Positions 1 to 64,000 of a DNA stretch of 64,000 nucleotides are shown piece by piece. The notes under the pieces are model-generated. The model worked only from the letters and a program-made list of their open reading frames with translations, made no database searches and had not been told where the DNA came from. The translations under genes and the position numbers were made by a program. This DNA comes from a bacterium. GTDB taxonomy: Bacteria > AUK180. The stretch spans positions 15,809 through 79,808 of the forward strand of contig JAGLGN010000034.1 of the NCBI GenBank assembly GCA_023144005.1, written 5' to 3'. The first letter of the stretch is position 1, and each line of letters begins with the position of its first letter.

Positions 1-2
1 AT

Positions 3-1439
3 GTGCCTGTTTATCTTTCACGATTCACTGTAAGGCTGCCTTATTACCTTCAATTCAAGGACGGCGAAGGCAAGAACGTTTATATTGAGAACCCGAAACT
101 GAAGTATAAAACCTGGGCGATGGACAAAAAAAGCGCAAGGCCCCGAGTTCGAAACAGGAAGTCCTATAAAGAATATACTTGGGAAATGAAGAATATGCCT
201 CCATATATTGAAGAGCCGATGCAGAAGAATATTGAGGATTTCCTTCCCCGAATGGAGGGATCGATCCTCAAGAACAGAAAAGAACTGAATGACTGGATCG
301 GGCGGATGGAAGAGGAGAGGATGGAAGTTACTCCGGAGATCCTGGAAGCCCTCGAAAAGATCATCGATGAAAAGGACAGCGCCGAAGTAAAGCTGGGCAA
401 GATCTATCATTGGATACAGAAAAATATTATTTATCTTTCCGTTAAAGGATCCATCTCATCAGGACTTACAGGACATCCCGCAGTCGAGACCCTTGAAAAC
501 AAAAAAGGCGACTGCATTGATAAGGCGATACTCTTCTCCACGATGATAAAGGCATTGGAAATACCAGAGCTTAAGGTATATCCGGTGACTGTCAAAGCCA
601 GTCATGCCAATGACATGACCGTGGACATCCCTGTTATTGACGGCAATCACGCCATCAGTGAAGTTCATTTCAATGACAAGATCTTCTACCTGGATTCCAC
701 GGCCTCTTCTTATAGATATCCTTATTTCAGAGGAGATGACAAGGGCATTACAGCTGTAAATGAGATCCTTGGAACCATTAAGATGATCCCGGTCCCTGAT
801 CCCAAAGACGAGATGAATTATTATGATGTCAAGATGAAATTCGATAAGAAAGGAAATATAATCGGCAACAGCGTCGGCACATACAGCGGCGATTATGAGG
901 CACGCTTAAGAGCCCTTTATCTCTATCGTTCGGGTGAAAAGGAAAGAGAGGCCATCTTCAAGAGCATGGTGAATTCAATGTCCCCAAAGGGCGATCTGAC
1001 AGGATTTGAGCTTACCGATGTGGATGATTTTTTTGAACCGTTCGTTCTGAAATACTCTTATGTTCTGACCGATTTCCCCACGATCGCTGGTAATTACATG
1101 ATATTCAAGATCCCCGGATGGGACTATTATTTCCCGTCTATCTCACTTCAGGACAGAAAGTACCCCATTGAATATTCTACGAGCCGCTATACCGGGCATA
1201 AGATCGAGATCGAGATACCCAAGGGATATTCGATCAAGTATTTGCCGAAGCCACTGGAAATATCAAATGAGGATTTCCACTACAAGGCGGAATTCAAGGA
1301 AGAGAACGGCAAGATAATCTTTATTGACAGTTATAAGCGTTTCAAAAGGATCATCGAACCCGAGAATTACAAACGCTATAGAGAAGGACATTTCAAGATA
1401 CTTGAATATACTGCAAAGTCGGTAATCATCAAGAAATAG
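3..1439 (+). CDS. Transglutaminase-like DUF3857 family protein, 5' end outside the window
   Basis: The reading frame is open to the left edge, so the visible 478 residues lack the N-terminus; the GTG at position 3 is only the first start-like codon, not a supported start. A transglutaminase-like core is visible: Cys171 in KKGDCIDKA (numbered from the visible start), a His in NHAISEVH and an Asp in YLDSTAS, which is the expected Cys-His-Asp triad. A beta-rich C-terminal region follows, as in DUF3857/transglutaminase/DUF3858 proteins. These are usually exported envelope proteins of unknown substrate. It ends nine bases before the next gene, a paralogue with the same architecture, so the two are probably co-transcribed and act together. 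Family assignment is firm; function is not known. Confidence 0.75.
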   Translation: MPVYLSRFTVRLPYYLQFKDGEGKNVYIENPKLKYKTWAMDKKSARPRVRNRKSYKEYTWEMKNMPPYIEEPMQKNIEDFLPRMEGSILKNRKELNDWIGRMEEERMEVTPEILEALEKIIDEKDSAEVKLGKIYHWIQKNIIYLSVKGSISSGLTGHPAVETLENKKGDCIDKAILFSTMIKALEIPELKVYPVTVKASHANDMTVDIPVIDGNHAISEVHFNDKIFYLDSTASSYRYPYFRGDDKGITAVNEILGTIKMIPVPDPKDEMNYYDVKMKFDKKGNIIGNSVGTYSGDYEARLRALYLYRSGEKEREAIFKSMVNSMSPKGDLTGFELTDVDDFFEPFVLKYSYVLTDFPTIAGNYMIFKIPGWDYYFPSISLQDRKYPIEYSTSRYTGHKIEIEIPKGYSIKYLPKPLEISNEDFHYKAEFKEENGKIIFIDSYKRFKRIIEPENYKRYREGHFKILEYTAKSVIIKK

Positions 1440-1448
1440 GAGCGGTAG

Positions 1449-3494
1449 ATGAAAAAGTTATATATAGTTTTGATCGCATTGATCCTTGGAGCCGGAAGCT
1501 TTGCGGACACCATTTACCTGAAGAACGGTAAGGAGTTCAAATGCGACTTGATTTCCGTTAGTAAAGATACCGTCAAGGTCGTTTTGAAGCTGGATGGAAC
1601 CGAACAGGTCTATAAAAAGAGCGAATTGAATAAGATCAAACTTGATCGGACGAGAAGATTTGATGATGTAAAAAATATCAATGAGATCGATGACAAAGAC
1701 ATTAAATTCGCCTTTAACGCAATGCTGAACCGTGAGAATTTCCCGAATTCAAATTTTATTGAGATCATCAAAAGGAAAGAGATCGATCTTTCCGGGGAAT
1801 TTCCTGTAATAGTTGAGAAATATGTTTACAAAGTACTGAACAAAGACGGTATTGGAGGCGCCTCCAGCCATACCGAGGCGTATTTCAAGGATTCACAGGA
1901 CTTCTCTCTGGATTTTGCGCTGTCCGTATCCCCTACCGGTAAGGTTGAGACCATCTATGAGAACCTCATTGAGGATGAGACGCGCTATGCGAGAATGCCC
2001 GATTATATCAATTCTCACAATGTAAAATTCTCTATTCCCAATGTTGAGCCCGGCTATATCGTCGCTTATCAGGTTACCAGAAAGTATAAGAAGGGAAGCG
2101 AGGATCTGCCGTTCGTCAAAGATGTGGTATTTGAGGGAACCGTCCCTTCACTGAATCAATTTGTGACGATCTGGGGAAATGACAGCTGGAATTACAGGAT
2201 CATTAATAAAGGTAAATTCAAGAAAACCGTTAAAGACGGCAAGACCACATTCTTCTATACCTTCCCCAAGGAATATACCGACACAAGGCTTGTTTCACCC
2301 TACGGAAGGTTTGCACCGCGGATACTCTTCTACGCCGGAAACGATCCGAAAGTATTCTCCGATCAATTCAATAAGGTGATAAACGACCGTAATGAAGCGG
2401 ATTTCGAGGCCTTCGTGAAGAAGATCGATTTTGAGAATAACGACCCCGAATATATGATAAAAAGGGTTTTCAGATTTCTTCAGAACAGCTACACTTATAT
2501 TCCGGTTGGACCTGGTCAGTACAAATACGCCCCGCGGCCAATGGAAACACTTCTGAAAAAGGGAGAGTTTTCCGCATATGAAAAAACAATTTTGGCACAG
2601 GCGATCCTCTCATACCTTAAAGTTCCGACATCAGTGATATTGGCGTCTCATGTATACGCCAAGGTAGATGAGAAGGAGAAATTCAATTTCAGAAGATACA
2701 CCACTCCCATTCTTAAGACGGCTTCGAGCAAGACACCTTACATTTATTTCGGAAATATACTTCAGCCCTTCGGCATTATTCCCGAACTGTCTTACGGCCA
2801 TCGCTATTTTGATATCACAAATAACAGCTTCGGGACACTTCCTCCGCTTGAGCAGGCCGAGTACGAATTTTCGAACACTATCGAATTAACGGGGAATATC
2901 GGAGAGAACGGAGAATTGGAAGGGACATTGAAATTTTCCTCTTCAATGCTTCAGGACCAGGACCTACGGGCGATACGCTACAGGAAGGATGAGGAGATCG
3001 CCATTATTTTCCAGAACATCATAAACTCTCATATTTCCGGAGCATCCCTGAAGGGCCTGGACATTCAGAATTATGAGGGCGACGACGAAAAGGTCACCGT
3101 CAAAATAGATTTTACCGCTCCCGGTTTTGCCAATATCGCGGGAGAGAACATCCTCTTTAATATTCCGCTTATCAGCTTCAATGGCTATGATGTGGGAAAT
3201 GACAAAAGGGATCTTCCCGTGTACCTGGGCGCTAAGGATTATACGAAGTACATGATCAATATCACGCTTCCTGAAGGCTATGTTGTCACTTACACACCGA
3301 AAGATATTAAATTCTGTAATAAGAATCTCTCAATAATTTCCAATACCGAGGTAAATGGCTCAGATATCTCTATCGTGGTGCAGGAAGAAACAAAGAAGTC
3401 CATGGCAAAGAAGAAATTCTATTTCAAATATAAAAAGGCAATGACAAAGCTGGTGAAATTTTCCAAATCGGTCATTATAGGTGAAGAGAAGTAA
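1449..3494 (+). CDS. Exported DUF3857/transglutaminase-like protein lacking the catalytic Cys
   Basis: A 681-residue protein with a signal peptide (about residues 1-19, ending GSFADT). A short SH3-like segment follows (DTIYLKNGKEFKCDL, about 20-65), then a DUF3857 region, a transglutaminase-like fold and a beta-rich C-terminus. An AGGAG motif lies eight bases before the ATG. It aligns with the upstream paralogue, but where that protein has KKGDCIDKAIL this one has KKGEFSAYEKTIL, so the nucleophilic Cys is missing. The His region (KTPYIYFGN) also lacks His, while the Asp position is kept in YFDITN. It is therefore probably a non-catalytic binding or scaffold partner of the upstream protein. 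Its end overlaps uvrC by 14 bases. Confidence 0.8.
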   Translation: MKKLYIVLIALILGAGSFADTIYLKNGKEFKCDLISVSKDTVKVVLKLDGTEQVYKKSELNKIKLDRTRRFDDVKNINEIDDKDIKFAFNAMLNRENFPNSNFIEIIKRKEIDLSGEFPVIVEKYVYKVLNKDGIGGASSHTEAYFKDSQDFSLDFALSVSPTGKVETIYENLIEDETRYARMPDYINSHNVKFSIPNVEPGYIVAYQVTRKYKKGSEDLPFVKDVVFEGTVPSLNQFVTIWGNDSWNYRIINKGKFKKTVKDGKTTFFYTFPKEYTDTRLVSPYGRFAPRILFYAGNDPKVFSDQFNKVINDRNEADFEAFVKKIDFENNDPEYMIKRVFRFLQNSYTYIPVGPGQYKYAPRPMETLLKKGEFSAYEKTILAQAILSYLKVPTSVILASHVYAKVDEKEKFNFRRYTTPILKTASSKTPYIYFGNILQPFGIIPELSYGHRYFDITNNSFGTLPPLEQAEYEFSNTIELTGNIGENGELEGTLKFSSSMLQDQDLRAIRYRKDEEIAIIFQNIINSHISGASLKGLDIQNYEGDDEKVTVKIDFTAPGFANIAGENILFNIPLISFNGYDVGNDKRDLPVYLGAKDYTKYMINITLPEGYVVTYTPKDIKFCNKNLSIISNTEVNGSDISIVVQEETKKSMAKKKFYFKYKKAMTKLVKFSKSVIIGEEK

Positions 3495-5250
3495 ACAAGA
3501 CCGCAGCGGAATACCTGAGGAGCCCGGAGTATATTATTTATACGATCCGGGCTCTACCATCATCTATATCGGCAAAGCAAAGAATTTAAGATCACGACTT
3601 TCGACCTATTTCGGCTCATATTCGGATACTTATAAAACATCACTTCTGAAAAGAACCTTCACACAATTTGATTATATTGTGACCGGGACAGAACTCGAGG
3701 CTCTTCTATTGGAGAGTGTTCAGATTAAAAAGCATCAGCCACGATTCAATATCATGCTTAAGGATGATAAGACATATCCCTACCTGGCTTATGTTAAAAC
3801 CATTAAATTCCCCTACCTCTTTTTTACCCGAGTAAAGAAGAAGAGAAAAAATACGGTTTACTACGGCCCGTTCGTCAATTCAGCCGGCATGAAGACCTTC
3901 CTGGACTTTCTCCTGACGCGCTATAAGCTCAGATGGTGTAGGGGCAAATTGCCGTCAAAACAGTGTATTTATCACTCTCTGGACAAGTGCATGGCACCTT
4001 GTATCGCTCCCGAGCTGGCTGGAGAATATGAGGATAATTTCTCGAAGGCATTGAAAGACCTGGACAGAAAACCGAAGGCCTTGATCACGGAATTCACAGA
4101 GCTTATGAAGGAAAAGGCATCACAAGAGCACTTCGAGGAAGCCGCGATGTACAGGGATATGGCGGAGTTCCTCACGAATGCGAGAAACAAACAGTATGTG
4201 GTGAATGTTCGCGACAATTTCGATGTCATATCCTATGAGTTCTCCGGCAATCTTCTTGTTTTCGGCATCTTCCATTATCTTGGCGGAGCCTTCAATGGCG
4301 TATTTACCAATACTTACGATATCTTCGAAGAGGAACGCCTTCAGGAGATCCTCCTGGACTTTATCGAACTTTACTATCTTGACAATTATATCCCGGCAAA
4401 GATCATTCTCGATCAGACAATTGAAGTCCCAGGAATAAAGCATCTCTTTGACACCGTCCTCAATAGGAAAGTGGAATTACAGGCACCTGGCTCCAAGGGA
4501 AAGAAGCGGTCTTATATGGAACTTGCCCAAAGAAATCTCAAGAACGCTCTTAAGACCTTTCAGGAAAAAAAGAAAAAGATCAATTTGAACAATCTCTTTC
4601 CAACCTCACCCAATATTGACATTGTGGATGCTTTTGACATCTCCCACACGATGGGAGTAATGACCATCGGCGGCGTTGTCAGATTCAAGAATTTCAAGCC
4701 GGACAAGCGTATGTACCGGGCATATCTGCTTCCTTCGGTCCTTGGCAAGCCTGATGATTACGGCTCGATCAGGATCACCTTGGAGAAACACCTCGAGCAT
4801 CTTAAAAAGCATTCCTTCCCAATGCCGCATATGATACTTATTGACGGGGGAAAAGGGCAGTTATCTTCGGCGGTAATGACAATAAAGAAGTTCGATATGG
4901 AGATACCTGTGCTCTCCATCGCGAAGGGAAAGCAGGAACGGATATTCAAACCGGGCAATAAGGATCCGCTCCTCCTTTCCAGGACCAATCCCCTTTTGAA
5001 GTACATTGTGGAGATACGGGACGAGGTTCACCGATGGTCTATTTCCAATCACACCAAACGAAGAGACGGATTTCAGTACTCCATCCTGTTGAAGGTCCCG
5101 GGAATAGGAATGACGAGGGCAAAAAAGCTCTTAAAGGAGTTCAAGACGCTTCATGGAGTAATGAAAGGAGATAAGGAAGCTCTGCTCAAGATATTACCCG
5201 AAAAAGTATATTTGGAATTACGGCGTTTATTCAATTCCGAGATCATTTGA
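3481..5250 (+). CDS. uvrC: UvrABC excinuclease subunit C
   Basis: UvrC makes both incisions around a DNA lesion after UvrA/UvrB loading, in nucleotide excision repair. All family domains are present in 589 residues, the usual length: GIY-YIG nuclease at the N-terminus (GVYYLYD...IYIGKAKNLRSRL), a four-cysteine set at C153, C162, C170 and C174 matching the iron-sulfur site of this family, a UVR helical motif (EHFEEAAMYRD, about 215-235), the RNase H-like C-terminal nuclease (DAFDISHTMG and LIDGGKGQL, about 380-460), and helix-hairpin-helix DNA binding (VPGIGMTRAKKLL, about 540-560). The start is GTG inside the end of the preceding gene (14-base overlap), suggesting translational coupling to an unrelated envelope gene. 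The downstream gap is repeat-derived, so this gene ends its transcription unit. Confidence 0.95.
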   Translation: MKRSKQDRSGIPEEPGVYYLYDPGSTIIYIGKAKNLRSRLSTYFGSYSDTYKTSLLKRTFTQFDYIVTGTELEALLLESVQIKKHQPRFNIMLKDDKTYPYLAYVKTIKFPYLFFTRVKKKRKNTVYYGPFVNSAGMKTFLDFLLTRYKLRWCRGKLPSKQCIYHSLDKCMAPCIAPELAGEYEDNFSKALKDLDRKPKALITEFTELMKEKASQEHFEEAAMYRDMAEFLTNARNKQYVVNVRDNFDVISYEFSGNLLVFGIFHYLGGAFNGVFTNTYDIFEEERLQEILLDFIELYYLDNYIPAKIILDQTIEVPGIKHLFDTVLNRKVELQAPGSKGKKRSYMELAQRNLKNALKTFQEKKKKINLNNLFPTSPNIDIVDAFDISHTMGVMTIGGVVRFKNFKPDKRMYRAYLLPSVLGKPDDYGSIRITLEKHLEHLKKHSFPMPHMILIDGGKGQLSSAVMTIKKFDMEIPVLSIAKGKQERIFKPGNKDPLLLSRTNPLLKYIVEIRDEVHRWSISNHTKRRDGFQYSILLKVPGIGMTRAKKLLKEFKTLHGVMKGDKEALLKILPEKVYLELRRLFNSEII

Positions 5251-5275
5251 AGGAGTTTTGATCCGTCTTTGCTAG

Positions 5276-5336
5276 AGTGCTCTGATCCATAAATACAATG
5301 ACAATGGAATGTTTAGATTTGAGTCAATTCCAACGA
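5276..5336 (+). repeat. 61-bp dispersed repeat, copy 1
   Basis: This 61-base segment recurs in inverted orientation at 63905-63965 with about 55 of 61 identical positions by hand alignment. Its first ~30 bases (core CTGATYCATAAA then ACAATGG) also begin the two tandem units at 63591 and 63693, and the end motif recurs around 5858-5895. Confidence 0.8.
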
Positions 5337-5463
5337 TAAATGCAGTATGAATTGTTAGGTGTAAAGTGGGAACCAGGATGAAATGAAACTGGATCCCACG
5401 GTCGCAAGCTCCCTCTGGATGACATTCTCCTCTTCATTTCCTTCCCGCATCCGCTCAACGGGA

Positions 5464-5480
5464 GCCCGGCAGCGCCGGGC
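5464..5480. repeat. GC-rich REP-like hairpin
   Basis: GCCCGGC and GCCGGGC form a perfect 7-bp stem around an AGC loop. No U-tract follows on either strand, so it is more like a REP-type hairpin than a terminator. Confidence 0.5.
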
Positions 5481-5752
5481 GACCAACCCAAAAGAGTTTT
5501 GAACCATTTAAGCGACATTGACATTTTTAACGGCAGGAATGAATGGTGGCGAAGCCGAAAAGAACCAATTGTCTGAGTGAGCTAAAGCTAACGAGTTTTG
5601 GGATTTTAATGAGTGATAGCCGTGGTGAGTATCGTCGCAAAAAATGACATGAGAGCAAAGATGGATCAAAACTCCATTAAATAATATATTATTTTCTTTT
5701 TGAACATCATGAAATGATGTGAGAAAAACATATGTTAATAATGAAAAGATGG

Positions 5753-5773
5753 ATTCCCAATCTAGTTGGGAAT
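5753..5773. repeat. ATTCCC-type inverted repeat (dRS3-like)
   Basis: ATTCCCAA, five bases, then TTGGGAAT, followed by GACG. This is the shape of the widespread intergenic repeat that yields spurious peptides such as SQLDWES on the other strand; a related form lies at 52293-52313. Confidence 0.55.
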
Positions 5774-5827
5774 GACGAAAAATAGTGAACAATGAATATT
5801 TGGAGAGGGTATTTACTCCTCTCTGCA

Positions 5828-5855
5828 CTAACCTCGAGCCTCGAGCCTCTAACCT
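5828..5855. repeat. Heptanucleotide tandem array (4 units)
   Basis: Four exact 7-base units in a row: CTAACCT, CGAGCCT, CGAGCCT, CTAACCT. It sits directly left of the 38-bp palindrome. Confidence 0.7.
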
Positions 5856-5857
5856 CT

Positions 5858-5895
5858 ATTTATGGATCACAACACTAGTGTTCTGATCCATAAAT
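5858..5895. repeat. 38-bp near-perfect palindrome overlapping a gene's 3' end
   Basis: Arms ATTTATGGATCA and TGATCCATAAAT flank an inner palindrome AACACTAGTGTT; one C on each side is the only unpaired position. The outer arms are the terminus of the dispersed repeat in both orientations. The right half encodes the last residues (IYGSEH) and stop codon of the minus-strand gene ending at 5875. It may also act as a transcription-ending hairpin for that operon. Confidence 0.75.
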
Positions 5896-6183
5896 CCCTT
5901 CCATTGACATCCAGCCATCTGAGAGAACGGCGAAGGTATCGCCTACCTTGAGTTTCTTCCCGTTTATCAAAGCATGGGTGAACATGATCTTCTCGATCTC
6001 AATTCCCCTGCTCTTCTGGCCGATATTCATTAGAAAGAGCTCATCCCTCTGCTTTATAAGCACTTCCGTAGAGGTTATGCCGACGACCTCATAAACCCTC
6101 ACCGCGGCAAGGGCATTTATGATCAGAAGAAGTACCAGCAAGAGTAAAAATAATAACGGTAATCCGAGATCTCTATCCTTCAT
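5875..6183 (-). CDS. Small membrane-anchored protein of unknown function
   Basis: A 102-residue protein with one strong hydrophobic helix at residues 9-28 (PLLFLLLLVLLLIINALAAV) after a charged N-terminus (MKDRD), then about 70 mostly beta-like residues. This fits a single-pass inner-membrane anchor with an extracytoplasmic domain. I do not recognise a family. Its start overlaps the end of the AAA+ ATPase gene by 11 bases, so it is the last gene of the purine operon and probably translationally coupled. The last six residues (IYGSEH) are encoded by the dispersed repeat that forms the 38-bp palindrome, so the native C-terminus may have been replaced when the repeat arrived. Confidence 0.6.
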   Translation of the reverse strand: MKDRDLGLPLLFLLLLVLLLIINALAAVRVYEVVGITSTEVLIKQRDELFLMNIGQKSRGIEIEKIMFTHALINGKKLKVGDTFAVLSDGWMSMEGIYGSEH

Positions 6184-7393
6184 AGTCCAATTGAAAGTAT
6201 TTTATGGTTTCATAGAATTCCGATTTCAGCAGGCCCTTCTCCTTTAATCTTTCAAGACGCATCAGGAGAGGAACATTATCGATCTTGAGTTTACCAAGAA
6301 GAAGACGGTCATTAGAAAAGGTTCTGCCCGTTTCCGTGATGTACTCAAGGATGCTGATATCACGGTCATCGTATTTATCGGAATCCCGCAGTATATCAAG
6401 GACATCATCTATTCCTATCCGTTTCTTTTTCCTGACCTTTATAGAGTAGAGGGCTGTCTTTACAATGTGATTTATCATCTTTGGATTACCCCTCGACAGC
6501 AAATAGACCAGTTTAAAACTGTCCTCGTCCATGATCTGATTCATATACATATCAATTTGCGACAAACGGTCAACCAGATATTTCCTCGTCTCTTTCACGG
6601 ATAAATTCAGGAAGATGTACACTTGCCCGAGAACACCCAGGAAATTCAATTCGTCATCATAGGGAACCGCGACATTAAATCTCTGATAATAGGATTGCGG
6701 CAGAGCGAACACCCATGTGGTCTTGGAAAATTCGGTTACATCCTTAAGCGAGGTCAAGAACATTCCCAGCCGATTCTCACCGCCTTCTCTGGATAACGGG
6801 TCCACGGTAAATTTATCATAATCATCGACAAGAATGAATATTCTGCGGGGCGATCGTCTGAAGATCTCCGCGACAATATTCTTTAAGGTATAACTGTTAA
6901 AAATGAAATCGAGTTCCTCCTCAGAGGACGATGTTTCCTTCAGATATTCCTTATAAAGCGTTATTACCCTGGCATGATCAAGTTGTTTCCGCGGCTCATA
7001 ATAGATCAGAGAACGGAGGAAATCCTCCAAAGATTGTGTAGAGCGGATCATTTTTTTGAAATCTTCAATGTCCCTGGAGTATATTTTCTTCGTGATATTC
7101 TTCTCTAAGAGCTTGAAAAGCAGTTGGCGCAGAAAAACATCCTCATTACAGAGCGTATTATTTATTCTGATCACCACTCCCATTTTCTTTTTCTCAATGA
7201 GCTGCTGCAAATAATTAAGAGTGCTGGTCTTGCCTGTACCGAAATTCCCGGCAAGTCCGAAATTCTCTCCGGTAATGAGATGATACTCCATGGAGCTCAG
7301 GCGTTCCTTTTTATATACAAGACGCTCAAAGTCCGCTTCCATTGGTGATATTCTGAATATCTCAAGGAGTTTTAAAAACTGATCTTTCTTCAT
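6173..7393 (-). CDS. AAA+ ATPase, Orc1/Cdc6-like, with C-terminal winged helix
   Basis: About 406 residues. Walker A is GNFGTGKTS near residue 55, Walker B is IFILVDDYDKF, and a C-terminal segment (about 330-400) looks like a winged-helix DNA-binding domain. The overall plan resembles Orc1/Cdc6 and STAND-type AAA proteins rather than MoxR chaperones. I chose the ATG at 7393 because it sits two bases after the stop of the upstream gene, with GGGAG upstream; an alternative start at 7420 would overlap that gene by 25 bases. It lies within a purine-catabolism operon, where such an ATPase is unexpected. Its partner may be the small membrane protein that overlaps its end. The specific role is unknown. 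Confidence 0.75.
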   Translation of the reverse strand: MKKDQFLKLLEIFRISPMEADFERLVYKKERLSSMEYHLITGENFGLAGNFGTGKTSTLNYLQQLIEKKKMGVVIRINNTLCNEDVFLRQLLFKLLEKNITKKIYSRDIEDFKKMIRSTQSLEDFLRSLIYYEPRKQLDHARVITLYKEYLKETSSSEEELDFIFNSYTLKNIVAEIFRRSPRRIFILVDDYDKFTVDPLSREGGENRLGMFLTSLKDVTEFSKTTWVFALPQSYYQRFNVAVPYDDELNFLGVLGQVYIFLNLSVKETRKYLVDRLSQIDMYMNQIMDEDSFKLVYLLSRGNPKMINHIVKTALYSIKVRKKKRIGIDDVLDILRDSDKYDDRDISILEYITETGRTFSNDRLLLGKLKIDNVPLLMRLERLKEKGLLKSEFYETIKYFQLDYEG

Positions 7394-7395
7394 TA

Positions 7396-8763
7396 TCAAA
7401 CCACTCCCGCTCTTTTCCAAAGGGCGCTGCTTCTTTCAAAGGCCTCTTCTCTTAATTCATCCTGATCCACTTTCGTGAGACGGCCATTTTCCACGGTTAT
7501 TTCTCCATTGACCATCACATAACGGGCTTCGTGATTACGCCCTGAGAAAATCAATGCGGCGACCGGATCGGATTGGGCACCGGCATAGGAGATATCATCC
7601 AAAGACCATAGATTGAGATCAGCCGCCTTGCCTACTTCCAATGACCCGATATCATCCGCCCAATGGAGCACCTGTGCGCCGCCCATGGTAGCTGTTCGGA
7701 TAACATCCATCGTCTTCATCGAAGAGGCACCGAAGCCGACGCGCGAAAGCAGAAGCATTTGTCTCATCTCCCCCAGGAAATCTGAAGCGTCATTGGAGGC
7801 TGAGCCGTCAACAGCAAGGGAAACCTTGACACCCAATTCCAGCATCTTGGAGATCCGGGCAATACCTGAACCCAAGCGCATATTGGAAGAGGGGCAATGA
7901 GCGACTCCCACGCCGTTCAATGCCATATCCTTTAATTCTTCGTCATTCAGATGAACACAATGGGCATACCAGGCATTACTTTCCGCCCAACCCATGTCTT
8001 TGAGATAATAATAAGGCCTATTGCCGAATTTTTCGATGCAGAACTGCTCTTCATCGGCAGTTTCAGCAACATGTGTATGTATCAGAAGATTATTCTTCTT
8101 CGCGTATTCCGCTGTCATCTTCATCAATTTTCCGGTTACAGAAAAGGGTGAGCATGGCGCAAGAGATATACGCAGCATCGAGTAGCGCTCTACATTATGG
8201 AATTTTGCGACCACCTCTTCTATGTGCTGCATGATCTTTTCTTCAGTTTGAACCACCGAATCGGGAGGCAGGCCTCCATCCTTGACCGAAAGCGACATAG
8301 AGCCTCTTGTGGGATAGAATCTCACTCCGAGTTCCTGAGCCGCCTGTATTTCTTCTTCTATCCATCCGCCCGCTGCTGCACTGTTGTAAAGGTAAAGATG
8401 GTCCGTCGTCGTGGTTACGCCGGTAAGCATCATCTCAGCAAGAGCAACCTTGGCGGACACGTAAATATCCTCTCTGTCAAATTTCTCCCAAACCGGGTAG
8501 TGGAATTTAAGCCAGTCAAAGAGCTCAACATTCTGAGCGGGCGGCAGATTCCTTGTAAATGTCTGGTAGAAATGATGATGCGTGTTCACAAATCCGGGAA
8601 GGCAGACCAGGCCGGAAGCGTCGATCTCCCTGTCCACATCCAGTGAAGGGATATTCTTTTCGATTTTCTCGATCACATTATCGTTGATCAGGATGTCAAT
8701 ATTGTTGTGTCTCCCTTGTGTAACGGTTTCGAGAACATCGATATTCTTGATGAGAATTTTCAT
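7396..8763 (-). CDS. Amidohydrolase, 8-oxoguanine deaminase-like
   Basis: A 455-residue metal-dependent hydrolase of the amidohydrolase superfamily. Visible motifs: the metal pair H62 and H64 in NTHHHFYQ, HTHVAET, WYAHCVHL, and the catalytic Asp in LAVDGSASNDAS. The run GSASNDAS...MRQMLLLSRVG is typical of 8-oxoguanine deaminases within the SsnA/AtzB/TrzN group. The likely reaction is hydrolytic deamination of an aminopurine or related ring. Its start overlaps the stop of the molybdenum hydroxylase large subunit by four bases (ATGA), so the two are translationally coupled, which supports a shared purine pathway. Guanine, 8-oxoguanine or another aminated heterocycle are all possible substrates. 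Confidence 0.8.
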   Translation of the reverse strand: MKILIKNIDVLETVTQGRHNNIDILINDNVIEKIEKNIPSLDVDREIDASGLVCLPGFVNTHHHFYQTFTRNLPPAQNVELFDWLKFHYPVWEKFDREDIYVSAKVALAEMMLTGVTTTTDHLYLYNSAAAGGWIEEEIQAAQELGVRFYPTRGSMSLSVKDGGLPPDSVVQTEEKIMQHIEEVVAKFHNVERYSMLRISLAPCSPFSVTGKLMKMTAEYAKKNNLLIHTHVAETADEEQFCIEKFGNRPYYYLKDMGWAESNAWYAHCVHLNDEELKDMALNGVGVAHCPSSNMRLGSGIARISKMLELGVKVSLAVDGSASNDASDFLGEMRQMLLLSRVGFGASSMKTMDVIRTATMGGAQVLHWADDIGSLEVGKAADLNLWSLDDISYAGAQSDPVAALIFSGRNHEARYVMVNGEITVENGRLTKVDQDELREEAFERSSALWKRAGVV

Positions 8764-11051
8764 TTTTCCATAAGCTCCAGAATATATTCGGGTTTCATGG
8801 GGAAACGCACCGCTCGGACACCGACAGCATTGTAAAGCGCGTTCGCGATCGCCGGGATGGGGCCGTTTATGCCTATCTCGGAAACCGATTTCGCGCCGAA
8901 TGGCCCCGATGGCTCAAATGTGCTGAATAATTTGATCTCCAGGCCTTGAACATCTTCAATATTGTAGATCTTGTAATCCTGAAAGCTCCCATTCATCATC
9001 TTTCCCTTTTTATTGAAGAGATAGCCCTCGGTCAAGGCATAGGAAAGGCCGTTGACAACCGCGCCTTCAACCTGCCCTTCAGCGAGTTTGGGATTGATCG
9101 CCGTGCCGCAATCCACACCGCACATATATTTTATTATCTCGATCTTGCCAGTCCATGTGTCAACCTCTATCTCGGTAAAGACACCCATGAAAGGCGGTGG
9201 AGATACAGGAGAGATATGCGAGCCGATATAACCGATCTGGAATTGATTATTGATATAGAGAGCATATTTCGCGATATCGCCGTATGTCTTGGTCTTTCCG
9301 TCCTTCTTACTTGTGGCAATACTGTTCTTGAGCTCAATTTCTTCTTGGGAACATTTGAGCATATCAGCCGCGACCATGCGGATCTGTTTCAGTACTTCTT
9401 CGCCTGTCACTTTCACCGCGCCGCCTGAAATATAAGTGGTTGAGGATGCATAAGCACCTACATCAAAAGGCGTCATATCGGTATCGGAGGAATATATAAT
9501 AATGTTATCGGTCGTTGTCTCCAATGCCTCAGCGGCGATCTGTGACAATACTGTATCCGAACCCGTACCAAGATCCGTTGCGCCAACATTCAGATTGAAG
9601 GAACCGTCATCGTTTATCTTTATTGACGCGGATGCCATATCAACAAGAGGTATACCCGAACCCTGCATGAATATCGCCATTCCCTTTCCTCTTCTGAACC
9701 TTCCCGTCTTCTCAGTATGGGGTTTGGTATCTGACCAATTCAGCCCCTCTTCTCCCCATTCAATGATCTCTGAAAGGGCGGTGGACTTGATAAATTGAGG
9801 CACACCCTCTTTTCCTTCGCCAAGTGCCGCGAATATGGGAGAGGTCTCATCCTTTTTGATGTGGTTTATCTTTCTTAATTGTACGGGGCACATCTTGAGC
9901 TTCTCCGCCAGAATGTCCATTGCCTGTTCGAGGCATGCATATCCCTGTGTCGCTCCATAACCTCTATATGCTCCGGCAACCGGAAGATTCGTATAAACCG
10001 TACTGCCGTTGAAGCGCACATTCTCTGCTCCGTAAAGCGGCAGGCATTTACTGCCGGCATTGAACATGACAGTGAGGGCATGTGATCCGTACGCGCCTGT
10101 ATTTGAGATAACATCCATCTCTACTGCATTCAGCATTCCGTCGACATTCGCTCCGAGCTTGACCTTCACCGCCATCGGATGCCGTGTCCTTGAGATGAAT
10201 TCCTCTTCTCTGGTCAATTCGATCTTCGCTGGACGGCCGGTAAGCTTTGTTATCATTCCCGCATAATACTCTAGATAGACCTCCTGCTTGGTCCCGAATC
10301 CTCCGCCGATCCTCGGCTTGACGACCCGGATATTCTTTTCCGGCATCTCAAGGACCTTTGCGCATATCCTTCTGACATGGAAAGGAACCTGTGTCGAAGT
10401 CCTTAGGACCAATCTGCCCTTTTCCTCAAGATAAGAGATGCAGATATGGGGCTCAATAGGAGTGTGTTGACTGTAATGTGTCTCGATCTCATACTCAACT
10501 GTAAATTCCGAATCAGCCAGGGCTTTTTCAACATCTCCGACCTTCACATCAACATGGCCGGCGAGGTTTTTCTCCCTATCGTATATTCCAAAGGAATCCT
10601 CTTCGTCATGGATAACGGGAACACCGGGTTTAGAGGCATCCGCAATGCTGAGCACTGCTTCCAATTCCTTGTATTCCACCTTTATCAGTTTTATCGCCTC
10701 CAGAGCGATCTCAGCGGTATCGGCGGCAACAGCGGCGACCGGGTCTCCGACATATCGTACTTTCTTATCGAACATATATGTATCATATGGTGATGGCTCG
10801 GGATGTCCCTGACCGGCGGTAGTATGGGGTATCCTGGGGGTATTTCCATGATGAATGACCGCATGCACCCCGGAAAAAGCTTCCGCAGCGGAGGTATCTA
10901 TGCTCAGTATTTCCGCATGGGCATGAGGGCTCTTCATGAATTTCACTATCAGAAGCTCCCTGAAATCCATATCATCCACAAAAAGGGCTTTTCCGGCGGC
11001 AAGTGATAATCCGTCAACCTTCAATCTGCTTTGATTTACTTCTTTAAACAT
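8760..11051 (-). CDS. xdhA: Molybdenum hydroxylase (xanthine dehydrogenase type) molybdopterin subunit
   Basis: A 763-residue large subunit of the xanthine dehydrogenase family. The N-terminal a/b-hammerhead domain (GKALFVDDM...MKSPHAHAEI) is followed by the molybdopterin-binding domains: GGGFGTKQEVYLEYY (about 255-270), GAYRGYGATQGYACLEQA (about 360-375), and a C-terminal GAKSVSEIGINGPIPAIANAL carrying the conserved active-site Glu. The length fits the family's separate-subunit form. It overlaps the iron-sulfur subunit by one base and the deaminase by four, and forms one enzyme with the next two genes. Xanthine or hypoxanthine oxidation is the natural guess from the neighbours; substrate cannot be fixed from motifs, and CO, nicotinate and purine hydroxylases share this scaffold. 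Confidence 0.85.
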   Translation of the reverse strand: MFKEVNQSRLKVDGLSLAAGKALFVDDMDFRELLIVKFMKSPHAHAEILSIDTSAAEAFSGVHAVIHHGNTPRIPHTTAGQGHPEPSPYDTYMFDKKVRYVGDPVAAVAADTAEIALEAIKLIKVEYKELEAVLSIADASKPGVPVIHDEEDSFGIYDREKNLAGHVDVKVGDVEKALADSEFTVEYEIETHYSQHTPIEPHICISYLEEKGRLVLRTSTQVPFHVRRICAKVLEMPEKNIRVVKPRIGGGFGTKQEVYLEYYAGMITKLTGRPAKIELTREEEFISRTRHPMAVKVKLGANVDGMLNAVEMDVISNTGAYGSHALTVMFNAGSKCLPLYGAENVRFNGSTVYTNLPVAGAYRGYGATQGYACLEQAMDILAEKLKMCPVQLRKINHIKKDETSPIFAALGEGKEGVPQFIKSTALSEIIEWGEEGLNWSDTKPHTEKTGRFRRGKGMAIFMQGSGIPLVDMASASIKINDDGSFNLNVGATDLGTGSDTVLSQIAAEALETTTDNIIIYSSDTDMTPFDVGAYASSTTYISGGAVKVTGEEVLKQIRMVAADMLKCSQEEIELKNSIATSKKDGKTKTYGDIAKYALYINNQFQIGYIGSHISPVSPPPFMGVFTEIEVDTWTGKIEIIKYMCGVDCGTAINPKLAEGQVEGAVVNGLSYALTEGYLFNKKGKMMNGSFQDYKIYNIEDVQGLEIKLFSTFEPSGPFGAKSVSEIGINGPIPAIANALYNAVGVRAVRFPMKPEYILELMEK

Positions 11052-11515
11052 TATTCACTCCTCATTTTATCGGCGGAACGAATAACCGCATTTTCTATTT
11101 TCACATAACCGGTACATCTGCAGAGATTTCCCGACAACGCTTCTCTGATCTGTGTTAATGTGGGATCTTTCTCTTTATCAAGAAGTACCTTCGTCGCCAA
11201 TATCATCCCCGGGGTACAGAATCCGCATTGCACAGCGCCTTCTTCTACAAAGGTCCGCTGAATAATATGCGGCTCGTTGACCGTCCCGATCGCCTCTATC
11301 GTAGTGAGGGTATGTCCATCCGCCTGACCGGCGAATATGAGACATGAATTTACCAACTTCCCGTTTATAATGACCGCGCAGGAACCGCAATCACCGGTTG
11401 AGCATCCGCGCTTCGCGCCTTTATATCCTTCCCTTCGGAGGAGATCCAATAATTTTTCACCCGGATCGGCATTGAATACCTTTTTCACTCCGTTTATTGT
11501 TACCTTGATATCCAT
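11051..11515 (-). CDS. xdhC: Molybdenum hydroxylase [2Fe-2S] subunit
   Basis: A 154-residue electron-transfer subunit with both iron-sulfur sites intact. C38, C43, C46 and C58 form the plant-ferredoxin-type cluster (RGCSTGDCGSCAV...NSC). C97 and C100 (QCGFCTPGM) with C132 and C134 (LCRCTGY) form the second, helical-domain cluster. It passes electrons from the molybdenum centre to the FAD subunit. Its stop shares one base with the start of the large subunit, and it begins two bases after the FAD subunit gene ends. Gene symbol follows the E. coli order xdhA-Mo, xdhB-FAD, xdhC-FeS. Confidence 0.88.
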   Translation of the reverse strand: MDIKVTINGVKKVFNADPGEKLLDLLRREGYKGAKRGCSTGDCGSCAVIINGKLVNSCLIFAGQADGHTLTTIEAIGTVNEPHIIQRTFVEEGAVQCGFCTPGMILATKVLLDKEKDPTLTQIREALSGNLCRCTGYVKIENAVIRSADKMRSE

Positions 11516-11516
11516 C

Positions 11517-12290
11517 TTACTTCTCCTTCCATTCTCTGTATTGGCTTATCACGATCTTCTCCTTGAATTCGGGCTTGCCCCTGAGATCATCCATGAACTT
11601 CACTTCATTAAGCCGAGGCAAAAGTGTATTTATGAGAAATTCGTCATCTGCGGAATACATTATCCTGACAGGTTTTACGGTTGCAGACCCTACTGTGATA
11701 TGATCTCCTTCCTCACTATTGAGAACAATGAATATTGAGGTGGGGATATCCGATCTAGTACGGGCAAATCTTTTATAAAAGGGTTTGGTATCCTTGTATT
11801 TTGAGGGTAGAATAATGCTTGTCAGCAGCAGGCCTGTGTATGTTGAACGATTCGCTATAAAGGAGGATACCGGAACCGCTTTTACTCCGGAATCGGAAGT
11901 AAACATCAGTGTTGCCTCCAAAGCCAATAGCAACGGAGTTGTATCGTTCCAATGATATCCTGCCATCACATTCCCACCGATAGTCGCTATATTTCTAATT
12001 GTGATGGGGCCGCAATGAGAGGATACTTGTCCGACAAGGCCGCCGCAATATGAGAGTTCTGCTTCTATCAAATCAGTGAAAGTCACATTTGCGCCAATGT
12101 GAATATCGCCGTTCTCTTCTTTGATCCCCTTTAGTCCAAGATCCTGGATATCGATGATCGTATCCACCTTGGGAAATTTCATTTTCGCGACATAAGTACC
12201 CCCCGCAAGTATTTTGTGATCAGGGTTTTCAGCTGACAGACGATGAAATTCATTCAGATCCCGAGGCCTGAAATACTTCTTAACTTTCAT
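11517..12290 (-). CDS. xdhB: Molybdenum hydroxylase FAD-binding subunit
   Basis: A 257-residue flavin subunit of the CO/xanthine dehydrogenase medium-chain family. The FAD-binding pyrophosphate motif KILAGGTYVA (about residues 26-35) and the second motif TIRNIATIGGNVMAG (about 97-111) are present. The length is slightly below the usual 270-290 residues, mainly by a short C-terminal domain. It transfers electrons from the iron-sulfur subunit to an acceptor. The start overlaps hutI by 11 bases, which ties the oxidase to the imidazolonepropionase-like enzyme at the head of the operon. Confidence 0.87.
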   Translation of the reverse strand: MKVKKYFRPRDLNEFHRLSAENPDHKILAGGTYVAKMKFPKVDTIIDIQDLGLKGIKEENGDIHIGANVTFTDLIEAELSYCGGLVGQVSSHCGPITIRNIATIGGNVMAGYHWNDTTPLLLALEATLMFTSDSGVKAVPVSSFIANRSTYTGLLLTSIILPSKYKDTKPFYKRFARTRSDIPTSIFIVLNSEEGDHITVGSATVKPVRIMYSADDEFLINTLLPRLNEVKFMDDLRGKPEFKEKIVISQYREWKEK

Positions 12291-13515
12291 ATGTTCTCCT
12301 GTATATTATTTTTCCGTTCTTTACCGTATATCTGATATTGTTCATTCCCACCGCATAGAACATGGATTCAAGATCGGGAATATCCATTATTACCAGATCT
12401 CCATGCTTGCCGACCTCTATCGTACCCGTCATCTCAGCCATTTGCAGAGAAGCGGCAGGGTTTATGGTCAGGGCATTGAGGATCTCGTAAACATCCATTC
12501 CGCATTTCATAAATGCTATTTGTGCCAGAAATTGAATGTTTGAAGAATAGCATGTACCGGGATTAAAATCGGTCGCAAGCGATACCGGGATGCCCTTTTT
12601 GATCAAAAGTGAGGCATCTGGATAATCCTCGGTGCCTAGAGAGAATTGTGTCATGGGCAGTAAAGTGATATTAATCTTCTTGCGCGCAATGACCTCCAAT
12701 TCCTCATCGGTGAAGAAATCGAAGTGATCGATAGAGGTCAAGGGATATTTTTCCGCAAGCATACCGCCGCCGAATGAGGAAATCTCATTTGCATGTATTC
12801 TGACCCCGAGTCCGGCATTATCAGCTTCAGCGATCATTTCACCTGCCTGCTTCAGATCAAATGCGATATCCTCCACCCAAACATCAAAATAATCGGCAAG
12901 GCCATCATCAGCTACTTCTTTAATGGTGCTTTTCACCTGGGCGATGAATTCCTCGGATGATATACCCTTCGGCAGTAGATGCCCGCCGAGGTATGTGATC
13001 TTAATGTCGAGCTCCGATCCTTCCCTGTATCTGTTCAATACCTTCAAAAGTTTCAATTCACCTTTCCGATCGAGGGCATATCCGCTTTTGGCTTCAAAGG
13101 AAGTGATCCCCTGCGAAATAAATTGCCGGACATTTCTCTCAAGCACTTGAAATAGTTCTTCAGCGGAAGCGGCTCTTGCTTTTTCAATACTAGCGTGAAT
13201 GCCGCCGCCTCTTTCGGTGATCTCTTCGTAAGAGAGGCCTTTAAGGCGATCTATGAACTCATCCTGTCTCGTAGCGGCGAACACCGGATGTGTGTGAGAG
13301 TCGATGAAACCCGGAAGACAGATCCCGCCGAGGCAATCGACCACATCGTCAGCGCTGCCGTGAGAGATCCCTGTATCAATATCGGTTATTATGCCATTGC
13401 TGACCGCGATATCGCAATTACTGTATATCTTGACCGCACCCTGCAGAGCGCCCGCCTGGAAAGTGTTCCCATTCGAAGTGTATATTTTTGAGATATTCTT
13501 GAAAACAGTTTTCAT
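12280..13515 (-). CDS. hutI: Imidazolonepropionase (HutI) or related imidazolone hydrolase
   Basis: A 411-residue amidohydrolase. Metal ligands are H74 and H76 in GFIDSHTHPVF; the characteristic imidazolonepropionase segment FEAKSGYALDRKGELKLL lies near 145-165; later come YLGGHLLPKG, RIHANEIS and the catalytic Asp in LATDFNPGT. The classical reaction opens the imidazolone ring of imidazolone-5-propionate in histidine degradation. No hutH, hutU or hutG is present in the window, and the gene heads an operon with a molybdenum hydroxylase and a purine deaminase. An alternative is an imidazolonase of anaerobic purine breakdown, which would use the same chemistry on a related ring. The ATG is seven bases from a strong -10 box, so the mRNA is probably leaderless. 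Confidence 0.85.
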   Translation of the reverse strand: MKTVFKNISKIYTSNGNTFQAGALQGAVKIYSNCDIAVSNGIITDIDTGISHGSADDVVDCLGGICLPGFIDSHTHPVFAATRQDEFIDRLKGLSYEEITERGGGIHASIEKARAASAEELFQVLERNVRQFISQGITSFEAKSGYALDRKGELKLLKVLNRYREGSELDIKITYLGGHLLPKGISSEEFIAQVKSTIKEVADDGLADYFDVWVEDIAFDLKQAGEMIAEADNAGLGVRIHANEISSFGGGMLAEKYPLTSIDHFDFFTDEELEVIARKKINITLLPMTQFSLGTEDYPDASLLIKKGIPVSLATDFNPGTCYSSNIQFLAQIAFMKCGMDVYEILNALTINPAASLQMAEMTGTIEVGKHGDLVIMDIPDLESMFYAVGMNNIRYTVKNGKIIYRRTYES

Positions 13516-13522
13516 ACCGTTT

Positions 13523-13551
13523 ATTATACAATAAGATACGATTTATTTCAA
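13523..13551 (-). promoter_or_regulatory. Sigma70-type promoter of the hutI-xdh operon (leaderless)
   Basis: On the minus strand: TTGAAA (13551-13546), 17-base spacer, TATAAT (13528-13523). Seven bases separate the -10 box from the hutI ATG at 13515, so predicted transcription starts at or next to the A of ATG and leaves no room for a ribosome binding site. Confidence 0.75.
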
Positions 13552-13560
13552 AAATTATGA

Positions 13561-14427
13561 TTAGATGATTCTGGGAAGGCCGTCGCCGGAGAATGAGAGG
13601 AACATATCCTGATATACGGCGAAAACCTTGATCGCTTTTCCCGATTTTTTTATCAATTCTCTGGCTTCCTCGACCATAAGGTCCACGGCATCGTCGATAC
13701 GGTCCTGATTATGATGAAGAAATCCAATGCCCTTGACATCGGCCTTGATCGCGAGCTCTATGCTCTGAGATATGGTGGAATGCCCCCAGCCTTTGACCTT
13801 TGAATACTCATCATCCTTGTATTCTGTGTCATGCAGAAGAAGGTCCACCCCTTTTATCCTTTCTGCGCATTGATCAAGAGTCAGACCGCCTGGATGCGTC
13901 ATTCCCAGCTCATTATCGGTTAAAAAAGCAATTCTATAATCCTTATAGGTGATCAGAAAACCCGCACCGCCGTTAGGATGACTCAACGGAATGGGTTCCA
14001 GTGACACGCCGTCGATCTCGATACCACTCTTTTCAATGGTCTTATATGTGATCTGGCCGGCCGCTTCATCTAATGTTATGGGGAAATTGGGATTGACCAT
14101 GATACTTTGCAGCGACTCCTCAACAGAGGTCTGCATAAAATGTGTTTTATAGATGTTCACCGCACACTTATCGCAGTAAATAGGGCGGAAAAAGGGAAAA
14201 CCCAGGATATGGTCCCAATGCAGATGTGTGAAAAAGAGGTCGAACTCATGTATTCCCGACTCCAACAGTTCTGCCCCCAGCCTTCTGATGCCATTCCCCG
14301 CGTCGATAATAATAGCTTTATCATTGGGAGTTCTGATCTCTATACAAGTGGTGTCGCCACCGTACTTATTGTAATCTTTTCCCGAAACGGGAACAGATCC
14401 TCTACAACCCCAGACCTTAATAAACAT
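13561..14427 (-). CDS. MBL-fold metallo-hydrolase
   Basis: A 288-residue metallo-beta-lactamase-fold enzyme. The HxHxDH metal motif is complete at residues 68-73 (THLHWDH), with later ligands in PLSHPNGG, LTDNE, LLHDTEY and GWGHST. The N-terminus WGCRGSVPVSG and the ending LHHNQDR are typical of the phosphodiesterase-like branch close to RNase Z and class II cyclic-nucleotide phosphodiesterases. Substrate is not determined. The start has AGGTAAG in front of ATG, and its own promoter (14443-14470) plus a CRP-like palindrome (14499-14514) lie upstream, so it is regulated apart from both neighbours. Confidence 0.8.
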   Translation of the reverse strand: MFIKVWGCRGSVPVSGKDYNKYGGDTTCIEIRTPNDKAIIIDAGNGIRRLGAELLESGIHEFDLFFTHLHWDHILGFPFFRPIYCDKCAVNIYKTHFMQTSVEESLQSIMVNPNFPITLDEAAGQITYKTIEKSGIEIDGVSLEPIPLSHPNGGAGFLITYKDYRIAFLTDNELGMTHPGGLTLDQCAERIKGVDLLLHDTEYKDDEYSKVKGWGHSTISQSIELAIKADVKGIGFLHHNQDRIDDAVDLMVEEARELIKKSGKAIKVFAVYQDMFLSFSGDGLPRII

Positions 14428-14442
14428 TCTTACCTCGTACTG

Positions 14443-14470
14443 ATTTTATCATAAATATTTCCAATGTCAA
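14443..14470 (-). promoter_or_regulatory. Promoter of the MBL-fold hydrolase gene
   Basis: Minus strand: TTGACA (14470-14465), 16-base spacer, TAAAAT (14448-14443). The start codon at 14427 follows after a short leader carrying AGGTAAG. Confidence 0.7.
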
Positions 14471-14498
14471 TAGCATTACTAACAAAATTGCTTAATAA

Positions 14499-14514
14499 TG
14501 TGATATATTTCACA
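14499..14514. promoter_or_regulatory. CRP/FNR-type operator palindrome
   Basis: TGTGA, six bases, TCACA: an exact match to the E. coli CRP half-site pair. Its centre is about 70 bases upstream of the predicted transcription start of the MBL-fold gene, close to the class I activator position. It also lies just after the end of the Rhs-locus lipoprotein gene, so a chance or terminator-related palindrome is possible. Confidence 0.5.
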
Positions 14515-14551
14515 TATTGTTGTGGGTTTTACCTGTCGGGAGGGTATTTTC

Positions 14552-15907
14552 CTAAGAATCATTTGGTTCACGAATGCTTAATTTCATTAGAGAGATCTTT
14601 TTATCACACTCACCACTCTGAAGACTATTGAATAATACCAGATACTCATCTTCGGATATTTTTTGAATCTTTTTCAACCTCATATCATCTTGGTAAATAG
14701 TTTGAATTCCTTTTAATTTCTCTACCCAGTCGATATGCAGAATAACTGTTTCAGAATTTTGAATTTTCTTACCAAATACTAAACATCCGTCTTCGTAATT
14801 AATGAAGTGACCTGTAGATGTAATACCAGGAAATTTCCTACTCCATTCTTTCATACCTGCTTCATTAATCTTTATTACATAGAGTGGACTAGGACTTTCC
14901 AAATTGTCATGATGGCTTCCAATAATCATGTATCCTTCTGTCGATTCAATAATATGAAATGCATTGAAATATCCAGATTTCCGAAATAGTCTATTTGATT
15001 TCTCATATAAATTTTCCCATTGAACTGCACCCTTATGATCAAGTTTCGCTGAATAAATGTAGGGAAAAGCGTCTCCAATTATTATATATCCTCCGTCGGT
15101 AGTTTTTTGAACTTCTTGAATTCGAACATCTTCAGAAGTCATAAAACCACTTTGCCATTTCAATTCGGCCGTGAAATCAAAATTTCTGATTATATATTTC
15201 CTCGGTTCCTGCCACTTTCCTGTAATAACAGAAATCCCATCACTTGACTTGATGACTTGATTTATATACTCATTTTTCCCGCTTATAGGACGTTTTGAAA
15301 CGATATTTAACTTTGCGTTCACTTCAAAAAGATATACCTGACTTAGACTTCTATTCCCGGGGGGAAATTTCTCGCAAAAAACAAGAAAATAATCGGTTGA
15401 AGATGATAACACTTCATTCAACATATAGGATGACTCATCCTTTATTATCTCTCTGTTTATGACTTTCCCTGTTTTAGTCACTTCAGTAATAGCAATACTT
15501 TGGGGCAAAGAAATAGCTTCGCTTTGGGATTGAACACTAAATATAAGAATAGCTCCGCTTGAAAGCTTCATTATAGAAAAGGGATGTTCATTTGCACCAC
15601 TAACAATCTCAGTTTTATACATCCTCTTACCATTATCATCAACATACAGGATATTGATATTTGAAAATAAGCGAGGTGAGCCGGTAATTATATTCACTCC
15701 GTTGGGAACGCTAAATAGATCATCTGCAATAAAAGGCCCGAGATCGTTGTATTCTTTCCTAAAAATAATAGTAACTGGCGTAATGCCCTCTGACTGTATA
15801 GAAAGATCAAGTTCTGATTTTGTTATATCAGCCTTATTACAACCGGGAAGCAGAATTATCGCAAGTAAAATTAATAGCGCTTTCAAACAGTTCTGCAATT
15901 TTTTCAT
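14552..15907 (-). CDS. Lipoprotein with beta-propeller-like repeats, last gene of the Rhs locus
   Basis: A 451-residue lipoprotein: signal peptide with lipobox LLPGC, lipidated Cys23. The mature part has recurring blade-like segments of the form DGGY.I.GD...I.S.KLD..G...W (about 270-400), which suggests a beta-propeller. It probably sits on the periplasmic or outer face of the envelope. It begins eight bases after the orphan Rhs tail ends and is the last gene of that transcription unit, where immunity genes are often found. The propeller architecture is not a known immunity family to me, so that role is only inferred from position. Confidence 0.65.
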   Translation of the reverse strand: MKKLQNCLKALLILLAIILLPGCNKADITKSELDLSIQSEGITPVTIIFRKEYNDLGPFIADDLFSVPNGVNIITGSPRLFSNINILYVDDNGKRMYKTEIVSGANEHPFSIMKLSSGAILIFSVQSQSEAISLPQSIAITEVTKTGKVINREIIKDESSYMLNEVLSSSTDYFLVFCEKFPPGNRSLSQVYLFEVNAKLNIVSKRPISGKNEYINQVIKSSDGISVITGKWQEPRKYIIRNFDFTAELKWQSGFMTSEDVRIQEVQKTTDGGYIIIGDAFPYIYSAKLDHKGAVQWENLYEKSNRLFRKSGYFNAFHIIESTEGYMIIGSHHDNLESPSPLYVIKINEAGMKEWSRKFPGITSTGHFINYEDGCLVFGKKIQNSETVILHIDWVEKLKGIQTIYQDDMRLKKIQKISEDEYLVLFNSLQSGECDKKISLMKLSIREPNDS

Positions 15908-15915
15908 TATTCCTC

Positions 15916-16482
15916 CTATCTGTACAGATTTCTAGCATAAGTGTAGCAATGTTCTTTGCAGTTTCTCCCTCCAAAAGCAGCAGTTATCCCATTTAGCGCT
16001 GCGCGATTGTCCGCCGGGGCTCCCTCCTTGTCTTTTGATACAAATACCTCCCAAGCCAATTGTCCTGCATAAGCTTGAGGACCACCAAATAGATATGTCA
16101 GCATACATCCGCCGTAACAATGTTTAAATTTGTCAAAACCTCCAGCTTCGTTGAGCATAAATTTAATGAGCTTTTTATCAGTTTCACGATTCCTTACCTC
16201 ATTCTTATACCACTCACCCGCAGATTCTATGCCTTTTGTAATAAGGCCTTGAAAAAGAAACATCTGCAATAGCCTACCACTTGGTAACAAAAACCTCATT
16301 GCATCGAGAATAACACCAATTGATTGTGGAATCATTCCTGAAGGGTCTCTAAAATGAAGAGGACGGCTATCAACATAAACATAAGAATTTCCACATTTCA
16401 AGGGGTCCTTCCCTGAAAACATACCAACCGAACTATCCATCATCCTTGCTCTGTAATAATAATCTCCGGTCTCAATATTCAT
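15916..16482 (-). CDS. Orphan Rhs C-terminal tail (displaced toxin-tip cassette)
   Basis: A 188-residue ORF that begins inside what is normally the end of an Rhs core: NIETGDYYYRARMMDSS, then FSGKDP and the junction motif RDPSG. The resident Rhs protein carries nearly the same core end. After the junction the sequence diverges, but the last ~80 residues share a pattern with the resident tail: HC..GC, then GGP, GQ..W, D..A..GI, NC...C. No Rhs N-terminus or repeats precede it, and the ATG has only a poorly spaced AGGA, so it may be a silent recombination reserve rather than a translated protein. It lies between two putative accessory or immunity genes. Confidence 0.7.
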   Translation of the reverse strand: MNIETGDYYYRARMMDSSVGMFSGKDPLKCGNSYVYVDSRPLHFRDPSGMIPQSIGVILDAMRFLLPSGRLLQMFLFQGLITKGIESAGEWYKNEVRNRETDKKLIKFMLNEAGGFDKFKHCYGGCMLTYLFGGPQAYAGQLAWEVFVSKDKEGAPADNRAALNGITAAFGGRNCKEHCYTYARNLYR

Positions 16483-16527
16483 TTCCTATCTGGGATTTGA
16501 CAATACAAAACATAGATATTTTTATTA

Positions 16528-17355
16528 TTAGTTGGAATCATTCTTTTCCCAGATCTTCTGTTTTACAATATCTTTTATTCGGATTTTGCCGTATATTGAT
16601 GCAAATGTACCGTTACCACGGTCTTCTTTCGCTTCTATTTTCCCTTGTTTATTAACAAGAAAAGCATAATAAAATGAATTAATATCAAAATTGGCAGGTA
16701 ACTTACCTCTACAGGCCAACATAGATTGACGATTCAATATCTTACTTGCCTCATTCCAAGATATTGGTCCATAAAATAATATTTCCCCAAAGTTTACTAC
16801 CTTTTCTACTCCCTGTGGATCTCCAAAGTAGTCTACAATTTGTTCTTCTTTACTATTGATAAAATCAATTGAGGTAAAAGCCGAATTGCGTAATACTTCA
16901 TAGTAAACTTTCGGAGAGCTCCCTTTGATATTCCCATGATCGCTTTGGACAGATAATGATTCTCCTTGAAGGGCAAATGCTTCTAATTGATTTTCATCAT
17001 TGAAAGAAAAAAAGTAGAAGGCATAATAAGCCTCCAAATCACGTAGGGCTATCTCTGAATTATGCATCCTTTTCAATTCTTCTATATCGACTGAAGTACT
17101 TGTGATGGTTGGATAGTATAGCAATTTGCGATTGCCTTGAAAATGAATGTTGAGAACATAACCTTCATTACCTAATTTTTCTATAACTTTATCCATTGTG
17201 TCTCCGATTTTTATTCCCTCAATGTGCTTATTCAGAGAAGTTGTTCGTTTCAATTTTTTTACAAAAATAAATCCCTCTTTTCCTAAAGTATACAGGCCAA
17301 CTAAACATACAATCAGAAGAAAGGATATAATAATTTTTATAAATGTCGCTTTCAT
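16528..17355 (-). CDS. Membrane-anchored protein after the Rhs gene; possible immunity protein
   Basis: A 275-residue protein with an N-terminal hydrophobic helix (IIISFLLIVCLVGLYTLG, about residues 8-25) acting as membrane anchor or uncleaved signal. Two segments, IKIGDTMDKVIEKLGNEGYV (about 49-68) and IVDYFGDPQGVEKV, resemble the beginning of BamE/SmpA-like folds, but this is weak. It begins seven bases after the Rhs gene ends, the usual place for an immunity gene, and precedes the orphan tail. Its location on the membrane would fit a toxin acting in the periplasm or at the membrane. The gene is noticeably AT-richer than the housekeeping genes around the locus. No family is recognised with confidence. 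Confidence 0.6.
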   Translation of the reverse strand: MKATFIKIIISFLLIVCLVGLYTLGKEGFIFVKKLKRTTSLNKHIEGIKIGDTMDKVIEKLGNEGYVLNIHFQGNRKLLYYPTITSTSVDIEELKRMHNSEIALRDLEAYYAFYFFSFNDENQLEAFALQGESLSVQSDHGNIKGSSPKVYYEVLRNSAFTSIDFINSKEEQIVDYFGDPQGVEKVVNFGEILFYGPISWNEASKILNRQSMLACRGKLPANFDINSFYYAFLVNKQGKIEAKEDRGNGTFASIYGKIRIKDIVKQKIWEKNDSN

Positions 17356-17362
17356 ATTGATT

Positions 17363-20300
17363 TCACCAATCCCCGGATGCCCCGGGGGTTAAATGAGGGT
17401 AGTTTTTTTTATTAGAGTATTCTGCACATTTATCCGAACAATTTTCTCCTCTTACTGAATATAGGATGCCTTCATAAACGGCATCCCAGTCTTCACTAGT
17501 ATCTTTTTTATTAGTATTTTTAGAAATAGTTTCGTGATACCACTGACCGAAAAGCCCAAGAGCGGGTCCTCCCCAATCAGCAAGCTTACATCCTGCGAAA
17601 CAATGCGTAAAATCATCATTACTATCTTCAGCCTTCATTAAGCTTCCATCTGACAAAGCTCCTTCCTTAGCATCTTGAATCCAGTCGCAACCTGATGAAT
17701 CAGTATGTGTGATTGGCATGTTTGACACATAGAAGAAATTATTGATACCTAATACCGGATCTTTCCCCGAAAACCGTCCCACACTCGAATCCATCATCCT
17801 CATCCTGTAATAATAATCAGAGGTCTCCACATTGTACTCCCGTCCAGTGTAAAGATACCTTATCGCAGGCACATTTTCAAGTTTTTTCTTGTATGGATTG
17901 AGATTGAGATTCGCATAGAATGTTCTCCGAGCCGGGTCTGTTATTTCACTCCCTCCGGTTGTATCCATATTTCCATATGGATTTATCGGATCTCCCACCT
18001 GCCAATTCTGTGCCGCAAACCATGTCTCATAGTCAAATATATCAGGCTCATTCGGGATATTGGCGAGCCTTTCCACAGGTATCGCATAGACATCGCTTTT
18101 CGCATTGAAGTGCTTGGAATAAATGATATGGTCAGAACCGTTATATCCAGCAAAACTCGGTCTTGACTTTGTTACGGTTCCGTAACTTCCCATAGAATTG
18201 ACAGCTTCGAGTGATGTTGAATAAGCAAATATCTCGATATTTCTTTTTCTGACCCTGTGAGAAACAGGATAAATCTGATACGGACAGCTTGTCCCAGGCA
18301 CATATCCTGTAGTGATGTCATACGCAAACAATGTATTGCCCGCATTCCAGCCGATCGCTTCGTATTTGCTTGCGTTGATATTCTCCGTTATTACCGTCTC
18401 TTCTCCGGTATCAACCTTGAATAGGACGATATCTGTTTCTGTCCCATCATACTTCAATACAGCAAAGGTCGCTTCATCAGCCTTCGGGTTGATCTTTGTA
18501 TAATCCGCAGTGTCATCCGTAAATCTGTCGTATGTGAGATCATCATTTATCCGGTATATGTTCGTATAAATGTCACCAGTAAGTTTAGCGGTGAAAAATA
18601 TTCCCGTCTCGTTCGACTTGATTGTATCAAAGGATTGAACCGCCGTTGATGCAATGATATTCACATCCGAAGAAATAGCTCCCATAGTATCAGAGACGAT
18701 TTTCTGAACACCGCTTGAGTCACTATAAAGATAAACGGTATTCACATCGCCGTTCTTCACAATGAATTTATCCTCTTCTACATCTGAATACATGAGAAAA
18801 CCGGTGGGAGACATGGGAGCATGATTTATCCGATATAGGTCTCCGTCTCTCCTATAGTACGGAGTCCTGAATGTGTCAGTATATGTCATCGGAGTTCCAA
18901 ACGGATTAGGGACAGGCGTCACGGCTTCGACGAGCGTATAACTGTTACCGGTACCGAGATCGTAACGCTCGATCGATTTGTTCGGACTGACCATATCCTC
19001 ATTCCTGAGCATGATAACGGGATCATCGCAGGTAACGAGGCCGCTCTTGAGAAAGTATAAAGAACCTCCATAAAGCTGCGGATCGTCCTTGAAGTAGGTA
19101 TTCTCCAGGATCGGAAGCTCCACGCCCGCAGTGTAACTGTATTCAACTCCGTCCTCGCAGTAATCGGTGATCTCTCCCCATGCGCCGTAACCGTAGCTTG
19201 AGCGGAGCCAGTCGAAACCGGCCTCTGTGATCTCCACGACCTGTCTCGTCGATCCAAGGGCATCCTTGAATATGTAGAACTCCTTATCTTCCTTGTTATC
19301 TTCAAAAGCAAGTATATTATCAATTCCGGGGCCGTTGAAGTATGTCTTCTTTATCTGCTCGCTTCCGTCAAGATCATAGACACAGTTGGCACCGTCATAG
19401 ATATAGTATTCGACTATCGTTTCATTAGTTTGCGGATCCTTGTAAGTCCTCTTCAACCGCTCTCCGGTCGGTGAGAATGTGTATTCACCTAATACATTGC
19501 CATCTTTTGTTACAGCTCCAAGCCGTCCTTCGGGGCCGTAAAAATATCCACCTAAATTCGATGAATTCTCATCTTCCTGAACCGTAAGTTCGCCCTTGAC
19601 ATTATATTCCCAATCCTTGCTACCGTTTAAAAGAAGCAATGGAGATACATTGATCTTTATCTTGACATCCTGCCCGATCAGGCGGTTCTCGCCGTCATAA
19701 TCATACTCCTCGGTACGATAATTACCCGGATTCAGTGTAATATCTCCGTATATCTGCGTACCGAGAATGAAAGAGGTTGCCTTGACACGGTTTCCTACAC
19801 TATCATAGGAATATGAAGTTCCCGCGCCATTGTAATATGAAGCGGCGGTCAGCTGATTCTGATTGTCATAATTGAAATAATTCCTGAGTGTCTTTCCACG
19901 AAGCTCTTCGGGGATAACATCATTGTCCTTGAAGGTCTCAAAGAGGCCTATCCTGTTTCCCCTGTCATCCAGAAGATATTCGTATGAAGCGTAAGGATTG
20001 TCGATCTTTTTAAGGTTCTTCAGCTCATCGTAATCATATGTAACCGTCTTGCCGTCGGGATATGTTATGCTGTCAAGAAGTCCGCAGCAGGAAGAATACG
20101 AGTAAAGGAAAGTGCCCAGATCGGGAAAGGCCTGAGATATGGGCCTGTTCATATTGTCGTATGTCATGCCGACTTGCAACGGTGTTCCACCTGTCTCAAA
20201 CGGCATTGTCCTTGAAATAACATTTCCATTATCATCATATGAATATGCCACATTGAATTCCTTGCCGGCAATGAGGGTCTTGACAAGTTCGGGCCTGTTC

Positions 20301-22999
20301 AGAAGGTCGTATTCGTATTCCTTTATTATCTGCGTACCGTCTTTATAATGATCTGTAACTTTAGTGATATTGAGTTCCTTGTCATGATCAAATTCCCTTC
20401 TCTGTTTATCATACTTTGCATCGAATATGATATGTTTTGTGACGAATCTCTGTATTTCATGATCGTAGTCCTGATAATACTTGGTTGTCTCGGATTGCGC
20501 GGGATCGCTGTTCAGAGAAAGAGTTTTCTCAACCAATGCACCGTCCGGAGAATAACGGTAAGTTTCCGTTGTCAGCGGATATTCGGTCTTTGTAACTTTT
20601 CCCGACAGATCATGGGTATATGATGTGATATTGCCCTCGCCGTCGGTAAGGCGGATAAGATCGCCCCTTAAATTATACTCATAGACAACAGTTTCATCTA
20701 CCGTATCCTTATACCTCGTATGAGCCAGTACTCTGTTGAAATTATCGTAAGTATACGAATCGGTCAAATCGCCGTTGATACTCTTTTCAGACACCCTTCC
20801 AAGGGCATCATATAAATATGAGGCAACTTCCGTGATTTCTGACTCATTGGTATTCCCCGTAGCCGGATCAACGCTCAAAATGTTTCCCGTGCGCTGCTTG
20901 GCAAGTATCCTTCCTCTTGTATCGTATGAATAAACAACCTGCGCCGACGGTTGATTCAGGGGATCGAACTCCTGCTGTGACAAAAGGTCGCCATTGTCAT
21001 TATAGCCGAATCTTTTTTCCGAACCGTCAGGATGTTCGATTCTCCGAAGTTTCCATGCCGCCTTATCCCATGAAAGTATTGTGACATTCTCATTCTTATC
21101 CCTTACTTCATCAGGATAGGGGAAATCTTCATAAAGGTCATACTTCGCCTGGACGGAGTTTCCGTATTCATCCTGAACTCTGGTTACATCACCATCATTG
21201 TCATAGGTGATTTCAGTGCCTGTTGTGACATCATTCAGATCAGGGATAAGGACAATTAGATTATCATCCGTAATTGTAGTGGCTCCCGAAGGGTCGTACG
21301 GAGGGAGATTATCAGGATCAAATTCGTCCTCTATCCAGCCGCCTGACGAACCGGTAACTTCGCTGTTATCACCGGATGTATTACTGAAATTCTCCGATAG
21401 CATCTCTGATGCAGCTGACGAGCTCTCATTATAATTCTTAAACGATGTTTTTCCAGATTGCTGGTCACTTTGTCTTGTAGATACTCCGAATTTATTAAAA
21501 AGCAGACAGATTTGTTTTCCATCAAGGATCTCATTGAAAAAATCAACCGTTATGATGTTTGAAGCAACAAATCTCGCGATACCTTCGGTAGAATCCATCG
21601 GTCCGAACACGACTCCCGAATACTCAGGAATTCCCTGTGAATCATCCCGCCAATATGTATATGTCGTTTCTTTTTCAAATTGAACCCTTGGAAACGGTTC
21701 GGCATCCTCGTATATCTTTGAAATATAATGCGAAGAAAGGACTTCTCCGGTATCAAATCCATATTGAGTATATTCAAATGACCAGGACCTTCCTCTGAGA
21801 TCGTTCAACTTCGTCAGATCACCCTGCGTATTATATTCAAAGGTCCATTCCCGCGAATACGAGTCCTTTATCCTTTCAACCCGTTTTTGTGCGTCGTAGA
21901 ATACTTCAAAGATTATTCCGCTATTCAGATCATACTGACCGGTCTTGATCTGTGTCAATTTCAATTCGCTGTCATATTCAAATGTGATCTCATGTTTGTC
22001 TGTAACCCGGTCTTCTATCGAAACAAGCAGAATTTCGTTAACGGATTCCACAAGATCATCTTCGCTATCCAGTTTAATTCCTTCCGGCTTGTATCTGATC
22101 TCGCCCTGAAGACTCTGGTATTTCTCGATCAAACCGTTTTTGTAAAATACGCTGTAATAGCCGCTTCCTTTGATGTACATTATCCCTACTGATTTGTCCA
22201 GAGGTTCATACCGCTCGGTGCCCGGATTATATTGAAATAGAATTCCCCTTCCCGAGGAATCGGATAAAACCAGGAAATTTTCTCCGGCTGAATTATTAAT
22301 AAAAATAATCTCCTTCTCAAAATTGAATATCCAATTATAACCGGCGACACCGTCTCTCTCAAGCAATGAATTATAAGAAAGGGAAACCGTATAGGGAAGG
22401 CGGGCATCGAAGTCGGAAAGCATTTTGCCGTAGTTTATCGATGCGTCAAATGTATTTCTGGAAGCTGTGACCGGAGCCGAATTGGCCGGAAGCGGAAAAT
22501 AGGGAATACTTCGCAGAAGATAGGTCTTGCCTCCTGTGCTGGCAAGCGTTGAGGAGAGCTTCTGGATCTTGCTGTAATGATCGTAAATATCCGATGCGAA
22601 CTGATCCGAATAATACGGTGTCTCCGAGACCGTATATTCATGCTTTGAATAATTCCCGTAATAATCGTCAGGACTCGAAGAAAGGACTCTTTCAAGCCGC
22701 TCCGAATACCTGCTCAATTGAGTCTTAAGGGTTGATATGACGGGGTTCGGCAATGGGACTGGAAGTGTCGTTTCAGGATTATAGATAAGGAGTTTATGGC
22801 CGCATTTAAGGTCCCCGAGGTTTGTATCAGTATCGGCAACGGTTGCCACGGCAATCTTGATCCTGTCATCGACCTTCTGATACGCGATCGATTTTTCAAG
22901 GTCGTCATTGTCAGGAGGTATGAGGCTGCGGAATTCGATGGCATTGACACCGGAGATCACAAGAAGAATACCCAATAAAGAAAATATTATCTTTCTCAT
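17363..22999 (-). CDS. Large secreted Rhs/YD-repeat protein with cysteine-rich C-terminal tail
   Basis: 1878 residues with a Sec signal peptide (about 1-20). YD repeats run from about 330 to 1230 (for example YDELKNLKKIDNP, YDGENRLIGQD). The conserved Rhs core starts with DALGSTRQVVE near 1250 and YGYGAWGE near 1270, but its second half, LYTGREYN and DYYYRMRMMDSSVG, appears only at about 1716-1745. The ~440 residues between look like a TolB-type beta-propeller and are not part of ordinary Rhs cores. After the junction (TDSSG) comes a ~120-residue tail with FTHCFAGC, GGP and ENCSDKC. Rhs cores form a shell around a toxic tail released by autoproteolysis; here the usual DPxG junction is DSSG. 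It is co-transcribed with the Ig-like protein upstream. Confidence 0.9.
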   Translation of the reverse strand: MRKIIFSLLGILLVISGVNAIEFRSLIPPDNDDLEKSIAYQKVDDRIKIAVATVADTDTNLGDLKCGHKLLIYNPETTLPVPLPNPVISTLKTQLSRYSERLERVLSSSPDDYYGNYSKHEYTVSETPYYSDQFASDIYDHYSKIQKLSSTLASTGGKTYLLRSIPYFPLPANSAPVTASRNTFDASINYGKMLSDFDARLPYTVSLSYNSLLERDGVAGYNWIFNFEKEIIFINNSAGENFLVLSDSSGRGILFQYNPGTERYEPLDKSVGIMYIKGSGYYSVFYKNGLIEKYQSLQGEIRYKPEGIKLDSEDDLVESVNEILLVSIEDRVTDKHEITFEYDSELKLTQIKTGQYDLNSGIIFEVFYDAQKRVERIKDSYSREWTFEYNTQGDLTKLNDLRGRSWSFEYTQYGFDTGEVLSSHYISKIYEDAEPFPRVQFEKETTYTYWRDDSQGIPEYSGVVFGPMDSTEGIARFVASNIITVDFFNEILDGKQICLLFNKFGVSTRQSDQQSGKTSFKNYNESSSAASEMLSENFSNTSGDNSEVTGSSGGWIEDEFDPDNLPPYDPSGATTITDDNLIVLIPDLNDVTTGTEITYDNDGDVTRVQDEYGNSVQAKYDLYEDFPYPDEVRDKNENVTILSWDKAAWKLRRIEHPDGSEKRFGYNDNGDLLSQQEFDPLNQPSAQVVYSYDTRGRILAKQRTGNILSVDPATGNTNESEITEVASYLYDALGRVSEKSINGDLTDSYTYDNFNRVLAHTRYKDTVDETVVYEYNLRGDLIRLTDGEGNITSYTHDLSGKVTKTEYPLTTETYRYSPDGALVEKTLSLNSDPAQSETTKYYQDYDHEIQRFVTKHIIFDAKYDKQRREFDHDKELNITKVTDHYKDGTQIIKEYEYDLLNRPELVKTLIAGKEFNVAYSYDDNGNVISRTMPFETGGTPLQVGMTYDNMNRPISQAFPDLGTFLYSYSSCCGLLDSITYPDGKTVTYDYDELKNLKKIDNPYASYEYLLDDRGNRIGLFETFKDNDVIPEELRGKTLRNYFNYDNQNQLTAASYYNGAGTSYSYDSVGNRVKATSFILGTQIYGDITLNPGNYRTEEYDYDGENRLIGQDVKIKINVSPLLLLNGSKDWEYNVKGELTVQEDENSSNLGGYFYGPEGRLGAVTKDGNVLGEYTFSPTGERLKRTYKDPQTNETIVEYYIYDGANCVYDLDGSEQIKKTYFNGPGIDNILAFEDNKEDKEFYIFKDALGSTRQVVEITEAGFDWLRSSYGYGAWGEITDYCEDGVEYSYTAGVELPILENTYFKDDPQLYGGSLYFLKSGLVTCDDPVIMLRNEDMVSPNKSIERYDLGTGNSYTLVEAVTPVPNPFGTPMTYTDTFRTPYYRRDGDLYRINHAPMSPTGFLMYSDVEEDKFIVKNGDVNTVYLYSDSSGVQKIVSDTMGAISSDVNIIASTAVQSFDTIKSNETGIFFTAKLTGDIYTNIYRINDDLTYDRFTDDTADYTKINPKADEATFAVLKYDGTETDIVLFKVDTGEETVITENINASKYEAIGWNAGNTLFAYDITTGYVPGTSCPYQIYPVSHRVRKRNIEIFAYSTSLEAVNSMGSYGTVTKSRPSFAGYNGSDHIIYSKHFNAKSDVYAIPVERLANIPNEPDIFDYETWFAAQNWQVGDPINPYGNMDTTGGSEITDPARRTFYANLNLNPYKKKLENVPAIRYLYTGREYNVETSDYYYRMRMMDSSVGRFSGKDPVLGINNFFYVSNMPITHTDSSGCDWIQDAKEGALSDGSLMKAEDSNDDFTHCFAGCKLADWGGPALGLFGQWYHETISKNTNKKDTSEDWDAVYEGILYSVRGENCSDKCAEYSNKKNYPHLTPGASGDW

Positions 23000-23000
23000 A

Positions 23001-26000
23001 TTACACTCCTGCCTTTATTCCGTAATACTTGATGAGAATATCCATTTTTAAACGGATTTCTGAAATATCATATGATCCGATTGACCGCAGCGCTTTTATC
23101 TGGGTCAAAAGATTATTCATGGCTGAATCAAAATTGCCGATATTCTCTCTCATACTTTCTATCTCCGCATAAATTTCATTCACAGCCGACAGTTCATTTC
23201 CCGAAAGAACCTGTGACATCTCTTCCAGATCAAGAAGTATCGCAGCATAAAGCTCATCAATAGTAAAAGAAATGTCGTAACGGTCAACTGTCGAATCTAT
23301 CAGGGAATAAATGCCGCCGCATTTCAGCGACAAGGCCCTCTCTATGGTATAATCCCCTTTCAATTCAGGAAGCTGGATCATAATAGATATTGATTTCTCC
23401 GAATAGGGTGAAAGATCAAAGTATTGAACCGTCGAGTTGTTGATTATATCTCCTTCCGATATATCAAGAAAAGTAATATCGACAGATGAGATGTCAAGTT
23501 TAACCGATACGGTTTCCGAAGAATCGTTTGAAACGATATATTTTACCGGAATGATGCGGCTTGGGAAATTGTCGCTCATGTAGTACTCTGGGAAATTATA
23601 TGTTTCCAACATAGAAACTATCATATCGCTTAAATCCGATGGCAAGGATATTATCGGGTGATTGAAGAATAATGATCGGCCACGGCCGTGTATATTCTGA
23701 ATTACCGCGGGAGAAGAACCCGGTTCCAAGGTGCCTGATACGGAGCTCTCAGAGGAAAAAGATAAAAGCTCAAGCGGCTTTCCATCAAAGAGATAATCAA
23801 ATCCAGGAGATATTGCAGAGGGGATCACATTGATCGAATAAATTGATTCTTCCAGCTTCCCGAATTCTTTTACTCCGGTAAGTTCCTGAAAGAAATCGCC
23901 TAAACCGGTAAATCCGAAATTAACGACTGGATTTCCCCAGTAGACATACTCGCTGACTTTCCCTGAAACCGTGCCCTTCATGTTCTTTCCGTTTAAAAGG
24001 ATTATTCCGTTAAATAATCCTGAGCGCAATTTCTCATCAAATGTACTCGCCGTATCGGCAATATCGACCTTCCATATTTCCTGTGAGCCTATCAGCACTT
24101 GTTCAAGCTCGCTGTAGTCTGCTTCTGAATAAATAAGAACATTTAGAGGTTCACCGTTCTCAGTAGTCATATCAACATTCGGAACGATAAATAAAATCGC
24201 GTCAACGATTTGTGAAACATTGCCGATATTGTCGTATCCGCGGGCCTTGACATAGTATTCTCCGTAATCGTATTCCGAAAGAACGACCGGGTCGGTATAG
24301 TTAAGGAAATCTGCCTCATTGATATCCTGGGAGATAGAATACTGGGCATAGGAATATCCCGACAACAAGTCCTGCCCTGATATCTCAAGAACCGAATTCT
24401 TATAGCAGACCAATTGTCCGGCGATAAGATTTGAAGGCGTAGCGGTGATAGAGATCGCCGGCGGGGTCAGATCCATCATAAAAGAGTAAATATTTTCATC
24501 CTCAATATTCACCACATTATCTTCGGAGTAATAACTAACCGTATGATTTCCTTCCGAAAGGCCGGCAAGATCCAGAGAATCCTGATATTCCGAGTATGCA
24601 TTTTGGTCTATTTTTAAATATTCCGCATACACACCGCTGAGCGCGTCATATGATGACATTGAAATTGAAGAAAACTCTCCGGCGAATTGTGTTGTTCCAT
24701 TATTATATGCGTTATGAAATTCAATCCCGCTTTCGGGTGGGGAATAATCATTATAGAAAATATATGACTTCGTGGTGCTTCTATTACCCGCAAGGTCGGT
24801 TCCGTAATAGTAAATCCTCCGTTCACCCTCAGGAAGGCCGTTGATAAAATCCTGAGTGTAACTGATCCAGTTGGCATTATCAAATGAATATAAAGCCGTT
24901 CCTTCCGATACCTCAAATCCCATCAGCGTCAATGCGGAGATATACAGATCCAGAGAGAAATAGAAAGGATCGCCTACCTTCAAGAGAACAGAGGGCGGAG
25001 AAAGGTCAATTGTAAAATTCAATGTCTGTGAAGCTTCATTCCCAGCGGGATCGGATGCCGTCGCATTGAGAGTATGCGCGCCGGGAGCACCGATGGAATA
25101 ATCGGGAAAGATCTCAGTGCCGTTATCAGTAACACAAACGATCGAGCCGTTTTCATCCTTATGGCTGATTGCCGGGAACACATAATTATTATATAATCCG
25201 TTGTCTTCCACTCCGGAGATATACAATTCAGGCGAGCCGGTATCAATTATCGCTTTGAAGATATTCGCTGAAGTCGTTTCAGGGCCATTTGAAGCATATA
25301 CCTTAAGTAAATATTCTCCGTCCGCAAGTAATTGGTTATTGGCATCTTTTCCGTTCCAGAAAAACGAGAGTGGGGCCTCGTCATTGTATGAAGCCTGGCC
25401 TGATGCTATAATATTGCTCATTGAAAGATCGTAAACGCTGTAGAAGACCGTTGCTGGAAAGTTCAATTCCACATCTACCTGAAGAGAATCTTTGATTAAG
25501 TCGCTATTTGGACTGAAGTATTTATTCTCAACTGATATCCAGGTAAAATGTAATGCTTGAGAGTCTATTGGGTACAGCCCTATAACATACAGACTGAAAT
25601 GCTCAGATATTAAAACTATCTGATTATTTTCAACATCTTTTATCACATCCGCAAAGCCGCTGCTGGCATCTTCCCATGCAAGGTCATCCGCATTCCAGAT
25701 AAGCGGGACGAGAGCAAATTCCTCTTCAAGTGTCAGCTCACTGTCGTCGTACAAAATAGTGACGGAAGCATCGCCTGTAAGAGCGCTTTGCGCGAGAGTA
25801 ATGTCATATACGGCGGAAGCCGGAGATATTTCCTCAAGGCTCAATTCCGAAATGATCGTGTCGCTGTCTATCAGATCAATGGTCAGCAGATCCGGCTGCT
25901 CCAATGAATTTTCCGGAACCATAACGATGACTTGCTTATCGTCGCTAATCACGGTGCCGGGAACATTTCCTGCCGTATTTTCAATAAAATTCTCTGAAGT

Positions 26001-26864
26001 CAGAATTTGAAAAGGGCGTAATTCCGATTGAACTGTCCTTCCTGTTTTTGATGTTAATGAAAGCTGAACATCATAATGTCCCGGAACAAATACATTATTT
26101 TCATTCCCCTCTTCAAAGGAAAATTCTATTGAATAAATATCTGAATATGTATTTACCGTCTGAATGGTAAAAGCAATACTTTCAGAATAGATCATATTTT
26201 CATCATCATCCTTAATCTCCAAAAGGATAGATTCAATTCCATCATTTGAGGAGGCGGTAAATGGAAATGAACCGATGCAGTCTAAGGAATGAAATAACTT
26301 ATAGAGCTCGGTATAGTAAACCTTCGAGGAACCGTCACATGTGAAGTATTTTCCAGTTAATTGTGAGTAATATACTTTCTCCCCTTGAATGTCCATAAAA
26401 TACGTAGTAGGTAGATTAAAGGGCCAGGAATCGTTACACATAGCATAATCAAATCCTTTTTCAAAGTAACTGTTGTAATAGTAAGAGTATGTATCTCCCA
26501 GAGAGACCTCCAACTCATTGATGAACTTCACGGTAAATTTTCTGGGATGAGGTTCGCCATTCAAGTTCCTGATCTCAAAGTCCGCATACTCTACGAAATT
26601 GCTATCGGGTACTCCTTGAAGTGATATCATTTTTTCAACCGGCCCGGAAGATGTGGCAAGAATTGTAGTGTCAGACATGCTTATTGAAAAACTAGTCGGT
26701 GCTTGTACAATTTCTATTTCTGCGTTTGAAGCACCGTAAGAGGAGATATCAATAAAGATAGTACTGTCTCCAGATGGTATTCTATAGACAGGTGTAAGGT
26801 GGGTTGCGGAGAAAAGGATCGCATTACAAAAAAGGAAAACAAACAGTATGACCTTTGCTTTCAT
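23001..26864 (-). CDS. Large secreted Ig-like/FlgD-Ig protein, first gene of the Rhs operon
   Basis: 1287 residues with a signal peptide (about 1-20, ending LFSATH). The middle has a FlgD-type Ig domain (NKYFSPNSDLIKDSLQ ... FFWNGKDANNQLLADGEYLL, about 440-540). Several OmpL47-like Ig modules follow, each with DLSPP or DTGSP starts and YYYGTDLAGN or TASDPAGN ends (about 545-860). A later region resembles a glutamine-amidotransferase-like fold, then a helical C-terminus. There is no C-terminal membrane anchor or sorting tag I can name. It is separated from the Rhs gene by one base, so the two are co-translated and may form a surface complex. A promoter and GAGGG ribosome binding site precede the ATG. 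Confidence 0.75.
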   Translation of the reverse strand: MKAKVILFVFLFCNAILFSATHLTPVYRIPSGDSTIFIDISSYGASNAEIEIVQAPTSFSISMSDTTILATSSGPVEKMISLQGVPDSNFVEYADFEIRNLNGEPHPRKFTVKFINELEVSLGDTYSYYYNSYFEKGFDYAMCNDSWPFNLPTTYFMDIQGEKVYYSQLTGKYFTCDGSSKVYYTELYKLFHSLDCIGSFPFTASSNDGIESILLEIKDDDENMIYSESIAFTIQTVNTYSDIYSIEFSFEEGNENNVFVPGHYDVQLSLTSKTGRTVQSELRPFQILTSENFIENTAGNVPGTVISDDKQVIVMVPENSLEQPDLLTIDLIDSDTIISELSLEEISPASAVYDITLAQSALTGDASVTILYDDSELTLEEEFALVPLIWNADDLAWEDASSGFADVIKDVENNQIVLISEHFSLYVIGLYPIDSQALHFTWISVENKYFSPNSDLIKDSLQVDVELNFPATVFYSVYDLSMSNIIASGQASYNDEAPLSFFWNGKDANNQLLADGEYLLKVYASNGPETTSANIFKAIIDTGSPELYISGVEDNGLYNNYVFPAISHKDENGSIVCVTDNGTEIFPDYSIGAPGAHTLNATASDPAGNEASQTLNFTIDLSPPSVLLKVGDPFYFSLDLYISALTLMGFEVSEGTALYSFDNANWISYTQDFINGLPEGERRIYYYGTDLAGNRSTTKSYIFYNDYSPPESGIEFHNAYNNGTTQFAGEFSSISMSSYDALSGVYAEYLKIDQNAYSEYQDSLDLAGLSEGNHTVSYYSEDNVVNIEDENIYSFMMDLTPPAISITATPSNLIAGQLVCYKNSVLEISGQDLLSGYSYAQYSISQDINEADFLNYTDPVVLSEYDYGEYYVKARGYDNIGNVSQIVDAILFIVPNVDMTTENGEPLNVLIYSEADYSELEQVLIGSQEIWKVDIADTASTFDEKLRSGLFNGIILLNGKNMKGTVSGKVSEYVYWGNPVVNFGFTGLGDFFQELTGVKEFGKLEESIYSINVIPSAISPGFDYLFDGKPLELLSFSSESSVSGTLEPGSSPAVIQNIHGRGRSLFFNHPIISLPSDLSDMIVSMLETYNFPEYYMSDNFPSRIIPVKYIVSNDSSETVSVKLDISSVDITFLDISEGDIINNSTVQYFDLSPYSEKSISIMIQLPELKGDYTIERALSLKCGGIYSLIDSTVDRYDISFTIDELYAAILLDLEEMSQVLSGNELSAVNEIYAEIESMRENIGNFDSAMNNLLTQIKALRSIGSYDISEIRLKMDILIKYYGIKAGV

Positions 26865-26888
26865 ATCGCCCTCGTGTTATCTTGTTTC

Positions 26889-26917
26889 ATTGTACTGTAT
26901 TATCGAATAATTATCAA
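26889..26917 (-). promoter_or_regulatory. Promoter of the Rhs operon
   Basis: Minus strand: TTGATA (26917-26912), 17-base spacer, TACAAT (26894-26889). The ATG at 26864 follows a short leader with GAGGG. All four downstream minus-strand genes of the Rhs locus could be read from here. Confidence 0.7.
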
Positions 26918-26990
26918 GTAAAATGCAGAGCATTTGAAAATGAAGGCGGTAGTAAATTGTCAATTGGAATGAGGGCCCAATCACCCATAT

Positions 26991-29900
26991 TTAATTTACA
27001 GATAGCTCTTTCATTTCGGAGAGATCAAGAATGATTCCCCGGATATTTTTATATTTTTTCCTTAATAATGCGCAATAGATACGGACCTGTTGCTTGTCGC
27101 GCTGCATCATCGCTGGTGAAATAGATGTTTTATAGTCGATCACGACCGGTGTAGGAGCCATGATCAGCCGATCAATTCTTCCGTAAAGAAGGACTTTCCC
27201 GGAATTTCCCTCATAATAACCCTGAATATCTACCTCACGGAATCCCGTCTCATCTTCTTCATACTTCGAGAACAAGGGCGACTCCTGATATTTGCTGAAG
27301 ATCTTTTTTGCTTTGTCAAATAATACCGCCTCTTCATCACTTACATAAATATCCCAATATCGCTTATATTGCAGCATTCTATGTACGAGATTGCCGAGAT
27401 TCCTGTCCCCTTCTCCACTATCTTCTCTAATGACAGTGTCTGAAGTCACGATCGGTATATTTTTCTCCAGATACTGGGAGATAGTCATCACTTCTGGATA
27501 CTTCGGATAAGAAATGTACTTAGGAGAGACAACGGACATATCTCCCGTTTTAGAAGGCTTCCTAATTGAAGGATCTTCCAATGGGGCTTCTTCTACCCAC
27601 TCCTGAAAGATAGAAAGCTCAGTATCCTTCAATTTCTCCGAAATAACATACAATCTATCCTCGGCTCTGGTGAATGCCACATATAAAAGCCGGTAGAACT
27701 CATATTCCTCCTTGCTTTTCACCTTATTCATATAGGTATTAAAGAAGTCATTTGATGAGAGTTTCAATTTGCTGCCTCTGAACGCATATGAATCACGGTC
27801 AAGGTAGATCGAGCTTGTTACACCACGGTGCTTTTTGAATTGAGGGTATATGACAATTGGATATTCTAAGCCTTTAGAACTGTGTACTGTTATAATGTTA
27901 ATTCTTTCTACATTCTCTATATCTTTCCTATATATATGTATATTGTTGAGGTTATCCTCAATATACTTAACATAATCATAAATGGTTAATACATTTTTTA
28001 ATTCTAACTGTAAAGCGATCTCTCGAAGCCGTTCTATACCGAATGTCAATTCCTTGGGCGACTCGCTCGCATCTATCAATTCGCCGATATTATTCTCGGT
28101 TATGATATTGTTTATCACGGATTCGATGGAATCTTCCGAGATGGAAATATTCAGTTTGGCAAAGATCCGGAAACGAAGCTTTTGGTCACCTTCCGCCAAG
28201 GATTTTGAAAAGAAATTGCGGGCTTTATCATAGAGTGTGTCCCCTTCCTCTTCAGAAATATCCAGAAGTGTCGGATCATCCGCATAAAACAGCCCGGATT
28301 TCAAGAATGCAAGAAAAGCCATATCATCATACGGATTCGTGAGCGCTTTCAGATACTTTATGATGCTTCTGAGAAGATCATACGATCCGAGGGTCTTGTC
28401 TTTATCTACCGTATACGGAATAGAATACTCTTCCAAAGCCAATATAAAGGGTTCGAGTTTGCCCGATACCGCCCGCAATAAGATGGCGATATCAGAATAG
28501 CCATATCCGCTCTTGATCAATTTCTGAATGCGCAAAGCCGTTTCCCTATGTACATCCTCTACCTTTGTAAAGAATACCCCGCTATCCTTAACTTCTTTCT
28601 TCTTCGCCTCAAGGGGCTTGCCGAAGTCCACAGAATACGGTATTTCCTCATCATGCACCAAGGCTTGCGAGAAAACCGGATTGTAGTATTTTATGAGAGA
28701 TGGCGCGGAGCGGTAATTATCCGCGAATTCACTAACCTCATAGCCCTTAGCCTTAAAATGGTCCGCAGTCCAATTGAAAACGCTTACATCGGCATTGCGA
28801 AAATAGTATATTGACTGCTTCGGATCCCCTACGATGAAGAGTTTTGTTTCATCAAAGCGTGTTTCTTCGATTTGATGCTCCCCTGAATTGCCCGATAGCA
28901 GATAGATGATATCCCTTTGTTGAGAATTTGCGTCCTGATACTCATCCACAAGGATATTTGAGTACTTCTTTCTCAGTATCTCGGTAAAATCCTTATCGCT
29001 TTTCAGCCTACCCTCCAGGAGTTCCAGCATACGAGAAAAGGTCAGGATATTGTTTCGCTCCCTGCTTTCCATTACCTCTGTATTTATCCTATCAGCGAGA
29101 TGCGCCATCGCCAGAGCTCTTTCAATGTCCACAAGATTACCCAGATCAGCAAGATACTCCTCCATTTGCCTGAAGTACTTCTTCTCTTCCTTTGCGCCCT
29201 TTGCTTCCCTGCTTATTTTGAGATCAATTCTCCCCAGAGACATTGAAAGAAAGATGTCGACCGCTCCTTCAGAAGAGTCGTATTCCTTCGCGATCCTGCT
29301 CATTCGGGAAAATATCTCGATGTTTTCCGTATCGGTCAGGCGGGCGGCATCGAAATTCGCTATTGCGCTTATCAATTCCGCCTCTTTTGCCTTTACATCC
29401 CTGACCTCGATCATCTCCAGATAATCCTGAATAAGCTGCTTGCAATGGTCGTACAGACCTGTAGTTCTACCGATATTATGCCAGCAGTTCAGAATCCTTG
29501 TAGCCGAGGCAACGATATCATTTAATGTCATATCCGTACTGAGAAGGAGGATACCCATATCCAGATCGTTCTTCTGTTTCAAGATGCGCTGCATAACCCT
29601 TTCCGAGGATTGCTGCAGTATCACCGCGTCCATTGCCTCATCGGTAAGTATCGCATCCGGACTGACCTTGAATTCAATGGGCATGGCATTTATCAGAGAA
29701 TTTGCGAATCCGTGAAATGTCCCCATATACGCAGTATCCGCTCCGATCAGGTCCGCAAATGCCTTTTTCTTGAACCCGTCATCTCCCAAATGCTCTTTCA
29801 GCAATTCCCGAATGGGTTCGGCGGCTTCATCCGTGTAATATATCTTATAAAGAATGTCCCTGATGCGCTCCCGCATCTCAGCGGCCGCTTTATTCGTATA

Positions 29901-30092
29901 GGTAAGCGCAAGTATCGAATCCGTTTCATTGAATTCTGCGATCAGCAGATAAATATACCGTGATACCAGCGATCTTGTTTTACCGGAGCCGGCGCCGGCG
30001 ATTACCATCATACTTTGATCGCTGAGACATTTGGATTGTTCGCTTGATAACCCTAAATAGGAGATGAGCGCTTGTTTAATACGATTTTTCAA
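26991..30092 (-). CDS. addA: ATP-dependent helicase-nuclease, AddA/RecB-like (UvrD family)
   Basis: About 1033 residues. All superfamily 1 helicase motifs are visible: AGAGSGKT (I), LTYTNKAAAEMRER (Ia), GTFHGF, LVDEYQDANSQQRD (II), FIVGDPKQSIYYFR (III), NYRSAP (IV), ITVHSSKGLEYP (V) and YVAFTRAEDRLYV (VI). The C-terminus has a RecB-type nuclease signature: GRIDRL, then VVIDYKTS and QVRIY. It processes double-strand DNA ends for recombination with the overlapping addB product. I chose the TTG at 30092 because AGGAGG lies seven bases upstream; an in-frame ATG-equivalent at 30206 would overlap addB by 131 bases. The protein is about 200 residues shorter than Bacillus AddA. Confidence 0.85.
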   Translation of the reverse strand: MKNRIKQALISYLGLSSEQSKCLSDQSMMVIAGAGSGKTRSLVSRYIYLLIAEFNETDSILALTYTNKAAAEMRERIRDILYKIYYTDEAAEPIRELLKEHLGDDGFKKKAFADLIGADTAYMGTFHGFANSLINAMPIEFKVSPDAILTDEAMDAVILQQSSERVMQRILKQKNDLDMGILLLSTDMTLNDIVASATRILNCWHNIGRTTGLYDHCKQLIQDYLEMIEVRDVKAKEAELISAIANFDAARLTDTENIEIFSRMSRIAKEYDSSEGAVDIFLSMSLGRIDLKISREAKGAKEEKKYFRQMEEYLADLGNLVDIERALAMAHLADRINTEVMESRERNNILTFSRMLELLEGRLKSDKDFTEILRKKYSNILVDEYQDANSQQRDIIYLLSGNSGEHQIEETRFDETKLFIVGDPKQSIYYFRNADVSVFNWTADHFKAKGYEVSEFADNYRSAPSLIKYYNPVFSQALVHDEEIPYSVDFGKPLEAKKKEVKDSGVFFTKVEDVHRETALRIQKLIKSGYGYSDIAILLRAVSGKLEPFILALEEYSIPYTVDKDKTLGSYDLLRSIIKYLKALTNPYDDMAFLAFLKSGLFYADDPTLLDISEEEGDTLYDKARNFFSKSLAEGDQKLRFRIFAKLNISISEDSIESVINNIITENNIGELIDASESPKELTFGIERLREIALQLELKNVLTIYDYVKYIEDNLNNIHIYRKDIENVERINIITVHSSKGLEYPIVIYPQFKKHRGVTSSIYLDRDSYAFRGSKLKLSSNDFFNTYMNKVKSKEEYEFYRLLYVAFTRAEDRLYVISEKLKDTELSIFQEWVEEAPLEDPSIRKPSKTGDMSVVSPKYISYPKYPEVMTISQYLEKNIPIVTSDTVIREDSGEGDRNLGNLVHRMLQYKRYWDIYVSDEEAVLFDKAKKIFSKYQESPLFSKYEEDETGFREVDIQGYYEGNSGKVLLYGRIDRLIMAPTPVVIDYKTSISPAMMQRDKQQVRIYCALLRKKYKNIRGIILDLSEMKELSVN

Positions 30093-32715
30093 GCTTATCC
30101 CTCCTTGTGCAAAGGTCACGATAATTGCACCAGCCGCACTTTGATTCATTCTCCGAGATCCCCTTATCGTTGCTGGTGTATTCACGCATTTTCTCGGGAT
30201 AATCAAAGGGAAATTCGCCTGCCTCCCACATGGAGATCAATAATTCCATAAATTCCAGGACTTCATCCCTTCTGGCAGGGTCGGGAATTACATCTACACC
30301 GTCCTCAATACCTGAATACATAAACGACGCGGCATTTCCAAGGCCTGCGGAAATAAATAATTTCTCATAAAGTATCCACTGAAAAAGAACATTCATATCA
30401 AGTGCTCTCTTTCTGCTATTGGCTTTCTTCTTATAATCTATAAGCAGGTGCTTACCCTGGACCTTATCGACCCTGTCTATGCGCCCGCCTATTTTAATTG
30501 CCCTATCTATAAGCGTGATGGGAGATACCTCTTCTATGGAATTAGCATCGCACATCTCCGGATCACGGGGTTTGAAGCCAAGGTTCAATTCGTAGAACTC
30601 ACCGCTTCTTTTCTCTTCTTTCTTCAGGAGATCGATATGCGACCTTAAATAATTGCCCAATATGGAAGCGGATCGCTTCTCCAGCATTACTCCCTCCAGT
30701 GGAGAAAGGTCGCCCGCAAGAACGATTTTATCTATCTCTTTTGATAAATTATCAAGAAATTCGGGCTTTTCGAATACCTTTTTTTGTATCATTTCCCTGC
30801 AGGCAAAGAGAGTATTATGATAAATACTGCCGATGGTCATATTCAATTTATCTTCCTTCTCAAAAAAGCTCTTCTCGGGCTTTATCACATATTGGAGGAA
30901 GTATTTATAAGGACATTGGGCAAAGGTCTCCATAGCAGAAGGGCTGGACAGCTTCTTTTTCGATGGAGCGCGCCCGCAATACCCGAGAAAACTCTTCAGC
31001 TCAATACTGATCTCATCCGCCGCGAGCATTTTAGAGAGCCGCAATATCCTTTTGGTATTTAATGCCCCGGATCTCTTCTCACGCTTCACCCTGAACTCGG
31101 GCAAAAAGCTGAAATCCTTTTTGACCCACGGATCCAATCGTGAAAGCGCGCCGGAAGGCGTTGTATTTATATTATCCTGATCGTACTTCGTAGAGAAGAG
31201 ATAGGCCTCTTTGGATCTTCCCATTACATATTTGAGCTTGAAAACATCGGTCATATAATGCGCGAAAAGATCGTCCCCCGAAAAGGCCTTTGACGATTCA
31301 TCGCCGAAGAAGAACGGCAGCCGTGACGGCAATGAAGGGAAAATACCGCTGTTCAAGCCCGGAATAACAAGGACATCGTGTATCAGAGGCATCGCGTCAT
31401 GAAGATTGAGCAATCTCACCGGAGCGAGAGCATTTACGATCGCCTGTCCCGAGGGCAGCATACCCGCTAATTCTCCGATCAGTATGACCAATTCCTTCGG
31501 AGTGGGGGTATATCCGATCTTCTCCATGAATTCTTTCAGCTTCGAGATCTCCTCGAACAGTCTCCAGAGGGCTTCTCCCTCATTGATCTCACCTGTGTAA
31601 AGCGCTGAGAACGCCATTTTCATTTCATCGGGGATTTTTGCTTCGTTCAGATCTAATATCTGTAAGCAAAAGAGCTTGATCCTATCTATTACGGGCTGTA
31701 TCTCCCTTTCGTATCTTTCGGCAGAGGACTTCAGCAGTCCCATCACATGCTCTGTTCCCGGAAAATCAAAGCGCCCGCTTGAGATCAGGGATATCATTTT
31801 ATGAAGGTCGAAGCCTTCTGTCACGGTGGAAAGCAATGCATTGAACATTCTGACGGACGGTTCATTTGATATCGGCGGGACGCTGCCGCAGTAGTGTTCT
31901 ATAGCTTCCTGATCCATAGAGCGGCTGTAAAGGTCCCTTATCTGCTCGTTCAGGCATACGACGGTAATGCTTTTACCGGAAGAAATGCTGCTCAGGGTCA
32001 GATCTCTTATTTTCTCCCATTCTTCCCATGGGTTAAGCAAATGTGCATGAGAATACGAGCCGGCAAAGTGATCCGTCCCGGTGATCTTAGCATTAGCGGT
32101 GAAGGAAGAGCGCCCTTTTCTGCCTTTGTACTCCTCGATCAATTCCCTTGGAATGTCCAGGCGCAATTCCAGATCAAGGATTTCCGCGAGATTACTCAGA
32201 AGATAATCCTCATCCTCCTCCATCACGGCAAAGTCCCTGAGGATCAGCTTATCCCATTTTTTCAATCCGGCACTGTCAAGGGATGCGGTGAGGTCCTGGA
32301 GAAGGTCGCCGGTATCTTTCATGTCCATATTATCAAGAAAGTCCTCATATTCCCTGTACAGATCGTATATCTCCCGCCACTTTTTGCCTTCTATGAGGTT
32401 TTCGTGAAGTGTAATTCCTCTCAGATGTATGCGCTTTTTCAGCACGGATATCAATCGATAAAGCTCACCTTCAAGGCCTTCTACTGAAGATAGCAGCGGA
32501 AAACGCGGGCTATTATCAGCGATCAGCATCTTGATGATCATCCGCGCTCTCAATGGCGTCAGTATCACACCGCTGTAATTGATCTTTGAAACCAATAGAT
32601 TCATAAATGAATTGTGATCAAGGATATATTCCCCGAGGTAAACACCTTCAGCAGCGATCACCTGAGCCCTTGCCGCTTCGGATGCCAGTCTGGACGGGTA
32701 AATATTCAAGTCCAT
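30076..32715 (-). CDS. addB: PD-(D/E)XK nuclease, AddB-like partner of AddA
   Basis: About 879 residues. The C-terminal nuclease has GRIDRVDKVQGKHLLIDYKKK, and cysteines that would bind an iron-sulfur cluster as in AddB: QCPYKYF before the nuclease, and CGWCNYRDLC (CxxC, then five residues, C) at the end. The inactivated-helicase-like N-terminus lacks a Walker A motif, unlike Firmicutes AddB, and the protein is shorter than the usual ~1150 residues. It overlaps addA by 17 bases with an AGGAGG for addA inside its end, so the two are produced together. The start is ATG at 32715, sharing one base with the stop of thpR; TTG at 32718 is an alternative. Confidence 0.82.
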   Translation of the reverse strand: MDLNIYPSRLASEAARAQVIAAEGVYLGEYILDHNSFMNLLVSKINYSGVILTPLRARMIIKMLIADNSPRFPLLSSVEGLEGELYRLISVLKKRIHLRGITLHENLIEGKKWREIYDLYREYEDFLDNMDMKDTGDLLQDLTASLDSAGLKKWDKLILRDFAVMEEDEDYLLSNLAEILDLELRLDIPRELIEEYKGRKGRSSFTANAKITGTDHFAGSYSHAHLLNPWEEWEKIRDLTLSSISSGKSITVVCLNEQIRDLYSRSMDQEAIEHYCGSVPPISNEPSVRMFNALLSTVTEGFDLHKMISLISSGRFDFPGTEHVMGLLKSSAERYEREIQPVIDRIKLFCLQILDLNEAKIPDEMKMAFSALYTGEINEGEALWRLFEEISKLKEFMEKIGYTPTPKELVILIGELAGMLPSGQAIVNALAPVRLLNLHDAMPLIHDVLVIPGLNSGIFPSLPSRLPFFFGDESSKAFSGDDLFAHYMTDVFKLKYVMGRSKEAYLFSTKYDQDNINTTPSGALSRLDPWVKKDFSFLPEFRVKREKRSGALNTKRILRLSKMLAADEISIELKSFLGYCGRAPSKKKLSSPSAMETFAQCPYKYFLQYVIKPEKSFFEKEDKLNMTIGSIYHNTLFACREMIQKKVFEKPEFLDNLSKEIDKIVLAGDLSPLEGVMLEKRSASILGNYLRSHIDLLKKEEKRSGEFYELNLGFKPRDPEMCDANSIEEVSPITLIDRAIKIGGRIDRVDKVQGKHLLIDYKKKANSRKRALDMNVLFQWILYEKLFISAGLGNAASFMYSGIEDGVDVIPDPARRDEVLEFMELLISMWEAGEFPFDYPEKMREYTSNDKGISENESKCGWCNYRDLCTRRDKLEKSY

Positions 32716-33260
32716 CAATACCTCTTCACTATAGAATACTCCGCGCCCGAGGGCTTGAGTGAAGAACTGAAAAGGGTCAGGCGAGAAATGGTAAATGCGG
32801 TTCTTGGAAAGGGAGGAAAATTCTTGATGTCAATCGTCCCCCGCTTGCTTCTTCCCACGGTAATATGCGGAGTGAAGATCTTTGTTTTCGTTTTCGGGAT
32901 ATGTTTTTCTTCGATCATAACCTCTTTTACACCGGCATGCAGACTCTGCAGAGTCCCGGATGGGTCAGATACACCGATCCAGAATGTCCGCTGTTTGCCG
33001 CCGCGGTGTACAAAAGCGCCGAATTCTTCCAGATAAATTTCAAGGGGCGCTTTGATGATCTCCGCAGCGAGCATCTTGATCTTATCTATTTGCAATATCT
33101 TTTCGGGGTCCTGCTCACCCAGGAACATAATAGTAATATGCAGATTATCTCCTTTTACGAATGAAATATTCTCCGATCTGTAAAAACCACAGCGATCCAG
33201 GTATCCATGAATGGCGTTCCTTGCTTTATTGGGGATCTCAATGGCGTAGAATAGTCTCAA
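32715..33260 (-). CDS. thpR: RNA 2',3'-cyclic phosphodiesterase (ThpR/LigT)
   Basis: A 181-residue 2H phosphoesterase. The two HxT motifs that define the active site are present: H41-I-T43 in LHITIMF and H132-I-T134 in TPHITVGR. The enzyme opens 2',3'-cyclic phosphates to 2'-phosphates and was first described as a tRNA 2'-5' ligase. Length and spacing match the family. It overlaps cinA by four bases (ATGA) and addB by one, so it is read as part of a DNA/RNA processing operon; cinA-thpR pairs are common in bacteria. Confidence 0.9.
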   Translation of the reverse strand: MRLFYAIEIPNKARNAIHGYLDRCGFYRSENISFVKGDNLHITIMFLGEQDPEKILQIDKIKMLAAEIIKAPLEIYLEEFGAFVHRGGKQRTFWIGVSDPSGTLQSLHAGVKEVMIEEKHIPKTKTKIFTPHITVGRSKRGTIDIKNFPPFPRTAFTISRLTLFSSSLKPSGAEYSIVKRY

Positions 33261-34489
33261 TTTCCCCTTATCTCCTTTAAGATACGGAATAAGAGATGTC
33301 TCGCTGACTGTTCTCTTATTACTTCCCTGTTGCCGAGAAAGTCATATCGTTCCCGGATGATCTCTCTCTTGAAACTGAATCCGGCGTAAACGGTACCCAC
33401 CGGAATGCCTTTGGTACCGCCGGAAGGCCCGGCGATGCCGGTGATCGCGAAGCAGATATCCGATCCGATATTATTCTGCGCGCCTTTGATCATTTCAAGC
33501 AGGGTTTCTTCGGAGACGGCGCCGTATTTCTGCAGCACTTCGTGGTCAACTCCGAGAAGAGAGGATTTCATTTCATTTGTATATACGATCGAGCTCCCCT
33601 GAAAAAAGAAGGTAGAGCCCGGTGTATCGGTAAGCATCTTGCTGACAAGCCCGCCCGTACAGGATTCTGTCCCGCCTATTGTAAGGCCTCTTTCCTTAAG
33701 GAGCTCTCCCAATACCTTCTCAAGCGTCTGATCGTCGTACCCCCAGACACAGTCGCCGATCCTCTCTAAGATACGATCCTGCATCTTCCCGATCAGATCA
33801 TCGGCTTTTTCAGGTGAATCCTTTGAAGTGAGCCGTATCATGACCTCGCCCGGGCTGGCAAGCAGGGCAATGGTGGGATTGGTACTTTCCTTAAAAAGGT
33901 CATTTATCCTGTTATTGATCTCCATTTCCCGCATTCCCAAAGTATGGATAATACGGGAGCGTATCGTAGGAGCGTCCCCTATCATCGAAGAAAGTATCTG
34001 CATAACTTCAGGGAACATCGCTCTCATTTCATGCGGGACACCGGGCAGAAGGATTATGGAGCGCTCTTTATGCAGCAGATAATATCCCGGGGCGGAACCA
34101 AGCGGGTTCGATAGTGTTCGGGATCCCTTTATGACCTGTGATTCCTTTGTTGGATAATACTCCCTGCCGTGCGCGATGTATTTCTGCTTTATCATTTCCT
34201 CTATCGCAGGATCTTTCTCCAATGGTATTCCGAGTGCGCCGGAGACGGCTTCTTTCGTGATATCATCAACGGTACCGCCAAGGCCTCCCGTGAATATTAT
34301 TATCTGATTGCGGGAGTATTCTTCAAGAAAACAGTCCTTGACGCGTTCCAGATTATCCCCTACGGCAATGATCTTAAAGACATCCACTCCCATTCCTGCC
34401 AATGCGGCAGCGATAAATGAGGCATTTGAGTTAACGGTATTGCCGAGGAGTAATTCAGTGCCGGTATTTATAATTACAGCTTTTGTCAT
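33257..34489 (-). CDS. cinA: CinA-like competence/damage-inducible protein
   Basis: A 410-residue two-domain protein. The N-terminal MoCF-like domain begins KAVIINTGTELLLGNTVNSN and contains FTGGLGGTVDDITKEAV, characteristic of the ADP-ribose/COG1058 pyrophosphatase part. The C-terminal part (about 255-410) carries GGTESCTGGLVSKMLTD and FAITGIAGPSGGTKG, the nicotinamide-nucleotide amidohydrolase domain. The role is NAD by-product recycling and, in some species, competence. Length is the usual ~410. It starts directly after the phosphoesterase gene with no spacer and shares four bases with thpR. Confidence 0.93.
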   Translation of the reverse strand: MTKAVIINTGTELLLGNTVNSNASFIAAALAGMGVDVFKIIAVGDNLERVKDCFLEEYSRNQIIIFTGGLGGTVDDITKEAVSGALGIPLEKDPAIEEMIKQKYIAHGREYYPTKESQVIKGSRTLSNPLGSAPGYYLLHKERSIILLPGVPHEMRAMFPEVMQILSSMIGDAPTIRSRIIHTLGMREMEINNRINDLFKESTNPTIALLASPGEVMIRLTSKDSPEKADDLIGKMQDRILERIGDCVWGYDDQTLEKVLGELLKERGLTIGGTESCTGGLVSKMLTDTPGSTFFFQGSSIVYTNEMKSSLLGVDHEVLQKYGAVSEETLLEMIKGAQNNIGSDICFAITGIAGPSGGTKGIPVGTVYAGFSFKREIIRERYDFLGNREVIREQSARHLLFRILKEIRGN

Positions 34490-35587
34490 CTACCTAAGAT
34501 AGATCCGGAAAGGATTGCCGGGAGAATACGAAATAATTTCACCTTTATCGGTAAGAAAATTTATATAAAGCTTCTTACTTTCCTCTCCTACGGGGATCAG
34601 ACAGTGAAATTTTCCATCTGTCATCTCCATTCTGATCTCCTGATCCATTTCTGAACGGCCATCCAGTTCATATTGCGCAGACAATCCCGCGGGAAAAGTT
34701 TCAGCGGCAGGAGAGTATTCAATATAATAGGATCGATCCTTGCCGTCAGATTGTCTGAAATATTTTATCGGTTTGCCGGATTTTTCGGGAAAACGCCTGA
34801 GCTTCCATGTCAGCCCTTTTTCGGTCATTGTAAAGCGGATGTAATGATAGAACCCTCCGAATATCGCCGGAGTGCGCAGCGGTGCGCCGGCGCCGCCGGT
34901 AATTAGCTGGACCAGCTTACCATGCCGTGTTTCCGAAAAGAGATGTTCATGCCCGCAGAGATATATATCCACATCATGCTTGTCAAAGAGGCCGACGAGT
35001 TTTTCCTGTGTGGAAGGGCAGGCATCCAGTGATGAGCCTACATGATCGCTGACGGGAAAGAGGGGTTCATGTCCGAAAACAATGACCGTCTCGATCTTAT
35101 TTTCCTGAAGATCGGTTTTCAGCCATTGGAATTGCTCATCGGACATGCAGTGTTTATTGTATATTTCCGCGGTATCAATACATACAAAGTGTATATCGCC
35201 TCTGTCAAATGAGTAATAGGTTCTGACTTGAGAGGTGGTCTTTAAAAAGCATTCCAATGCTTTCTGATCATTGCAGATATCGTGATTTCCCGGAGAAATA
35301 AAGATGGGTTTCGTGCAGAATTTCTTGATCGCCGCCTCATAGTCGGCATATTGCCTTTCAATGGGACGGCCCGCTTTATTTCTTCTTACGCCTATAACTA
35401 TATCACCTGTGGAGACGATAAAAGAGGCGGCCGTATCGGCTTCGATCTCTTTGAGCATCTTCAGAAATATTTCCGGTGGCGGATCGGTATCCCTGGAGGG
35501 CCGATTATCTCCCATCGCGACAAAAGATACGGCATACATGTTTATCAGAGAACAAATTAAGACTAGAAATATCGCGATATTCTTCAT
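34490..35587 (-). CDS. Exported calcineurin-like metallophosphoesterase
   Basis: A 365-residue protein with a short signal peptide (about 1-19, ending NMYAV). The full metallophosphoesterase motif set follows: VAMGDNRP, STGDIV, SPGNHD, FGHEPLF and CGHEHLF. It should act in the periplasm on a phosphate ester; the substrate is unknown. A beta-rich C-terminal segment of ~90 residues after the catalytic domain is typical of purple-acid-phosphatase-like or Ig-like tails. It is packed without spacers between the M42 peptidase and cinA. Confidence 0.85.
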   Translation of the reverse strand: MKNIAIFLVLICSLINMYAVSFVAMGDNRPSRDTDPPPEIFLKMLKEIEADTAASFIVSTGDIVIGVRRNKAGRPIERQYADYEAAIKKFCTKPIFISPGNHDICNDQKALECFLKTTSQVRTYYSFDRGDIHFVCIDTAEIYNKHCMSDEQFQWLKTDLQENKIETVIVFGHEPLFPVSDHVGSSLDACPSTQEKLVGLFDKHDVDIYLCGHEHLFSETRHGKLVQLITGGAGAPLRTPAIFGGFYHYIRFTMTEKGLTWKLRRFPEKSGKPIKYFRQSDGKDRSYYIEYSPAAETFPAGLSAQYELDGRSEMDQEIRMEMTDGKFHCLIPVGEESKKLYINFLTDKGEIISYSPGNPFRIYLR

Positions 35588-36649
35588 CTACAGTATAAAG
35601 TCCTCGTCAGTTTTGATGGCGGTGATGGTCTTTGCCAGAAGCAGAGACGCATTCTCAACATCCTTAAGATCGACCATTTCCACGGGAGTATGCATATATC
35701 TGTTGGGAATACTGACCAAAGCAGTCGCCACGCCGCCTCTTGAAAGTTGAAGTGCATTGGCATCTGTTCCGGTTCCTCTTGGAGCTGCCACGACCTGATA
35801 AGGTATCTTCTCTTTTTTCGCAGTTTTTACCAGAAGTTCGAACAATTTCGGATTAATATTGGCGCCTCTTGCCAGAACAGGGCCTTTTCCCAATTGAACA
35901 TCGCCGAAAAGGTCTTTCGCGATACCCGGAGTGTCTGAGGAGAAGGTGACATCAACTGCAAAGCCGATCTTCGGCGCCACATTATAAGAGCTTGTGATAG
36001 CGCCGCGAAGTCCGATCTCTTCCTGTACAGTAGCGACGGCGGAAACCCTGTGTTTCGTCTTTTTCTCCTGCGCAAGCAGGCGTAATGCCTCTATCACGGT
36101 AAAAGAGCCGATCCTGTCGTCGAAGCCGCGTGACACATAAATGCTGCCTCTGACCTTCTTGAACTCAACCGCCACAACGGCGACATCTCCGATCTCTACT
36201 ATTTTTTCAGCGGCCTTTTTATCCTTCGCGCCTATGTCGATCCACATATCTTTCAATTGTGTGACCTTTCCCCTTTCTTCAGTAGTAAGCAGGTGTATCG
36301 CCTTTCTGCCTATTACACCGTACACCGTGCCGTTCTTTGTGCTTACATTAACCCTCTGGCCGGCTACAACATGCGAGTCGATCCCACCGACAGGGGCGAT
36401 CTTGAGGAAACCTTTTTCCGTAATGGCCTTTATCATGAATCCGATCTCATCAATATGGCCGGACATATAAACAGGTATTTCTCCCTTGGGATTGAGTGTG
36501 GCATAAGAATTCCCGTGATAGTCACCCATGATCTCATCTACCCAATTCTTTGCATAATCTCTCCAGACTTCAGCCGCCGATTGCTCATAACCCGAGGGGC
36601 TGGGTTGCTTCAGTAATTCTTTCAGAAAACTCATTGACTTTTTTTCCAT
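35588..36649 (-). CDS. M42 family metallo-aminopeptidase
   Basis: A 353-residue cytosolic peptidase of the M42 (TET/endoglucanase M) family. Metal and catalytic residues are visible in SGHIDEIGFMI, SRGFDDRIGSF, VQEEIGLRGA, AVDVTFSSDTPG and YMHTPVEMVDLKD. Members form large tetrahedral complexes that trim peptides from the N-terminus, some with preference for aromatic or acidic residues. Length is typical. A two-base gap separates it from the acyl-CoA synthetase gene. Confidence 0.9.
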   Translation of the reverse strand: MEKKSMSFLKELLKQPSPSGYEQSAAEVWRDYAKNWVDEIMGDYHGNSYATLNPKGEIPVYMSGHIDEIGFMIKAITEKGFLKIAPVGGIDSHVVAGQRVNVSTKNGTVYGVIGRKAIHLLTTEERGKVTQLKDMWIDIGAKDKKAAEKIVEIGDVAVVAVEFKKVRGSIYVSRGFDDRIGSFTVIEALRLLAQEKKTKHRVSAVATVQEEIGLRGAITSSYNVAPKIGFAVDVTFSSDTPGIAKDLFGDVQLGKGPVLARGANINPKLFELLVKTAKKEKIPYQVVAAPRGTGTDANALQLSRGGVATALVSIPNRYMHTPVEMVDLKDVENASLLLAKTITAIKTDEDFIL

Positions 36650-36652
36650 ATA

Positions 36653-38362
36653 TTACTCCTTAACCTTATATCTTTGTATCTTTTTCGTGGAAGTCATCTC
36701 CATCGGCTGATCGATCAGATGATACTTCTTGATCCGCATGTATATCGGCATTTTCTCATTGATCTCTTTAACGATCTCACCGATCCTCTCGTGAATACGG
36801 CCGTCATCATGCCCGGTAAGGTCGGAATGATCCTTTTCAAAGAACTCAATTGAAGGAAAGATCACCGCCTCTACATGTTCTGTCTTTAACTTCTTGTCAG
36901 CTATGAAACCCTTGATCAATGACTGCTCGACTTCATCATAGAGGGTAAAGAAATATTCGATCTCTTCGGGAAATACGTTCTTTCCGCCGGATGTCACGAT
37001 AATATTGTTTTTCCTCCCTGATAAATAGAGATAATCCTCATTATCGAGGTAACCCATATCTCCGGTATGCAGAAAACCGTCCTCGTCCAATACCTTCTCG
37101 GTCGCTTCTTGATTATTGTAATATCCACGCATCACGACAGGCCCGCGGACCCATATTTCGCCAACGCCTTTTTCATCAGGATCGTGTATGATCATCTCAA
37201 TGCCGGGTATAAGTTTTCCCACAGATTTCTCTTTATAATGCGCCACAGGGTTAAGATTGAGAATGGGTGAGCTTTCGGTAAGGCCGTATCCCTGAACAAA
37301 ATCAACACCCAGCTGATTGAATTTTCTGAATGTTTCCGGTGGAAGCGGGCCGCCTCCGGATATACATATTCTGATATTTTCAAGAGACACTTTCTTCAGT
37401 ATGGAATTGAAGAGTTTCTTGCCGGGATTTACCTTGAAGATCTTCTTGATCATACCGCTGATGCCCATAAGAAATCTGATTATCCCATAGACCAGTATCC
37501 CTTTCTCCCTTACACCTCTCATGATCCCCTTTATCAATTTATTGAAAAGAAGGGGGACTCCGAGGAACATCGTCACCTTTCCCTTCTTCAGATCCGGCAG
37601 AATGACCTGTATCGCGATAGTCTGCCCGAAAAGGATCTCGGCGCCGGCGGATAAAGCTACAAGGAAAACCGCCGTCATGGTATATATATGATGGATAGGA
37701 AGGAGCGCATAAAAGACATCTGAAGGAAGTATCGTCATATGCTCCTGAGTCAGGAAGGTGTCCGAAACAAGGTTCTCATGCGTAAGCATAACGCCCTTGG
37801 GATTTCCTGTTGTTCCCGAGGTAAAGAGGATGGCGGCCAGTTCCTCGGAGCGGACAGCTCCGTATTCAAAGGCCTCTTCCAGCTCAATGTTCATTATATA
37901 ATTATCATTCCCTTTATAAAGAGCGATCTTTGTCTTTATTCCCATTGCCTTCATATCAAAATCATCGAATTTCTCTTCATCGACAAAAAGAGCTGTAATT
38001 CCGGCAAATTTAAAAAGTTCCAGCGACTTCTCAGTGCTCATGGAATTATCAAGCGGAACGATCACCGCACCGATATTAACGGTCGCGAGATACGCCAGCG
38101 CCCATTGAGGTGAATTCTTCCCTGTCAGGCCGACCTTATCGCCCGGATTGACACCCTTTGATATAAGGTGAGAAGAAATTTTATCCACATGCTCGGAAAC
38201 CTCCGACCAGGTAAACTTTATCTCTTCAGGATCATAAAGCGTAAACCCGCGTTTGTCAGGGAAACGGGCGGTTGTGATCCGCAACAATTCTGCAATAGTA
38301 GGCCACTCGTCCTTAAAATACTCGCCTTTGAACTCTTTCAAAAAATCCCATGGATGACTCAT
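36653..38362 (-). CDS. Long-chain acyl-CoA synthetase (AMP-binding enzyme)
   Basis: A 569-residue ANL-superfamily ligase. The phosphate-binding loop AAILFTSGTTGNPKGVMLTH (about 190-210), the GYGLTESSP motif (about 360), HTGDMGYLDNEDYLYLSGRK and the late Lys in TSTKKIQRYKVKE are all present. The reaction is activation of a fatty acid to acyl-CoA or acyl-AMP, for uptake, lipid remodelling or acyl donation. Similarity is to the FadD/menE-like group; chain-length preference cannot be read from sequence. It begins nine bases after asnS ends. Confidence 0.88.
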   Translation of the reverse strand: MSHPWDFLKEFKGEYFKDEWPTIAELLRITTARFPDKRGFTLYDPEEIKFTWSEVSEHVDKISSHLISKGVNPGDKVGLTGKNSPQWALAYLATVNIGAVIVPLDNSMSTEKSLELFKFAGITALFVDEEKFDDFDMKAMGIKTKIALYKGNDNYIMNIELEEAFEYGAVRSEELAAILFTSGTTGNPKGVMLTHENLVSDTFLTQEHMTILPSDVFYALLPIHHIYTMTAVFLVALSAGAEILFGQTIAIQVILPDLKKGKVTMFLGVPLLFNKLIKGIMRGVREKGILVYGIIRFLMGISGMIKKIFKVNPGKKLFNSILKKVSLENIRICISGGGPLPPETFRKFNQLGVDFVQGYGLTESSPILNLNPVAHYKEKSVGKLIPGIEMIIHDPDEKGVGEIWVRGPVVMRGYYNNQEATEKVLDEDGFLHTGDMGYLDNEDYLYLSGRKNNIIVTSGGKNVFPEEIEYFFTLYDEVEQSLIKGFIADKKLKTEHVEAVIFPSIEFFEKDHSDLTGHDDGRIHERIGEIVKEINEKMPIYMRIKKYHLIDQPMEMTSTKKIQRYKVKE

Positions 38363-38371
38363 ATAACTCCT

Positions 38372-39670
38372 TTAAGGGTATAAACGGTTTATCGTTCTGG
38401 GAAATGGAATCGTTGTCCTGATATGCTCAACGCCGGTTATCCAGGATATCGTCCGCTCAACGCCCAGGCCGAAACCCGCATGCGGACAGCTCCCCCATTT
38501 TCTCAATTCAATGTACCAGCGGTACGCCTCTTCATCAAGATTGGATTTTTTCGCTTCCTTGACCAGATTGTCAAGGTCGAACATCCTCTGGGAACCGCCG
38601 ACCAATTCCCCGTAGCCTTCCGGAGCGTACATATCCACGCCAAGGACCAGTTCGGGATTCTCCGGATCGATCTCCATATAAAAAGGCTTGACCTTCTTCG
38701 GAAAACGGTGTATAAAAACCGGTTTATCAAAATGATTGGATAGGACGGAATCCTGCTCAGCGCCGAAATCCTCACCCCATTCCATCTTCACACCGGATTC
38801 ATTAATGAGTTTTACCGCCTCATCATAGGTCATTCGGTGAAACGGAGATGTTATTTTCTCAAGTTTGGAAATGTCCCTTTCCAGTATCTTAAGCTCTTCA
38901 CCTCTTCTTTCCAATACCCTCTTCACTATATAGCAGACCAGCTTCTCCGACATATCCATTACATCGTCCAGATCGGCGAATGCCATTTCCGGCTCCACCA
39001 TCCAGAATTCCGTCAGATGCCTCTTTGTTTTCGATTTCTCGGCACGGAATGTCGGCCCGAAACAATATGCTCTCCTGAAGGCCAGCGCGCCGGCTTCCTG
39101 GTATAATTGTCCTGATTGAGACAGGTATGCATCGCTTCCGAAGTAATCAGTGGCAAAGAGCGTTGTGGTCCCTTCGGGAGCGGTGGGAGTGAATATGGGC
39201 GAGTCCAGAAGAAGGAATTCATTGTCATACATAAAATCCCGTATCGACTTGATGATCTCATCACGGATCCTCATGATGGCGAATTGTTTGGAGCTCCTCA
39301 ACCATAGGTGGCGGTGATTCAGAAGAAAATCAACACCGTGCTCCTTTTTCTGTATGGGATATTCCTCTCCTTTATAGGAATATATCACCTTGATGGATGA
39401 GAGTAGTATCTCATAGCCGCCGGGGGCTTTGGGAGAGCTCTTCACAACACCTGAGACCTCTACGGTATCTTCGTATAAGAGGTCTTTTACGAGGGAATAA
39501 TTCTCCTCTGACATCTCGTTTTTTACTGCAACACATTGCAGGAATCCGGTACCGTCACGGAGGATTATGAAAGCGATCTTGCCCGAACTGCGGACATTCT
39601 TGATCCATCCCTTTAGGGAGACCTCCTTTTCATGAAATTCCTTTATATTTTCGATCGTTGGATATTGCAT
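38372..39670 (-). CDS. asnS: Asparaginyl-tRNA synthetase
   Basis: A 432-residue class IIb aminoacyl-tRNA synthetase. The N-terminal OB-fold anticodon-binding domain (VSLKGWIKNVRSSGKIAF) is followed by the class II core: motif 2 region FGPTFRAEKSKTKRHLTEF and motif 3 GLGVERTISWITGVEHIR. The segment PTAPEGTTTLF marks AsnRS rather than AspRS. The length fits. Its presence indicates direct charging of tRNA-Asn. The start shares one base with the end of the ABC permease gene. Confidence 0.93.
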   Translation of the reverse strand: MQYPTIENIKEFHEKEVSLKGWIKNVRSSGKIAFIILRDGTGFLQCVAVKNEMSEENYSLVKDLLYEDTVEVSGVVKSSPKAPGGYEILLSSIKVIYSYKGEEYPIQKKEHGVDFLLNHRHLWLRSSKQFAIMRIRDEIIKSIRDFMYDNEFLLLDSPIFTPTAPEGTTTLFATDYFGSDAYLSQSGQLYQEAGALAFRRAYCFGPTFRAEKSKTKRHLTEFWMVEPEMAFADLDDVMDMSEKLVCYIVKRVLERRGEELKILERDISKLEKITSPFHRMTYDEAVKLINESGVKMEWGEDFGAEQDSVLSNHFDKPVFIHRFPKKVKPFYMEIDPENPELVLGVDMYAPEGYGELVGGSQRMFDLDNLVKEAKKSNLDEEAYRWYIELRKWGSCPHAGFGLGVERTISWITGVEHIRTTIPFPRTINRLYP

Positions 39671-41181
39671 TATTTCCTCCAGCGCTTTTTTGAAAGCAAC
39701 AGTGTATTTATTTTATAAAAAATATGCCAAAAAATCAAGGTAAGGAGGAGATAAAGAAGTTTGGCTGTCAGGTATTTCGCGAATAAATAGGTGAGCAGAA
39801 CAAAGGGCAATATGATGAAAATATTTAGAAGCAGTCGGCTTTGAGTCCTTCGCATCGTCATAGGCAGCGAGAAGGGAAGCAAAGGCCTCAGCACAAGAAA
39901 AAGGGAGCTTCCCGCGGAAAGCATCATGAAAAGATACGCGCCGTACGCCAAGCCGGGCAGAATTCCCGATTTAACCATGAGATATGCAGCGGCGGCAAAC
40001 GATAGCGGAAGGATGAATCGCAGTGTCAGCCAATTATGAAATCTGACGAGCTGCTCTCCCCTTGCGGTCGGGCAGTAACGCAATATATCCGAACTTTCAT
40101 GATGTGACGAAAATGAGAAGGAATTGATAATAAGAAATAGAAAATATATGAAAACACCTGCGACATAAGTGATCAAAGGGCCGTCAGCAGACGAGGCCCG
40201 TGTTGGATCGAGTTCTCGGACCGCGATAATAACCGCCAGCATCAGCAGAAAGGTCAATACCCTGCCCTTTAATTCCCTTGAACGCTGCAAATAGATATCC
40301 AGAAGCATATAAATAGGGTCCTTGCCCGAAATCCCGCTCTTTCGCGGCGAAATAACTTCTTCCGAGCTGTCTCCGGATTCAAATGTCAAAGCGAGATGAT
40401 GCCGGTATATACCGCTGAAGATCAGATATGTCAGCCCTACGGACAAAATACAGGCCAGTATCAATAAGGCAATTATCATCAGATCAAATGCGGCCTCTCC
40501 GATCATCATTGAAACTACCGGCACAGCGAGAATACTTGAAATGTAATGTCCGAAGCCGGAAGAGAGGAGTTCGCCCATGCGCGGCCTGATCAAAATGAAA
40601 ACCAGATATATCAAGGCGGTAAAGATTATATTAAGGTACATCGAGAATTTTCCGGCTCGTATATGCCCCATAAGAACGATTATTATCAGATAGGATGATA
40701 TGGCGATGAACACGGCAAAAAAGCCCGCGATCAGAACCGGAATGAGCAAAGCGATCAGCATAAGCCAGCTGCCCGTGAAGTACACTCCTATGATCGCGCC
40801 GCCCAGCCAGATCAGCAAGCCGTTCATAATTGAGTACAGATAGATAAAAAGTATCCGAGAAAGAAAGAGCGTTTTCCGATCTATCGGGGAAGAGATCAGC
40901 AACATCGTATCCCGCGGGGAGAACAAAAGGCGCTTCAGCTCCATGGATGTGATAAGCAATTGGAAAACAAAAAATAAAAGCAGGAATCCCGCGGCATACG
41001 CCGTTCCGTCACGCGGAGCGGTGGAATAAGCCATTACGCCGAAGTTGAATCCGAGAAAAAGTGTAATGAGATAGGTTATGGGAATGCTCAGGCGGCCCGA
41101 TCTGCCGAATTTTTTGCGTCCCCTGAGCTCATTAAGAAAATATGTCTTCAACAGTATCGGAATAATACTGAGATCAGCCAT
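39670..41181 (-). CDS. ABC-2 type permease (multi-pass membrane protein)
   Basis: A 503-residue integral membrane protein with about eleven hydrophobic segments, including IPITYLITLFLGFNFGVMAY near the N-terminus and LLNIFIILPFVLLTYLFA near the C-terminus. It overlaps an ABC ATPase gene by eight bases, so the pair forms an exporter, with this gene giving the membrane part. The substrate is unknown. A region about 265-290 (SSEEVISPRKSGISGKDP) is the main cytoplasmic loop. Confidence 0.8.
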   Translation of the reverse strand: MADLSIIPILLKTYFLNELRGRKKFGRSGRLSIPITYLITLFLGFNFGVMAYSTAPRDGTAYAAGFLLLFFVFQLLITSMELKRLLFSPRDTMLLISSPIDRKTLFLSRILFIYLYSIMNGLLIWLGGAIIGVYFTGSWLMLIALLIPVLIAGFFAVFIAISSYLIIIVLMGHIRAGKFSMYLNIIFTALIYLVFILIRPRMGELLSSGFGHYISSILAVPVVSMMIGEAAFDLMIIALLILACILSVGLTYLIFSGIYRHHLALTFESGDSSEEVISPRKSGISGKDPIYMLLDIYLQRSRELKGRVLTFLLMLAVIIAVRELDPTRASSADGPLITYVAGVFIYFLFLIINSFSFSSHHESSDILRYCPTARGEQLVRFHNWLTLRFILPLSFAAAAYLMVKSGILPGLAYGAYLFMMLSAGSSLFLVLRPLLPFSLPMTMRRTQSRLLLNIFIILPFVLLTYLFAKYLTAKLLYLLLTLIFWHIFYKINTLLLSKKRWRK

Positions 41182-41899
41182 TTAATGTCCGAAGAAGAGC
41201 TTCTTCAAGGTCAGTGACGGAATTCTTCTTTAAGAATCCATCCACTGTACCGGCGTATTTTATCGATCCTTCATCTATTACGATGAGATGCTCCACCAGT
41301 TTCTGAACGACCTCAATAATATGAGAGGAGTATATCAGTGTTCCTCCGCCCTCTATATGAGAATTGATCATCTTCTTCAAAGACCGCTGCATATGAATAT
41401 CCAGACCGCTCATCGGCTCATCCAGGAATAATATCTCCGGAGAATGAAGCATGGCACAGGCTATCAGCGCCTTCTGCCTGTTCCCTTTGGAAAGCTGAGA
41501 GATCAGCGAATGAGAGTATTGCCCCAGATCGAATTCCTCCATCAGCGACAGCATTCTTTTTTTGATATCGTCTTTGGACATTTTGTATAATCTTCCGTGT
41601 AAGACCATTTGTTCATGCACCGTCAGATTCGGGTATAATATCTGATTCTCGGGAACATATCCGATCTTCTTTTTGATGTGGTTCTGATTTGGGTCGAACG
41701 GCATATCCCAATAGCGGATATCCCCTTTGTCCGAGTACAAGAGCCCTGTGAGAATATTCAATGTGGTGGTCTTGCCCGCTCCATTGGGGCCGATATATCC
41801 GGTTACCTTACCTTCAGGGATATTCAGATCGATCGAATTAAGGACCTCTTTCTTTCCGTAGCTTTTGCAAAGGCTCTTAACGCTGATGATATTTCCCAA
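41174..41899 (-). CDS. ABC transporter ATP-binding protein
   Basis: A 241-residue ATPase with Walker A GPNGAGKTTT, the signature loop QLSKGNRQK and Walker B EILFLDEPMSG, followed by a switch His in IYSSHIIEV. It resembles the ATPases of ABC-2 type exporters. It powers the permease encoded by the overlapping downstream gene and begins directly after the deoxynucleoside kinase gene. Confidence 0.92.
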   Translation of the reverse strand: MGNIISVKSLCKSYGKKEVLNSIDLNIPEGKVTGYIGPNGAGKTTTLNILTGLLYSDKGDIRYWDMPFDPNQNHIKKKIGYVPENQILYPNLTVHEQMVLHGRLYKMSKDDIKKRMLSLMEEFDLGQYSHSLISQLSKGNRQKALIACAMLHSPEILFLDEPMSGLDIHMQRSLKKMINSHIEGGGTLIYSSHIIEVVQKLVEHLIVIDEGSIKYAGTVDGFLKKNSVTDLEEALLRTLNG

Positions 41900-42553
41900 T
41901 CAGACCTCGGTCTTCATCGGGTCGTAATATTCCCTGCCGCCCTTAAAACTCTCGATCCTGTCCAATATCAGACTAAGGTGTTCGTCCTGTTCGACAAAAT
42001 CGATGTCGTCCGTCTTGATGACTATGAGGTCCGTATCGGAGAAATGAAAGAAAAAGTAATTATATGCCTGATTGAGGTCTTCGATATAATGCCTGTCCAT
42101 ATTGGCCTCAAAACTTCTACCGCGCTTTCGTATCCTTTCCATTAAAGTATCCGTATGCGCCTGAAGATATATGATCATATCAGGAGTTGAGATCTGGCTT
42201 GAGAGAAGCCGCCAAAGGGTTTCGTACAAAGCGATCTCCTTTTCGCTGAGATTGAGATATGCGAATATCCTGTCCTTTTCAAAGAAATAATCGGATACGA
42301 CAAAATTTGAAAAAAGATCCATCTGAAGCAGGTCCTGCTGTTGTTTGAATCTCGACAAAAGGAAAAATAATTGTGTCTGGAAGGCGTATTTGTCCGGATC
42401 GGCATAGAATTCCTCCAGAAAGAGGTTTTTCTCAACGATCTCCTTGACCAATTTGCCATTGTACCTTTCAGAGATTATCTGGCTCAATGTGGTCTTACCC
42501 ACTCCGATAACTCCCTCGACAGCAATATATTTTCCGTTTTTCAGAAAATTCAT
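41900..42553 (-). CDS. Deoxynucleoside kinase (dAK/dGK family)
   Basis: About 217 residues. The P-loop is IAVEGVIGVGKTTLSQ at the N-terminus; VSDYFFEKDRIFA is the bacterial deoxyadenosine/deoxyguanosine kinase version of the DRS motif; LMERIRKRGRSFE is the lid. The enzyme phosphorylates purine deoxynucleosides for salvage. I chose the ATG at 42553 because it shares four bases (ATGA) with the stop of the upstream gene and the protein then begins MNFLKNGKYIAVEG like family members; the longer frame to 42646 adds a non-homologous 31 residues. Confidence 0.88.
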   Translation of the reverse strand: MNFLKNGKYIAVEGVIGVGKTTLSQIISERYNGKLVKEIVEKNLFLEEFYADPDKYAFQTQLFFLLSRFKQQQDLLQMDLFSNFVVSDYFFEKDRIFAYLNLSEKEIALYETLWRLLSSQISTPDMIIYLQAHTDTLMERIRKRGRSFEANMDRHYIEDLNQAYNYFFFHFSDTDLIVIKTDDIDFVEQDEHLSLILDRIESFKGGREYYDPMKTEV

Positions 42554-43813
42554 ATGGCTCTCTTCAGGAAATGACCCGCTAAATGCTTCAGATCTCCGTC
42601 CTGCCAGGCGATCTCCCCGTTTACTATGGTATTTATCACACGCCATCTTGAATTTACATGAGAATAGGGATTTGCTCCGCTCAGCGACAGAGAAGGAAGC
42701 TCTATCGGACGGGATGAAATCTCCTTTATTATTGCGATATCCGCATGAAATCCTCTTTTCAATGCTCCGCGCTTCTTAATGCCGAAGAGTTTTGCCGGAT
42801 TAAGCGAAAGCAATGCCGCCGCTTTATTGAAATTCTTCGTATTGTCAAAGAGTTCCAGGATGAGACGGAATGAAAAACCGATAGAAGGCAGTCCCATCGG
42901 GATCCTGCTGATATCCTTTGAGGATAGCTTCTGGTCCTTGGTAAATGCGCAATGGTCAGTGGTTATGATATTGACCTTTCCCTTGAGAACAAGCGCACGC
43001 ATCGCTGTCATCGCGTCCTTGTCCCTGAGCGGAGGCGCAAAAGTGTAAAGATAATTATCATTCCTTTCCAGCAGCATATCATGGAGAAAGAGATATTGCG
43101 GGCATGTCTCCCATGTGATACTGGCGCCCTTCTTACGATAATTATTTATTATAGTCCAGCTTGCCGGTAATGTGGTATGGACAATATGAAGATGCACACC
43201 TGTATTCATAGCAAGAAAGCACATTCTGTTAACGGCTTCAAGTTCACAAAGGGGTTCTCTGATCTTGGAAAGATTTTCAATGACCGGAGGCATATGCCGC
43301 AAATTCTCTTTGACCATGCCGTCATTTTCACAATGGACCTCCAATATCGCTCCCGCTTTTCTGACATGGAGCATGAGATCCCTTATCTGTCCGTCATTCA
43401 GCATCCACCCGTTCTTGGAATAGGTGGTGAATATCTTGAATGAAGTTATCCCCTTCGCCACATACCCCTTGATGTATTTATAATTCACCGGTGTGGTGAT
43501 CACTTTATGGAATGAGTAATTCACAAAGGCGCCGTTGACGGGAATTTCCTCAGTATCCTGCGGAAGATAGTCGATAACAGAGGTAATTCCCTGAGAAACC
43601 GCCATTGCCGCGCTTTTCTGGAAATCACCCGCGGTATGATGCTCGCCCTGCTGAAGGGATAGATGTGTATGAGCGTCGATCAGGCCGGGGAACACGAATG
43701 AATTGGTCGCGTCGATCAGGCGGTCGAATTTCTTGTCTTTTGTACTTATCTCGGAGATAAACCCGTCCTTCACATAGAGATTGGCCCGTTTTACCCCGTT
43801 GGGGAGAATAAGA

Positions 43814-43839
<26 letters not shown>
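42550..43839 (-). CDS. Dihydropyrimidinase/dihydroorotase-family cyclic amidohydrolase
   Basis: About 429 residues. Metal and catalytic motifs of the hydantoinase group are visible: LIDAHTHLSL, the Lys expected to be carbamylated in ITSFKIFTTYS, EVHCEND, LHIVHTT and ITTDHCAFTK. It probably hydrolyses a cyclic ureide (dihydropyrimidine, hydantoin or allantoin-like ring). It overlaps ftsB on one side and the deoxynucleoside kinase on the other, which suggests nucleobase metabolism. The ATG at 43839 follows GAGAAG; TTG at 43851 is an alternative. Confidence 0.85.
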
Positions 43840-46714
<2,875 letters not shown>

Positions 46715-46728
46715 TTAGAGCTCCTTTA

Positions 46729-48336
46729 TTACTTGGCGACTTCGGTAACTCTTGTTTCTCGAATAACAATTACCTTGATCGTACCGGGATATTTCCCTTC
46801 GTCTTCTATCTTTTTTGTAATATTTCTTGCAACTATCGCTGCTTCGTCATCGTTGATATCAACATTATTTACTATTACCCTCAATTCACGCCCCGCCTGA
46901 ATAGCGAATGATTTTTCCACGCCGGTAAAGGAATTGGCGATCGACTCGAGCATTTTTACACGCTTGATATAGAATTGATAGGTTTCACGCCTTGCTCCGG
47001 GCCGAGAGGCCGAGATGGCATCCGCTACCTGAACGATAGACGCTTCCGTTGATTCATAAGGCACATCGCCGTGATGGGCCCTTATGGCATTCACGATAAG
47101 AGCGCTTTCACCGTATTTCTTGGCGATATCAGCGCCGAGCTGCTGATGATTTCCTTCCTGCTCACGGTCAATGGCTTTTCCGATATCGTGAAGGAGACCG
47201 CCGCGTATCGCATTTGCGGGGTCAAGGCCAAGCTCTGTGGCGATATAACCCGCGATATAGGCCGTTTCCTTTGTATGTTGCAGGGCATTCTGGCCATATG
47301 AACTACGGAATTTAAGCTGGCCAAGGAGTTTGATCAACTCAGGATGAATATTCGTGAAACCGAATTCGTAAACACATTCCTCCCCTGTTTTTATGATCTC
47401 CTTATTTACTTCCTTCTGCACTTTTTCGTGGATCTCCTCGATCCTCTTGGGATGTATTCTGCCGTCGGAGATCAATTTGGTAAGAACGCGCGCCGCGACC
47501 TCCCTTCTTACCGGCTGGAATGAGGATATCGTAACGACCTCGGGAGTATCGTCAATTATCATATCAACGCCCAGTAAGGCCTCAAATGTCCTGATATTCC
47601 GTCCCTCTCTTCCTATAAGGCGGCCCTTCATTTCATCATTGGGCAGCACTACATTCGAGATCGTGGATTCATTGACATAATCCACGGCAAGTTTTTCTAT
47701 GGATGAAGAAAGAATGTCAATGGCCTTCAAACCGGCCTTGGTCTTGTATTCTTCTTCGAATTTCTGCAATTTGGAAGCAAATTCGTACTGCGCTTCCTTT
47801 TCCATGAGTTCGATCAATTGATTTCGGGCCTCTTCTGCGGAAAGATTTGCTATGTTCTCAAGGTATTTGATCTGAACATCCTCCGCCTCTCTGAGCTCCC
47901 TGTATTTATCCTTGATGGTCTCATCCCGCGATCTCAGCCGGCGCTCTTTATCTTTGATATCCAGAATACGCTTTTCAATAATATCGTTCTTTCTGGTGAT
48001 ATTTTCTTCTTTCTGATTTATCCGGTTTTCCATGCTGGCGATCTCACTTCTTTTCTGAGAGGTCTCTTTTTCAAATCGTTCCCTCTCCTCGACCATTCTC
48101 GCCTTTATTTCCAGATCTGATTTTGATTTGAGTTCGGTCATCGCACGGTCGGCATCTCTTTTCGCGGTATTGACCATTTCATCCGCCTTTGACCGTGCAT
48201 TACCAAGGAGCAATTTCGCATCTTCACTCTTTTTCAGAAATTTTCGCTTTTGCAGCAGAACACCTATGAATATGCCGATGGCGGCACCGAGTACCAGCCC
48301 AGCGGCCGACAGACTGATCGTCAATATATAATTCAT
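46729..48336 (-). CDS. rny: Ribonuclease Y
   Basis: A 535-residue membrane-bound endoribonuclease that starts mRNA decay. In order: N-terminal transmembrane helix (about 4-27), long coiled coil (about 30-205, rich in E, K and R), KH domain with KGRLIGREGRNIRTFEALLG (about 235-255), and HD domain with GGLLHDIGKAIDREQ near 383 and later His residues (NHQQLGADIAKK). The length matches the family. GGGAGG precedes the ATG. The upstream 274 bases contain a promoter and a strongly foldable RNA segment, which may be a regulatory leader for this gene. Confidence 0.95.
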   Translation of the reverse strand: MNYILTISLSAAGLVLGAAIGIFIGVLLQKRKFLKKSEDAKLLLGNARSKADEMVNTAKRDADRAMTELKSKSDLEIKARMVEERERFEKETSQKRSEIASMENRINQKEENITRKNDIIEKRILDIKDKERRLRSRDETIKDKYRELREAEDVQIKYLENIANLSAEEARNQLIELMEKEAQYEFASKLQKFEEEYKTKAGLKAIDILSSSIEKLAVDYVNESTISNVVLPNDEMKGRLIGREGRNIRTFEALLGVDMIIDDTPEVVTISSFQPVRREVAARVLTKLISDGRIHPKRIEEIHEKVQKEVNKEIIKTGEECVYEFGFTNIHPELIKLLGQLKFRSSYGQNALQHTKETAYIAGYIATELGLDPANAIRGGLLHDIGKAIDREQEGNHQQLGADIAKKYGESALIVNAIRAHHGDVPYESTEASIVQVADAISASRPGARRETYQFYIKRVKMLESIANSFTGVEKSFAIQAGRELRVIVNNVDINDDEAAIVARNITKKIEDEGKYPGTIKVIVIRETRVTEVAK

Positions 48337-48465
48337 TTAATTACCCTCCCGTAGAAAAGTTCAGAATTAAGATGTTTTTGAAATATATAGAAAATTGGTA
48401 TCTTTCAACCATTCTTAATCCTTTTACTTTTATACATATATATAAACAGCACTTATTATCAAAAT

Positions 48466-48599
48466 CGACCGTGATGGGGAAAAAGGTGAACCCTGTTTTA
48501 AAGGGGGTGCGATTTACAGAGGTACTGCCCCTGCAGGGAAAGCTCCCAAGTTATAAGTGTCGGTTCAGCCTTCTTGTCATTTCTTCCGCCATCACAGCC
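48466..48599 (-). ncRNA. Candidate structured RNA between tgpA-like gene and rny
   Basis: A ~134-nt transcript is predicted from the promoter at 48605-48633. Its ends pair in a 12-bp stem (48600-48589 with 48477-48466, two G-U pairs). Inside, 48575-48562 pairs with 48492-48480 in a 13-bp helix with one bulged C. The centre has a hairpin CAGGGG-CAGTA-CCTCTG (48533-48517) and a small GGGA-GCTT-TCCC hairpin. The closed long-stem plan recalls 6S RNA, but I do not recognise a 6S consensus. No clear U-tract ends it, so it may instead be the folded 5' leader of rny. Confidence 0.5.
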
Positions 48600-48604
48600 G
48601 ATAT

Positions 48605-48633
48605 ATTATATTACTTTTGCGTATCTTTTTCAA
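48605..48633 (-). promoter_or_regulatory. Consensus-like promoter reading into the candidate RNA and rny
   Basis: Minus strand: TTGAAA (48633-48628), 17-base spacer, TATAAT (48610-48605). It overlaps the last codons and stop of the upstream gene. The predicted start near 48598 coincides with the first base of the closing stem. Confidence 0.75.
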
Positions 48634-50740
48634 CCTGTTTCTGGGTGAAATTTCCACCATCGGCCCCTCTTTTCGGATGCTTTTTCAATTTACTTCGCAG
48701 TAAACCCCAATTTCTCTCAAGTTCCGCCATACTACCCTTATCACCCTGCGTTGAATATCGGGAATAGAGCATCAGTGAAAGAAATTCCCTGAATGCATCC
48801 GCCAATTCCGGCAGAGATACCGTCAATTTCTCAACATATTCGGTCTCGGTTTCCCAAGGATCCCTCCTCACTGAAAACCGTCTGCTGATCAAAGATGTGA
48901 AATCAGAAAAAAGCAGAGCACAATATCCCATAGTTACCATACTTCTGCGGCGCTTGATATATCTGACGCCAATTCTCGCAATAATCCATAAGGCGATTAC
49001 ACCAGTCGCGATAAAAAGTATCAGCAGGATATTGGATATAAGAAATAGCCAAAGAGCGCGGAAAAATTGCGAGATCATCTTCCTTACTTTCAAAGGGACC
49101 AGATTTTGAGGGTCCATTGAAAAGAAACGGCCCAGAAGACGCTGGAGAAAGGTTCGCTGCCCGCTTTGTCCGCTGCTTGAAACAGGTGTCGCATCCATTG
49201 TGAGCCAGCCGAAATTTTCAAAGTACGCCTCTACCCAGGCATGGGCATGCGCGCCCCTGAAAAGGATCGCCCCTCTTCCCGGAGCATATTCTCCCCCCGC
49301 GAAACCCGTAACGGTCCTTGAAGGTATGCCCGCCTGGCGGAGCATTATGGCAAAAACGGTAGCAAATTGCTCACAATACCCTTTCTTGTATTCAAAGAGG
49401 AAATAATCCACCAGGTCATTTTCCTCGGGTAAAAAGGAAAACTCCATATCATAGGTGTAGCTTTCCTTCAGATATTTCGCCATGAGCACCGCTTTCTCCA
49501 TATCATCGGCAGTATCCCGAGTGATATCATTTACCAGCCCCGCCACTCGGTCACTGATGATGGGGATCTTCAGATATTGCCCCATTTGCCTTCTCTTCTC
49601 CTCGGATAATATGTTCATGGGACTTCTTTCAAAGCTCACGGGGATCTGGGAGACCACGGAATATTTGAATGGAAATTTTTCTATGGGCGGAACGAAGATA
49701 TTCGATGAATCATCTATCATCATAAAACGTGACGGAAAGCGTATCACTTCAGGATACGACTCGTAAAAGAGCACATTGGGTATCGTGATTAGATATGTGA
49801 TTATCTGAGTATCGCTCTGATACTTCGCATAATCGGACTTCTCAAGCTGCATCTTGAACTGCCATGACATATTCCTCAGCTTCCTTCTATTACTATTGCT
49901 CATGGTCCAATTGCGCCCGTCAAAGGTGTCATAGACAGCGCCTTTGAGGTAATGCACCCTTGCAGGGATATTGGTTTTCACCTCCATCACTTCTATGGGA
50001 CTGTCCCAGACCTTTCCCGAAGTCAGCGAAAATTCCAGTGAAAAGCCGGGTATGTTGACATCCCTACCCGAAGTATCGGGAGGAGCGAAGTAATTCTGAT
50101 TACGCGTGATGGGAAGATTGAAAAAATTTACATTCCAGAATCTCGGAAGCACCGAATATATCAAAAGGGCTATCACAAAACCGATTAAGGTAACGCCAAG
50201 TGATGTGCGGGCAACGGAGAACATCTCTTTGGAGATCTTTATCCCTTTGCCGAATCCCCTTTCCAATGGAGGGACCAGGAAGATAAAAAACGAAATGGAA
50301 AGGAAGGTAAAGGCAATGGCAAATACCAGATAGAGCAGGTCATAACTGATAGATGCATCGTAGATCATCAATATGAAAGCACCCGCGTAAAAATTGGTCA
50401 GAAGACGCTTTGAGATAAGGTAGAATGACATCAGTGACAGGCCCCAGGTGAAGGCGATCGCCAGTATATCCTTCAAGACATAATACCCTTCCCATATCGC
50501 GACGCTCTGGACGACGAACACTATCATAAAAAGGAGTCCGATGAGATTCTCTACGATCAAATTGCCCTTTTTGCCCCAATTGGAGGCCGACACGAAGATA
50601 CCGAGAGAGAAAAGCAGCGTTTGAAAGAACCAGCGGAGCAGAGCGTCTCCGAGGTAATAATTCATCAAAAGTGTGGTTATCAGGTAAAAACCAGATATAT
50701 GAAGAAGCAGGACGATCTTCTTGCGCCTAATTGTGAACAT
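48611..50740 (-). CDS. TgpA-like membrane transglutaminase (DUF3488/DUF4129 type)
   Basis: About 709 residues. Six to seven N-terminal transmembrane helices (about 10-200) precede a large extracytoplasmic domain with the transglutaminase triad: Cys in KKGYCEQFATVF, His in HAHAWVEAYF and Asp in LTMDATP. A further helix (about 565-590) and a cytoplasmic C-terminal DUF4129-like region follow. Together with DUF58 and MoxR genes upstream it forms a widespread conserved trio of unclear envelope function. ATG at 50740 is preferred (GAGGT eight bases upstream) over TTG at 50746. Its end lies within the promoter for the downstream RNA/rny. Confidence 0.88.
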   Translation of the reverse strand: MFTIRRKKIVLLLHISGFYLITTLLMNYYLGDALLRWFFQTLLFSLGIFVSASNWGKKGNLIVENLIGLLFMIVFVVQSVAIWEGYYVLKDILAIAFTWGLSLMSFYLISKRLLTNFYAGAFILMIYDASISYDLLYLVFAIAFTFLSISFFIFLVPPLERGFGKGIKISKEMFSVARTSLGVTLIGFVIALLIYSVLPRFWNVNFFNLPITRNQNYFAPPDTSGRDVNIPGFSLEFSLTSGKVWDSPIEVMEVKTNIPARVHYLKGAVYDTFDGRNWTMSNSNRRKLRNMSWQFKMQLEKSDYAKYQSDTQIITYLITIPNVLFYESYPEVIRFPSRFMMIDDSSNIFVPPIEKFPFKYSVVSQIPVSFERSPMNILSEEKRRQMGQYLKIPIISDRVAGLVNDITRDTADDMEKAVLMAKYLKESYTYDMEFSFLPEENDLVDYFLFEYKKGYCEQFATVFAIMLRQAGIPSRTVTGFAGGEYAPGRGAILFRGAHAHAWVEAYFENFGWLTMDATPVSSSGQSGQRTFLQRLLGRFFSMDPQNLVPLKVRKMISQFFRALWLFLISNILLILFIATGVIALWIIARIGVRYIKRRRSMVTMGYCALLFSDFTSLISRRFSVRRDPWETETEYVEKLTVSLPELADAFREFLSLMLYSRYSTQGDKGSMAELERNWGLLRSKLKKHPKRGADGGNFTQKQVEKDTQK

Positions 50741-51896
50741 TGTCAAAGACCTCGTTTAGCCGGCGCCGATCGCCGCCAAAGAAAATATAATCATTGGCAA
50801 TGGCGGCTTCAAGCATCTTTCTCCTATCCGTTTCCCCCTGGGAGATATGCACTACCACCACGAGAACCCGTCTTCTGGACAGGTCCGAAAGGGCGCTTGT
50901 AATATATTTTGTGTCTGAATTCGTTACCACAAAGAGTATGTCTTCCTGAGCAATGAACTGGTCGATCGTGGGAAAGCTCTTGATATCCTGACGCTCCCAC
51001 CATGTGAAGGTCATTTCTTTTAAAAGATTGAAGAATTGGCCCTTTCCGCCCGAAGGCAGAGAAATCCTGCTTCCTATGACAGTGCCGATCACGCTGTCCG
51101 AATCAATTCTGTTCTTGATTATGGATGCGGCTACCCTGACCACATCAGCGTTCCATTGGTCCTTGGCGAGATCCTTGAGCATAGGAATCACCCATATCCT
51201 TTTTCCGCGCGGCTCCTCCCTTATCTTGACCATCAGCTCATCTTTCTTTGCCGAGATCTTCCAGTCGATATCCCGTATTCGGTCACCGATCTCATACGGC
51301 TTAATACCCCAGATATTCTCCCCGCTGCCGATCTTTACCCCGAATTGCTCATTCTCCGACATGGCTTCCAGCCGTTCATCTGGAAAAACCGTAAAATCAA
51401 AATATTCGGGAAGGACAACGATACGGTCATTGAGCGTGTACTCTTTGTAAAACTTTGATATCGCTATGGGAAATGAGGATGATATGCTTATCTTATCCAG
51501 GAAGAAGACACCCGGTATATTAAATGTAAAGCCGGCTTCAACCTGCAGCTGCTTTCCCTTTTCAAGGCCGTCGACAAAAGCCGGCTCGCTTCCGGCATGC
51601 ACGGGAAAAGCATCCTCGATCTCAATGAATCTCGCGCGATTCGGAGAACTTATTAAATATGAGTATTTGACCTGTTCTTTCTCGTAAACCTCCGATTTGA
51701 TCCTGCGTTTGATATTGATATTGCGAACATTGTTATTTCCTGATATCATCGCAAGTATCATAATAATACCCATAAGGATGCCCATGAAGAAGAGCAGATT
51801 CAATCCTGTATTCACCGCGGCGGCGAATACGACGATATTCAAGACGATATAATTAAATATTTTGCGCCCGTAACGGGTTCTAGTGTACTTTCTCAT
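50727..51896 (-). CDS. DUF58 domain-containing membrane protein
   Basis: A 389-residue protein with two N-terminal transmembrane helices (about 13-55) and a C-terminal DUF58 region carrying the hallmark YEIGDRIRDIDWKISAKKDEL (in parts) and a von Willebrand A-like fold. DUF58 proteins nearly always accompany MoxR ATPases and TgpA-like transglutaminases, and this one overlaps the latter by 14-20 bases. The moxR gene, usually adjacent, is separated here by a 589-base repeat-rich gap. No ribosome binding site is evident before the ATG (AUUUAUG context), so expression may be weak or leaderless. Confidence 0.88.
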   Translation of the reverse strand: MRKYTRTRYGRKIFNYIVLNIVVFAAAVNTGLNLLFFMGILMGIIMILAMISGNNNVRNINIKRRIKSEVYEKEQVKYSYLISSPNRARFIEIEDAFPVHAGSEPAFVDGLEKGKQLQVEAGFTFNIPGVFFLDKISISSSFPIAISKFYKEYTLNDRIVVLPEYFDFTVFPDERLEAMSENEQFGVKIGSGENIWGIKPYEIGDRIRDIDWKISAKKDELMVKIREEPRGKRIWVIPMLKDLAKDQWNADVVRVAASIIKNRIDSDSVIGTVIGSRISLPSGGKGQFFNLLKEMTFTWWERQDIKSFPTIDQFIAQEDILFVVTNSDTKYITSALSDLSRRRVLVVVVHISQGETDRRKMLEAAIANDYIFFGGDRRRLNEVFDNVHN

Positions 51897-51930
51897 AAAT
51901 ACGATGACCGTCGTTTGCGCAGCAAACGAA

Positions 51931-51965
51931 GTGTGAAGTGTGAAGTCTGAAGTGTAAAGTGAAGA
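51931..51965. repeat. Heptanucleotide tandem array (5 units)
   Basis: Units GTGTGAA, GTGTGAA, GTCTGAA, GTGTAAA, GTGAAGA: five 7-base units with few changes. Confidence 0.65.
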
Positions 51966-52415
51966 GAATTAAACAATATCCACATCCGTAACCGGAAAAT
52001 CAATATTTCGTTTAACACTTTAATTCTCCTGTTCCAATCATATCACGCCGCACCCCAATCAAGATATGGGACATGTCGTACGCCGCCGGCGTTCGTCTGT
52101 CCCGATGTAAAAGTTCCAAGCAAAGAGTTGACAGGAAGCGAAGCGTGTAAACTCTTTGCCCCGTTAGAATCACACGATAACATTCTCCGCATATGGTTTT
52201 CAGTTATTTCCGTTTTCGCGGGAATGACGGAATATAGCGAACAGTGAATAGTGAATAATGGGGGAACGCACAAGAAGCAAATACCATATGGATTCCCTGC
52301 TTTCGCGGGAATGACAGAGGGGATGGATTCTTCGGTCGCTACCGCTCTTTCAGAATGACAAATATAATTCTTCTCAGTCTCACAATTAGCCATTTGTTAT
52401 TTCCCTTTCTGCACC

Positions 52416-52447
52416 TATCAACTTATCACCCTATCACCTTATCAACC
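52416..52447. repeat. Octanucleotide tandem array (4 units)
   Basis: Units TATCAACT, TATCACCC, TATCACCT, TATCAACC: four 8-base units. Confidence 0.65.
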
Positions 52448-52485
52448 ATTTCGACTCTGCGAAGCTTAACATTTGAACAATCTCT

Positions 52486-53433
52486 CTATGGAGCCTTGAC
52501 ATCCTTCAGGATCCCCTTTAAGATATTATCCACCGTGAGATTATTGATCCGCGCCTGAGGTGTCAGTTTCAAACGATGCCTCAATACAGGCACGAATGCG
52601 TATTTGACATCATCAGGGATCACATAGGCGCGCTGCTCAAAAGCAGCGATCCCCTGCGCCATCCTCTGAAGAGCGATCGAAGCCCTGGGGCTGCCGCCGA
52701 GGAAGACATCGGAATGCTCCCGGGAAGCGGTCATAAGGCGAACGATATAATTCCTTATTTCTTTTCCCACCTTCACTCTTTTTACGGTATTTCGCAGATC
52801 CTCCACGGATGAAGATTCGAATACGGATTTAAGGTCATGTATGGGATGCCTTATCTGAACCGATTCAAGTATTTCCTCTTCGCTTTCCTTCGAGGGATAT
52901 CCGATGTCTATCTTTATCATAAAACGGTCGAGTTCGGCTTCGGGAAGAGAAAATGTGCCCGACTGCTCGACCGGGTTCTCGGTCGCCAGCACAAAGAATG
53001 GAGACGGTAGTTTGAATGTGCTCACATCAAGCGATACCGTATTCTCCTCCATTGCTTCCAAAAGAGCTGACTGAACCTTCGGAGTTCCCCTGTTTATCTC
53101 ATCCGCAAGAAGAATATTTGCGAAAATAGGGCCTTTTCTGAATGAAAATTCACCCTTATCCTTCTCATAAATGAAATTACCCAGTATATCAGTGGGCAGA
53201 AGGTCGTTTGTAAATTGAATTCGTTTGAATATACCGGAAACGGATTGCGCGACACTTCTCGCGAGCATTGTCTTGCCTACTCCCGGAACATCCTCGATCA
53301 GGACATGCCCCTCCGCCATGAACGCGATCAGGACAAGCTCGATCTTTCTGTTCTTGCCCTTGATCACGGTAGCGATATTATCCCTCAGCAGCACCAGTTT
53401 ATCTCTGAACAAAGAATTCTTTTCATTTTCCAT
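52486..53433 (-). CDS. MoxR-family AAA+ ATPase
   Basis: About 315 residues. Walker A VPGVGKTMLA near residue 48, Walker B ILLADEINRGTPKVQSALLE with the MoxR-typical NRG, sensor FVLATENPVEQSGTF and arginine-finger region PEAELDRFM are present. MoxR ATPases act as chaperones for membrane or metal enzyme complexes and co-occur with DUF58 and TgpA-like proteins, as here across a repeat insertion. ATG at 53433 follows AGGA; the TTG at 53439 would overlap the thioesterase gene by four bases and is the alternative. Confidence 0.92.
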   Translation of the reverse strand: MENEKNSLFRDKLVLLRDNIATVIKGKNRKIELVLIAFMAEGHVLIEDVPGVGKTMLARSVAQSVSGIFKRIQFTNDLLPTDILGNFIYEKDKGEFSFRKGPIFANILLADEINRGTPKVQSALLEAMEENTVSLDVSTFKLPSPFFVLATENPVEQSGTFSLPEAELDRFMIKIDIGYPSKESEEEILESVQIRHPIHDLKSVFESSSVEDLRNTVKRVKVGKEIRNYIVRLMTASREHSDVFLGGSPRASIALQRMAQGIAAFEQRAYVIPDDVKYAFVPVLRHRLKLTPQARINNLTVDNILKGILKDVKAP

Positions 53434-53435
53434 GA

Positions 53436-53843
53436 TCAATCCTCAATAATAACAAATATACATTCACAGCGGGCTTTTAATTCTCCTTCGGAGTTTAATT
53501 GCGCCTTGACCGTGATCCGTCTCCCATCGGGGTCTTCCGCTTTCGCGGAGCATATAAAATCTTCACCGACACGAAATGGCCGGAGAAAAGACACCTTTAT
53601 CCTTGCGGTTACACCCTTATATCCGGCAAAATGAACCGCCTTCGCACAGGTTTCATCAAGTATGAGTGAGATTATTCCACCATGCACGATCCCCTGGTAT
53701 CCTTCAAATTCCCTATCAAGCTTACTTTCCGTGACGATCTCGCCATCCGAATTTTGAAAAAATTCGAGTTTCAATCCGATCGGATTGTCTTTTCCACAGC
53801 CGATGCAGTAGGCGTCTTTAAGGGATGAGTCGTTATTTTTCAC
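53436..53843 (-). CDS. PaaI/hotdog-fold thioesterase
   Basis: A 135-residue hotdog-fold protein. The central helix region GYQGIVHGGIISLILDE carries the conserved HGG and acidic residue of PaaI-type acyl-CoA thioesterases. An N-terminal CIGCGKDNPIGLKLEF motif, with two Cys, is common in this branch. It probably hydrolyses an acyl-CoA of unknown chain. The start is GTG with GAGGAGG four bases upstream. It precedes moxR by two bases. Confidence 0.85.
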   Translation of the reverse strand: MKNNDSSLKDAYCIGCGKDNPIGLKLEFFQNSDGEIVTESKLDREFEGYQGIVHGGIISLILDETCAKAVHFAGYKGVTARIKVSFLRPFRVGEDFICSAKAEDPDGRRITVKAQLNSEGELKARCECIFVIIED

Positions 53844-53942
53844 AAAACCTCCTCTTGGCGGTTTGGGACAGGGACTTTGAAGCGGCGCGGTCGAATATCG
53901 GGAAGAAGACGGTCATTACCTACCTTATGGATCAAGGCGGAT

Positions 53943-55151
53943 TTATTCAAACTCCCCTTTTTGAATTGAAAGAATAAAGTTTCTGTTCTCAACGGCAACC
54001 TGATTTTCCTTATCCTTCGCCAGTATCTCATCGTAGAGTTTCAATGCGGTATCATAATCCTTCTGCTTCAAATAACAGAGGGCTAAATTGGTCTTGGCTT
54101 CAGAAAACTCCGGATCAGCTTCCAATATCTGATCATAGAGTTCGATCGCCGTATCAGCGATATCCTCATACAAATACAGATTCGCCAGATAGTATTTCGC
54201 GATCAGATTGTTATCATCCATTTTCAAAACTTTCTTGAAGGTTTCGATCGCCTCTTTACTTCTGTCCATATTCTCATAGATAACACCGATAGAGGTCAGC
54301 AGGCGCACATCCTTTGGCCGTAGATGGGAAGCTTCAAGAAAACAGGTAAGGGCATCGTGCAATTGCCCGAGTTTCATATAAACATTCCCGAGATTTGAGT
54401 GGATCTCATGATCATCCGGGGATTTTTCCACGAGGAACTTGAATATTTTGATGGCGGTCCGATGCTTCTCCTCTTTATAATAGCTCAGAGCGGCATTGTT
54501 CAGAACGCCCAGATCATCGGGGAAGAGTTCATTCGCCTTCTTGAAGATCTCAATGGCCTCTTCATATTTTTTCTGGAACATATATATGGAGCCCAGAGTC
54601 TTATAAAGGTCTAAATTCTCCTCATCACCCTTCAGCATCTTCTCATAAAGGCCGATCGCCTCTTCGTAATTATCGGTAAGCAGGTATATCTCGCCGCCCA
54701 GTATCATCGCGCCGCCGTTCTCAGGATCCAGTTTCAGCGCATTCTTCACCGCGGCAAGCGCTTTGGGATAATTTCCCAGGGTTTTAAAGATATTCGCGAT
54801 ATGTATATAGATATCCAGATTGGAATAGCCGTTCTTCAGGCATTTTGCGAAATAACCGATGGAACCCTTCAGATTCCCCTTCCTGTACTGGAGTTTGCCC
54901 ATCTCTTCCAGTATCTCATTATCCTTCTCATCTAAAGCGAGTATCTGACTAAGAATGGATTCCGCCTTATCGACATCGCCCTTCTTCATGAAGATATCAG
55001 AAAGCAGTTTAAGGGATTTCTTATTTCCCTTGTCCAGTTTCAAAACTTCATGCAATTCGCTTGAAGAGTCTTCAAGAAGATCCTGCTTGAAATATACCCA
55101 GGCAAGGTTCAGATGTGATTCTATTTTTTTCGCGATTTCCTGATCAACCAA
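53943..55151 (-). CDS. Tetratricopeptide repeat protein
   Basis: About 402 residues made almost entirely of TPR units of 34 residues, at least ten (for example AWVYFKQDLLEDSSSELHEV, NIFKTLGNYPKALAAVKNAL, NLGNVYMKLGQLHDALTCFL). No signal peptide is visible, so it is probably a cytoplasmic scaffold. It overlaps the end of gspE, which suggests a link to pilus or secretion assembly. TTG at 55151 has AGAGGG at proper spacing; GTG at 55157 is an alternative with the ribosome binding site too close. Confidence 0.85.
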   Translation of the reverse strand: MVDQEIAKKIESHLNLAWVYFKQDLLEDSSSELHEVLKLDKGNKKSLKLLSDIFMKKGDVDKAESILSQILALDEKDNEILEEMGKLQYRKGNLKGSIGYFAKCLKNGYSNLDIYIHIANIFKTLGNYPKALAAVKNALKLDPENGGAMILGGEIYLLTDNYEEAIGLYEKMLKGDEENLDLYKTLGSIYMFQKKYEEAIEIFKKANELFPDDLGVLNNAALSYYKEEKHRTAIKIFKFLVEKSPDDHEIHSNLGNVYMKLGQLHDALTCFLEASHLRPKDVRLLTSIGVIYENMDRSKEAIETFKKVLKMDDNNLIAKYYLANLYLYEDIADTAIELYDQILEADPEFSEAKTNLALCYLKQKDYDTALKLYDEILAKDKENQVAVENRNFILSIQKGEFE

Positions 55152-56886
55152 TGTCACCCTCTCCGCTTCCCGTAACTCTCAGTACTTCTTCAAGCGTTGT
55201 CTCTCCCCTCAGGAATTTAATGCGCGCGCTTTTGTGCAATGTCGCCATTCCATTAGTCATGGCTTTCTTTTTCAAGTCAAGGGCGGTAGCGTTATTCGTG
55301 ATCATCTCTCTGATCTCTTCGGTGATCGGCATGATCTCGTAAATGGCGATCCTTCCCTTATACCCCTTATCCGAACAAAATGCGCAGCCCTTCCCTTTCA
55401 TCATTGTCGCCCCTTCAAGCTCCTCGGGGCTGAAATTCAGTTTTTCCAATTCAGCCTCTGGGATGACCGTGGGCTCTATACATTTAGGGCAGATCTGTCT
55501 TACAAGACGCTGCGCCATGACCAAAACGGTAGATGATGCCACTAGGAACGGTTCTATACCGATATCCACCAGCCTTGTAATTGAGGAAGGCGCATCATTT
55601 GTATGAAGCGTGGAAAGGACAAGATGGCCTGTAAGAGCAGCTTTGATCGCTGTTTCGGCAACTGGAAAATCCCTGATCTCTCCGACCATGATAATATCAG
55701 GGTCTTGCCGGAGGAATGATTTCAGAGCGGCCTCAAATGTCATTCCGATATCATGATGTATCTGTACCTGATTAATTCCTTTCAGATTGTACTCGACCGG
55801 ATCTTCGGCGGTCATGATATTGACCGAGGTCTTATTCAGATTGGACAATGCGGAATATAGAGTGGTTGTTTTTCCCGAACCGGTCGGACCTGTTATCAGA
55901 ATCATGCCCCATGGAGAAGCGATCGCCTTGTCAAAATACTTGAGCTGCTCAGGTTCAAAACCCAGCTTTGTAAGATCGAGCATCAAATTACTCTTATCGA
56001 GGATTCTCATAACGATCTTTTCGCCGTGTATACATGGCAGAGTGGATACACGGAAATCGACCTCTCTACCGCCTATACGCATCTTGATCCTGCCATCCTG
56101 GGGAACCCTTTTTTCATCGATCCTAAGGTGCGCCATTGATTTTACGACCGCGGCGACATTATTCTTAAATTTCGCGGTGAGGGGCTTGCCCTCAGGAATA
56201 AGCATACCATCAAGCCGGTATCTTACTCTCAATATCTTCTCGAAGACCTCGATATGAATATCGGAAACACCTCTATTCACCGCCTTCGTGATTATTCCTC
56301 TGACGAATTTCTGCATAGGGGAATTTTCGACGGAGGCCTGCATTTCCATCTCACTCTCTTCCTCTTCCTCTTCGATAAGAACATCTCCCTCAAGGATAGA
56401 GGTCTCAAAGTCAGCTATCTCATCGCTTACCTTAGAGGTATCCTGATAGAATTTCTCAAGCGCTCCCGCTATCTGCGTTTCAGCGGCAAGCATCACCTCT
56501 ATCTCCAGCCCGGTCCTGAATTGAAGATCGCCCACTATCTTGGTCTTCTCTCCGGGATCACAGATGACCACTGAAAGGGATTGTCCGAGAACATCAATGG
56601 GAATGACCTTGAGTTTTTTTGCTATTTTGGCGTCGATTGTATCCAGGATATTGGACGGGATGTCCTCGTAAAGAGAAAGATCGACCAGCTCCATGCTGAA
56701 TTTATTCGCGAGGAACTGATAAAGTTTGTCCTCTTCGATATATTCCGCTTCAACAAGGATCTTACCTAATTTTCTATGCTCCTTGCCCTCTGAATCCTCT
56801 TTCTTCTGAGTTTCAAGCGCCATCTTCAGATGTTCATTGGTGATCGCGCCGGCTTGAATTAACATTTCCCCAAGAAATAGAGCCAT
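55144..56886 (-). CDS. Type II secretion/type IV pilus assembly ATPase (GspE/PilB family)
   Basis: A 580-residue traffic ATPase. The N-terminal MshEN/T2SSE-N domain (about 1-150, c-di-GMP or partner binding in relatives) is followed by the catalytic core: Walker A GPTGSGKTTTLYSAL near 335, Asp box MTAEDPVEYNLKG, Walker B QDPDIIMVGEIRD and His box TGHLVLSTLHTNDA. A tetracysteine zinc motif follows (ICPKCIEP ... CAFCSDKGYKGR). It powers pilus extension or protein secretion. Which cannot be decided, since no pilin or GspD/GspF genes are in the window. It has no clear ribosome binding site and begins seven bases after the preceding gene. Confidence 0.92.
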   Translation of the reverse strand: MALFLGEMLIQAGAITNEHLKMALETQKKEDSEGKEHRKLGKILVEAEYIEEDKLYQFLANKFSMELVDLSLYEDIPSNILDTIDAKIAKKLKVIPIDVLGQSLSVVICDPGEKTKIVGDLQFRTGLEIEVMLAAETQIAGALEKFYQDTSKVSDEIADFETSILEGDVLIEEEEEESEMEMQASVENSPMQKFVRGIITKAVNRGVSDIHIEVFEKILRVRYRLDGMLIPEGKPLTAKFKNNVAAVVKSMAHLRIDEKRVPQDGRIKMRIGGREVDFRVSTLPCIHGEKIVMRILDKSNLMLDLTKLGFEPEQLKYFDKAIASPWGMILITGPTGSGKTTTLYSALSNLNKTSVNIMTAEDPVEYNLKGINQVQIHHDIGMTFEAALKSFLRQDPDIIMVGEIRDFPVAETAIKAALTGHLVLSTLHTNDAPSSITRLVDIGIEPFLVASSTVLVMAQRLVRQICPKCIEPTVIPEAELEKLNFSPEELEGATMMKGKGCAFCSDKGYKGRIAIYEIMPITEEIREMITNNATALDLKKKAMTNGMATLHKSARIKFLRGETTLEEVLRVTGSGEGDIG

Positions 56887-56892
56887 ACTTAC

Positions 56893-57279
56893 TTATTTTT
56901 CCAATTTATACGCCGCCAGCAACGGCAGAAAGAAGCGGGTCTTTTCCCCTTCACTATTCGTTTTCTCAAAATATACCAGATACAGGCCCGCTTCGAGTTT
57001 CGAATGCTTCGGGTCTTTGCCGTTCCACTCGACCGTGAGATCGGAAGGCCGGGGAGCGTTCCAGATATTGAAAAGATATTTCCCCTCTATCGAATAAACA
57101 TCGATACGCAGGTCATATGACGAGGTATCAGAACTTATATCGAAGACTATGTCGGCATCGTATAAAACATTATAGACCAGGCCGGTATAAGTGCCGTCCA
57201 CCATATCAATAGAAAAATCCGCAGAAAAGACGGACATACTTAACAATAAAATTGTCAAAGCTAAGAACAGACGCTTCAT
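56893..57279 (-). CDS. Secreted FlgD-Ig-like domain protein
   Basis: About 128 residues: signal peptide (MKRLFLALTILLLSMSVFSA) and one FlgD-type Ig domain (IDVYSIEGKYLF, then VEWNGKDPKHSKLEAGLYLVYFE), which ends many exported proteins in deep Gram-negative lineages. Stand-alone copies are of unknown function. The ATG at 57279 is preferred since GGAGG lies five bases before it; the ATG at 57291 contains that ribosome binding site within its codons. A promoter at 57298-57325 starts transcription almost at 57291. It heads the gspE/TPR unit. Confidence 0.75.
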   Translation of the reverse strand: MKRLFLALTILLLSMSVFSADFSIDMVDGTYTGLVYNVLYDADIVFDISSDTSSYDLRIDVYSIEGKYLFNIWNAPRPSDLTVEWNGKDPKHSKLEAGLYLVYFEKTNSEGEKTRFFLPLLAAYKLEK

Positions 57280-57297
57280 GGAAACCTCCATTATGGT

Positions 57298-57325
57298 ATT
57301 ATACGGTTTTTTAGCAATATTTCAA
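57298..57325 (-). promoter_or_regulatory. Promoter of the FlgD-Ig/gspE unit
   Basis: Minus strand: TTGAAA (57325-57320), 16-base spacer, TATAAT (57303-57298). Predicted start near 57291, giving a leader of about 12 bases with GGAGG, or none if the ATG at 57291 is used. Confidence 0.7.
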
Positions 57326-57358
57326 TTAAAATCCTAATTTTATAGGGAAAAACGGATT

Positions 57359-57386
57359 TTGACAAGCAGAGCATTTTTGATATAAT
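57359..57386 (+). promoter_or_regulatory. Promoter of lpxK operon (leaderless)
   Basis: TTGACA (57359-57364), 16-base spacer, TATAAT (57381-57386), then six bases and the lpxK ATG at 57393. Transcription is expected to start at the start codon; no ribosome binding site is present. It is divergent from the promoter at 57298-57325. Confidence 0.75.
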
Positions 57387-57392
57387 CCAACG

Positions 57393-58394
57393 ATGATTAA
57401 CGATTTTTTCTGCCGGACCACATTTCTGATATCGATATGGGGAATTCTGATGCTCCCGCTAACATTGATATATCTGATCGGTTTTAATATCAAACGGCTA
57501 CTAACCCGCAAATACATTGTCCCTAATTCTATATCTGTTGGCAATATTACTTCGGGCGGAACCGGGAAAACGCCATTAAGCGTATATCTGGGACAGAAGT
57601 TCAACAACCCGCTTATCGTCTCAAGGGGTTACGGAGGAAATTTCAGCGGTATCATCACCGACGGCAAATGCAGCAGAGCCGAGTTATCGGATGAAACTCT
57701 CATATACATGAATAATCTGCCGGATGTCCCGCTTATCATAGGAAAAAAGAGAATTGCACGGCTCATGGAATATCTTGCCGAAAAAGAAATTAAATACACC
57801 GTCATAGCGGACGACGCCATGCAGCATTTCCCTCTCACCGCCAAGTGCAATATCGTGCTTCTCAAGGGGAATTGTCCCTTCGGCAATGGTTTTATCCTTC
57901 CCGGAGGAAACTTAAGAGAGCCGCTGAAGGCACTATCAAGAGCAGATATTATTCTGATAAATACGGAGGCGGGGGATCTGAAGACATCCGCACGCAAGCG
58001 AATAGAAAGATTCGGCCTTCCGATATTCAAGTTTGATTATATGCTTCAAGGGATATTTGACCGATCGGGAGAGAAAGCCGATCAAATCCCTTCTGAATAC
58101 TGCCTGCTTTCCTCCATCGCATCGCCCGACTCTCTGGAAGCGACCTTACGCAAGAAGGGAATGAAGGCGGTCAGATATCTCACCTTTGCCGATCATCACC
58201 GTTTCAGCGCCTCTGATATCAAAAAGATATCTCAGGCAGCCGCGGAGATCCCGGTAGTAACATCCGAAAAGGACATTGTCAAGATATCGGATAATATCAG
58301 CAATTTGTATTATGCCAAGATCCGATGCAATTTTGAGAAGGAAGACCTATTTCTCACTGAGATCAGGAATAAACTTGAAAGCAATAATAATTAG
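57393..58394 (+). CDS. lpxK: Tetraacyldisaccharide 4'-kinase (LpxK)
   Basis: A 333-residue kinase that adds the 4' phosphate to the lipid A precursor. The N-terminal hydrophobic helix (about 10-32) anchors it to the inner membrane. The P-loop is SVGNITSGGTGKTPLS (about 47-62), then SRGYGG and the catalytic Asp region DDAMQHFPL, the form of the DDGFQH motif found outside Proteobacteria. Length is typical. It starts an LPS core gene run (heptosyltransferases, gmhB). The ATG is directly after a consensus-like promoter, so the mRNA is probably leaderless. Confidence 0.92.
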   Translation: MINDFFCRTTFLISIWGILMLPLTLIYLIGFNIKRLLTRKYIVPNSISVGNITSGGTGKTPLSVYLGQKFNNPLIVSRGYGGNFSGIITDGKCSRAELSDETLIYMNNLPDVPLIIGKKRIARLMEYLAEKEIKYTVIADDAMQHFPLTAKCNIVLLKGNCPFGNGFILPGGNLREPLKALSRADIILINTEAGDLKTSARKRIERFGLPIFKFDYMLQGIFDRSGEKADQIPSEYCLLSSIASPDSLEATLRKKGMKAVRYLTFADHHRFSASDIKKISQAAAEIPVVTSEKDIVKISDNISNLYYAKIRCNFEKEDLFLTEIRNKLESNNN

Positions 58395-59310
58395 ATTGTC
58401 CTCATTCGGGGATGTGGTACTGACCGCTCCCATATTCAAGGCCCTGAAGGAAGAGGGATATGAAACTGCGCTTATTACAAGATCAAGATTCAAGAACATA
58501 ATGAGCAATGATCCGAATATTGACAGTATCATTCCCGCTGAGGCCGCGGAGGCAGGTAAGATATCCCTTAGCTCTGATATTCTCATCGATCTTCAGGGCA
58601 ATCTGAGGTCCCGGAAATTAAGCTGGCGTATCAAGGCCGGAACAAAAGCAAGGGTCAGGAAATACTACCTTTCCCGCTTCCTGCTTACTTCACTGCATTT
58701 AAGGCTCACATTACCTCCGGTGATCAAGAGGTACAAAGCGGCGGCGGAAAGGGCTTTGAAGAAAGATCTCACCTTGACCCGACTGAAATACTTTCCCGGT
58801 GAGACCCCCACGATAGATATCCCCCATCCGTATATCACATTATCGCTGAATGCCAAGTGGTTCACTAAATCCTATCCCTATACGGACGAACTTATCAATA
58901 TAATTCTGAAAACGACCGACTTCAATATCCTTATGGTAGGCGGTACAGAGATCCCGGTGGATTCCAAAAGAGTGTTCAATGCGGGAACCGATCATCCTAT
59001 TGAGAGAACCGCCGCATTGGTCAAGGGAAGCCTGCTTGCGGTCACTGCGGATACCGTATGGATGCATATCGAAATGGGCCTTGATGTACCGACTATCGCG
59101 GTATTCGGCTCAACTCATCCCGACCTCGGTTTCGTTTCAGAATACAATATGCCCCGAATCGTTCTGGGAAAACAATTATCCTGCAGGCCCTGCACAAAGA
59201 TAGGAAAAAAGAGATGCCAGAAAAAGCACTTTTTTTGCCTCAAAGGAATATCTCCGAAAATCATAATGGAGCAGATCAAAGATGTCATCAATTTTAATTC
59301 GAACTCCTAA
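58375..59310 (+). CDS. Glycosyltransferase family 9 (LPS heptosyltransferase I-like)
   Basis: About 311 residues. Typical GT9 marks: N-terminal AIIIRLSSFGDVVLTAPI, ILIDLQGNLRSR, the nucleotide-sugar binding segment TADTVWMHIEMGLDVPTIAVFGST, and a Cys-rich end LSCRPCTKIGKKRC. It adds ADP-heptose to the LPS inner core. The start is TTG at 58375 with AGGA six bases upstream and inside the end of lpxK (20-base overlap); a longer frame to 58276 has no family similarity in its first 33 residues. Confidence 0.85.
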   Translation: MKAIIIRLSSFGDVVLTAPIFKALKEEGYETALITRSRFKNIMSNDPNIDSIIPAEAAEAGKISLSSDILIDLQGNLRSRKLSWRIKAGTKARVRKYYLSRFLLTSLHLRLTLPPVIKRYKAAAERALKKDLTLTRLKYFPGETPTIDIPHPYITLSLNAKWFTKSYPYTDELINIILKTTDFNILMVGGTEIPVDSKRVFNAGTDHPIERTAALVKGSLLAVTADTVWMHIEMGLDVPTIAVFGSTHPDLGFVSEYNMPRIVLGKQLSCRPCTKIGKKRCQKKHFFCLKGISPKIIMEQIKDVINFNSNS

Positions 59311-60268
59311 TTGGATCGGAGATGCCGTAATGTCCATGCCCTTTATAAAAGGGGTTTTACTTCAAAAGGCAAAATATGATCTGATCCTCTTAACGAGGCC
59401 TCATCTGGTGGAACTCTTTGCTCTTTTAGAATCGGACCGTATCAGGATCATCTGCGAACCGGGAAAAATGAAATTCATAAAAACAGCATCGCTTCTTCCC
59501 TCGGGCATCGAAAAAGCATTCACGCTTTCTCCCGCTTTTTCTGCCGCATTTCCCTTATTTCTCAAAGGGATATCCCCTATTTTCGGCATGATCTCAAGAG
59601 ATAGCAGATTCTTTCTTAAAGGGGGCGTGAATATACATGAAGACGATTTCAGGAAAAGTCATCTGACCAATTCCTTTCTCTCTCTTCTTGAGAAGGCAGG
59701 TATGGAAAACCTTGCCGGCCGTCCGGCCTTAAGAGTGGACAAAGAAGTATATAAACTATTCGGCGTAAATGAGAAGCGGTATTATATAGTCGCGCCTGCC
59801 GCGATGTACGGCAAAACAAAGATGTGGCCGGTAGAGAACTTCTCAAGAACCGTCTCAGGGCTGTTCTCAACGACCAGGATGAAAGCCGTGATACTCGGCG
59901 GACCGAATGACGCGCCGTTGGGCGATGAGATTGCCGCATCCGCTGCCGAAGGAGCGATTATCAATCTTGCCGGCAGGACCACTATTTCTCAGGCATCATC
60001 AATGATGGCGGGGGCTGCTTTCACCATAGCAAATGATTCAGGCCTCATGCATCTTTCGTACATTAACGGAACACGGACATTTGCGGTTTTCGGATCGACA
60101 TCACCACAGTGGACGGGCCCGCTCTTTGACTCGACCGTATTTTATTCTAATCGCGATTGCTCGCCATGCTTCAGAAGGGTATGTCCCTTAGGGCATTACG
60201 GATGCTTGAAGGATATTGAACCCGAGGAAGTCATTAATAAGATCTTAGAGGAGATGAAAATTGTATAA
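59282..60268 (+). CDS. waaF: ADP-heptose:LPS heptosyltransferase II
   Basis: A 328-residue GT9 enzyme. The start IRTPNWIGDAVMSMPFI is the classical WaaF N-terminus; KMWPVENF and the donor site TIANDSGLMHLSYINGTRTFAVFGST (in parts) follow, then SPQWTGP and the Cys-rich CSPCFRRVCPLGHYGC. It adds the second heptose to the LPS core. It overlaps the previous heptosyltransferase gene by 29 bases and gmhB by eight, so translation of the three is coupled. Confidence 0.9.
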   Translation: MSSILIRTPNWIGDAVMSMPFIKGVLLQKAKYDLILLTRPHLVELFALLESDRIRIICEPGKMKFIKTASLLPSGIEKAFTLSPAFSAAFPLFLKGISPIFGMISRDSRFFLKGGVNIHEDDFRKSHLTNSFLSLLEKAGMENLAGRPALRVDKEVYKLFGVNEKRYYIVAPAAMYGKTKMWPVENFSRTVSGLFSTTRMKAVILGGPNDAPLGDEIAASAAEGAIINLAGRTTISQASSMMAGAAFTIANDSGLMHLSYINGTRTFAVFGSTSPQWTGPLFDSTVFYSNRDCSPCFRRVCPLGHYGCLKDIEPEEVINKILEEMKIV

Positions 60269-60827
60269 AGCAGTGTTTATTGACAGAGATGGAACGGTAA
60301 ATGAGGAAATGGGATATATAAATCATCCGGACCGGCTGAAGATATTTCCAGAAGCGCTGGAAGCGATAAAGATCCTCAATCAACTTGAATATAAGGCAAT
60401 TCTGGTTTCTAATCAGGCGGGCCTGGCAAGAGGATATTTCAATGAGCAAGTGCTTTTTAAGACCCATATGAAAATGAAGACGGCATTCAGTGATCAAGGT
60501 GCGTTCTTCGATCTTACCATTTACTGCCCTTTCCTGCCCGGCGCGGCGGTGAAAAAATATGATATGGATCATCCGTGCCGCAAGCCTCAGACCGGGATGA
60601 TAGACACGGCCGCGAAAATATTCGATCTTGACCTTGACAATTCCTATATTATCGGGGACAGGCATAAGGATATGGACTTCGGAAGACGCGCCGGACTGAC
60701 ACCTCTGCTCGTACGGACCGGTTACGGAAAAGGAGAGGAGCTCATGGGTGGATTCCCCGAAGCATCTTCACCGCATATGACTTTTGACAATATCCTGGAG
60801 GCCGTATTATGGATAAAAGGGCTATAA
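60261..60827 (+). CDS. gmhB: D-glycero-beta-D-manno-heptose 1,7-bisphosphate 7-phosphatase
   Basis: A 188-residue HAD-IIIA phosphatase of ADP-heptose synthesis. Motif I is FIDRDGTVNEE with catalytic Asp pair D8 and D10, motif II VSNQAGLARGYF, then CRKPQTGM and IIGDRHKDMDFGRRAG. The zinc loop is reduced: YCPFLPG...HPCRKPQ, with Phe where CPH is usual and only two Cys. TTG start, GAGGAG seven bases upstream. The phosphatase supplies the donor used by the two upstream transferases. Confidence 0.88.
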   Translation: MYKAVFIDRDGTVNEEMGYINHPDRLKIFPEALEAIKILNQLEYKAILVSNQAGLARGYFNEQVLFKTHMKMKTAFSDQGAFFDLTIYCPFLPGAAVKKYDMDHPCRKPQTGMIDTAAKIFDLDLDNSYIIGDRHKDMDFGRRAGLTPLLVRTGYGKGEELMGGFPEASSPHMTFDNILEAVLWIKGL

Positions 60828-61525
60828 TTCTGATCTTTGCAATGCTGCTTCTTTCGGGATGCGGACGATATATTGTAAATGACCCGGACATTCCAATACC
60901 GACGCGCAGCGTCACTCCGAAGAAAAACAAGCCGACCGCAGGCAAGCCCATACGGGACAAGAGAACACATGTATTTTTGAAAAAAGGATTTTCTCAAGAG
61001 GGAACCGCGTCCTGGTACGGCCCTCAATTCCACGGTAAGGCATCCGCTTCCGGAGAAAAATTCGACATGAATCAGATATCCGCGGCGCATAAGTACCTTC
61101 CCATGAATTCAAAGATCCGTGTGACAGAAATAGAAACCGGAAAAAGCATAGTTCTGCTGGTAAAAGACCGCGGGCCGTATGTTCACGGAAGGATCGTTGA
61201 CCTCTCAAAGAAAGCCGCGCAGAAACTGGGGTATTTCAAGAAAGGCCTGACAAAGGTCAAGCTGGAATTATTAAAACTCCCCGACGAGATCCCGACCTTC
61301 TTCATAGTTCAGATGGGAGTATTCTCTCAGCTTGACAATGCGATCATTCAGCAGAAAAAGCTTGTCAAGAAGCATTTTCCCGCCTTTATATTAGGAGATA
61401 CAAAGAGTGGGTTTACCTTAGTCGTAGGCCCGTACACATCTGAATCAACGGCATATGATCATTGTGACAGGATCGAGGACGCGGGATTCAAAAAAGGCAT
61501 AATCAAAGATTTTATCGTTGAATGA
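60809..61525 (+). CDS. rlpA: RlpA-like septal lipoprotein with SPOR domain
   Basis: A 238-residue lipoprotein. The lipobox LLSGC places the lipidated residue at Cys18. The double-psi beta-barrel lytic domain is GTASWYGPQFHGKASASGEKFDMN (in parts) through LVKDRGPYVHGRIVDLS (about 69-135), with the catalytic Asp and the WYG...H features of RlpA. A C-terminal SPOR domain (about 163-238, FFIVQMGVFSQLDNA) binds denuded peptidoglycan at the septum. The ATG follows GGAGG by seven bases. The 3' end overlaps the convergent M23 gene by 67 bases. Confidence 0.92.
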   Translation: MDKRAIILIFAMLLLSGCGRYIVNDPDIPIPTRSVTPKKNKPTAGKPIRDKRTHVFLKKGFSQEGTASWYGPQFHGKASASGEKFDMNQISAAHKYLPMNSKIRVTEIETGKSIVLLVKDRGPYVHGRIVDLSKKAAQKLGYFKKGLTKVKLELLKLPDEIPTFFIVQMGVFSQLDNAIIQQKKLVKKHFPAFILGDTKSGFTLVVGPYTSESTAYDHCDRIEDAGFKKGIIKDFIVE

Positions 61526-62931
61526 TCCAGCCTTTTCTTTCGTTTATTACCTGCACGGTCATAGATCTTTAGAGTGAAATTACACTTTTCGGCAGGAACA
61601 AAGAATATCATCAGCTCTCCTGAGGGCAGGATATCGTAATCCCTTTCGAGAGACAGCTCATTTCCATCGTATTTTAAGATAGTTCTACCGATATCTATTC
61701 CTGAAAGGCCGTCTTTCACAAAGATACCCTCCGCCTTTCGAATTATCTCAGGCTTCACCTTATCCCTCAGTAATACATATTTTCCGGGAAAGAGTTTCAC
61801 CTTGTTTTCAGTCGTTATAAAACTGGTTTTTCCGTTTCGGGAAACAGAATACAGGCCTTCTTTATTATCAAAGTGCATATCAAATTCAAGATATCTCCCG
61901 GGGCCAGTAAATCCGGGGTAGATATCCATATACACATCCCTATTGTCCACTGAAACGGCGAATTCCAGGTCATCTGAACCGCCTGTTTTACTAATTTCTG
62001 AAGTGGGGAGATGTGAGTAAACGGGTTGATAAAATATTTCATCATTGAGAAGATCATAACTCTCGCTGATAAGAGCGCTTTTATCAGGGAATGAGAATTG
62101 ATAGTCGGCGGTATTTCCGTAGATGTCACCCAATATCAGATCGACTAGGCCTTGAGGTGGAATATCCGGGAGTTTAAAGCGGTAGAAGTAGCATTTGTAG
62201 GAACTCTCGAGGGTATCGTAGATCTCTCCCCCGAGCCGGTATTCGGAATAATCGATCAGCTCCTCTGAAATATAATTAATTAACCGAGACCTTATAAGGT
62301 CCAGTCCCAGGCGGTTGTCACGCCCCGAAACGGGATCATAGGCACCCAATATCAGATAGTATTGCCCTTTGTGTGCCGTAAACACCACCCTGCATAGCTC
62401 AGGCGGAGCCGTATCGGGAATAATATCGATATTGCTTATCATCGGGCTGATACAGGTAGAGCCGTTCTCCCGGACCTCCAGATGAAGATGATCGCCGGTA
62501 CCGGAGCCCGAATTACCAAGAAAGCCTATTGTCTCACCCTTCTTTATCATTACCCGGTTTCCATCGAAGCTCCTGTCTATATATATTTTCCCTTCATTCC
62601 TCCAGATAGGTATTTGTATACTATCAATGATCCTTTGTGAGAACGAGCTCATGTGTGCGTATACATACATATCGCCCTTATCATCCACGATATAAAGGGC
62701 TCTGCCGTATCCGCTGCGTCCATTCCTTATCCTGACGATCTCGCCATCGGTCAGAGAGAGTATCGCACTGTCGCTTTCAGAAGAAGGAACAAGATCTATA
62801 CCCATATGATAATTTTGTCCCCGGAACTCCGCGAATGAGGAAGTTATATAAGCCTCACCGGTGAACGGCAAAGCGCAAACGGTAAATGAAAAGAAAAAGA
62901 AAAATAAAGAGGTGATGGCGGATCTGATCAC
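61459..62931 (-). CDS. Exported M23/LytM peptidase
   Basis: A 490-residue protein with a signal peptide (about 1-20, ending TVCALP). The LytM domain comes early: NYHMGIDLVPSS (zinc His and Asp), then GSGTGDHLHLEVRENG with HLH (about 35-165). A long beta-rich C-terminal part (about 180-490) has Ig-like elements such as IYDRAGNKRKK. The N-terminal position of the peptidase domain is less usual than a C-terminal one. Zinc ligands look intact, so it should cut peptide cross-links in the cell wall. GTG start at 62931. Its last ~22 codons lie antisense to the end of rlpA. Confidence 0.85.
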   Translation of the reverse strand: MIRSAITSLFFFFFSFTVCALPFTGEAYITSSFAEFRGQNYHMGIDLVPSSESDSAILSLTDGEIVRIRNGRSGYGRALYIVDDKGDMYVYAHMSSFSQRIIDSIQIPIWRNEGKIYIDRSFDGNRVMIKKGETIGFLGNSGSGTGDHLHLEVRENGSTCISPMISNIDIIPDTAPPELCRVVFTAHKGQYYLILGAYDPVSGRDNRLGLDLIRSRLINYISEELIDYSEYRLGGEIYDTLESSYKCYFYRFKLPDIPPQGLVDLILGDIYGNTADYQFSFPDKSALISESYDLLNDEIFYQPVYSHLPTSEISKTGGSDDLEFAVSVDNRDVYMDIYPGFTGPGRYLEFDMHFDNKEGLYSVSRNGKTSFITTENKVKLFPGKYVLLRDKVKPEIIRKAEGIFVKDGLSGIDIGRTILKYDGNELSLERDYDILPSGELMIFFVPAEKCNFTLKIYDRAGNKRKKRLDHSTIKSLIMPFLNPASSILSQ

Positions 62932-62935
62932 AATA

Positions 62936-63580
62936 TCATTGGAATTCTAAGAGAAAATCGGTCAGCTCTGCCAGTCCCTCATCATCATTGAGCTCTGTGA
63001 AGATCTTTCCCGTGTCTTCAAGAAGGTCGGCGATCTCTTCCTGATATCCCTTGCGGTCTATGAAAAAAAGCGTCTGCGCCAATGAAAGAGAATTCCACGC
63101 CGTCTCTTCTTTCATATCCAGTGACACGGTCTCCTTCAAAGCGGAACGGTAATACTCCTGAGCTGACTGATAGTCCTCCATAGCGAAGTTGCAGAACCCG
63201 ACCATTCCAAGAGATTTCGCAATTCCATGCGGATCATTTAGATCCTTCATCAGCTGAAGTCCCTTCTCCGCATATTTCAGAGCTTTTCTCAGGTCTTCGG
63301 GCGCTACTTCCTCAAAACTCGAGCTCAGATTATTCGCCAGATTGTTATACAGCACCGCCTCTACCTTTTTATTGTCCATCGAAGCGATACGGGCAAGCCC
63401 CACTTCCATCATTATATTGGCTTCCTTGTCCAGCTGATTCATTATCATATATATCGGCAGTTCAATGATATCCTGATAGATCAATGCATCATCCTGCGCG
63501 AAGATATTTTCCAGAACGCTCTCCGCACATCTATCAAAGAAAAGCTCGATCAATTCTTCGTAATGCTTATTTTTTTCCAT
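62936..63580 (-). CDS. Helical-repeat (TPR-like) protein of unknown function
   Basis: A 214-residue, all-helical, acidic protein with at least two TPR-like units (RKALKYAEKGLQLMKDL, then SLGMVGFCNFAMEDYQSAQEYYR, about 95-145). No signal peptide. It is probably an adaptor. AAGGAG lies four bases before the ATG. The dispersed repeat begins at 63591, directly beside that ribosome binding site, so the promoter must lie in or beyond the repeat. It ends four bases before the M23 peptidase start. Confidence 0.75.
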   Translation of the reverse strand: MEKNKHYEELIELFFDRCAESVLENIFAQDDALIYQDIIELPIYMIMNQLDKEANIMMEVGLARIASMDNKKVEAVLYNNLANNLSSSFEEVAPEDLRKALKYAEKGLQLMKDLNDPHGIAKSLGMVGFCNFAMEDYQSAQEYYRSALKETVSLDMKEETAWNSLSLAQTLFFIDRKGYQEEIADLLEDTGKIFTELNDDEGLAELTDFLLEFQ

Positions 63581-63668
63581 GTTTCTCCTTAGTGATCTGA
63601 TTCATAAATGCAATGACAATGGCTGGCTGCTGTTTTAATTCGTATTCAAGGCGCGAGGAACGCCGCAT

Positions 63669-63683
63669 ACCCAGCGCGGTATG
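63669..63683. repeat. CATACC/GGTATG hairpin within the repeat unit
   Basis: CATAC(C) and (G)GTATG flank a short loop in the first unit. In the second unit (about 63753-63792) the stem is extended by outer GTCGC and GCGAC arms with a GTAA bulge. Preservation of pairing in both units suggests the folded form matters. Confidence 0.5.
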
Positions 63684-63904
63684 TAAGTAATGAGTGCTCT
63701 GATTCATAAAGACGGTAACAATGGCTGATGCTATTTTGTTCTGGATTCTAGGAGCAAGGAGCGTCGCATACCCACAGCGGTATGTAAGCGACGAGCAACG
63801 CAGAAGACAGAAAAAGAGCCTCAGCCCGAAGGGAATATCATCTTTGGTCAATTTCTTCCTCTCTCTCCGCTTACGGACCACAAAGGGTACGCCGCGCTTA
63901 TTGT

Positions 63905-63965
63905 TCGTTGGAATTGACTCAAATCGAAACATTCCATTGCCATCGTATTTATGAAAAAGAGCACT
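63905..63965 (-). repeat. 61-bp dispersed repeat, copy 2 (inverted)
   Basis: Inverted relative to 5276-5336; about 55 of 61 positions match by hand. Confidence 0.8.
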
Positions 63966-64000
63966 AGCAACGCAGAAGACAGAAAAAGAGCTTCAGCCCG

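Follow-up and report, generated by a model that had tools for sequence, protein, structure and literature searches.

What is the structured RNA that lies ahead of rny, the gene for RNase Y, in this bacterial DNA? A first-pass annotation of the window, by which we mean the whole 64,000-nt stretch that was analysed, had offered two answers: a free noncoding RNA, 6S-like in outline, or a folded leader of rny that senses RNase activity. 6S RNA is a small RNA that mimics an open promoter and so parks RNA polymerase. The leader of E. coli rne controls the stability of rne mRNA through RNase E cleavage. We conclude, with a probability of roughly 0.94, that the locus is a shortened 6S (SsrS) gene of an uncultured phylum, which has its own promoter, encodes an RNA that would park polymerase and release it through pRNA synthesis, and is followed by rny. 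The phylum consists of seven genomes in the collection examined. The locus is laid out as follows.

48611 to 50746, upstream of the RNA: TgpA-type transglutaminase gene (Pfam TgpA_N and Transglut_core)
48605 to 48633, minus strand: sigma70-type promoter of the 6S gene, with the -35 TTGAAA at 48633-48628, a 17-nt spacer and the -10 TATAAT at 48610-48605
48462 to 48603, minus strand: 6S RNA, from a full-length RF00013 match, covariation, and its position as the ortholog of a 6S scoring 64.1 bits
48337 to 48461, minus strand: 6S-to-rny spacer of 125 nt with the Shine-Dalgarno sequence GGGAGGG, read from the sequence
46729 to 48336, minus strand: rny, RNase Y, with RNase_Y_N, KH and HD domains (Pfam; TIGR03319 above cut-off)

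The promoter of the RNA, TTGAAA-N17-TATAAT on the minus strand, matches 11 of the 12 consensus bases and outranks every other promoter-like site in the 10 kb scanned. As had been claimed for it, it overlaps the end of the transglutaminase gene: the -35 falls within the last codons (stop at 48611), and the -10 lies just beyond the stop. The predicted transcript start, 5-8 nt past the -10, is at the foot of the closing stem of the RNA. The promoter is kept in four other genomes of the family as TTGAAA or TTGCAA and TATAAT, with a spacer of 16-17 nt, and the 6S of a sister family (G005) is preceded by TTGTAA...TATAAT.

In the genus mate G001 (L031:443-2683), an insertion of about 2.2 kb lies between the transglutaminase gene and the 6S promoter, where it replaces window bases 48675-48655. 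It encodes a reading frame resembling an ArsR-type regulator and holds a 24-base repeat, TTGCGTATTTGGTTAAATACGGAA, in three copies and two orientations. The transglutaminase gene is thereby interrupted some 20 codons short of its stop. Because the insertion spares the promoter, 6S, and rny, which are intact, these three form a unit separate from the upstream operon.

The predicted transcript, on the minus strand, is about 135-142 nt long, and the mature RNA probably extends from about 48600 or 48598 to 48466. The minimum free energy of the RNA from 48600 to 48466 is -51.2 kcal/mol, compared with a shuffle mean of -35.3 (z = -4.18), and none of 200 shuffles was as stable; the z values obtained for the RNA range from -4.2 to -4.8. 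The plus strand of 48466-48633 folds no better than its shuffles (z = -0.07), and the minus strand was chosen by both the shuffle z-score and Rfam. The parts of the RNA, in order from its 5' end to the apex and back, are these.

48584 to 48602, minus strand: 5' arm of the closing stem P1, from the minimum free energy fold and covarying pairs; a putative mimic of the downstream duplex
48562 to 48573, minus strand: 5' strand of helix P2, from the sequence, the RF00013 alignment and the pRNA prediction
48559 to 48572, minus strand: putative pRNA template, with the predicted pRNA 5'-GUCGGUUCAGCCUU...
48548 to 48561, minus strand: 5' strand of the central bubble, from the RF00013 alignment and comparison with the E. 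coli U44 context
48542 to 48547, minus strand: 5' strand, GGGAGC, of the helix upstream of the bubble, near-invariant in the family
48515 to 48535, minus strand: apical hairpin of 8 bp with a pentaloop, 100% of cells paired and two covarying pairs
48505 to 48510, minus strand: 3' strand, GCACCC, of the helix upstream of the bubble
48491 to 48505, minus strand: 3' strand of the central bubble, with the -10-like CUUUAAAAC; can form the 3'-bubble hairpin CCCU...AGGG
48464 to 48481, minus strand: 3' arm of P1, from the minimum free energy fold and covarying pairs

The closing stem is made up of 14 bp, one bulged C, and 4 more bp. It had been described as a 12-bp stem with the transcript start on it; the stem and the start at its foot stand, and its length exceeds 12 bp. 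The inner helix, described as 13 bp with one bulge, has 11 pairs and a single bulge.

With gathering thresholds applied, Rfam reports no family anywhere in the window. An Rfam scan including 6S had been named as a check, and a permissive scan of 401 nt aligned the RNA with positions 1-187 of the 187 in the 6S model, RF00013, at 42.2 bits (E = 2.4e-7), which is 4.2 bits under the gathering score of 46.4. This is the single 6S match genome-wide (E = 3.7e-7). The other Rfam matches in the 401-nt scan have E values of 1.7 or worse and belong to irrelevant families. Elsewhere in the family, RF00013 gives 25.3 bits in G004, while G003 and G002 have no listed match. A match in G006, at 11.4 bits, was set aside as chance. 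The 6S of the sister family G005 scores 64.1 bits, above the cut-off. It lies past the end of a ZapA-like frame (LAVLTALYIADELF...), with a PheT-like frame farther upstream, both identified by eye rather than by a Pfam scan. The contig stops shortly past the 6S, and its end shares an exact 141-nt overlap with the contig that carries rny; thus, the order in G005 is zapA-6S-310 nt-rny. The short RNA of the family occupies the place of the standard 6S in the sister family, and this is the decisive link. Typical neighbours of 6S are zapA and ygfA, and the neighbourhood in the sister family is of this type; at the window locus, only rny is left of it, and the upstream gene is the transglutaminase gene.

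The genus mate (G001) and three other genera (G002, G003, and G004) have the same layout leading into rny, with TTGAAA or TTGCAA, then TATAAT, the rod-like RNA, a spacer, and a Shine-Dalgarno sequence. A covariance model, R1, was trained on just two sequences, the window RNA and the copy in its genus mate, which is 99% identical; it recovers the RNAs of the three further genera with E values of 7.5e-16, 1.2e-13, and 1.6e-11. It also matches, weakly (E = 0.021), a clear 6S of an unrelated phylum (L002) at the 6S place. R1 also matches the opposite strand weakly (E = 0.002-0.003), as a rod would lead one to expect.

Plain MAFFT misaligned the closing stem, and covariation was therefore counted on a model-guided alignment of the four genera, A4, and checked by a hand-paired table. 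In this structure-guided alignment, 95.5% of cells are paired, compared with 86.2% for shuffled columns and 46-52% for slid controls, figures that lean toward the fold because A4 was fitted to the structure derived from the window RNA. Fourteen pairs are changed on both sides (shuffled mean 6.7), and neither the paired cells nor the two-sided changes were equalled by any of 500 shuffles. The compensatory changes are spread across P1, P2, P3, and the apical hairpin; those of P1, the apical hairpin, and the inner stem beyond the bulge recur when the pairs are tabulated by hand. Besides the paired-cell figures, the fold was checked by this table, by the shuffles, and by the Rfam match. A lack of covariation in relatives had been set beforehand as refuting the RNA; covariation is strong in the four family genera, and the RNA was not refuted. 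Together with the 11/12 promoter and the fold, this supports the original argument that the coincidence of promoter, start, and stem marks a real RNA.

The border of P2 and the 5' strand of the bubble carries the pRNA template motif, CUGAACCGAC. In the RF00013 alignment, this parallels CUGAGCCGAU in the pRNA start region of E. coli 6S. From this parallel, the pRNA is predicted to begin GUCGGUUCAGCC, opposite the C at 48559; in two of the genera the predicted start is AUUGGUUCGC. The motif GGCAGNACC is also found in a few unrelated loci and so is non-diagnostic on its own. When the template nucleotides are held unpaired in the fold prediction, a 3'-bubble hairpin forms in all four genera, CCCU...AGGG in the window RNA and CCCUAA...UUAGGG in two other genera. 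The minimum free energy fold of the free RNA in G002-G004 already has this hairpin, and the bubble is not fully open. Likewise, the free 6S-1 RNA of B. subtilis already has a 3'-bubble hairpin (PMC8876501).

6S RNA imitates an open promoter by means of a -35-like region in its apical arm and a -10-like region in its 3' bubble, and RNA polymerase copies the 5' side of the bubble into a pRNA, which leads to refolding and release (PMC8876501). We propose a corresponding mechanism for the window RNA, on the model of 6S in E. coli and B. subtilis. Transcription from its own housekeeping promoter would give a rod of about 135-142 nt with an open central bubble. When nutrients are short, this RNA would bind the housekeeping RNA polymerase holoenzyme as a mock open promoter, in which the closing stem would take the place of downstream DNA, the 3' side of the bubble would mimic the -10 element, and the apical hairpin would provide the -35 contact. 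Once NTPs are available again, the polymerase would copy the 5' strand of the bubble, beginning opposite 48559, to give the pRNA (GUCGGUUCAGCC...). This synthesis would open P2, so that the 3'-bubble hairpin could form and the polymerase be released.

The 6S RNAs of the family are 128-142 nt long as model matches, whereas the RF00013 matches in other genomes have a median length of 182 nt and are never shorter than 150 nt, a comparison affected by the bias of an RF00013 search against shorter forms of 6S. The apical motif GGCAG(U/A)ACC, at 48529-48521 in the window, is invariant in the family, and the apical loop is GGCAGUACC. The distance from the apical motif to the -10-like segment of the 3' bubble is exactly 18 nt in all four genera, which is close to the 17 nt between the elements of promoters. 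We infer that the apical arm has been pared down to the -35 contact, and it is possible that the apical loop is a sequence-specific contact for sigma.

Is the neighbourhood with rny peculiar to this family? We mapped RF00013 and TIGR03319 in 241 genomes from across the domain, and both genes could be placed in 108 genomes outside the phylum, with G001 and G005 left out. Of these 108, 55 (G040, G055, G158, and G239 included) carry 6S no more than 4 kb upstream of rny in the same orientation, and in 32 the distance is no more than 600 nt; the chance expectation is about 0.1 genome, and the count is a lower bound because of contig breaks. Pfam scans of the gene preceding 6S gave zapA in all four cases covered. 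Where a gene intervenes between 6S and rny, the scanned cases gave 5-formyltetrahydrofolate cyclo-ligase (ygfA) three times and an AAA ATPase once. Outside the phylum, the order with ygfA is exemplified by L004, L010, and L076, and rny is directly next to 6S in L011, L028, L005, L057, L061, L063, L075, L080, L081, and others. In L078 and L008, a gene for a RarA/RuvB-like AAA ATPase replaces ygfA between 6S and rny. The arrangement zapA-6S-(ygfA)-rny is a widely kept and probably old gene order. We came across no description of a 6S-rny linkage in our search of open-access papers. Among the sampled genomes outside the phylum that have both genes, about half place a polymerase-parking RNA just upstream of the gene for the initiator of mRNA decay. 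This wider gene order is a by-product of the analysis that is more interesting than the RNA itself.

No terminator was detected at the scan threshold between 6S and rny. The spacer is poorly conserved in sequence and length, at about 75-130 nt in the family and 310 nt in the sister family. In the window, it holds a weak promoter-like site, TTGAAA-N15-TATATT from 48408, which matches 10 of 12 bases with a poor 15-nt spacer, and rny may therefore start from its own promoter. Read-through from 6S into rny is plausible because the strongest promoter is that of 6S and no terminator passed the scan. Co-transcription, with 6S cut from a longer 6S-rny transcript, is likewise plausible, and 6S would probably be excised from, or partly read through into, the rny transcript. 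A terminator-like hairpin, GCCCC...GGGGC followed by TTTT, is present between 6S and rny in G004 (L043:1393-1501), in this genus only; there, 6S and rny may be uncoupled.

Might the RNA instead be a novel structured RNA that resembles 6S merely as a rod with a bubble? Its Rfam score is below gathering, and a model of the family RNAs, R2, matches only the family's own five genomes among the 241. However, the full-length RF00013 alignment covers the conserved bubble sequences and is the sole match genome-wide, and the RNA is a positional ortholog of the sister-family 6S, which scores over the cut-off and lies between zapA and rny. We regard a novel RNA as extremely improbable. It is only slightly easier to see the RNA as mainly a cis-acting 5' leader that controls the stability of rny mRNA through RNase Y cleavage, as in rne. 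The RNA and the rny gene that follows it do share a strand and are 125 nt apart, with a strong promoter ahead of the RNA and no terminator between them in the scan, and the RNA-rny order is kept in all family genomes where it is visible. However, the conserved parts all belong to 6S, the poorly conserved part is the spacer to rny, ygfA or another gene often intervenes in other genomes, and the weak promoter-like site lies inside the would-be leader. Thus, the RNase-sensing leader of the first-pass annotation finds no direct support, and we consider a mainly cis-acting role very unlikely. The free, 6S-like noncoding RNA proposed as its alternative was right, for the covariance model, covariation, functional motifs, and position show that the RNA is 6S. 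A 6S RNA invisible to Rfam is thereby added to an uncultured phylum, and annotation at the gathering cut-off would miss it.

The RNA could also do both: 6S would act in trans, and, before its separation from rny mRNA, it would allow polymerase, or processing by RNase Y, to set the output of rny, coupling transcription capacity to RNA decay. This would fit the position of 6S directly upstream of rny in many distant genomes, as well as two findings in B. subtilis: rny mRNA is bound by RNA polymerase at about 64 times background, and rny has a genetic link to the genes for RNA polymerase subunits (PMC11077062). However, the B. subtilis evidence concerns contact between RNA polymerase and rny mRNA, not a linkage of 6S with rny, and shared ancestry and promoter sharing alone can explain the conserved order. 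We therefore think a dual role unlikely. A more general proposal, also unlikely, is that the 6S-(ygfA)-rny order is a circuit, in which polymerase binding to the 6S part, or excision of 6S by RNase Y, would tie RNase Y output to free RNA polymerase, and that the apical arm in the family has also shrunk to a sequence-specific hairpin replacing the long -35-like duplex. If the circuit is real, the capacity for RNA decay would follow the capacity for transcription. The widespread 6S-rny order and the B. subtilis results (PMC11077062) thus make a coupling of transcription and decay worth testing, and they are not evidence for such coupling here.

The shortened 6S that we favour can be compared with several known systems. 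Like the 5' leader of rne, it is a structured RNA located 5' of the gene for a decay-initiating endonuclease, but it has no conserved element like those of the rne leader, and its conservation is that of 6S. 6S-Flavo (RF01685), a shortened 6S variant of Flavobacteria, is a precedent for a lineage-specific shortened 6S; its model gave no match at E <= 10 in the RNA region. Ms1 RNA of Actinobacteria is also a structured RNA related to 6S, and it is found by gene neighbourhood where sequence search fails (PMC9130861). However, Ms1 binds core polymerase and adjoins a HAD hydrolase gene, whereas the neighbours of the window RNA are the transglutaminase gene and rny, and the HAD hydrolase neighbourhood of Ms1 is absent at the window locus. 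The E. coli ssrS-ygfA transcript is processed to 6S (PMC7641849 and references there). In both cases, 6S is directly upstream of the next gene, with which it is co-transcribed in E. coli, but in the window that gene is rny, with no ygfA between.

With the 6S RNAs of RF00013 (E. coli ssrS and B. subtilis 6S-1), the window RNA shares the closing stem, the central bubble, and the apical arm, together with a pRNA template motif and a 3'-bubble hairpin, as well as its own sigma70 promoter, a single copy, and a gene order related to zapA-ssrS-ygfA. It differs in that the RNAs of its family are 128-142 nt long rather than about 180-200, the apical arm is one 8-bp hairpin with the invariant GGCAG(U/A)ACC, the window RNA is 4 bits under the gathering score, and rny is directly next to it. 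Truncated 6S-1 RNAs have been assayed in vitro (PMC8876501); the short 6S of the family is their counterpart in nature, and it shows that a 6S RNA can be reduced to about 130 nt there with the -35-like spacing fixed.
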